33,850 nucleotides of DNA from Melioribacteraceae bacterium. GTDB lineage: Bacteria > Bacteroidota > Ignavibacteria > Ignavibacteriales > Melioribacteraceae. A model generated the notes under the pieces. It was not told the DNA's origin. It saw nothing but the letters and a program-made list of their open reading frames with translations, and did no database searches. Below, in pieces: positions 1 through 33,850 of this stretch (the stretch's first letter is position 1; each line of letters starts with the position of its first letter). The DNA lies in contig BQMY01000106.1 in the NCBI GenBank assembly GCA_022181065.1, positions 1 through 33,850 of the forward strand. The letters run 5' to 3'. The translations under genes were made by a program, and so were the position numbers.

Positions 1-120
1 AAAACCAGAGCCATTACAAAAAACGGTTTTAACCGTTTATAGGAAATACAAAACCGTTAAAACGGTTCGTTTGGTCGGGATATTCTTTGTGTTCCCTCAC
101 GGTTGAAACCGTGGGTTAAT
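1..120. repeat. REPIN/MITE-like element, copy A (cut by window edge)
   Basis: This segment matches 1802-1920 at about 91% (10 substitutions and one indel over 120 columns by eye). It contains three short inverted repeats: arms 21-28/31-38, 52-58/61-67, and 98-104/107-113. It ends in CGTGGGTTAA, as the full copy does. The outer left hairpin seen in copy B (1774-1800) would lie before base 1, so this copy is probably complete in the genome but truncated here. Confidence 0.8.
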
Positions 121-224
121 TGATGTGAGAGTTGCCCGGTTTGAACATTCCAATAATCAGTAACGAATAAATCTCCACCATTCCCAAGGCTGGTAAACTT
201 CACAAACATGACATTCTATATTTT

Positions 225-261
225 GGTTGATGTCCTTCGAGCGCCTCAGGAACCACCAACC
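225..261. repeat. 37-bp palindromic (REP-like) repeat, copy 1
   Basis: The unit starts GGTTGATGTCC and ends CACCAACC. The outer arms pair with one mismatch, and the inner TCCT/AGGA and GAG/CTC arms also pair, so it folds as one long hairpin. It matches 386-422 at 33 of 37 positions in the same orientation. Confidence 0.75.
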
Positions 262-286
262 GAAGCACCGGAACCAGAAAAGAAGA

Positions 287-310
287 GGTGTCTGAGCTTG
301 TCGAAGACCC
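287..310. repeat. small palindromic repeat of the CTGAGC..GTCGAAG type
   Basis: The segment reads GGTGTCTGAGCTTGTCGAAG followed by ACCC. It resembles the dispersed hairpin family with a GAGC..GTCGA core that is frequent in intergenic DNA of many bacteria. A related but shorter palindrome lies at 2114-2141. The pairing here is imperfect (GTCT/AGAC arms). Confidence 0.45.
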
Positions 311-385
311 GTATGTGGGGAATCGATGACATTTTTATATGCCCGCAATGCGTTGTAAGAGATTACTCTGTGAACTCATATCAAT

Positions 386-422
386 GGTTGGTGTCCTTCG
401 AGCAACTCAGGAGCCACCAACC
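386..422. repeat. 37-bp palindromic (REP-like) repeat, copy 2
   Basis: Perfect 8-bp terminal arms GGTTGGTG/CACCAACC enclose inner TCCT/AGGA and GAG/CTC pairs around a CAA loop, giving a near-complete hairpin. It differs from copy 1 at four positions, and the change in the outer left arm (A in copy 1, G here) decides whether pairing is perfect. It lies 43 bp past the stop codon of the minus-strand hydrolase gene and could affect its 3' end. Confidence 0.8.
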
Positions 423-465
423 TAAGTTCAGGAATCTGACCCCGGAATGGCACAAGCAAGAGTTA

Positions 466-1566
466 TCATTCACCAAGTATTATACTTGCTATGCCATTAG
501 CGATCTGGTTCGGTCGTTCTACCCAGTTTAACGCTCCATTTGTGAGGAGTATTACAGTCACGTTTTCGTCTGAATTGTCATTCCAGTAGTGTCGGATTGC
601 GGAAATACCCGCGCCGCCATGCCCGACAATACGCAAACCACCATCGAGCTTATACGATTCCCAGCCTAACCCGAAATTGCCATACTCGCCATTGTTGAGT
701 TTTACTGGTTCCCAAATCTTCGAAAGCTGTTCTCTACTTAAAATTTGTTCATCGAAAACCAGCTGAATCCACTTTACCAAATCCTCCATACTAATATTTA
801 ATCCGGCACCTGCGTACATGGGTGAGGAGTAGTTGAGAGGGAACATCTGTAATTTACCTTCAACATTCTGGTAGCACGTAACTCGTTTGGGTATTACTGC
901 TTTAAAACCACCATAAATTGCAGATGTTAATCCAAATTTATCAAAAAAATGCTCATGCATGCAGGATTCAAAATCTTGCTCTGCAAGTTGTTCCATTATC
1001 ATACGCACTAGTAAAAATCCGGTGGCGTTATATTTCGATTCTGTTCCCGGTTTCGAGCTGAATGGTTTATCTTTTAGCGATTCTATTACAAATTGTTCGC
1101 TTTCGGGCGCGAGATATATCCCGCAATCTATCTGGTCTGGTATTCCGGAAGTGTGTGATAACAGTTGTCTTAATGTCAATGCTCGCCACGTATCCGGTAA
1201 ATCTTTTCTATCGGGTAGAAATTGACCAACTGTTTCTTCCACGTTTCTGTTCTGAATAGCAAGAAGTTTATGCAAAGCCACAGAGCTGAAAAGTTTGGAA
1301 ATACTCGCAACCGGGAATACTTTATCAATTGTCATCGGAACAGCAAGTTGTTTACTCGCTACCCCGAAAGAGTTCTGATGAACAAGCTCGTTATCCACAA
1401 GTATTGCGTAATTGAGTCCGACAATCTGGAGGCTATCAATCATGGTTTGAACATAGGTATCGGTTTGTTTGAATCTATTGTTATCGATCTTAGTAGAGTT
1501 ATTCTGTGCTAGTGTGATTGTAAATAGCAACATAAGTAGTGATAAGAGGTATTTAAGATTTTTCAT
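466..1566 (-). CDS. secreted serine hydrolase, beta-lactamase/PBP-like family (PF00144)
   Basis: A 366-residue protein with an N-terminal signal peptide (about residues 1-20, a hydrophobic LLSLLMLLFTITLA core), so it acts outside the cytoplasm. The SxxK nucleophile motif is S88-I-S-K91 and the third motif is H316-G-G. The middle motif is Y179-N-A, so the usual third-position Asn of YxN is Ala although the catalytic Tyr is kept. Members of this family (esterase EstB-like, D-aminopeptidase-like and alkaline D-peptidase-like enzymes) use an acyl-serine mechanism on peptides or esters; the substrate cannot be read here. The length is normal for the family. The gene is alone, flanked by repeats on both sides and has no strong RBS. 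It should not be read as an antibiotic-resistance enzyme without evidence. Confidence 0.85.
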   Translation of the reverse strand: MKNLKYLLSLLMLLFTITLAQNNSTKIDNNRFKQTDTYVQTMIDSLQIVGLNYAILVDNELVHQNSFGVASKQLAVPMTIDKVFPVASISKLFSSVALHKLLAIQNRNVEETVGQFLPDRKDLPDTWRALTLRQLLSHTSGIPDQIDCGIYLAPESEQFVIESLKDKPFSSKPGTESKYNATGFLLVRMIMEQLAEQDFESCMHEHFFDKFGLTSAIYGGFKAVIPKRVTCYQNVEGKLQMFPLNYSSPMYAGAGLNISMEDLVKWIQLVFDEQILSREQLSKIWEPVKLNNGEYGNFGLGWESYKLDGGLRIVGHGGAGISAIRHYWNDNSDENVTVILLTNGALNWVERPNQIANGIASIILGE

Positions 1567-1773
1567 CTGATTAAGTTTTTGAATGATTTAAAGGTCATTA
1601 GACGACACCAGGTGCGATTTGGTTTCGTTATAATGTTGAACGATTATTTTAAGAATAGATTTTCACCGCACCAGGCGCATTCGCGGAAATAACAATTGAG
1701 TATTTTAGTTTCTTCTCTCCTTGATAGCTTGCCTGTTCTGGAGGTCAAAGTGAGGTAGTGTTTTTCCGGAACG

Positions 1774-1919
1774 TTAACCCACGTCTTCAGTCGTGGGTGT
1801 AAAAACCAGAGCCTTTACAAAGAAAGGTTTTAACCGGTTATAGAAAACACAAAACCGTTAAAACGGTTCGTTTGGTTGGGGTATTCTCTATGTTCCCCAC
1901 GGTTGAAACCGTGGGTTAA
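1774..1919. repeat. REPIN/MITE-like element, copy B (complete, 146 bp)
   Basis: The ends are perfect 10-bp inverted repeats, TTAACCCACG (1774-1783) and CGTGGGTTAA (1910-1919). Each end is itself a hairpin of the form TTAACCCACG-N8-CGTGGG, with TTCA in the middle of the loop when both are read inward, so two REP-like hairpins face each other. The interior holds an imperfect AAGGTTTTAACCGGTT stem and an AACCGTT/AACGGTT stem. There is no open reading frame. I do not see a clear target-site duplication (left flank ends ggaacg, right flank begins tgggg). Such elements are usually moved by a transposase encoded elsewhere (RAYT/Y1 type); none is in this window. Confidence 0.8.
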
Positions 1920-2037
1920 TGGGGCGAGCGAGTCAGGTTCAGGGCTTGGCAATTGAGGACGGTGAGGCTCTCGTTTGTCCCGCCAGCGGGGAACACCCGG
2001 CAACAGAAGTATTTTTCACATAGACGAGCCTTTCGGG

Positions 2038-2052
2038 GGTGGGGTCTGATTA
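2038..2052. repeat. 15-nt word GGTGGGGTCTGATTA shared with 8355-8369
   Basis: The identical 15 bases occur at 8355-8369, also intergenic and in the same orientation. A reverse-complement relative, GGGGTCAGATTC, lies at about 432-443. It may be the end of a short dispersed element, but its boundaries are not clear. Confidence 0.4.
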
Positions 2053-2080
2053 TTGTATCTCGACAATACTGCAATTCTGG

Positions 2081-2100
2081 ATTCCCGCTTTCGCGGGAAT
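2081..2100. repeat. perfect 8-bp-arm hairpin (ATTCCCGC-TTTC-GCGGGAAT)
   Basis: Arms 2081-2088 and 2093-2100 pair perfectly around a TTTC loop. This TTCCCGC..GCGGGAA palindrome followed by GACA is a common small dispersed intergenic repeat in bacteria. A looser relative is at 30307-30334. Confidence 0.7.
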
Positions 2101-2113
2101 GACAATAATCGGC

Positions 2114-2141
2114 TCTTCGACGGTTGCTGAGCCTGCCGAAG
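2114..2141. repeat. CTTCG..CGAAG palindrome
   Basis: CTTCG (2114-2118) pairs with CGAAG (2137-2141) around a GCTGAGCC core. The core and arms resemble the palindrome at 287-310, so both may belong to one dispersed family. Confidence 0.45.
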
Positions 2142-2181
2142 TAAAGGGGTCTGGTTTACTCAGCACTAACTACTACCCCAC

Positions 2182-2214
2182 AAAAAACCCCCGACACGTA
2201 TAGCATCGAGGGTT
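2182..2214 (-). terminator. Rho-independent terminator of the pyruvate dehydrogenase operon
   Basis: Read on the minus strand, AACCCTCGA pairs with TCGGGGGTT (one G-T wobble) across an 11-nt loop and runs into a TTTTT tract. The plus-strand arms are 2186-2194 and 2206-2214. It lies 41 bp past the lpd stop codon, where the operon should end. Confidence 0.75.
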
Positions 2215-2223
2215 ATTGACAAA

Positions 2224-2251
2224 AGACTTTCGACTAGCGACTTAAGACTAA
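2224..2251. repeat. degenerate four-unit heptamer array (xGACTxx)
   Basis: Four consecutive heptamers, AGACTTT, CGACTAG, CGACTTA and AGACTAA, share GACT at positions 2-5. They look like a decayed version of the perfect CGACTAT array at 26219-26288 in the same orientation. Both arrays sit at the 3' end of a minus-strand gene; here the array is 4 bp past the lpd stop. Confidence 0.55.
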
Positions 2252-2255
2252 TTCC

Positions 2256-3674
2256 CTATTTCCTTTTGGGTCTGTATATGTGGACGCTTTCACCGAAGTA
2301 TGTTTCAGCTGCTTCCATCACAGTTTCGGAAAGGGTAGGATGCGGATGTATTGTCAGGGCAACATCACGTGCAAGGGCTGCCATTTCAACTGCCAATGCG
2401 CCTTCCGCGATCATATCGCCTGCGCCAACCCCAACCATTCCCATACCGAGTACTCTGTCGGTTTCGGGATCGATTATCAGCTTGGTGAGACCGTCATTTC
2501 TATCGAGTGTTGTAGCGCGACCGCTGGCTCCCCACGGGAATTTTGCAATTTCAACGCTGATGCCTCTATCTTTGGCTTCAGTTTCTGTCAAACCTGCCCA
2601 TGCGAGTTCGGGATCGGTGAATACGACAGCCGGAATTGCCGCGGGTTCAAACGCCACTTTATGACCAAGAATCGCTTCAACGGCTACTTTACCTTCTGCT
2701 GATGCTTTGTGAGCCAACATCGGGTTACCGACTATATCCCCGATTGCGTAAATATTAGGGTCTGCGGTTTGCAATTTTTCATTTACTTCAACAAAACCGC
2801 GATCAGTAACACCAACTTTAGTGTTTTCGAGACCAAGTCCTTTTGTAACAGGCTTGCGTCCGATTGATACAAGCACACGATCAAATTTTTGAACTTTTTC
2901 TTTAACCTTGTCGCCTTCAAAAGTTACCTGGATATGGTCACGCTTGTCTTCCATCGAAACAACTTTGGTATTGAGGTAAACATTTTCCATCTTCTCTTTG
3001 ATGCTGCGTTCAAGTACACGTACCATATCGCGGTCAGCACCGGGAAGTAATCCGTCCATCATTTCCACAACGGTAACTTTACTTCCGATAGCGGCGTAAA
3101 CTGAACCAAGTTCCAGACCAATATATCCGCCACCAACTACGAGCATTTTTTCAGGAATGTCCGGTAGTTCAAGCGCACCGGTAGAATCCATCAATCTGTC
3201 CGAATTGATATTCAATCCCGGGATTGTTGCCGGTACAGAACCGGTAGCAAGAATAGCGTGTTTGAATTTAATTTCATCCTTGGTACCATCTGCTTTATCA
3301 ACATAGACAGTGTTAGAATTAACAAAGGTTGCCGTTCCCTGAATGTAGTTGATTTTGCGTTGTTTTGAAAGTTGACCCAAACCGCCAACCTGCTTTTTCA
3401 CAACGTTATCTTTAAACTCGCGAAGTTTATCCAAATCTATTTCGGGTTTGCAGAAAGTTACCCCCCATTTGGTGGCTTCTTCGGCTTCACGCAATAGTTT
3501 GGCTATGTGCAACAAAGCTTTTGAGGGAATACATCCTCTGTAAAGGCAAACACCGCCGGGGTTTTCCTCCTTGTTAACAAGAGTAACCTGCATTCCTTTA
3601 TCGGCGGCAAAAAAAGCGGCAGCGTATCCACCCGGACCGCCGCCAATAACCAATAATTCTGTAGTGTTAGACAT
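2256..3674 (-). CDS. lpd: dihydrolipoamide dehydrogenase (E3)
   Basis: This FAD enzyme reoxidises dihydrolipoyl groups with NAD+ and is the E3 part of the cytoplasmic pyruvate dehydrogenase complex. The 472 residues match the family length. The FAD-binding GGGPGGY is at residues 11-17, the redox disulfide is C43-LYRG-C48, the NAD-binding [10 protein letters not shown] lies mid-protein, the second FAD motif is in YAIGDIVG, and the catalytic His-Glu pair is in HPHPTLSE (H445, E450). It is the third gene of the aceE-aceF-lpd operon, 29 bp after aceF. An upstream GGAG on the minus strand supports the ATG at 3674. The gene could also serve 2-oxoglutarate dehydrogenase or glycine cleavage, but its position ties it to pyruvate dehydrogenase. 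Confidence 0.96.
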
Positions 3675-3703
3675 TTTATCTCCAAATTTTTAGACTATCA
3701 CAT

Positions 3704-5398
3704 TTACCCTTCAAGTGAAAGGATGAACGGATTTTCAAGAGCTTCCGATACCCATCTGATAAATCTCGCGGCATCGGCGCCGTCAATAATTCTGTGATCA
3801 TATGATAGTGACAAAGGCAGCATCAGGCGAGGCTGGAATTCGCCATCAATCCATACCGGTTCAAAACCACCGCGGGAAACGCCAAGTATCGCAACTTCCG
3901 GTGCATTGACAATTGGAGTAAATGATGTCCCACCAATTCCACCAAGATTGCTAATGCTAAAGTTCCCACCCTGCATATCATCAATAGTGAGTTTTTTATC
4001 GCGCGCTTTAGCTGATATTTCACTCAACTCAACGGCAAGCTCAATGATATTTTTCTTGTCCACTTCCTTGATCACCGGAACTAACAGTCCACGATCAGTA
4101 TCAACAGCCAGACCAATATTGATATATTTTTTGTAGATAACTTCTTTTTTATCCATATCGATGCTGGAGTTAAACTGCGGGAATTTTTTCAAGGCGCCAG
4201 CGATAACTTTTAGCAGAATAGCGGTTACTGTAAGTTTTCCACCTGCTGCTTCAGCTTTTTTACCGAATGCCTTGCGCATTTTTTCAAGTTCAGTGATATC
4301 CGCTTTGTCAAACTGGGTAACGTGAGGGATTGTTGCCCACGCGTATGACAAATGTTCGGCTGTTTTTTTACGGACGTTGCTCATCGGTTGAACGTCGATA
4401 TCACCCCATTTTGTGAAATCGGGCAGTTGTTCTTTTTTAATCCCGATTGGAGTTCCGGCAGAAACGCCACCTTTTCGGATACTTTCATTAAGGTTTTTGG
4501 CGTAACGTTTTACATCATTGATATTTATTCTTCCACCAGGTCCGCTACCGGATACCTCGTTTATATCAATACCAATTTCTCTTGCGAATCTTCTTACCGA
4601 AGGAGCTGCCGGAGCTATTTTTTTCGGCATATCGCTTCTGTGGGGAATGTTTGGTCTTGCAGGATCAACCGGTGGTTCACCCGCACGCTGATTTTCCGAG
4701 CGAGGCGAAGGTGAAGTTTTTGGAGTTTCCGGTTTTTTCGGAGCTTCTTCTTTTGCGGGTGCCGGTTTCTCTTCTTCAGTTTTTGGTGCGGGAGCTGAAC
4801 CGCTGCCGTCAACAACTATAAGAACGTCACCAACTTTAGCGCTTTCACCTTCCTTTACTTTAACTTCCTTTACAGTTCCTTCAACTTCGGAAGGTACCTC
4901 AACAGAAGCCTTGTCGGTTTCAATTTCAACAACGCCCTGGTCAAGTTTAATTTCGTCACCAACACTAACCAAAATGCGTGTAATGTCAGCAGACTCAATA
5001 TTCTCACCGAGTTCCGGCAATCTGAACTCAACCAGACCACTGCTTTTTGGCTGCGGTTTAGCTTCTGTTTTAACCGGTTCGGCTTCAACCTTCTTATCTT
5101 CAGTTTTTGCTGCCGGTTTTGATTTTTCTTTTTTCTCTTCTTTAGCGGGAGCACTTGAACCTTCACTCTCAACCGTGATAAGCACAGACCCAACAGCTAC
5201 ATTTTCACCCTCTTTTACCTTCACTTCCTTAACAGTTCCGGCAACTTCGGAGGGGACTTCAACCGATGCTTTATCGGTTTCAATCTCTACGACCGGCTGA
5301 TCAAGTTCAATTGTGTCACCTACTTTCACGAGCACATTTGTAACATCAGCCGATTCTATATTTTCACCCAATTCGGGCAGTTTGAATTCTTTTAACAT
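3704..5398 (-). CDS. aceF: pyruvate dehydrogenase E2, dihydrolipoyl acetyltransferase (two lipoyl domains)
   Basis: This is the core of the pyruvate dehydrogenase complex: it moves acetyl groups from E1 through lipoyl arms to CoA. In order it has lipoyl domain 1 (about 1-78, lipoyl Lys K43 in ETDKASVEV), an Ala/Lys/Glu/Pro-rich linker, lipoyl domain 2 (about 121-198, K163 in the same motif), a second linker, a peripheral subunit-binding domain (about 263-301), and the catalytic acyltransferase domain with H535-RII-D539-G near the C-terminus. The two lipoyl domains are very similar in sequence, suggesting duplication within the gene. It lies 31 bp after aceE. The 564-residue length fits a two-lipoyl E2. 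The partner genes make acetyl rather than succinyl or branched acyl transfer the best call. Confidence 0.95.
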   Translation of the reverse strand: MLKEFKLPELGENIESADVTNVLVKVGDTIELDQPVVEIETDKASVEVPSEVAGTVKEVKVKEGENVAVGSVLITVESEGSSAPAKEEKKEKSKPAAKTEDKKVEAEPVKTEAKPQPKSSGLVEFRLPELGENIESADITRILVSVGDEIKLDQGVVEIETDKASVEVPSEVEGTVKEVKVKEGESAKVGDVLIVVDGSGSAPAPKTEEEKPAPAKEEAPKKPETPKTSPSPRSENQRAGEPPVDPARPNIPHRSDMPKKIAPAAPSVRRFAREIGIDINEVSGSGPGGRININDVKRYAKNLNESIRKGGVSAGTPIGIKKEQLPDFTKWGDIDVQPMSNVRKKTAEHLSYAWATIPHVTQFDKADITELEKMRKAFGKKAEAAGGKLTVTAILLKVIAGALKKFPQFNSSIDMDKKEVIYKKYINIGLAVDTDRGLLVPVIKEVDKKNIIELAVELSEISAKARDKKLTIDDMQGGNFSISNLGGIGGTSFTPIVNAPEVAILGVSRGGFEPVWIDGEFQPRLMLPLSLSYDHRIIDGADAARFIRWVSEALENPFILSLEG

Positions 5399-5429
5399 TT
5401 TAATCCCGATATTATTTTACATTTTCAAA

Positions 5430-8105
5430 TTATGATACAAGTGGATTCAGTTTGTCAGGGTTGATACCCAGATCGTTTTTAGCATCGGCTAATGCTTTTT
5501 TATCCAGCTTGCCGTCTTTGTATAACGCATGCAAAGTAGCGTAAACAATGTGTTTGGCATCTACTTCAAAGAAATCTCTCAACGCTGTTCTTCCTTCACT
5601 ACGTCCGAAACCGTATGTTCCGAGCGAAGTAAGGGGACCGGGTAACCATTTCCCGATTGCGTCTTTAGAAATTTGTAAATAATCTGAAGCGGCAACGAAC
5701 ACACCTTTTTCACCTTCGGTAACTTCAGTTACATAAGGCACCTTTGCTTCTTTTTCAGGATTAAACATGTTATATCTGTCTGCTTCCATTCCATCGCGGT
5801 GCAAGTTTTTGTAACTTGTAACGCTCCAGATATCAGCAGTAACTTTATAATCTTTCTCAAGTATTTCCTGAGCCTTAATTACTTCGTTCATTATTGTACC
5901 ACTACCCAGCAGATGAGCTTTGGCTTTAGTTTTTTTCGTGGATTTTCTGAATTTGTAAAGACCTTTTTTAATGCCTTCCTCAACACCTTTTGGCATTTCC
6001 GGCTGAGAGTAATTTTCGTTCATCACAGTAATGTAGTAGAATATATCTTCCTGCTTTTCGTACATTCTGTAGATACCATCTCTTACTATCACAGCAAGTT
6101 CGTACGCGAACGCGGGGTCGTAACTCATAAGGTTAGGAATAGCGTAAGAGAGGTGGTGACTCTGACCATCCTGATGCTGTAATCCTTCACCGGCAAGTGT
6201 TGTTCTGCCCGCTGTACCACCAACAAGGAAGCCTTTACAGCGCATATCAGCTGCTGCCCAGGCGAGGTCGCCAATTCTCTGGAAACCAAACATAGAATAG
6301 AAGATAAAGAACGGAATCATATTCAGTCCGTAGTTGGCATAAGCTGTACCGGCGGCAATAAATGATGACATTGAGCCCGCTTCGGTGATACCTTCTTCGA
6401 GGATCTGACCATCTTTAGCTTCTTTATAATACAGGAGTGAATCGCGGTCAACCGGTTCGTAAAGCTGTCCGGCATGTGAGTATATACCAATCTGGCGGAA
6501 TAACGCTTCCATACCAAATGTTCTGGCTTCATCCGGGACAATTGGAACGATAAGTTTACCCATTTCCTTGTCTTTCAACAGCTTGGTAAGAATTCTCACA
6601 ATTACCATAGTTGTCGAAACTTCACGATCTCCTGTACCGGTGTAAAATTCTTTGAATAATTCTTCGGAAGGAGTTTTAATTGACTGATTTTTAACAACTC
6701 TTTTCGGAACATATCCGCCGAGTGATTGTCTTCTGTCTTTCAAATACCTGATTTCAGCGCTATCTTCTGAAGGGCGGTAGAATGGCGCTTTTGCCACATC
6801 TTCATCAGAGATTGGAATACCAAATCGAGTTCTGAAGTGTTTAAGTTCTTCTTCGTTAAGTTTTTTCTGCTGGTGCGTAATATTTTTACCTTCACCGGCT
6901 TCACCAAGACCGTAACCTTTTACAGTTTTAGCGAGAATAACGGTTGGTGCTCCTTTGTGATTTACAGCTGCGTGATAGGCCGCGTAAACTTTCTCGGGAT
7001 CGTGCCCGCCACGTTTCATTTTTTCTATTTGTTCATCGGTGTATTTTTCAACAAGTTTTTCAAGTTCAGGGTATTTGCCGAAAAATTGTTTGCGACTATA
7101 TGCACCACCTTCAACAATATATTTCTGCGATTCACCATCGATGATTTCGTTCATTCTGCGCTGAAGCAATCCTAGTTGGTCATCCTCCAGGAGAGTATCC
7201 CATTCGCTGCCCCAGATAACTTTAATTACGTTCCAGCCGGCACCTTTGAAGAATCTTTCAAGTTCCTGAATGATGTTTCCGTTACCGCGCACAGGTCCGT
7301 CAAGACGCTGCAGGTTACAGTTGATAACAAAAATAAGGTTATCGAGGTGTTCGCGACCAGCGAGTGAAATAGCGCCAAGTGATTCGGGTTCGTCTGTTTC
7401 GCCATCACCAAGGAACGCCCAAACTTTTGTATCGTCTTTCTGTTTTAATCCGCGATCTTCGAGGTAACGCATAAAACGCGCCTGATAGATTGCCTGAATA
7501 GGACCAAGACCCATAGAAACAGTAGGGAATTCCCAGAAATCGGGCATCAACCAGGGGTGAGGGTAAGATGATAATCCACCGCCTTCTTTAAGTTCACGTC
7601 TGAAGTTCTCAAGCTGTTTTACCGAAATTCTTCCTTCCATAAAGGCGCGGGCATAAATACCGGGAGCCGCGTGACCCTGGAAGAAAATTATATCACCGGA
7701 GTTTTTTCCGTCTTTACCTTTGAAGAAATGATTAAACGCAACTTCGTAGAGAGTCGCGGCAGAAGCGAATGTTGAGATATGTCCGCCGATACCGGGTTCT
7801 TCCCGATTAGCGCGAACAACCATCGCCATAGCGTTCCAGCGGATAATTGATTTGTTTCTTCTTTCAATTTCTCTCGCGCCGGGAAAAGCAGGTTGTTTGT
7901 GTTTGGGTATGGTGTTTATGTATGGAGTGTTCGCGGTGTAGGGGAGTTCAACACCAGCCTCGTGCGCATAGGTATCGAGGTCGTGGAGCAGCTGATGAAC
8001 CCTCTCGGGACCACCTTCCTGCAAAACATATTCCAACGACTCAATCCATTCTCTGGTTTCAACCTCATCCATATTATCGGGGGAGAAGTTTTTTAATTCA
8101 TCCAT
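5430..8105 (-). CDS. aceE: pyruvate dehydrogenase E1 component, homodimeric type
   Basis: This thiamine-diphosphate enzyme decarboxylates pyruvate and acetylates the E2 lipoyl arms. The 891 residues match the single-chain AceE family rather than the split alpha/beta E1. The ThDP/Mg motif is GDGE (residues 233-236) ending at N264 in NLQRLDG. The start is set at the ATG at 8105 because AAGGA (8113-8117 on the plus strand map) lies 7 nt before it; an in-frame TTG at 8129 would add eight residues but lacks that site. It is the first gene of aceE-aceF-lpd. About 275 bp upstream separate it from the sensor kinase gene on the same strand, enough for its own promoter (a TAACTTTG box is at 8211-8218). 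Confidence 0.96.
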   Translation of the reverse strand: MDELKNFSPDNMDEVETREWIESLEYVLQEGGPERVHQLLHDLDTYAHEAGVELPYTANTPYINTIPKHKQPAFPGAREIERRNKSIIRWNAMAMVVRANREEPGIGGHISTFASAATLYEVAFNHFFKGKDGKNSGDIIFFQGHAAPGIYARAFMEGRISVKQLENFRRELKEGGGLSSYPHPWLMPDFWEFPTVSMGLGPIQAIYQARFMRYLEDRGLKQKDDTKVWAFLGDGETDEPESLGAISLAGREHLDNLIFVINCNLQRLDGPVRGNGNIIQELERFFKGAGWNVIKVIWGSEWDTLLEDDQLGLLQRRMNEIIDGESQKYIVEGGAYSRKQFFGKYPELEKLVEKYTDEQIEKMKRGGHDPEKVYAAYHAAVNHKGAPTVILAKTVKGYGLGEAGEGKNITHQQKKLNEEELKHFRTRFGIPISDEDVAKAPFYRPSEDSAEIRYLKDRRQSLGGYVPKRVVKNQSIKTPSEELFKEFYTGTGDREVSTTMVIVRILTKLLKDKEMGKLIVPIVPDEARTFGMEALFRQIGIYSHAGQLYEPVDRDSLLYYKEAKDGQILEEGITEAGSMSSFIAAGTAYANYGLNMIPFFIFYSMFGFQRIGDLAWAAADMRCKGFLVGGTAGRTTLAGEGLQHQDGQSHHLSYAIPNLMSYDPAFAYELAVIVRDGIYRMYEKQEDIFYYITVMNENYSQPEMPKGVEEGIKKGLYKFRKSTKKTKAKAHLLGSGTIMNEVIKAQEILEKDYKVTADIWSVTSYKNLHRDGMEADRYNMFNPEKEAKVPYVTEVTEGEKGVFVAASDYLQISKDAIGKWLPGPLTSLGTYGFGRSEGRTALRDFFEVDAKHIVYATLHALYKDGKLDKKALADAKNDLGINPDKLNPLVS

Positions 8106-8112
8106 TTTGTAA

Positions 8113-8117
8113 TCCTT
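8113..8117 (-). promoter_or_regulatory. ribosome binding site that fixes the aceE start
   Basis: AAGGA on the minus strand, 7 nt before the ATG at 8105. It favours that ATG over the upstream in-frame TTG at 8129. Confidence 0.7.
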
Positions 8118-8210
8118 AAGTTTATTCAAATTTCATTTTCAGCATAAATTAAGATAAAGAGTAATATTTAAAATCCAATTTGGTAATTTACGAAATATCT
8201 TAAATCTTCT

Positions 8211-8218
8211 CAAAGTTA
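8211..8218 (-). promoter_or_regulatory. possible promoter -7 box (TAACTTTG) for aceE
   Basis: Minus-strand TAACTTTG fits the Bacteroidota -7 consensus TAnnTTTG and lies about 105 bp before the aceE ATG. I find no convincing -33 TTG at the usual distance, so support is weak. Confidence 0.25.
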
Positions 8219-8354
8219 TTGATATTAACTAATAATTATGCATTCACGCAAAGTATTCTGTAACACCGAACAATATTATGATAACGGTATGAGGCAGGTT
8301 AAAGTTTCTGATCAAATAAGTTTGGGGAATAAGGATCAACAAGGAAAAGTATGA

Positions 8355-8369
8355 GGTGGGGTCTGATTA
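8355..8369. repeat. 15-nt word GGTGGGGTCTGATTA (second copy)
   Basis: Identical to 2038-2052. It lies just past the 3' end of the TPR kinase gene, before the aceE upstream region. Confidence 0.4.
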
Positions 8370-8380
8370 AGATTTTGGTA

Positions 8381-10519
8381 TTATTGAGATGTTTCGGAAT
8401 AAAGTGGTAGTGAAAAACTGAATACTGACCCTGTTTCAGGTTCACTCTCAACAAATATTTCGCCCTTATTTCGTTCGATAAACTCTTTACAAAGTACCAG
8501 TCCTAATCCGCTACCTTTCTCTTTTTCAGTGCCATCTTTACCTTTACCGATACTAAAAATAGAATTTAACTCTTCCTTTGTTAATCCCACACCGGTGTCA
8601 CTAATGTTGATAACAGCCATTTTTTGTCTGATTTCAGTCCAGATCTGAATATTTCCGCCGGTCGGGGTGAATTTGACAGCATTTGAGAGGATGTTTCTTA
8701 TTACGGTTAGCATCATTGGCTGGTCAGCATAGACGTAGATTTCATCTTCATCGAGGTATTTGATCTCAATATTTTTCTTTTCAGCCTGAAATTTAACCAT
8801 ATTAACTGATTCGAGAACCAGAAGTTTAATACTCAACTGTTCGCAATTCATCTTGATCTTACCGGTTTGAGACATCCCCCACTGCAGCAGATTTTCGAGC
8901 AATGTATAAGCTCTGTGAGCCGCTTTATCGATTTGACCGATCATCATTTCCTTTTCACTATTATCAACCGGTTCGTTTCCGGTGAGCATCGATGTATATC
9001 CAAGAATGGAGACAAAGGGATTTCTCAAGTCGTGCGCGATAATCGATACAAATTTATCTTTGGTAAAGTTGAGTTCGGTAAGGGTTTGATTTTTTGTACT
9101 TAACTCTGTATTCAGCTCCTCAAGCTGCAGGTTTTGTTCCCGGATTGTTCCAAGTGCACTATTATAAAGTTTGTTTTTTCTAAAGAGCCAGATTACTAAA
9201 ATTACTGCCAGCAGGGAAACAATTCCGAAAAAAATTATTAAGCCAATCGTTATTTCCTTCCGGGAACTAATAAGTTCGTAATCAGCTAATTTTTTATCAT
9301 TAATGTAGTGAGTCGTTAATGCACTGATTGTGCGATCCCGTTCCAAAGATTTTATAGAATCATTCAGTTCACTATAGCTTTGAAGATAGAGATATGCAGA
9401 TTTGTAGTCCTCTTTATATAAACATAAGTTTTTGTGTACAAGATATACTTCCAGGAGAAGCATGTGGAAGTTGTTCTCTTTTGCGATTTTTTCTGAATTA
9501 CTCACAACTTCAAATGCATCGTCAAATAATTCCTCTTCCATCAAAATTGAGGCTAATTTTAAGTTAGCTGAAACCAATCCATAAATATTGCCTGTCTTTT
9601 CTCTAAGCTTTATAGATTTATTTATATAAGGTTTTGCCGCTGAGGGAGTATTTTTAAGAAGAAGTATATCCGCTATATTTTCGAGCGAGATTGCTGTACC
9701 ATCCAGATCATCAAATTCTTCTCTGATTTTGAGCGAGTTTTCATGATAGTACAACGCACTATCCAAATTCCCTTTTTCCTGATGAATAAGTCCGAAGTAT
9801 CCAAGCGCGGTTGCCTCACCTCTCCAGGCGTTCAATTTTTGATATTTCAGAAGCGCGCGTCTCAGGTAGTGGAGAGCCTCGTCATGTTCACCGGAATTTT
9901 TATAGTGTGTGCTTATATTCTTCAGTGCCTGGGCAATTCCGGGTAAATATTTTGCTTTTGTTAAAATTTCATATGCCTTGAGTTGGTTTTCAAAACTGGT
10001 CTCAATCAATCCTCCAATTCTTTCAATTTTTCCAATTTCAAGTAGAGATAATCCGGCGATTGCGTTTTGTTCGTTCTTGTTGGCAAGGTTCAAAGCCTCA
10101 GTATAGAAATATTTTGCGCTGTCGAATTGGGAGTGTGAATCATAACTTTTACCTAATCCATAATAAACTTGGGAGAGAGGGGCTTGTTCATCTTCCTCCA
10201 GAAAAATCTTGTTGGATTTTTGGTAGGAGATGATGGATGAGTCATAATTGTTTTTACGATAATAATAATCTCCCAGCTTAAGGTAGGCGTTTGCTTTCCC
10301 GATTGAGTAAGAGTAGGTTTCTGATAGAGACAGGGCTTCATTTATAAATTGACAGGCAACGTCAGGTGAGTGCTCAATATATTTTCCCGCAACTTTAACG
10401 AGTGTATCAGCGAGTGCCTTCCCGTCAAGGTTTGTGTGGGCAACCAAAACAGAATCCAGCTTATCACCAGAGGCAAAGAGTGAACAATAGAGAATAATAT
10501 GAATTATTAACAAACGCAT
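8381..10519 (-). CDS. TPR-domain membrane sensor histidine kinase
   Basis: A 712-residue hybrid-architecture sensor typical of Bacteroidota. The signal peptide is about 1-17. Tetratricopeptide repeats fill about 45-390, for example the NLDSALYYHENSLKIREEF unit. One membrane helix (about 424-446) is followed by a coiled coil (455-487), a dimerisation/phosphoacceptor domain with H496 in AHDLRNP, and an ATPase domain with N609/N613, DTGVG at 641-645 and GSGLGL at 669-674. The TPR part should therefore be outside the cytoplasm and the kinase inside. The start is set at ATG 10519, which opens directly into the signal peptide; a longer in-frame reading to 10624 adds 35 non-secretory residues. No response regulator is adjacent on this strand, so the partner and signal are unknown. 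Confidence 0.88.
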   Translation of the reverse strand: MRLLIIHIILYCSLFASGDKLDSVLVAHTNLDGKALADTLVKVAGKYIEHSPDVACQFINEALSLSETYSYSIGKANAYLKLGDYYYRKNNYDSSIISYQKSNKIFLEEDEQAPLSQVYYGLGKSYDSHSQFDSAKYFYTEALNLANKNEQNAIAGLSLLEIGKIERIGGLIETSFENQLKAYEILTKAKYLPGIAQALKNISTHYKNSGEHDEALHYLRRALLKYQKLNAWRGEATALGYFGLIHQEKGNLDSALYYHENSLKIREEFDDLDGTAISLENIADILLLKNTPSAAKPYINKSIKLREKTGNIYGLVSANLKLASILMEEELFDDAFEVVSNSEKIAKENNFHMLLLEVYLVHKNLCLYKEDYKSAYLYLQSYSELNDSIKSLERDRTISALTTHYINDKKLADYELISSRKEITIGLIIFFGIVSLLAVILVIWLFRKNKLYNSALGTIREQNLQLEELNTELSTKNQTLTELNFTKDKFVSIIAHDLRNPFVSILGYTSMLTGNEPVDNSEKEMMIGQIDKAAHRAYTLLENLLQWGMSQTGKIKMNCEQLSIKLLVLESVNMVKFQAEKKNIEIKYLDEDEIYVYADQPMMLTVIRNILSNAVKFTPTGGNIQIWTEIRQKMAVINISDTGVGLTKEELNSIFSIGKGKDGTEKEKGSGLGLVLCKEFIERNKGEIFVESEPETGSVFSFSLPLYSETSQ

Positions 10520-10656
10520 CCGAAAAACGTCCCGATAAAAAACAAAGCAAATTAACCCACCTTCATAATCGAAACTTTTGGGAAATTGTTTAATAATCCT
10601 GAAAAAATTATAAGTTTTGCCCAATATATATTATTTTTACACCGATATTATCAAAA

Positions 10657-12120
10657 ATGAACTACGGTATTGATTTGCGTAATTACGAAGCGGTAATAGG
10701 TTTGGAAGTTCACGCACAACTTTCGACCGATACTAAAATTTTTTGCGGGTGTTCAACAAAGTTTGGCAACCCCGCGAATAGTAATGTTTGTCCGGTTTGT
10801 CTCGGACATCCGGGAGTGCTGCCGGTACTCAATAAAAAGGTAGTGGAATACTCTGTAATGATGGGTATGGCGACGGGGTCGAGAATAAACGAAAATTCAA
10901 TATTCGCAAGAAAAAATTATTTTTATCCCGATTTGCCGAAAGGATATCAGATATCTCAATTTGAGTTACCCATCTGTGAAGATGGAGTAATAAAAATCTC
11001 AACCGAAGAACGTGGCGCCAAAGAGATCAGGATAAAAAGAATCCATATGGAGGAAGATGCCGGAAAATCGATTCATGATCGGGGCTATGATACTCACGTA
11101 GATGTTAACAGATGCGGTGTGCCGCTGATCGAAATTGTGAGTGAACCCGATATTTCAAGTCCGGAAGAGGCGTATGAGTATTTGACGAAGTTGAAGCAGA
11201 TATTGCTTTATCTTGATATTTGTGATGGAAATATGGAGGAAGGGTCACTGAGATGTGACGCCAACATCTCCATTCGCCCAGTGGGACAAAAAGAACTTGG
11301 AACCCGTACAGAAGTAAAAAACATGAACTCGTTCCGCAATGTTGAAAAAGCGATCCGTTTTGAGATAGAAAGACAGACTGAGTTGGTTGATGATGGTGGT
11401 AAGGTAGTTCAGGAAACTTTATTGTGGAACGCTGATCTGAATGAAGCGTTTCCTATGCGTGGCAAGGAAGAATCGCACGATTACAGATATTTCCCGGATC
11501 CTGATCTGGTTAAAGTTGTTGTGGACGAGAAGTGGAAGGAAGGGCTGAAAGAAAGACTCCCTGAACTTCCGGCGGAAAAAATGGAAAAATTTGTGAATGT
11601 TTATAATCTTCCGGAATATGATGCCTCTATTCTCACTCTTGAACTTGAAGTAGCGAAATATTTTGAAGAATGCGTCAAATACACCAAAGATACTAAATCA
11701 GTTTCCAATTGGGTGATGACTGAAATACTAAAGTACCTGAATGAAAATAAAGTATCAATCGCTCAGTTTCCGGCAACTCCGGAAAACCTGGCTAAACTTG
11801 TTAATCTTATTAACGATAGAACTATTAGTGGTAAAATCGCTAAAGATATATTTCCCGAGATGATTCAGGGCGGAAAATCGCCGGAAGTGATCGTGAAGGA
11901 GAAAAATCTTGTTCAGATCTCTGATGACTCTGTGCTTGAACCTGTTATAGATGAAATAATCGCAACTTCGGAGAAAGAAGTTAAAACTTATCTGGCCGGC
12001 AAAGAGAAGGCAATTGGCGCACTCGTTGGAAAAGCCATGAAAGCCACAAAAGGAAAAGCAAATCCCCAGATGGTTAATAAATTATTGAAAGAGAAACTTG
12101 AGGCTATGAAAACAGCTTAA
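10657..12120 (+). CDS. gatB: aspartyl/glutamyl-tRNA(Asn/Gln) amidotransferase subunit B
   Basis: GatB activates mischarged Glu-tRNA(Gln) or Asp-tRNA(Asn) with ATP for transamidation by GatA in the cytoplasm. The N-terminal YEAVIGLEVHAQL signature, the zinc-site cysteines (CGC followed by CPVC near residues 30-47) and YPDLPKGYQISQ are all present. The C-terminal YqeY-like helical domain ends in GKANPQMVNKLLKEKL. The 487 residues match the usual length. GatA and GatC are not in the window. It is transcribed away from the TPR kinase gene; the 137-bp gap between them must hold both promoters, though I cannot identify either. There is no clear Shine-Dalgarno site. Confidence 0.97.
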   Translation: MNYGIDLRNYEAVIGLEVHAQLSTDTKIFCGCSTKFGNPANSNVCPVCLGHPGVLPVLNKKVVEYSVMMGMATGSRINENSIFARKNYFYPDLPKGYQISQFELPICEDGVIKISTEERGAKEIRIKRIHMEEDAGKSIHDRGYDTHVDVNRCGVPLIEIVSEPDISSPEEAYEYLTKLKQILLYLDICDGNMEEGSLRCDANISIRPVGQKELGTRTEVKNMNSFRNVEKAIRFEIERQTELVDDGGKVVQETLLWNADLNEAFPMRGKEESHDYRYFPDPDLVKVVVDEKWKEGLKERLPELPAEKMEKFVNVYNLPEYDASILTLELEVAKYFEECVKYTKDTKSVSNWVMTEILKYLNENKVSIAQFPATPENLAKLVNLINDRTISGKIAKDIFPEMIQGGKSPEVIVKEKNLVQISDDSVLEPVIDEIIATSEKEVKTYLAGKEKAIGALVGKAMKATKGKANPQMVNKLLKEKLEAMKTA

Positions 12121-12174
12121 TTTTATATGATTAGGAATCTATTAAGAAAACTCCATGTTTAATAATTAGCAGAT

Positions 12175-13545
12175 ATGATTACTATGGATAGAACAGATCA
12201 AAATATAAATGTTCAGATCATTATTGATAAGTATTTCGAGGATAATCCCAAGACGCTTGTGATCAAAAGTGGTGAAGTGCTACTGGATCGCGACAAACCC
12301 AATGACAAGCTTTATCTTGTCCTTGATGGCGAACTCGTTGGTTATTCTCTGGATACCCATCAGGGTGAACTGGAGATGTTCCATGTATCGAAAGGAATGT
12401 TCGCGGGTGTTTACAGCTTTTTCTCGGAATCATATTCCAGTTCGGTAAAACTTGTTGCCAAAACCGATTCGAGAATTGCATATATAACGCGTGACGAAAT
12501 TGAAGAGTACGCCAGGAAAGAGAAAGAGGATTACTCCAGAGAGTTTATACCTATTATTGTTAATGAGTTAAAACTGCGGCATCACGCTTTTGTAAAGATC
12601 TCAGCTGAAAAGGAAGCAACTTTGCAACAATTGGTAAAGACTGAAAAACTTGCGTCACTCGGACAAATGGCTGCAAGTATTGCGCATGAATTGAATAATA
12701 CAATTTCAATATTGCATCATAATTCCCAATGGCTCGCCAGGGAAATTTCCAGTCACCTAAAACTTGAAAATGAATTGTACACTTATTTCTTCAACAGGGG
12801 TTTGAACGAAGGAAGGAGAAGTTCGACGAAGTTTATCAGAAACAAGCAGAAAGAATTACGTAATAAATTTTATTACCCCGATAAGCTTCTCAAAAAAATT
12901 GCGGCAATATACCCTACTAAAGAAGAGGAGCAGCTTTTCGGGAAGGTTGGAGAGATAACTGCCGAAAAATATACTTATTACTGGGAGCTGGGGGCAACAT
13001 TACATGATATGCTCGTGGCGTCGGATCATTCCCGACACGTTGTCAGCTCGGTCAGGAAACTCGGTTCGCCTCGTAACGATAAGCTCGAATCTATTCATAT
13101 AAATGAAACTCTCGAGGAAGCGTTGTTGCTACTTAGCAGCAAACTTCAGGAAATACAGGTGGATACATCATTCGGGGTATTGCACAGCTTTATTGGCGGA
13201 AAAGGGGAACTTATTCAGGTTTGGGTTAATATAATTAAAAATGCTGTTGACAGTTTGAAAATGTCGAGCATTAAAAACCCTGTAATAAGAATTCAGACTA
13301 CTTACCGTAAAAATATTTTTGTTACGATAGAAGATAACGGTCCAGGTATTCCGCCGGAATTAAGAGAGAAAATATTCCGGCCCAATTTTTCCACAAAAGT
13401 AAGTGGTCTCGATTTTGGATTGGGTCTTGGATTGACCATTGTTCAGCGTATAATCGAAAGTTATAGTGGTCATATTGAGGTGGAAAGTGAGCCGGGAAAA
13501 ACAAAATTTACTGTAGTTTTACCAATTGGAGACGGAGATGAATAA
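12175..13545 (+). CDS. soluble histidine kinase with N-terminal cyclic-nucleotide-binding fold
   Basis: A 456-residue kinase without membrane helices. Residues about 20-120 form a cNMP-binding-like beta roll (KSGEVLLDRD, LYLVLDGELVG). The phosphate-binding cassette is altered: GMFAGVYSFFSE and SSSVKLVA replace the usual FGE...RxA, so canonical cAMP/cGMP binding is doubtful. A short coiled segment leads to the phosphoacceptor helix with H171 (AHELNN). About 80 residues (roughly 192-272) are inserted before the second helix (about 275-297). The ATPase domain has N352/N356, DNGPG (387-391) and GLGLGL (415-420). The start may be 12175 or the in-frame ATG at 12184; neither has a good RBS. It overlaps the response regulator gene by 8 bp, so the two are very likely partners. 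Confidence 0.88.
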   Translation: MITMDRTDQNINVQIIIDKYFEDNPKTLVIKSGEVLLDRDKPNDKLYLVLDGELVGYSLDTHQGELEMFHVSKGMFAGVYSFFSESYSSSVKLVAKTDSRIAYITRDEIEEYARKEKEDYSREFIPIIVNELKLRHHAFVKISAEKEATLQQLVKTEKLASLGQMAASIAHELNNTISILHHNSQWLAREISSHLKLENELYTYFFNRGLNEGRRSSTKFIRNKQKELRNKFYYPDKLLKKIAAIYPTKEEEQLFGKVGEITAEKYTYYWELGATLHDMLVASDHSRHVVSSVRKLGSPRNDKLESIHINETLEEALLLLSSKLQEIQVDTSFGVLHSFIGGKGELIQVWVNIIKNAVDSLKMSSIKNPVIRIQTTYRKNIFVTIEDNGPGIPPELREKIFRPNFSTKVSGLDFGLGLGLTIVQRIIESYSGHIEVESEPGKTKFTVVLPIGDGDE

Positions 13546-14020
13546 GCTGGATATTTTATGTGTTGATGATCATCGTGAGGTACTGGCAGCGCTAAGGAAA
13601 GACCTTGAGAAGTTTGAGCAATGGTTTGAAATTGATGAATGTGAATCAGCTTCCGAAGCTTACGAGTTAATGGAGCAACTTCATTCCGAGAATAAAATTC
13701 CCGCAATTATAATTTGCGATCATGTTATGCCCGGACAAAACGGGATTGACTTTTTGGTACAGATAAATGGTGAAAAACGATTTGATGGAGTAAAAAAGGT
13801 AGTTCTCACCGGATTAGCTACTCATCAGGATACAATAATTGCAATAAATAAAGCCGGCATTGACAGATATGTTGAAAAACCGTGGTACAGCGACGAGCTT
13901 CAGGATATGGTGAAAGTTTTGGCGACTGAGTTTATCCTTGAAAAAGGTATGGAATACACCGATTTTCACGAGATAATCGACAAGGAAACTCTTTATGATG
14001 CTCTTAATAAAACGTATTGA
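13538..14020 (+). CDS. single-domain response regulator (receiver only)
   Basis: A 160-residue receiver domain with acidic pair D10/D11, phosphoacceptor D61 (ICDHVMPGQNG), T91 and K114 (VEKPW). No DNA-binding or enzymatic output domain follows; the last 30 or so residues are helical and unassigned. The ATG at 13538 is preceded by GGAG and overlaps the kinase stop codon region (TAA at 13543-13545), so translation is likely coupled. An upstream in-frame TTG at 13526 is rejected. The DUF4159 gene follows after 3 bp. Output must come through protein contact, perhaps with products of the same operon, which is inference. Confidence 0.9.
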   Translation: MNKLDILCVDDHREVLAALRKDLEKFEQWFEIDECESASEAYELMEQLHSENKIPAIIICDHVMPGQNGIDFLVQINGEKRFDGVKKVVLTGLATHQDTIIAINKAGIDRYVEKPWYSDELQDMVKVLATEFILEKGMEYTDFHEIIDKETLYDALNKTY

Positions 14021-14023
14021 TAT

Positions 14024-14677
14024 ATGATCCGATATTTTCTCTTAATTATACTACTTTCAACCAATGTTTTTGCTCAGATTGAACCGGCTTTTGAGATAGC
14101 ACGACTAAAATATGGGGGTGGAGGGGACTGGTATAACGATCCTTCTGCGGAGGTAAATCTACTCAATTTCGTTAATGATAACACTTCTATAAGGGTTAAA
14201 CCGGAATACAAATTTATAGATATTGCAACAGATGATATTTTCGCGCACCCGTTTATATTTATTACCGGACACGGAAATATTGTCTTCAGCAGATCGGAAG
14301 CAGAAAAAATTAAATTATATCTGGAGAATGGCGGATTTATTTATATTGATGATGACTATGGTTTGGATAAATCGGTGAGGAAATCTATGAAGCAAATCTT
14401 CCCCGATAAAGATTTTGTTGAGCTTCCTTTTAGTCATGGAATATATCATAATATGTATGATTTTGATTATGGTCCGCCTAAAACACACGAGCATGATAAA
14501 AAACCGCCTCAGGGATTTGGCATATTTGTAAATAACCGACTTGCGGTATATTACACATACGAAAGCAATCCATCTGATGGATGGGCAGATTCGCGGGCGC
14601 ATAATAATCCGCCGGAAATTCGGGAGAAAGCTCTACAGTTCGGAACAAATATTATAGTATGGGCATTAACCAACTAA
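14024..14677 (+). CDS. exported DUF4159 protein
   Basis: A 217-residue protein with a signal peptide (about 1-18, MIRYFLLIILLSTNVFAQ) followed by features I recognise from DUF4159: FEIARLKYGGGGDWYNDP near the start, FIFITGHG, FSRSEAEKIKLYLENGGF and IDDDYG. The domain resembles the glutamine-amidotransferase-like fold used in non-catalytic periplasmic modules; no catalytic Cys is visible. Related genes are usually found near DUF4175, DUF58, MoxR and BatA-type genes. It sits 3 bp after the receiver gene and 4 bp before the DUF4175 gene, clearly within one operon. The molecular function is unknown. Confidence 0.8.
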   Translation: MIRYFLLIILLSTNVFAQIEPAFEIARLKYGGGGDWYNDPSAEVNLLNFVNDNTSIRVKPEYKFIDIATDDIFAHPFIFITGHGNIVFSRSEAEKIKLYLENGGFIYIDDDYGLDKSVRKSMKQIFPDKDFVELPFSHGIYHNMYDFDYGPPKTHEHDKKPPQGFGIFVNNRLAVYYTYESNPSDGWADSRAHNNPPEIREKALQFGTNIIVWALTN

Positions 14678-14681
14678 TCTT

Positions 14682-17600
14682 ATGGAAAAACAGTACTACA
14701 GGGAAATAGAGAATAAACTCAAAAAGGTTCACAGCCGGGAAAATCTGGTAGCGAGCAAGCGGGGCATTGGGGAAACTTCTATAGTGTTTGTTGTGCTCCT
14801 TTTTTTGAGTCTGTATATTGTCGGGAGTTCAACGTTTAATACAACAGTTAGAACAATACTATTTTATACAGTATTATCAGGTTCTGTTCTTTATTTAATT
14901 ATCCGGGTGTTGATCCCGATTTATAAAGCGTTCACAAACTCGGGATTCGATTTAAATAAATACGCATTGCGTGTAGGCGAACATTTTCCCGAGCTTAAAG
15001 ACGAGCTGGCAAATGGTCTGCAACTTGTTAAAACAGAAGGGGTTAGCGATTCACCTCAACTCGTTGACGCTGCGTTTAAGTCGGTTTATCTGAAATCAAA
15101 AGATATCAGTTTTACTGATATAATTACGTTAAAAGAAGAGCGTAAATATTTTCTGTCCGGGATTTACATCCTGTTTGTTTTCACGATTATGACATTCTTT
15201 ATCCCATTCTTCTCTACATCGTTTTCGCAATTGTGGAATCATGATATTGAATACTCAATTCCACCAGAATTTACAATAAACGTAACTCCCGGGGATCAGT
15301 CGATCACTAAAGGAAGCGATATAAGACTGACAGCAAAGGTCGAAGGGGAAGATGTAAACAAAATTAGTTTCTATAGTAGTTCGGCGGCAGATTTCGGTTT
15401 TATTGAAAAAGTTATTAAGGCTGACTCGAATAATATATTCACAATTGATGAAAAAACGGTTAAAAACTCATTTCTCTACTATTTCCGATCCGGTAAAATC
15501 AGCTCACGTACTCATCAAATTACTGTGATTGACAGACCGGTAATAAAAGGTCTTTCGCTTGAAGTCACACCACCTTCCTATTCAGGACTTCCAACCGAGA
15601 CGTTAGAAGATAACGGTAATATAACATCACTCGCCGGAAGCAAAGTAAAATGGAATATAATTTCATCAAAGGAATTGAAAAGAGCCGAGATCAGTTTTGC
15701 AAATGGCGACGCGTTACCGATGAATGTTTCGGATGATGAAGCGTTTGTAGAATTCCGAATTATGGAAAATAGAAGATACTCCATTGTTCTTACAGATGCA
15801 GATAGTATCAAGAATGTTAATCCAATTGAATATAGCATAAAAATAGAACCGGATGAGTATCCGTTTATTACTGTGATTTCCCCAGATGCAGATGTGAAGC
15901 TTGGCGCGGATAATTCAGTTCCATTCAGACTTAAAATTGCTGATGATTACGGATTTAATTCTTTGAAGCTGAAATACAGACTATCGGCATCTCGGTTTAC
16001 AGAGATTACGGAAAATTTTTCAAGTATTAGAATTCCGCTCAACGGTGGTGTAACGGAAAAGGAAATCGATTATCTTTGGGATATGGTTCCGTTATTCCTT
16101 GCTGAAAATGATGTTGTCACCTATTATTTTGAATTGTTTGATAATGATTTCGTGAACGGTCCAAAATCTACAAAAACCCGAACTTATACTGTTCGTGTTC
16201 CTTCACTGGACGAATTATTTGCCACCGCGGAAAAGATTCAGGAGGAGAGCACAAAATCCCTGGAAGAAACTCTCAAGGAAGCGGCTGAACTGAATCAGGA
16301 GCTTGAGCAGATAAGTAATGAAATGAAGCGGGATGAAAAGGAACTTACCTGGGAAGAGAAAGAGAAGATTGAAAACGCTGTAGAAAAATTTCAGGAGCTT
16401 GAGAAAAAGGTCGATGAAATAAACAAACAGATGTCAGAGATGCAGAAAGAAATGCAGGAGAATAATCTGCTTTCAGAAGAAACGATGGAAAAATATCAGG
16501 AACTGCAGAAACTGATGGAGGAGATCACAGGGGAAGACCTTAAAAAAGCGTTTGAGAAAATGCAGGAAATGCTGCAAAACCTCGACCGGAATCAGAATCA
16601 AAGCGCATTCGAAGACCTGAAGCAAAATGAAGAGATGTTTCAGAAGAGTATCGAAAGAACTATAAATCTTCTTAAACGATTGCAGATAGAGCAGAAAGTG
16701 GATGAACTGACCAAAAGAACTGAAGATTTACTCAATCAGCAGAATGAGCTCTCCGAGGAGAATAAAAATAGTAATTCCGAGAGTGAAAATCAGGAGCTTG
16801 CGCAAAAGCAGAATGAGATAACAGAAAAGCTTGATCAGCTCCGTGAAGAGATGGAAAATCTGCAGGAGAAGATGTCGGAGTTTGATGATATGCCGAAAGA
16901 TCAGCTCGAGAAGATGATGGAAGAGTTTGATAAAATGCAGAATCAGCAACTTTCCGAGATGGCCCAGCAGCAGATGCGGCAGAATCAGAATCAGCAAGCT
17001 CAGCAAAATCAGGAGCAGATATCGCAAAATATGCAGCAAATGCAGCAGATGATGAACATGATGCAGCAGCAAATGCAGCAAATGAACCAGATGCAGGTTT
17101 TCAAGGATATGATGCGCGCGATTGATAATCTTCTGACTGTTTCAAAAGAACAGGAAAAGTTGAAGGAATTATCAAAATCGCTCTCGCCATCCTCCTCACA
17201 ATTTAAGGAAAATGCCCGTGAGCAAAGTCAGCTCCAAAATGATTTAAGCAAAATACTCGACCGATTAAGTGAACTTTCACAAAAAACATTTGCTATAAGT
17301 CCGGAAATGGGAAAAGCCCTCGGTGATGCCCAACGGGAAATGAGCATGGCATTAAGTTCTTTACAGAACCGGAACGGTGCGATGGCGAGTCGTAATCAGG
17401 GAAAGGCGATGAAAAGTCTGAATGAAGCGGCTAACCTTATGAGCAGCGCAATGCAGAACATGATGAATCAGCAGGGTAACGGTAACGGAATGATGTCGAT
17501 GATGCAGCAGTTGCAGCAGATGTCGCAGCAGCAGCAAATGTTAAATCAGATGACTCAACAATTACAGAAGCAGGGACAACTATCCCAACAGCAAATGGCT

Positions 17601-18050
17601 TCATTGCAAAAATTGGCACGTGAACAGCAGCTTATCCAGAAGTCATTACAGGAGCTGAACAAAGAAGCAAAAGAGAGTGGGCAATCGAAAAAAATCACTT
17701 CAGATCTGGAACGTATTGTGCGCGAAATGCAGGAAGTTATCTCCGGTATGAACACACAAAAGCTGGATGATGAATTGCTTCTGAAACAGGAAAATATACT
17801 TTCCAAACTTCTTGACGCTCAGCGCTCAATCAATGAAAGAGATTTCGAGAAAAACCGGGAATCTGAGTCAGGTGAAGAATTTGTAAGAGAAACCCCACCG
17901 GATATTTTATTCTCTACAGAAGAAGGGCGTGACAAACTCCGTGACGCGCTCTTAAAGGCTTCAAAAGAAGGCTATTCCAAAGATTACGAGGAACTTATCC
18001 GCAAATATTTCGAAGCCCTCCAGAAGGCTGAAAGCTCAAAGAGAAACTGA
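14682..18050 (+). CDS. large DUF4175-type membrane protein with Gln/Met-rich coiled coil
   Basis: A 1122-residue protein. Two membrane helices (about 32-50 and 56-80) and a third (about 157-178) precede an extracytoplasmic beta-rich part (about 190-510), which has IKIEPDEYPFITV and AENDVVTYYFELFDND segments typical of DUF4175-like proteins. From about 513 to 1000 it is a very long charged coiled coil with two tracts dominated by Gln and Met (about 756-806 and 920-976; CAG/ATG-rich DNA). A short helical tail follows, containing a GREGYSKDYEELIRKYFEAL-like end (ASKEGYSKDYEELI). It is the last gene of the kinase/receiver/DUF4159 operon. The DUF4175 family is often linked to MoxR/BatA envelope-stress modules, but those partners are absent here. 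Function is unknown; a structural or scaffold role is only a guess. Confidence 0.8.
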   Translation: MEKQYYREIENKLKKVHSRENLVASKRGIGETSIVFVVLLFLSLYIVGSSTFNTTVRTILFYTVLSGSVLYLIIRVLIPIYKAFTNSGFDLNKYALRVGEHFPELKDELANGLQLVKTEGVSDSPQLVDAAFKSVYLKSKDISFTDIITLKEERKYFLSGIYILFVFTIMTFFIPFFSTSFSQLWNHDIEYSIPPEFTINVTPGDQSITKGSDIRLTAKVEGEDVNKISFYSSSAADFGFIEKVIKADSNNIFTIDEKTVKNSFLYYFRSGKISSRTHQITVIDRPVIKGLSLEVTPPSYSGLPTETLEDNGNITSLAGSKVKWNIISSKELKRAEISFANGDALPMNVSDDEAFVEFRIMENRRYSIVLTDADSIKNVNPIEYSIKIEPDEYPFITVISPDADVKLGADNSVPFRLKIADDYGFNSLKLKYRLSASRFTEITENFSSIRIPLNGGVTEKEIDYLWDMVPLFLAENDVVTYYFELFDNDFVNGPKSTKTRTYTVRVPSLDELFATAEKIQEESTKSLEETLKEAAELNQELEQISNEMKRDEKELTWEEKEKIENAVEKFQELEKKVDEINKQMSEMQKEMQENNLLSEETMEKYQELQKLMEEITGEDLKKAFEKMQEMLQNLDRNQNQSAFEDLKQNEEMFQKSIERTINLLKRLQIEQKVDELTKRTEDLLNQQNELSEENKNSNSESENQELAQKQNEITEKLDQLREEMENLQEKMSEFDDMPKDQLEKMMEEFDKMQNQQLSEMAQQQMRQNQNQQAQQNQEQISQNMQQMQQMMNMMQQQMQQMNQMQVFKDMMRAIDNLLTVSKEQEKLKELSKSLSPSSSQFKENAREQSQLQNDLSKILDRLSELSQKTFAISPEMGKALGDAQREMSMALSSLQNRNGAMASRNQGKAMKSLNEAANLMSSAMQNMMNQQGNGNGMMSMMQQLQQMSQQQQMLNQMTQQLQKQGQLSQQQMASLQKLAREQQLIQKSLQELNKEAKESGQSKKITSDLERIVREMQEVISGMNTQKLDDELLLKQENILSKLLDAQRSINERDFEKNRESESGEEFVRETPPDILFSTEEGRDKLRDALLKASKEGYSKDYEELIRKYFEALQKAESSKRN

Positions 18051-18092
18051 TTTAGTTTCGTCAGTAGATAACATATAATGTAATGATGAAAA

Positions 18093-18503
18093 TCACTCAA
18101 AATAGGGTGCTAATGCATCCACATACATTTGAGGTGGTTTAACCGGACGTTTAGTTTCGCTATTGATGAACATGTGTTCGGTATAACCGGTTGCAATCAC
18201 TTCTTCGGTTTCTTTTCTAATTACCCGATAATCAATTCTTACTTTTGCAGATCGGAGTGTGTCAACCACCGCTTCAATTTGCAAAAGGTCGTCATACCTG
18301 CCGGGAGAGCGATACCTTACTTTTGCCTCGATAAGGGGGAGTTGATATCCGGCTGCCTCAAGTTCTGCATAAGGAAGACCGGTTCCTCTCAATAATTCGG
18401 TACGACCAACTTCAAAATATTCAAGATATTTGCCGTTATAAACAAACTGCATTTTATCTGTATCGGCATATCTCACGCGAATTTCAGTTACATGTTTTAC
18501 CAT
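18093..18503 (-). CDS. hotdog-fold acyl-CoA thioesterase, YbgC/4HBT family
   Basis: A 136-residue single hotdog domain. The family signature is RYADTDKMQFVYNGKYLEYF with catalytic Asp probably D16, then EVGRTELLRG. Such enzymes hydrolyse acyl-CoA or acyl-ACP thioesters in the cytoplasm; YbgC members associate with the Tol-Pal region or phospholipid metabolism in other bacteria. It lies 12 bp after accA on the same strand, so it is the last gene of the polysaccharide/accA run. The specific acyl chain is not predictable. It converges on the DUF4175 gene with a 42-bp gap in which I see no strong terminator. Confidence 0.88.
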   Translation of the reverse strand: MVKHVTEIRVRYADTDKMQFVYNGKYLEYFEVGRTELLRGTGLPYAELEAAGYQLPLIEAKVRYRSPGRYDDLLQIEAVVDTLRSAKVRIDYRVIRKETEEVIATGYTEHMFINSETKRPVKPPQMYVDALAPYFE

Positions 18504-18515
18504 AATTACAATTGT

Positions 18516-19463
18516 CTATTCTTCGTAGACACCCATTTTGGCGAATTTTTCAAGACGAAGATTTACAAGTTTATCAGATTTTATTTTTACAAGCGAATCC
18601 AATTCTTCGATCAAAATATTCTTTAGTGTGTTTGCTGTTTTCTGATGATCTTTATGCGCACCGCCAAGTGGTTCCGGTATTATCCTGTCAATAATTTTCA
18701 GTTTAAGTAGATCCGCCGCTGTCAATTTAAGAGCTTCAGCAGCTTGTTCTTTAAATTCCCAACTTCGCCACAAAATACTGGAGCAAGATTCCGGACTTAT
18801 AACAGAGTACCATGTATTCTCAAGCATCATAACCCTGTCGCCAACACCAATACCTAGCGCACCGCCACTGGCACCTTCACCAATCACAGTAACTATAATG
18901 GGTACTTTTAACCTGCTCATTTCGAGAAGATTACGCGCGATCGCTTCTGCTTGTCCGTTCTGTTCAGCCTCGAGTCCGGGGAATGCACCTGGTGTATCGA
19001 GCAAAGTGATTACCGGTTTATTATATTTTTCGGCAAGTTTCATTAGTCTTAAAGCTTTCCTGTAACCTTCAGGATTCGGCATACCAAAATTACGGTAGAG
19101 GTTGGATTTAGTATCGCGTCCTTTCTGATGCCCGATAATCATGACCTGGCGACCATCAATCGTCGCGAATCCACCAACGATAGCTTTGTCATCACCATAG
19201 TATCTGTCACCGTGAAGCTCAACATAATCATCGGTGATCATGTAGATATAATCGAGAGTGTAGGGACGCTCGGGATGACGTGCTAACTGGACACGCTGCC
19301 AACGTGACAGGTTTTGAAATACATTTTTTTTAAGCTGATAAACTTTATCTTCAAGTATTTTAATTTCTTCTTCAATTTGGAGTTTATCTTCGTACTTGCG
19401 CATTTCGGCTATTTTAGCTTCAAGCTCAATAATCGGCTTTTCAAAATCGAGTACGTTTTTCAT
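18516..19463 (-). CDS. accA: acetyl-CoA carboxylase carboxyltransferase subunit alpha
   Basis: With AccD this subunit transfers CO2 from carboxybiotin to acetyl-CoA, making malonyl-CoA for fatty-acid synthesis. The 315 residues match the family. Key parts are the N-terminal coiled helix, the crotonase-like core with [36 protein letters not shown], and the oxyanion-hole [15 protein letters not shown], then [11 protein letters not shown]. Its ATG (19463) overlaps the stop of the upstream glycosyltransferase gene by 4 bp, and its GGAGG site lies inside that gene's final codons, so translation is coupled. accD is not in the window. Confidence 0.96.
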
Positions 19464-21448
19464 TTTTCCTCCGGATTAAAAATCATTTTGCCAAGCGCTT
19501 TACCTAAAATTTCAAAATCCATCCACATATTCTGATTTCTGGCGTAAAAGATATTGAGTTTACCCGCTTCCTTTTCGTCAGACTGGTCAACGCCTTCGGT
19601 GTACCAGAATCCGGTCAGACCGGGTTTACCAAGGTAAAGCTCGTTATCAGCATGGATTTCAGCAGGTCCGACCAGGCTTTTCTTGCCGCTTAATACAGCC
19701 GGAATACCAAGAATGAATTTAGTTAAGTAACCTCTCTTTTTAGAGAGTTTAGCGGTCAAATATATAAAAGGAAAAATTAAAAGCAAAGTTGGCAGTGAAA
19801 TAAAAATATCCATTATCCTTTTCAGGATGCGCTGGGGGAGGGCGCTAATATTGTAACTGACTTTCAGGAGCGGTATATCTTCCAGCATAGTGATAGCGGA
19901 TTTCCCAACAAGAAAATCGTGTTCACTACCCGCAACAGAAAAATCAACATTTAACCCCTGGCATCTTGCGACGGTAATAAACATATCCTGAAAAGAAAGA
20001 TTATCGGAAGCAAAAATTACTCGGCTGATACTTTTTTCACTTATAATTTTACTGATATTACCGAGAGTACCAACAACACTAAAACCGTTTACTTTATTCC
20101 CTACTTCTTTTCCGGATAGCCCAATTAGACCTATAACATTATGTATATTGGATATATTCCCTTTAAGTCTTTCAGCAAGTTCGGCAGCCTTGGGAGAAGT
20201 ACCAACAACAAGAGTTTTGGTTTTTTTCAGGTTTTCGTCCAGCCCAATACGGAATATCAATTTTGCAAGAAACCTCCATAATGGTAGCGCTATCAAAAGG
20301 GAAGAGTAGGTAATCAGCATAACGGCACGGCTGAAGGCGTACTGCTTAAAGAAAAACGTAAACGCGGATATAAAAACAAATCCCCCGGTGAGCATAAGAG
20401 TAGCACGTAAAACCGAGAGCGACCGTTTTTTATAAACACCTGTTATTCCGAATATTAGAATCTGCAGAAGCGCAGGGAAAATATAGACCCAGGGTCGTGT
20501 GTACTCAGGAAACCCTCCTCGTTCCGCAAGGTACACATGTTCCGCGGTATAGAGAATTGTGTTAAAAAGAACAAAATCAGCGATGGTAGATAAGATAACG
20601 AGTCGGTACACATTCGAAAACGCGACCAGTTTTCTGAGAAAAATTGCAAACTGAAGTATCCATTCAACTATGAATGAAGATGAAAAATGCTTATGTACAA
20701 ATTTATGCATCGCGTCATAAAAGATGCGTGTTTCGTCGAGATTACTTCTTCGGGTGGACTCACCCTGATAGTGGATTATCTCGGTATTGTGCACATAATA
20801 GACGTTAAAACCGGCTTGCTGAGTCCGATAGCAAAGGTCGAGATCTTCACCATACATGAAAAATTCCGGATCGAAGCCGCCAATATTTTCATAAACTTCA
20901 CGTTTAAGAAACATAAACGCGCCGGAAATCGCGTCAACCTGATACGTCTGATTTTCATCAAGGTAGGTGAGGTTATAACGAGCAAATAACTTTGATTTGG
21001 GAAAGAGTTTACTCAATCCTGTAACTTTTGTAAAGGAGGTCCATGGACCGGGGAATCCACGTCTGCATGGTAATTGAAGCGTGCCATCCGGGTTGAGTAC
21101 CTTGCAGCCTGCCATACCGGCATCGGGGGTGGACTTAAAAAACTGAATCATTTTCTCAAGTGTATCTTCCCGAATTATAGTATCCGGATTGATAAGGAGT
21201 ATATACTTACCTTTTGAAAGTTCAAGTCCGAGATTGTTAGCCGCACCGAATCCGAGGTTCTTTTCACTCGCGATCAGCTTCACCCACTGATACTTTTCGC
21301 GCAATATTTCAACGCTCCCATCATCGGACGCGTTATCTATTACAATAACTTCTGTTTCAAGATTGTGGAAGGCCTTTTTCAGAGAATCGAGAAGGTTCTG
21401 AAGAAATTCCTTTACATTATAATTAACTATAATTACAGAGAGGTCCAT
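19460..21448 (-). CDS. GT2 glycosyltransferase fused to a degenerate polyprenyl phosphoglycosyltransferase
   Basis: A 662-residue two-part protein. Residues 1-245 are a rhamnosyltransferase-like GT2 domain ([26 protein letters not shown] at 84-90, EDLDLCYR at 201-208). About 280-400 carry several membrane helices, 410-530 form a Rossmann-like nucleotide-binding domain, and 538-655 resemble the C-terminal bacterial sugar-transferase domain (PF02397), with [18 protein letters not shown] (591-597), KPGLTGFW (608-615) and WMDFEILGK. The catalytic centre is missing: where the WcaJ paralogue at 22203-23606 has about 75 residues with KFRSM and the DE pair, this protein has only about 22 (569-590). 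The frame is open throughout, so this is not a simple frameshift. The GT2 half is probably active; the C-terminal half may be a membrane scaffold. Confidence 0.85.
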
Positions 21449-21457
21449 AAAACGCGG

Positions 21458-22177
21458 TTATTTTAGAATACCTAAAAGACTCCGAATACGCAGCTTCCAA
21501 ACCATTAAAACAGCCTCGCGGACAATCTTTTTCGACATTTTGGAGGTGCCTTGTACACGGTCTGTAAATACAATGGGGATCTCCCGAATTTTGAATCCTC
21601 TCTTCCATGCCTTGAAATTAATTTCAATCTGGAATGCATACCCGTTCGACCTGATATAGTTGAGATCAATTGATTCGAGAACAGCGCGACGCATACATTT
21701 AAACCCGCCGGTTGAATCCTGAATAGGTAAGCCTGTAATCACTTTAGTGTATTTATTCGCGAAATAGCTGAGAAGGAGTCGTTTCATCGGCCAGTTAATA
21801 ACATTTACACCCTGAATATAACGGCTGCCGATTACAAGATCATTTTTTTCGATTGCTTCGAGGAACATATTAATAACCTTTGGATCATGCGAAAAATCGG
21901 CATCCATTTGAATTGCGATATCATATTTGTTTTCAATCATAAAACGGAAACCGGCAACGTAAGCAGTACCCAATCCCATTTTACCGGCTCGACGAATAAT
22001 CTTCACTCGTGGATCCGATTTGCCATATTCTTCTACGAAATCGCCCGTTCCATCGGGGGAATTATCATCAACGATCAGTATGTCGAGATCAGGATATCTT
22101 CCGAGCAATTCGGGGATAAGTCTCCTGACGTTGGTCAACTCATTATATGTGGGTACTATTACAAGCGATTTCTTCAT
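21458..22177 (-). CDS. polyprenol monophosphomannose synthase-like glycosyltransferase (DPM1 family)
   Basis: A 239-residue GT2 enzyme with no membrane helix, matching the soluble DPM1 type that transfers a sugar (mannose in characterised members) from GDP-sugar to polyprenyl phosphate on the inner face of the membrane. Motifs are LVIVPTYNEL at the start, ILIVDDNSPDGTG, MDADFSHDP (the DxD metal site), GSRYIQGVNV, and DSTGGFKCMRR. It lies between wcaJ (25 bp) and the GT2/phosphoglycosyltransferase fusion (9 bp) on the same strand. It therefore probably supplies polyprenyl-linked sugar for the same glycan or for protein glycosylation. The actual sugar is not readable from the sequence. Confidence 0.88.
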   Translation of the reverse strand: MKKSLVIVPTYNELTNVRRLIPELLGRYPDLDILIVDDNSPDGTGDFVEEYGKSDPRVKIIRRAGKMGLGTAYVAGFRFMIENKYDIAIQMDADFSHDPKVINMFLEAIEKNDLVIGSRYIQGVNVINWPMKRLLLSYFANKYTKVITGLPIQDSTGGFKCMRRAVLESIDLNYIRSNGYAFQIEINFKAWKRGFKIREIPIVFTDRVQGTSKMSKKIVREAVLMVWKLRIRSLLGILK

Positions 22178-22202
22178 ACTCCGGGGAACCTCAATATGTT
22201 CA

Positions 22203-23606
22203 TTATTCGAAATGACCCTTACCTAATAATACAACGAAAATTGTTCTAAGTAAAATCTTTATGTCCATTCTGAGCGAGATATTTTCAATATAAAACAGGT
22301 CATAACGTAATTTGACCTTAACATCTTCTACATCTTCATCATATTTATGTTTCACCTGCGCCCAGCCCGTTACACCGGGTCTTACTTTAAGGCGGCGTTT
22401 GTATAACGGAATTTCCTCAGCAAGTTTCTCCACGAAATATGGTCTTTCGGGACGTGGACCAACCAGACTCATCTCTCCTTTCAGAACATTGTACATTTGC
22501 GGAATTTCGTCGATTCTTACTTTTCTGATAAATCTACCAACACGTGTAATCCGCGGATCATCTTTTACTGACCACATAGGACCCGATTTTTTTTCGGCAT
22601 CAGCGCGCATTGACCGGAATTTTACCATCTTGAATACTTTGCCATTTAATCCCGAACGTTCCTGCCGGAAAAATACTGGTCCGGGTGAATCAATCTTGAT
22701 CGCAATTGATGTAATAACGACGACCGGAAATGAAATAATGAGGATAATAAATGAGGCGATAATATCAAGGAGGCGCTTCATTTTCTTTTCCCATTCCGGC
22801 ATTAGCTGAGGCATTACATCAATAAGCGGAAAACCATATATCTGGGATGTTCTTGCCTGACCGCCAATAATATCGTAAAGGTCGGGTACAATTTTTATGC
22901 GAACATTTTTCTCGTCACTTTTGGCGATGACATTCATCATCACATCATCTTCATGTTTTTCCAGCGCGATTATAATTTCATGAATATCATATAGATCAAT
23001 AACTTTATCAATGTTTTTGAAAACATCAACAACTTTGATCCCCTTATATTCCTTATCGATGTTTTCTTCCTTAACGGCAACATACGCCACTACATCAAGC
23101 CCGAGCGCGGGATGAGTGTGAATTGTGTTGTGTATGTTGTTTGCTTTTGGGTTATACCCGATTATAACCGCGTTTCTTCTGCCGATACCTTTGATGAGAA
23201 GTCTTCGCTGAAAACTCCGGATAAGAACTCTTCCGGTACTGACAGTAAAGAGGAACAGACCCCAATAGACAAAGATGATAAATCTGTTTGTTGATGGAAC
23301 TTGCTGCCTGTAATCGTCAAACAGGATTATCGCGAACAGAATAAATATCCCTACGAATGATGATTTGAATAGTGTAGAAAGCTCATCAAACCGGGAAGAG
23401 GCAAACCATGTCCGGTACATCCCGACAAACATAAATATCATCATCCAGTACAGGTACGCGAATCCCATTGTAAGGAAAAAATCGGGGCTGGTGATCATTG
23501 TAAACCATCCCGTTTCTACCCTGAGGTAAAAGAAGAGCATCCACGCCAGATTGATCGTAAGGAAATCAATCGTAAGGACTAATATTTTTTCAATTTTTCT
23601 GTTCAA
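22203..23606 (-). CDS. undecaprenyl-phosphate sugar phosphotransferase, WcaJ type
   Basis: A 467-residue polytopic phosphoglycosyltransferase that starts glycan synthesis by moving a sugar-phosphate from a nucleotide sugar to undecaprenyl phosphate. Four or five N-terminal helices (about 10-125) are followed by a Rossmann-like domain (145-270), a membrane re-entrant helix (about 278-302) and the catalytic domain: KFRSM (329-333), the DE pair (D366, E367), SLVGPRPE (380-387) and RPGVTGWAQV (409-418). All key residues are intact. The start appears to be TTG at 23606 with a TATAAT/TAATTTTG box 19-28 bp before it and no Shine-Dalgarno; an internal start is possible but would remove part of the first helix. 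It probably heads the glycan genes downstream. Confidence 0.9.
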   Translation of the reverse strand: MNRKIEKILVLTIDFLTINLAWMLFFYLRVETGWFTMITSPDFFLTMGFAYLYWMMIFMFVGMYRTWFASSRFDELSTLFKSSFVGIFILFAIILFDDYRQQVPSTNRFIIFVYWGLFLFTVSTGRVLIRSFQRRLLIKGIGRRNAVIIGYNPKANNIHNTIHTHPALGLDVVAYVAVKEENIDKEYKGIKVVDVFKNIDKVIDLYDIHEIIIALEKHEDDVMMNVIAKSDEKNVRIKIVPDLYDIIGGQARTSQIYGFPLIDVMPQLMPEWEKKMKRLLDIIASFIILIISFPVVVITSIAIKIDSPGPVFFRQERSGLNGKVFKMVKFRSMRADAEKKSGPMWSVKDDPRITRVGRFIRKVRIDEIPQMYNVLKGEMSLVGPRPERPYFVEKLAEEIPLYKRRLKVRPGVTGWAQVKHKYDEDVEDVKVKLRYDLFYIENISLRMDIKILLRTIFVVLLGKGHFE

Positions 23607-23624
23607 GTAAAAGAATTTTATTCA

Positions 23625-23634
23625 CAAAATTATA
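23625..23634 (-). promoter_or_regulatory. possible internal promoter -10/-7 box before wcaJ
   Basis: The minus strand reads TATAATTTTG, which satisfies both the sigma70 -10 consensus TATAAT and the Bacteroidota -7 consensus TAnnTTTG. It lies in the 61-bp gap between lhgO and wcaJ. No matching -35/-33 element is clear, and the implied leader to the TTG start would be short. Confidence 0.35.
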
Positions 23635-23667
23635 CAAGCTTAATAAACTAATCAGGGTTAATTATTT

Positions 23668-24858
23668 TCACCCTAAAATCTTATCACGTATATGTTCACC
23701 TATTGAGAGTGAAGCTGTAGCTGCCGGAGAGGGCGCGTTACATACGTGAAATACTCTCCCGTCACCAACAATGTAGAAATCGTCGATCAAGCCGCCTTCC
23801 TTGTCGCAAGCCTGGGCGCGAATACCGGCTCCACCTGGAGTAAGATCTTCTGCGGTAATTGAAGGCATAAGTCGCTGAAGAGCTTTTACAAAAGCGCCTT
23901 TGCTGTATGAACGGTAAAATTCACCCATGCCGGTTTTCCAAAATTTGTACATCACCTTCCTGAATCCCTTCCAGGCAAAAGTTTCGATAGCGTCTCCGGC
24001 GTTAAATGAAAATTTACTGTAACCTTCACGTTTGAATGATAGAACAGCGTTTGGACCTGCTTCAACTTCACCATCAATCATGCGTGTAAAATGAACACCA
24101 AGAAACGGAAACGCGGGATCGGGTACCGGATATATCAGATTTTTTACAAGTGATCGTTTTTCTTCTTTTATCTTGTAGTATTCACCGCGGAAAGGAACAA
24201 TTTTAACAGGAAGATCAGGGTGCGTGAGCTTAGCGATTCGGTCGCTCTGTAAACCCGCGCATGAAATCAACAGTTTTGAAGAAAACGTGGATGATTTTGT
24301 AACTACTTCAATATCATCAGTTTTTTCGCTAATACCTGTTACTTCCTGACCAAATTGAATATCAGCACCTTTTTCACGGATTATATCCGCAAGTTTTTGA
24401 GAAACCACTTTGTAATCGATAATTCCGGTTTGAGGTACGAAAATCCCTGCAACGCCTGCAACGTTTGGTTCAATTTCTCTAACTTCTTCACCGGAGAGTT
24501 TTTTAAGGTTTTTCAACCCGTTTTCGATACCTCTGTCATAAATTTTGTCAAGCTGTGGTATTTCGCTTTCTGTAACCGCAACTATTACTTTGCCGCAAAG
24601 GTCGTATTTTATATCATTAACGTCACAAAAATCAATCAGGTATTTATAACCACGTCGGCAGTTGGTAGCTTTAAGGCTGCCCGGTTTGTAATAAATTCCG
24701 GAGTGGATTACTCCGCTGTTGTTACCGGTCTGGTGCTTTGACACACCGTTTTCTTTTTCAAGTACAAGTATCTTCTTGTTCGGCTCTTTTTCCAGTATTT
24801 TGTAGGCTGTTGCAAGTCCTACAATTCCGGCACCGATAATAATAATGTCATATGTCAT
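23668..24858 (-). CDS. lhgO: L-2-hydroxyglutarate oxidase/dehydrogenase (LhgO family)
   Basis: A 396-residue FAD-dependent oxidoreductase that oxidises L-2-hydroxyglutarate to 2-oxoglutarate, passing electrons to oxygen or quinone. It begins with the dinucleotide motif IIIGAGIVGLATAY and the LEKE strand end; GNNSGVIHSGIYYKPGSLKA is the signature that separates LhgO from other DAO-family enzymes. The C-terminal part has GGAGIRAQ and HVCNAPSPAATASLSIG, which close the FAD site. Length is normal. It lies 3 bp after the ExoA-like glycosyltransferase and 61 bp before wcaJ. A metabolite-repair enzyme in a glycan gene run is not obviously explained. Assignment to LhgO rather than glycerol-3-phosphate dehydrogenase is by motif and length. 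Confidence 0.87.
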   Translation of the reverse strand: MTYDIIIIGAGIVGLATAYKILEKEPNKKILVLEKENGVSKHQTGNNSGVIHSGIYYKPGSLKATNCRRGYKYLIDFCDVNDIKYDLCGKVIVAVTESEIPQLDKIYDRGIENGLKNLKKLSGEEVREIEPNVAGVAGIFVPQTGIIDYKVVSQKLADIIREKGADIQFGQEVTGISEKTDDIEVVTKSSTFSSKLLISCAGLQSDRIAKLTHPDLPVKIVPFRGEYYKIKEEKRSLVKNLIYPVPDPAFPFLGVHFTRMIDGEVEAGPNAVLSFKREGYSKFSFNAGDAIETFAWKGFRKVMYKFWKTGMGEFYRSYSKGAFVKALQRLMPSITAEDLTPGGAGIRAQACDKEGGLIDDFYIVGDGRVFHVCNAPSPAATASLSIGEHIRDKILG

Positions 24859-24861
24859 CTT

Positions 24862-25857
24862 TTACCACTTGTCAGATTTAGGTAAAATAAGTCCAATTAT
24901 ATATCCAAGTCCCCACGCAAAGTGCATCGAGAAAATCAAAAACGGGAGGACGGGTAGAAATTTCAATTTTGACGGAAATAGTTTAAGGAATATCGAACCG
25001 ATGTTCACTAAAAAATAGACTCCAAGCAGAAGCAGGAATAGATAAAGGATTACAGGATTAAAGATCGCTCCAATTCCGAGAGTTAAAAGAGTCAACACAA
25101 ACAGCGGCGGAATAACGTGCACAATCTTGATAGAATTGAGGTGTTTTTTGAGGACATTTACACGTAAAATACCGTAACGGAACATCTGTTTTATAAAGCG
25201 CTTAATCGAGCTGCGCGGATAGTAAAATGTTTTAATTTTAGGTGAGTAGAATATCTTGTATCCGGCATTTCTGATTCGCCAGTTGATTTCGGCATCTTCT
25301 GAGATGGTGAATTTTTCCTCAAAATAGCCTATCTCTTCGAAGAGTTCTTTTTTATATGCGGCGTAAACAACTGTATCAACGAACTGTTCTTTTTTACTCC
25401 ATCGATATTGTGCGCTCGCCATACCGAAAGGGAGTTCCATCGCCTGCCCGATCAGCGATTGAACATATGTTAAACCAACATTTTCCTGAGTGCCGCCGGT
25501 AACTTTAACATTTTTTTCATGAAGGTAATGATTGTTATATTTTACAAAATCCTCATGGATTCGGGTATGGGCACCCAAAATTACAACAACATCCCCGGTA
25601 GAGTTTTGTATGCCGATATTGAGTGAACGTGGTGTTTTCTTTTCGGGGTTAAAATAGAGTTTTATGTTGGGGTTTTTATCCTGATATTCTTTTATTATGC
25701 CATGAGTCCGGTCAGTAGAATTACCATCGACAATAACTATCTCAATAAGCTCGCTATCATAGTTCTGAGCAGCAATTGAATCGAGACATCTTCCTATATA
25801 ATCCTCTTCGTTCAAACAGGGGATAACAATAGAAAACTTGTATTTGTTTTCTGTCAT
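24862..25857 (-). CDS. membrane-anchored GT2 glycosyltransferase, succinoglycan ExoA-like
   Basis: A 331-residue GT2 protein with the catalytic domain at the N-terminus (FSIVIPCLNEEDYIGRC, EIVIVDGNSTDRT, SEDAEINWRIRNAGYKI) and three or four C-terminal membrane helices (from about 245: VIPPLFVLTLLTLGIGAIF, ILYLFLLLLGVYFLV, FLIFSMHFAWGLGYIIGLI). Where ExoA proteins usually have a DxH-like metal motif, this one reads LGAHTRIHEDF, a variant I believe occurs in related enzymes. The start is put at ATG 25857; an upstream in-frame TTG (25869) would add MNLF. It adds a sugar to a lipid-linked precursor, identity unknown. It is the first gene of the minus-strand glycan run and is 3 bp from lhgO. Confidence 0.85.
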   Translation of the reverse strand: MTENKYKFSIVIPCLNEEDYIGRCLDSIAAQNYDSELIEIVIVDGNSTDRTHGIIKEYQDKNPNIKLYFNPEKKTPRSLNIGIQNSTGDVVVILGAHTRIHEDFVKYNNHYLHEKNVKVTGGTQENVGLTYVQSLIGQAMELPFGMASAQYRWSKKEQFVDTVVYAAYKKELFEEIGYFEEKFTISEDAEINWRIRNAGYKIFYSPKIKTFYYPRSSIKRFIKQMFRYGILRVNVLKKHLNSIKIVHVIPPLFVLTLLTLGIGAIFNPVILYLFLLLLGVYFLVNIGSIFLKLFPSKLKFLPVLPFLIFSMHFAWGLGYIIGLILPKSDKW

Positions 25858-26284
25858 AAAAAGGTTCAAATGATTAAAAAATTACAATTTTAAAATATAA
25901 CGTTTTTCATACCTCAATTTCCATTTTTAAGAAAATTAAGGCGATCAACTTTTGTTAGATTTCGGCGTATCGATAAATTATTTGGGATGATATCCGAACC
26001 GGGAATATTTTTATTCTTTTGCAGCGTTGTAGAAGCGGTTACTTTGTCTCTAAATATATTTCGACGAAGAATCACGCAAGAGTTTGGCGGATTGTTTCGG
26101 GAGGTGATCAAATGTCACAGTCCCTTACAAAATCATCCTCCCTCTTTCGAAAGGAGGACGCAAACCATTGCGTGTCGTTGGCAAAACTCCAGGAGTGAAT
26201 TCGAGTATTTTTATTTTTCGACTATCGACTATCGACTATCGACTATCGACTATCGACTATCGACTATCGACTATCGACTATCGA
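25858..26284. other. intergenic region with hairpin and tandem heptamers
   Basis: No gene is supported here. The part nearest the ExoA-like gene is AT-rich and should carry its promoter, though I find no good -33/-7 pair. A palindrome centred on CTTTCGAAAG lies at 26136-26158, and the CGACTAT tandem array begins at 26219. Open frames across it (plus strand 25987-26322, minus strand 25914-26111) are not credible; the former translates the heptamers into repeating STIDYRL. Confidence 0.65.
26136..26158. repeat. palindrome TCCTC..CTTTCGAAAG..GAGGA
   Basis: The central CTTTCGAAAG (26144-26153) is a perfect 10-bp palindrome. The flanking TCCTC (26136-26140) and GAGGA (26154-26158) also pair, with three unpaired bases on the left side. 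Its function is unknown; it may be another small dispersed repeat. Confidence 0.5.
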
Positions 26285-26288
26285 CTAT
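26219..26288. repeat. perfect tandem heptamer array, (CGACTAT) x10
   Basis: Ten exact copies of CGACTAT fill 70 bp. The stop codon TAG of the minus-strand glycoside hydrolase gene (plus-strand CTA at 26285-26287) lies inside the last unit. Perfect short repeats of this kind vary in copy number by slippage. A change would not alter the protein, because the stop comes in the first unit reached by the ribosome. Confidence 0.95.
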
Positions 26289-28177
26289 TTCATTAGAAGC
26301 ATTTTACCGGAATGTTGTTTAGCCGGTGTGGAGATAACATAAACATAAATTCCCGAGGTTAGATTTTCAGAGTGAAATTTGATTGTTTGTTCACCAACAG
26401 AGTAAAAATCATCGGTAATAGTTTTTATTCTTCTTCCGAGAATATCATATATCTCTACTTTTATATTTTGCTGTATATCGTTGTAAAACTTTATAGTTGT
26501 TGAAGGATTAAATGGATTTGGATAGCAGGGATATACTTCGAATGCGTTTGGAACGATTACGGTCTCATTTTCATTAGTTCCGGTCATTATAACTTCGGGC
26601 GATAATTTTCTGTTTACTGTCAACATTATCGCGTCAGCCATCAAGATATCACCGGAAGAGAGATAACTATTGTCAAGAGACGCAACAGAAAATGAGGCTG
26701 ATGAATCAAAATATTCGGTGCCCACTAAAGTCCACCCGCTATTGCTATTTGATGATTGATCAAAAATTATTTCTGTCGGATTAGCGGATTCCGGTTTTAA
26801 TACAAATCTCGCGGAATCAGTAAAGTTGAATGATGGTGAATTGTGGAAGTAAACGTTGTACCAAGCTGATTCTTTAATTTTCGAATGATAGGTCAGCGAG
26901 GAGAAACTATCCGGATCATTGAGCGTATAAACCGAGCCGCCATATCCGGGACCCGAAAAAACTTCCCAATTTCCTGATATTGTATTTCCTTCCCGGTTTT
27001 CATCCGAGATATATGCTTTAGGTCTTCTTGCGCCATTTCTGCCTGGCACGAGCGCAAAGTCTTTGTAGTAAGTAGCGAGAAGAGTATCGCCCAACTGATC
27101 ATTGTTTTTTCTTAACCCTTCATAATAGAAAAACGCTTCGCCCATAACATTTCTGTCACGGTTTGCCTTCATAGCTTTCTTCAGGTAGTCGGGAGTCATT
27201 ACATACGCGTTTGAACCCGTGCCGATATTCATAAGAATGGCGGAGAAAAATCTGTCACGTTTTGCCACTGGCACATACGATAGGGCGATATTCAGTTCGT
27301 ACAAATATTCGTTGAAAGTATAGCGATAGAGCTGTGGAATAATATGATCCACAATGTCTTCATCAACCCAGGTTTTGGAGTCTTGCAGATAGTTATCATA
27401 AGCCCACGGATATATACTTGGTGAAGAGGAGACGAACAGATTAGGGTCGTGATCTTTAACGAGGTTTTTAACATCAACATACCATTCGTTCATTTTGTCA
27501 GCGCGCCATCTTTTCCAGGCTGCGTTGGTGTAGTCGGTAGGTGGGGCAGCATCGTTATGTTCCGCTTTGTAAATCGCTACTGTTGTGCTATCGTAGCCAC
27601 CTTCAATCGGCAACGCCGGTATCCTGTCGGAAAACTCAACACCGTCAACATCGTAATTTATGATTACTTCTTCAACGAGTGAATTAATGAAATCCTGAAC
27701 ATCCGGATTTATTGCGTTCATCCAGTCGAAACCATTCTTTGTGCATATATTTCCGTCTTGTGTCCTGAGAGCCCAATCGGGAAATTTTTGGAGAATGTGT
27801 CCACCGAATGGGGGTGTACCACCGGAATACCATGCCGCGAACCCGTATTCGAACCAGGGGAGTACCTCAATTCCGTTTTTGTGTGCTTCAATAATTAATC
27901 GTTTGAGTGGGTCTCTACCGGTAAATTTCGGATTGATTTTGGTACCGAATAGAGATTCCATAGTTTCACTTGGGAAATTAGTATAACCACCATTCCAGAC
28001 TACAGGTAGAATCACATTTACATTTATTGACGCAAGATAATCCATCGCCTTCGCGATGTTGGCATCACAGAACATTACATAACTGTCAACATCTGTAATT
28101 TTAACAGCGCGAAATTCTTCCAATGGTTGGGAAAGGAGTAGAGTACTGAGTAAGAGGGATAACAATAAAGATTTCAT
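26285..28177 (-). CDS. secreted GHL10-type glycoside hydrolase with T9SS-type sorting domain
   Basis: A 630-residue exported protein. The signal peptide is about 1-16 (MKSLLLSLLLSTLLLS). Residues about 20-370 resemble the GHL10/DUF187 family of TIM-barrel glycoside hydrolases: NVNVILPVVWNGG, PLKRLIIEAHKNGIEVLPWF, DWALRTQDG, NPDVQDFINSLV, YDVDGVEFSD and DHIIPQLYRY. A golvesin-like or carbohydrate-binding beta domain (about 390-535) follows. The last 87 residues (544-630) are a type A secretion/sorting domain with YPCYPNPFNPSTTIKF, IYDILGRRI and GIYVYVI, which would route it to the cell surface. The start at 28177 opens directly into the signal peptide; a longer reading to 28234 adds 19 residues. 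The natural polysaccharide is unknown. The gene appears monocistronic. Confidence 0.85.
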   Translation of the reverse strand: MKSLLLSLLLSTLLLSQPLEEFRAVKITDVDSYVMFCDANIAKAMDYLASINVNVILPVVWNGGYTNFPSETMESLFGTKINPKFTGRDPLKRLIIEAHKNGIEVLPWFEYGFAAWYSGGTPPFGGHILQKFPDWALRTQDGNICTKNGFDWMNAINPDVQDFINSLVEEVIINYDVDGVEFSDRIPALPIEGGYDSTTVAIYKAEHNDAAPPTDYTNAAWKRWRADKMNEWYVDVKNLVKDHDPNLFVSSSPSIYPWAYDNYLQDSKTWVDEDIVDHIIPQLYRYTFNEYLYELNIALSYVPVAKRDRFFSAILMNIGTGSNAYVMTPDYLKKAMKANRDRNVMGEAFFYYEGLRKNNDQLGDTLLATYYKDFALVPGRNGARRPKAYISDENREGNTISGNWEVFSGPGYGGSVYTLNDPDSFSSLTYHSKIKESAWYNVYFHNSPSFNFTDSARFVLKPESANPTEIIFDQSSNSNSGWTLVGTEYFDSSASFSVASLDNSYLSSGDILMADAIMLTVNRKLSPEVIMTGTNENETVIVPNAFEVYPCYPNPFNPSTTIKFYNDIQQNIKVEIYDILGRRIKTITDDFYSVGEQTIKFHSENLTSGIYVYVISTPAKQHSGKMLLMK

Positions 28178-28259
28178 ATAGCCACTTTTAATTAATAGTA
28201 GCTGAAAATTTGTCAATTTTTCCTCTAATAACAACTACACAAAAAGGTAGAAAATATTA

Positions 28260-28298
28260 TTCGCTCCGGTTGGAATGTTTAACGCAACATGGAGCGAA
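28260..28298 (-). terminator. stem-loop after the DinB-fold gene, likely terminator
   Basis: TTCGCTCC (28260-28267) pairs with GGAGCGAA (28291-28298), and ATGTT/AACAT forms an inner stem. It begins 40 bp after the minus-strand stop at 28338, followed on that strand by an AT-rich tract with TTTT runs but no immediate T tract. It may act as a terminator or as a processing or stability hairpin. Confidence 0.5.
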
Positions 28299-28337
28299 AT
28301 TAAATTATTGCTGTTTTAAATGACGCAATTAGTATCT

Positions 28338-28838
28338 CTATTCTTTGGTATCCATACCGAACATTTTCCACTCTTCTTTTGCCGGACCATATATTCCGGG
28401 TACTTTTAATCCGAGCAGACGCATGATTACAGTCATCTGACCACGATGGTGGATCATATGTTTGGTGAGGACTTCAAGGAGTTGACCTTTCGTCCAGCTT
28501 TGTCCGTAGATCGTGAGTTTTTCATCCAGACTCGCATCTGCCCATTTTGTTTTAAGCGAGTGAATAAGCTTGGCACTGAATTCTTTAAACTTTGCCACAA
28601 GGTCGGATACTGTTGCCGGAAGATCATCTTCGCCGGCAAATTCTTCATCAAAAAGACCTGCTTTATGAGGCATCTCTGTAATGGTATGAGTGATATGCCA
28701 TGCGAGTCGGGCAAGAGTTCTTACATTTTCGTAAGGAGCCTGATTGAGAGATTCATCCGTGAGAGATTCGAACATCTTGATTGTGAGATCAGATTCTTTT
28801 TCCCAATCGTTCAGGAAGGATTCGAGATTACAGTACAT
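28338..28838 (-). CDS. DinB-fold putative metal-dependent protein
   Basis: A 166-residue four-helix protein of the DinB/YfiT superfamily. The predicted metal triad is H48 (LAWHITHT), H127 and H131 (HMIHHRGQM), in the usual order and spacing. Members include damage-inducible proteins and bacillithiol- or mycothiol-dependent transferases; the substrate of this one is unknown. The start ATG at 28838 has a GGTGA site a few bases upstream. It shares its strand with the lipoprotein gene at 28891 but is separated by 52 bp, so it may or may not be in one transcript. The stem-loop at 28260-28298 follows it. Confidence 0.82.
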   Translation of the reverse strand: MYCNLESFLNDWEKESDLTIKMFESLTDESLNQAPYENVRTLARLAWHITHTITEMPHKAGLFDEEFAGEDDLPATVSDLVAKFKEFSAKLIHSLKTKWADASLDEKLTIYGQSWTKGQLLEVLTKHMIHHRGQMTVIMRLLGLKVPGIYGPAKEEWKMFGMDTKE

Positions 28839-28890
28839 TCTATCACCTGAAATAATTTAAAAGTTTTTATAAAGCTAAAATAACTTTCTA

Positions 28891-30264
28891 TTAGTTCAGG
28901 TAAAATGATTCTATAAGATTTAATCCACGGTTTACCCGGAATTTTTCAACTTTTTTCTCATAAAGCAATTTTCCGCCATCGCCAATATACCTGATCGATA
29001 TGTTATGAAAACCGGGTTCGAGCTCAAACTCCGCTACAAAGGAATACGCCGGGAGAGTTCGCCAATTGCGAAGATCAGCGTTTTCAGTGGCATCAAAAGC
29101 AACGTTGGTCGCGAACTGGGCAAGTCCGCCAAGCAAACCACCGCCCGCTTCCTTACCTAATTTTTTACCCAGCTGGTTGGAGGCTAACCCTTTTACCACA
29201 GCGCGGGTGATTGTCTTGAAAAATGTAACACCTTTCTGTGCCTGAAATGTTTTTTCAGCTACTTTGGCGAGATTCTCAATTAGCTCTGCTTCACCGAGTT
29301 TTCTGCCATCGGAGAAAATTTCAATACGCTCGACAAAAGAGCCGGGTTCATAGATCTTCGGAAAAGAAAACTTGAAATTATATCCCCCCTTTATTCCGGG
29401 AAATGGAATTCCTTCAGCCCAATAGTTCGAAGGATCAGAAACCATAATAAAGCCGTCAAAAGTTGAGATACGCGCTCCTACTGCTTCTTTCTGGGGACCG
29501 GGTCCGGCAAACGCAAGGATGTTGAGTAGCGATTTGTTTTCATTTGTGGTGTTCGTAACGGCTGTCGGTGCGGGGAAATCATATATATGGGGATATTGTT
29601 TGAAAGCATCCATTGTTTGTTCCAAACTAATCCGACTGTTGTCATATTCGTCGTCTGCTCTGAATACAAGATGGCTGAGATAATTAGCAAGCGCGTTATT
29701 ATAATATTCAATCGGTATCGCGTTGATATCAATTTTCGCGTCTTCTGATTCATTCAGTTCTTCGACGTAACTTTCGTATTTATTATCGAGCGATTGAAGT
29801 TTTACGTTTACTTTTTTTATTTCAACATAAGCTTCATCAGTTTTTGCAAGATTTATGTAATTGAGTGCTTTGAAGATGTTTATATAAATATCCTCATAAA
29901 CCTCACCGTCATAAGCGAGAGCGTTATCGTTCAGGAGGAGTGACGCGGCTCCTTTCGATATACTTTTGGTGAAAAGATCATCGATGAGGTTTTCGGCTTC
30001 GGTAAGTTCTGTGTTGCTTTTATCATACTCACCCTGATAATGGAAAAGTATTCCTTTATCAAGATGTTCGAGCACTTTATCTTTATCAGAATAATGGTCA
30101 TTGGCAGCAGCGTCTGTTATATATTTGGCGGCTGCCTCATAGTTCCCGCGTTCCAGCTGTTGTAGAACAGGATCGTAAAACTGAGTGTCAGTTCTTAATG
30201 AAGAGCAGCCGGTACCAATAATTATCGTGACCAGAATTAATAATATTTTCGTCAACCTTTTCAT
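28891..30264 (-). CDS. COG3014-type TPR lipoprotein
   Basis: A 457-residue lipoprotein with a type II signal peptide: MKRLTKILLILVTIIIGTGC gives lipidated C20. The N-terminal half has TPR-like helices (QLERGNYEAAAKYITDA, GEYDKSNTELTEAE, LNYINLAKTDEAYVEI). The C-terminal half is a beta-rich domain (KFSFPKIYE, GFHNISIRYIGDGGKLLYEKKVEKF). I recognise the overall pattern from COG3014, which is usually found beside an LpoB-like lipoprotein gene, as here (82 bp away on the same strand). Its function is not established; the pairing with an LpoB-like protein suggests a role in peptidoglycan synthesis control or envelope assembly. The start at 30264 opens directly into the signal peptide. Confidence 0.78.
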   Translation of the reverse strand: MKRLTKILLILVTIIIGTGCSSLRTDTQFYDPVLQQLERGNYEAAAKYITDAAANDHYSDKDKVLEHLDKGILFHYQGEYDKSNTELTEAENLIDDLFTKSISKGAASLLLNDNALAYDGEVYEDIYINIFKALNYINLAKTDEAYVEIKKVNVKLQSLDNKYESYVEELNESEDAKIDINAIPIEYYNNALANYLSHLVFRADDEYDNSRISLEQTMDAFKQYPHIYDFPAPTAVTNTTNENKSLLNILAFAGPGPQKEAVGARISTFDGFIMVSDPSNYWAEGIPFPGIKGGYNFKFSFPKIYEPGSFVERIEIFSDGRKLGEAELIENLAKVAEKTFQAQKGVTFFKTITRAVVKGLASNQLGKKLGKEAGGGLLGGLAQFATNVAFDATENADLRNWRTLPAYSFVAEFELEPGFHNISIRYIGDGGKLLYEKKVEKFRVNRGLNLIESFYLN

Positions 30265-30306
30265 GAAATCGGGATCCTGATACTTACCATTTAGTGTTTA
30301 AAAATA

Positions 30307-30334
30307 GTCATTCCCGGGGGGACCGGGGAACGAC
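30307..30334. repeat. palindrome between the two lipoprotein genes
   Basis: GTC..TTCCCGG at the left pairs with CCGGGGAA..GAC at the right, with small mismatches. It resembles the TTCCCGC..GCGGGAA palindrome at 2081-2100. Lying in the 81-bp gap between the LpoB-like and COG3014 genes, it could tune expression of the second gene by RNA processing or partial termination. Confidence 0.5.
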
Positions 30335-30345
30335 TTCCGAATTTC

Positions 30346-30957
30346 TTACATAGAGTAAGAGTCCTGAGAAATGAATTTTTTAATCTTTTTGTTGCCCAAC
30401 CAAACTTTTTCGTTAGTTTCTATATTTATCAACTCCATATCAACCTGATAAAAAATAACACGCTGACCTTCAGCCATATCAGTTACAGAATTTACAGTAC
30501 CTGACATATAATAATCAGCACCAAGTTCTTTATAGAATTTTTTAAAAGATTCTTTTGACGCAAATTCGTTCTGATCTTTTCTTTCTTCACGGATCTCATC
30601 ACGCTGATCTTTTTCCGCTACAAATTTTACCTTGCCGGTATTGAGCAATTCGCGTTCGATATCGTTTGCAAAAACATCTACGGCGATGTGTTCGCTGGAT
30701 TTATTTCTGATTTTACCAACAACGACTACGGGTTTGCGGCTTTCTTTTTGAAGAAAATCAGTAAGCCATGGGCGTTTCAGAGCATCATCAACCATCTCTT
30801 CGGCTACCAGACGAGCATCGGTATCATTCCATTTTCCTGAAAGATCGATCATTTCTTGTGTATCTATTCTTGCTACTTCACGTGTTGAACCACCGCAAGC
30901 GGTTAGAAAAAGTGAAAGCAAAACAAATGCTGAAATAATTATTTTTTTTGTGAACAT
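30346..30957 (-). CDS. LpoB-like penicillin-binding-protein-activator lipoprotein
   Basis: A 203-residue lipoprotein: MFTKKIIISAFVLLSLFLTA then C21-GG gives a lipobox. The body matches the LpoB family (PF13036): LSGKWNDTDARLVAEEMVDD, PVVVVGKIRNKSSEHI, VAEKDQRDEIREER, LGADYYMSGTVNSVTDMAEG and YQVDMELINIETNEKVWLG. In Escherichia coli LpoB is an outer-membrane lipoprotein that activates PBP1b; remote homologues are often called by domain only. The start is ATG 30957, 6 nt after GGAG; an in-frame TTG at 30969 would include the GGAG itself and is rejected. It is first of the pair with the COG3014 gene. Confidence 0.85.
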   Translation of the reverse strand: MFTKKIIISAFVLLSLFLTACGGSTREVARIDTQEMIDLSGKWNDTDARLVAEEMVDDALKRPWLTDFLQKESRKPVVVVGKIRNKSSEHIAVDVFANDIERELLNTGKVKFVAEKDQRDEIREERKDQNEFASKESFKKFYKELGADYYMSGTVNSVTDMAEGQRVIFYQVDMELINIETNEKVWLGNKKIKKFISQDSYSM

Positions 30958-31217
30958 TTTATACTCCAATCAAATTTTATTTTGTTTTCTAATTGTTTAC
31001 AAATTGCATACCATTTGGTTTTATTGACTCAAAGGGCTTTTTCATAAACCAAAGTGTACAAAAAAATGAAACAAACTGAACTAAATAACCAACAGATTTT
31101 ATAAATTTGTTACAATTACGTGATTATTCTGTTCCCCTCATTTCTTATTTATATATCAGAAAATATAAGAAATAGTAAATATGAAATAATTAAAATCATA
31201 CAATTGGGGAGGAACAA

Positions 31218-31472
31218 ATGAACACATTATTGGAAAACACAAATAATCCGTTGAGAGAATTAATAAGTGACGAAATATACAATCTGCTGGAATCAAAAAA
31301 TCTTATTAATTCAAAACTCGTGAGAGATTATGTAATGCGTAAAAAATTCAAATCGATGCGCGCAAGCAAAGTGAGTGTGAGCGAAGCGATTGACCAACTC
31401 AGAGATGAATATCCCTACCTTCAGTATGACTCGATCAGAAAAATAATCTATTCAAATAAATTTAACGATTGA
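31218..31472 (+). CDS. small basic protein of unknown function, well-expressed signals
   Basis: An 84-residue protein not recognised as a known family. It appears all-helical: an acidic helix near the start (ELISDEIYNLLESK), a basic central part (VRDYVMRKKFKSMRASK), and a C-terminal VSVSEAIDQLRDEYPYLQYD-SIRKIIYS stretch that could be helix-turn-helix-like. There is no signal peptide or membrane helix. Its GGGGAGGA ribosome site (31206-31213) is the strongest in the window, and a good terminator follows (31491-31543), so it is probably an abundant single-gene transcript. Upstream is about 260 bp of AT-rich DNA shared with the divergent LpoB-like gene. A DNA-binding or translation-related role is conjecture. 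Confidence 0.75.
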   Translation: MNTLLENTNNPLRELISDEIYNLLESKNLINSKLVRDYVMRKKFKSMRASKVSVSEAIDQLRDEYPYLQYDSIRKIIYSNKFND

Positions 31473-31490
31473 AAAATCGTAAAATGAATA

Positions 31491-31543
31491 ACAGCAGCAA
31501 CCGGATGCCGACCGTTGCGGCTCCGGACTGTTGTTCCTTTTTC
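31491..31543 (+). terminator. Rho-independent terminator of the small gene
   Basis: A long stem starts with AACAGCAGCAA against TTGTTGT-type bases, continues with CCGGA (31502-31506)/TCCGG (31523-31527) and GCCG/CGGC, and runs into CCTTTTT (31537-31543). It lies 18 bp after the stop codon at 31472. Confidence 0.8.
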
Positions 31544-31628
31544 TCTCACCCAAATACCGCATTATTTGCCACTGCCCCAAGTTTGAATTATATTTGAAGC
31601 TGCATAGAACAATTATTCAGGATTTGAT

Positions 31629-32387
31629 TTGAATGAAAAACAATTTGAGGTCTTCCTTGAAATTCACAAGGATATACCTCGCGAGGGACCGGGTGATTCG
31701 GATATAACCAAAAGTACCTTTAAACTATGTACAGACCTTCCCGAAAAACCGGAAATACTTGATGTCGGTTGTGGTCCTGGTTTTCAGACCTTTGACCTGG
31801 CTGAAGTTTCCGATGGTAATATTACCGCGCTCGATTATCATGAACAGTACATAAAAGTTCTCGAGAAAAATGTAAGCTCCGCCGATATGCAGAACAGAAT
31901 CAAATGTGTTCGGGGAGATATGAACAAAATGGAGTTTCCTCCTGAAAGTTTTGATTTAATGTGGTCGGAGGGTGCCGTTTATATTATGGGGTTCGATGAA
32001 GGCCTTAAAGAATGGCGGAAATTTCTCAAACCGGGCGGATATTTGTGTGTGACCGAACTCTCCTGGATAAAGGAAAACCCTCCGGCGGAAGTTGCTGATT
32101 ATTGGAATGAAAATTATCCCGGAATGATGAAAGTTGCGGAAGGCAACAATATTGCATTGAAACGAGGTTATGAAATTGTTGAAAATATAGTCCTTCCCGA
32201 TAGTGCCTGGTTCGATAATTACTACAACTATATTGAAGTCAAACTTCCCGAGATGAAGGCAAAATATCAATCGAGTGATGATCTGCTTAAAGTAATTGAA
32301 AATGAGGAGATAGAGATTGATATGCGCAGGAAGTATGGCGAATATTACGGATATGTGTTTTATGTGCTGAGGAGAATAGATCAGTGA
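31629..32387 (+). CDS. class I SAM-dependent methyltransferase
   Basis: A 252-residue methyltransferase. The SAM-binding motif I is ILDVGCGPGFQTFDLAE, the acidic loop is ITALDYHE, and later motifs are VRGDMNKMEFPPESFDLMWS, where WSEGAVYIMGF probably forms part of the substrate pocket. The start is TTG at 31629: AGGA (31619-31622) lies 6 nt before it, while the nearby ATG at 31633 is in another frame. Its end overlaps the start of the creatininase-family gene by 4 bp (GTGA), so the two are translationally coupled and probably act in one pathway. The methyl acceptor is unknown. No regulatory site other than the RBS is seen. Confidence 0.85.
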   Translation: MNEKQFEVFLEIHKDIPREGPGDSDITKSTFKLCTDLPEKPEILDVGCGPGFQTFDLAEVSDGNITALDYHEQYIKVLEKNVSSADMQNRIKCVRGDMNKMEFPPESFDLMWSEGAVYIMGFDEGLKEWRKFLKPGGYLCVTELSWIKENPPAEVADYWNENYPGMMKVAEGNNIALKRGYEIVENIVLPDSAWFDNYYNYIEVKLPEMKAKYQSSDDLLKVIENEEIEIDMRRKYGEYYGYVFYVLRRIDQ

Positions 32388-33133
32388 GTTCAACTTTCAG
32401 TCTGACATTGAAAGATATTCTCGAAATCAAACCTGAAGTAGTTGTGTTACCCTGGGGTGCGACCGAAGCGCACAATTATCATTTGCCATATTCCACCGAT
32501 GTTACGGAAGCTTTCGAAGTTGCTGCACAATCTTGTGAAATAGCGAACAGCAAAGGCGCCAAAACTGTGTGTTATCCTGCGGTGCCGTTTGGTGCAAATG
32601 CCCAGCAGCTTGATCAGCATATCACTGTTAGTCTGAGTGTAAAAACAATGTACGCTATTCTGGAAGATGTTTGCACTTCGTTGACGAAACAGGGTGTTAA
32701 AAAACTTGTGATATACAATTTCCACGGCGGGAATGAGTTCAAGCCCTTTATCCGGGATTTAATGGGAAAGTTTGAAGTTTTTATATTGCTTATTGACGCT
32801 TTCAGAATGATACCGGAAGAAGTTGACGAAATTTTCGACGTGCCCGGAGATCATGCGGGTGAGCTGGAAACATCCCTCATGATGTATATCAAAGGAAATA
32901 TCAGCAAATCTGAAGCAGGCGAAGGTAAAAGAAATGATTATAACCTGAACGCATTATCGGAATCGGGTATATGGTCGCCTCGGCCCTGGTCAAAAATCCA
33001 CCCTGATACCGGTTCGGGTAATCCTGTATTAGCGGATGCTGAGAAAGGGAAAAAATATTTTGAGCGGCTTACAGAGAAAACCGCAGAAATTTTTCTGGAA
33101 TTGTCGAATACTCCTTTCGAGCGATTACCTTAG
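32384..33133 (+). CDS. creatininase-family amidohydrolase (PF02633)
   Basis: A 249-residue metal-dependent amidohydrolase of the creatininase fold. The metal-site residues are E28 and H30 in WGATEAHN, D39 in YSTDVTEA, the histidine in FHGGNEFKPF, and the late acidic motif in DHAGELETS. The family covers creatinine hydrolysis, the MftE peptidase and formamide cleavage of riboflavin-pathway intermediates, so the substrate is open. The start is GTG at 32384, overlapping the methyltransferase stop, with GGAG a few bases upstream. The length fits the family. Coupling to a methyltransferase suggests hydrolysis of a methylated or cyclic amide, which is inference. Confidence 0.87.
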   Translation: MSSTFSLTLKDILEIKPEVVVLPWGATEAHNYHLPYSTDVTEAFEVAAQSCEIANSKGAKTVCYPAVPFGANAQQLDQHITVSLSVKTMYAILEDVCTSLTKQGVKKLVIYNFHGGNEFKPFIRDLMGKFEVFILLIDAFRMIPEEVDEIFDVPGDHAGELETSLMMYIKGNISKSEAGEGKRNDYNLNALSESGIWSPRPWSKIHPDTGSGNPVLADAEKGKKYFERLTEKTAEIFLELSNTPFERLP

Positions 33134-33185
33134 TTGAGAAGCCAATAATTAGTGATTTAAATAATTTATAGAGCTAGTTAAAACG

Positions 33186-33850
33186 ATGAAAAGTTATTCA
33201 GATTTTTCGTTAGAAGAGAAAATCGGTCAGATGTTGATGATCGGATTTCACGGAAAAGAGTTAGATGGCAATGTTATCGACGATCAGATCGGGGAAGTTA
33301 AACCGGGGGGATTCTGGTTGACCGATAATGACACTCCAATGGGAAAAACATTTGGTAATATCGAATCGCCTGATCAGGTTAAAAAATTGGTCAGCTCCCT
33401 GAAAGACGCTTCCGAAACCCCTCCTTTTATCAGTATCGACGCCGAAGGCGGGCGTGTGATACGTTTGAAGGAAAAGTTTGGTTTTCCGGGTACAGTATCG
33501 GCAAAGTATCTCGGCGATAAAAATGATCCCGAATTAACGTTCAAAGAATATGAAAAAATAGCGCTATTATTAAAAGAATTAGGGATAAACTTTAATTTCG
33601 CGCCTGTCGTTGACCTTGAACTTAATAAAGAAAATCCACCACTTGCCAAAAAAGAAAGATGTTTTGGTGAGACTTTAGAGCTGGTAATTTCACACGCTGA
33701 ACAGATGATTAAAAGTCACGTTAAACATGACATTTTGTATGTTTTGAAACACTTTCCAGGTCACGGTAGTTCGGGGGATGATTCTCACGATGACCTTGTG
33801 AGTGTATCAGGTTCATGGCAGGAAAAAGAACTCGAGCCATACAAATATTT
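33186..33850 (+). CDS. GH3 beta-N-acetylhexosaminidase (NagZ-like), partial
   Basis: The gene starts at ATG 33186 and runs off the window; 221 codons are visible and no stop is reached. The protein begins SYSDFSLEEKIGQMLMIGF, then has PGGFWLTDNDTP, PFISIDAEGGRVIRLK and NFNFAPVVDLELNKENPPLA, and the KHFPGHGSSGDDSHDDL motif that holds the NagZ-type catalytic and substrate-binding residues of glycoside hydrolase family 3. The fuller GH3 N-terminal barrel would need about 120 more residues. NagZ enzymes release N-acetylglucosamine from muropeptides during peptidoglycan recycling; some relatives are secreted. No signal peptide is seen here, so a cytoplasmic role is likely. It follows the creatininase gene by 52 bp. 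Confidence 0.88.
   Translation, partial: MKSYSDFSLEEKIGQMLMIGFHGKELDGNVIDDQIGEVKPGGFWLTDNDTPMGKTFGNIESPDQVKKLVSSLKDASETPPFISIDAEGGRVIRLKEKFGFPGTVSAKYLGDKNDPELTFKEYEKIALLLKELGINFNFAPVVDLELNKENPPLAKKERCFGETLELVISHAEQMIKSHVKHDILYVLKHFPGHGSSGDDSHDDLVSVSGSWQEKELEPYKY

Follow-up and report, generated by a model that had tools for sequence, protein, structure and literature searches.

The locus analysed here raises the question of why a glycosyltransferase should carry, on the same polypeptide chain, a phosphoglycosyltransferase (PGT) domain that has lost its catalytic core. The window, by which we mean the whole stretch of 33,850 nucleotides that was analysed from a Melioribacteraceae bacterium, contains an open reading frame of 662 amino acids with an ATG start at 19460..21448 on the minus strand, delimited by its coordinates and translation, by Pfam matches and by relatives in other genomes. 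An initial annotation, which gave no strand, had described it as a family 2 glycosyltransferase (GT2) fused to a core-less PGT; the coordinates fit, and Pfam and Foldseek agree with the description. The match of the fusion to the PGT family is beyond chance, as judged by the Pfam cut-offs passed, a Foldseek match to WbaP and the presence of orthologues in many genomes.

The domains of the fusion, all on the minus strand, follow each other from a soluble enzyme to a PGT remnant. The GT2 (GT-A) domain occupies residues 1-235 (20744..21448) and is supported by Pfam (PF00535, Glycos_transf_2, residues 4-189, 93.6 bits), by fold matches over residues 1-274 and by the motifs N87 P88 D89 and E201 D202, which are invariant in 32 homologues. 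The PF00535 domain, the GT-A fold and the NPD and ED motifs are class features of GT2 enzymes; the invariance of the two motifs suggests that the fusion is probably an active glycosyltransferase. Residues 283-400 (20249..20602) form a putative transmembrane helix bundle, seen as helices in the AF2 models and in the match to WbaP, and are followed by a Rossmann-like DUF at residues about 405-505 (19934..20236), recognised by Pfam (PF13727, CoA_binding_3, residues 341-482, 31.3 bits against a cut-off of 25) and by a match to 3nkl_A (Z 13.9, 3.3 Å, 113 residues). The segment past the DUF (residues 506-535, 19844..19933) is equivalent in position to the dimer hairpin of WbaP, is well conserved and has strands at residues 519-522 and 525-530 in the whole-protein model. 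A re-entrant membrane helix with KRxxD (residues 536-570, 19739..19843; alignment, AF2 model and superposition) leads into a deletion scar with the remnant of the catalytic helix (residues 571-588, 19685..19738). The retained C-terminal PGT part (residues 589-657, 19478..19684) is supported by Pfam, conservation and superposition on PglC, where Bac_transf (PF02397) matches residues 584-656 with 39.5 bits against a cut-off of 27, and does so with its C-terminal half only (profile positions 96-178 of 179). The KRxxD re-entrant helix, SLVG and PGxTG are all present in the window protein, in its sequence and in aligned columns.

Structure prediction likewise gave a C-terminal half resembling WbaP and PglC. 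The whole-protein AF2 model (pLDDT 80.4, pTM 0.60) yielded PDB fold matches that cover residues 1-274 only, led by GalNAc-T2 (Z 23.1), WrtF (21.8) and RmlT (20.5), and the C-terminal half was therefore folded alone. The best Foldseek match of the resulting model of residues 283-662 (pLDDT 77.9, pTM 0.54) was WbaP (8t53_A, E 1.4e-10), with Z 12.7 over 310 residues and an rmsd of 15.3 Å, a value that implies that the domains are arranged differently in the model and in WbaP; the pTM values of 0.54-0.60 also make the domain arrangement uncertain. Residues 535-658 superpose on PglC (8g1n) with Z 10.5 and 3.2 Å over 121 residues. Since a Z below about 13 between helical structures can reflect a common arrangement, the PglC match has to be read together with the sequence evidence. 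Pfam, NCBIfam, the Foldseek match and the superposition together rule out a C-terminal part of another family, and the assignment to PGTs made in the initial annotation stands.

The extent of the loss was measured against the intact WcaJ-type PGT of 467 amino acids that, as had been noted, is encoded two genes upstream (22203..23606, minus strand; Pfam and NCBIfam) and that matches Bac_transf over profile positions 1-178 with 241 bits. Counted from the Lys of KRxxD to the Ser of SLVG, the fusion has 48 residues and the WcaJ of the window 103, so that 55 are missing, nearly the same difference as in the earlier estimate of about 22 against about 75. In the alignment with WcaJ, the deletion starts at SPG and extends past KFRSM. 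Both this motif and the Asp-Glu dyad had been reported as missing, and this can be refined: the KFRSM stretch is deleted, and the helix that bears the dyad is still recognisable (an 18-letter remnant aligned with RIDEIPQMYNVLKGEMSLVGP), other residues standing in place of the Asp and the Glu. The fusion family does not conserve the Arg or the Glu of GPRPE either.

The same loss is found throughout the family. A set of 189 members, not a random sample, was collected, and 181 remained after eight identical ones had been dropped; in 159 of these the profile match reaches position 600, in the C-terminal PGT part, and these long members were aligned with 60 WcaJ rows. The Asp-Glu dyad occurs in 0/159 distinct long members and in 59/59 true WcaJ neighbours, which served as the control (59 rather than 60 because the WcaJ row of one locus, L045, was the fusion itself). 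A lone dyad residue is present in seven of the long members, as Asp in one (L189) and as Glu in six, all from Neomarinimicrobiota (L042, L046, L293, L300, L304 and L305), in which RELP, REMP or HELL stands on the helix in place of the DEIP of WcaJ and the Asp is gone. The 22 rows with profile matches short of position 600, which are short or cut forms, were assessed by motif scan, L131 and L047 excepted; the dyad count itself rests on aligned columns, as the scan patterns are narrow and would miss a variant such as DEAP (seen in G642). No homologue combining this GT2 with an intact core was found among the members examined, with other phyla reached by one pattern-based scan.

Several candidates for such a homologue proved to be something else. 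The apparent fusions in G039 and G053 (28% and 26% over 1-566, interrupted by a stop) each resolve into a GT2 gene and a separate wcaJ gene. The long frame of G642 (846 amino acids) consists of a WecA-like half and an intact WcaJ half and has no GT2 domain. Long frames in G286, G613, G624 and G652 all carry dead fusions, a 'RINEFP' match in L317 (G595) lies at residue 462 of 692, inside the DUF, and L074 (794 amino acids) has two GT2 stretches and no PGT. As a side observation, L315:842-3382 and L172:8820-11306 encode a WecA-like polytopic transferase (PF00953) joined to a complete WcaJ-type PGT (PF13727, PF02397), giving chains of 846 and 828 amino acids with two initiating enzymes each.

A match to the fusion was found in 58/58 relatives, at full length in 54; of the other four, two are cut at contig ends (G018 and G025), one is a diverged fragment (G033) and one has a weak GT2 match (G043). 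A private deletion or assembly error is ruled out, as the aligned orthologues share the loss, in an alignment that left out seven loci without a full-length match, including L132 (G033; diverged, at a contig edge). A profile built from 32 members matches 277 of 395 sampled genomes of the phylum at E 1e-60, short forms and GT2 paralogues being counted too; the search was therefore repeated at E 1e-120, where 170/395 match and where short forms and long forms with split scores, such as that of G060, are missed. At this stricter threshold 94/98 genomes of the window's own class match, so that the long form is general there and patchier outside, several families (f22, f26, f27 and f30 among them) giving no match. 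In another class, that of G109, a short-form query at 1e-50 matches 127 of 149 genomes, with 117 of the matches in frames of at least 600 amino acids, four in frames of 397-405 and six in short frames or frames at contig ends. In the phylum to which the Neomarinimicrobiota locus L046 belongs, 101 of 120 genomes match the profile at 1e-60; 87 of the matching rows start at profile position 4 or before and extend to at least position 640.

A tree of the GT2 domains places 179 of the 181 members (long, short and GT2-only) opposite all 27 paralogues (24 drawn randomly from 43, plus three named loci) with a support of 0.996; the two that fall outside the family are L233 and L234. All 21 Neomarinimicrobiota members group together, with no other sequence among them (support 0.924). 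A single family of this kind favours loss of the catalytic core before the sampled lineages split, early transfer being another possible route; the loss thus probably predates the divergence of the Bacteroidota and Neomarinimicrobiota lineages sampled. A contig binned as Desulfobulbaceae (L047:5539-8888) also carries the wcaJ-dpm-fusion order. It is probably a mis-binned Ignavibacteria contig, as the identities of its wcaJ and dpm equal those of L048 (Ignavibacteriae), and gives no evidence of spread.

As the dead part is widespread in two large bacterial groups, it probably has a second job, such as holding, pairing or regulating a living partner. The reading that we favour, with a confidence somewhat above even, is of an old GT2-PGT fusion whose core was lost and whose PGT half is kept as a membrane-anchoring, probably dimerising and possibly sensing module: the retained half corresponds to the membrane, dimer and nucleotide part of WbaP, and the lost part to the maker of lipid-PP-sugar. 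An ancestral GT2 would have been fused to a large monotopic PGT, which then lost its catalytic core. The GT2 domain would still be active and add a sugar to a polyprenyl-linked acceptor, and the pseudo-PGT (helix bundle, DUF, re-entrant helix and C-terminal motifs), presumably no longer able to make lipid-PP-sugar, would anchor the enzyme at the inner membrane. The DUF and hairpin would pair two copies as in WbaP, and the pseudo-PGT may in addition keep the lipid-linked acceptor in place or act as a sensor of uridine nucleotides, thereby tuning the GT2. In the parts of the sources consulted, large PGTs are described as dimers (PMC10942596; PMC12802240), most of the WbaP dimer interface is assigned to the DUF and hairpin, and the WbaP DUF is stabilised by UMP, UDP and UTP (PMC10942596). 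For EpsZ, a large PGT whose model lacks the hairpin, stable dimerisation is there proposed to require a partner (PMC12802240), a proposal that supports regulatory roles for accessory PGT domains.

The initial annotation had also supposed that the dead domain is kept, a point borne out by the long members that retain it without its dyad and by the selection on it. In the dead segment (residues 536-657), dN/dS (Nei-Gojobori) is 0.044-0.165 in 12 close pairs with dS below 1.5 there, several of which share a genus and are not independent; of the 16 close pairs analysed, four were left out of this range because their dS in the segment exceeds 1.5 or is saturated. The dead segment is thus under purifying selection. 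K543, D547, S591, G594, G610, Y635 and D644 are invariant in the 32 homologues, down to 32% identity, and in the 159-member set the matching columns hold K in 147, D in 150, S in 128 and G in 156. Against the favoured reading, 11 of the 12 pairs have a higher dN/dS in the dead segment than in the GT2 domain (GT2 0.011-0.072, three with saturated dS); in the near-identical pair L290/L288 the GT2 value is the higher one (0.186 vs 0.136). Mean pairwise identity among 57 orthologues of the order is 0.72 in the GT2 domain, 0.61 in the linker (residues 236-282) and 0.59 in the hairpin segment, which ranks third, and lies at 0.35-0.55 in the rest of the PGT half: 0.55 in the C-terminal part, 0.44 in the transmembrane bundle, 0.42 in the DUF, 0.36 in the scar and 0.35 in the re-entrant helix. 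The weak conservation of the DUF and the re-entrant helix, and the absence of the dead part in some lineages, also count against the favoured reading.

These same observations speak for a slowly decaying vestige, in which the PGT part would be a mere membrane anchor, inherited and being lost stepwise. Erosion is indeed graded. The remnant between KRxxD and SLVG ranges from 35 to 76 residues in the 159 long members (48 in the window), the longest being found in L192-L195 and in the Neomarinimicrobiota loci; short members (L220-L228 and L257-L259, partly the same genes) have 388-428 amino acids, a GT2 domain with a short tail; and one gene (L232/L256), adjoining recR, encodes a GT2 alone. The dead part is thus dispensable in some lineages, where it has eroded further, to GT2 alone. 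The tail of the L220-L228 forms weakly matches the DUF and hairpin, the domain E-value falling below 1e-3 only in L225 and L258. We regard simple decay as unlikely overall, as the dN/dS of the dead segment, albeit higher than that of GT2, is still just 0.044-0.165, invariant motifs flank the lost core and the profile reaches the C-terminal PGT part in 159/181 distinct members of the (non-random) sample. The series of long remnant, scar, DUF-like tail and GT2 only also allows it to be asked which piece matters. Of the 27 long loci L260-L286, 18 encode RecR in their flank, and in some short-form loci the fusion gene adjoins a gene (c7) whose sequence looks like that of a 2-oxo acid dehydrogenase E2.

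The genomic context bears on a second alternative, in which the dead half is a pseudoenzyme partner that forms a hetero-oligomer with the intact WcaJ, regulating it and bringing a second sugar transferase to the first. In the window, the fusion lies between a GT2 of 239 amino acids (21458..22177, minus strand; Pfam and NCBIfam), DPM-like by a name drawn from its NCBIfam neighbours, and accA (18516..19463, minus strand; Pfam and NCBIfam). Neighbours were counted when on the same strand and within 3 kb, at loci with enough flank, with wcaJ required to have at least 36% identity. Within the order, the counts near the fusion are 52/53 for wcaJ, 57/57 for dpm and 54/55 for accA, and the proximity of wcaJ, together with the dimerisation of large PGTs cited above, favours the partnership. 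Against it, most loci of the wider sets have no wcaJ close to the fusion, the counts of loci with wcaJ being 13/25 in the same class with named distant loci (dpm 17/26, accA 25/26), 0/2 in named Neomarinimicrobiota loci (dpm 3/3, accA 3/3), 6/19 in other classes (dpm 6/19, accA 10/21) and 0/18 in a further locus set (dpm 1/18, accA 5/18). Moreover, 5 of 25 genomes (G549, G592, G624, G627 and G649; assemblies of 1.2-1.9 Mb, completeness unstated) have no full-length Bac_transf match. The link between fusion and wcaJ is strong in the window's order only, and as wcaJ is often absent and accA commoner outside the order, the partnership is weakened but not refuted; we consider it rather improbable. 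Of the two roles first suggested for the dead domain, that of a membrane scaffold therefore fits the data, and that of a regulatory partner for the intact WcaJ is unsupported.

The most persistent neighbour is accA, which is commoner than wcaJ outside the order, yet absent in most of the 18-locus set. Its ATG overlaps the stop codon of the fusion by 4 nt (ATGA at 19460-19463), with GGAGG just ahead, and from this arrangement the fusion, a sugar transferase, is probably translationally coupled to accA, a fatty-acid enzyme. Elsewhere in the window, 26285-28234 encodes a GHL10 glycoside-hydrolase-like protein with a Por_Secre_tail (T9SS sorting tail) and a Golvesin_C domain (Pfam).

A broader and distinctly doubtful extension would give the fusion a widespread housekeeping role in Bacteroidota and Neomarinimicrobiota: together with the DPM-like GT2 it would build a phylum-wide glycan, for example the Hex-dHex O-glycan core, the pseudo-PGT acting as a nucleotide-sensing, dimerising throttle. 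The DPM-like GT2 adjoins the fusion in many lineages. As far as the consulted parts of the sources go, the protein O-glycan of Bacteroidota has a conserved Hex-dHex core; the responsible glycosyltransferases are described as unknown in Tannerella forsythia (PMC8729774), and the genes for the O-glycan machinery are placed at other genomic sites, away from the known locus (PMC12871550). A search for a Porphyromonas counterpart of the fusion was without result. The idea that the remnant is still catalytic through residues outside the dyad, in another group transfer or in lipid-PP-sugar hydrolysis, finds some encouragement in the several flanking PGT residues that are kept and in the dyad Glu of six Neomarinimicrobiota members, and is highly improbable given the replacement of the dyad Asp, the loss of KFRSM and the lack of conservation at the Arg and Glu positions of GPRPE, and given that 0/18 scar columns reach 95% conservation in the order.

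The favoured reading, an anchoring and probably dimerising pseudo-PGT, would add a widespread pseudoenzyme to glycan assembly, in which the PGT fold is retained for a non-chemical role. The fusion separates the structural and sensory roles of PGT accessory domains, under study in WbaP and EpsZ, from catalysis, and flags a broadly conserved glycosyltransferase in a phylum with incompletely known core glycan enzymes. A similarity-network study (PNAS 2021) reportedly dealt with monotopic PGT fusions. A search of titles and abstract openings in the open-access literature gave no description of a GT2 fused to a dead PGT.

Among known systems, the fusion shares with the large monotopic PGTs (WbaP, WcaJ and EpsZ; TIGR03025, PF13727 + PF02397) the transmembrane bundle, the DUF with its hairpin, the KRxxD helix, SLVG and PGxTG. 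Unlike them, it lacks KFRSM, the Asp-Glu dyad and GPRPE, has 55 residues fewer, carries an N-terminal GT2 and stays below the TIGR03025 cut-off (best match at residues 290-567, 128.5 bits against 295.55). Like the rhamnosyl- and fucosyltransferases RmlT and WrtF (TIGR01556), it has a GT-A fold in residues 1-274, whereas it scores below the TIGR01556 cut-off (64.7 bits against 200.55) and has a membrane pseudo-PGT attached. Monotopic PGT fusions are already known as a class, the Bi-PGTs, in which, according to the part of the source consulted, a monotopic PGT is joined to another functional domain (PMC10942596), as it is here; the fusion differs from them in that its PGT half has a large-PGT architecture and no catalytic residues, and the definition of Bi-PGTs sets it apart.
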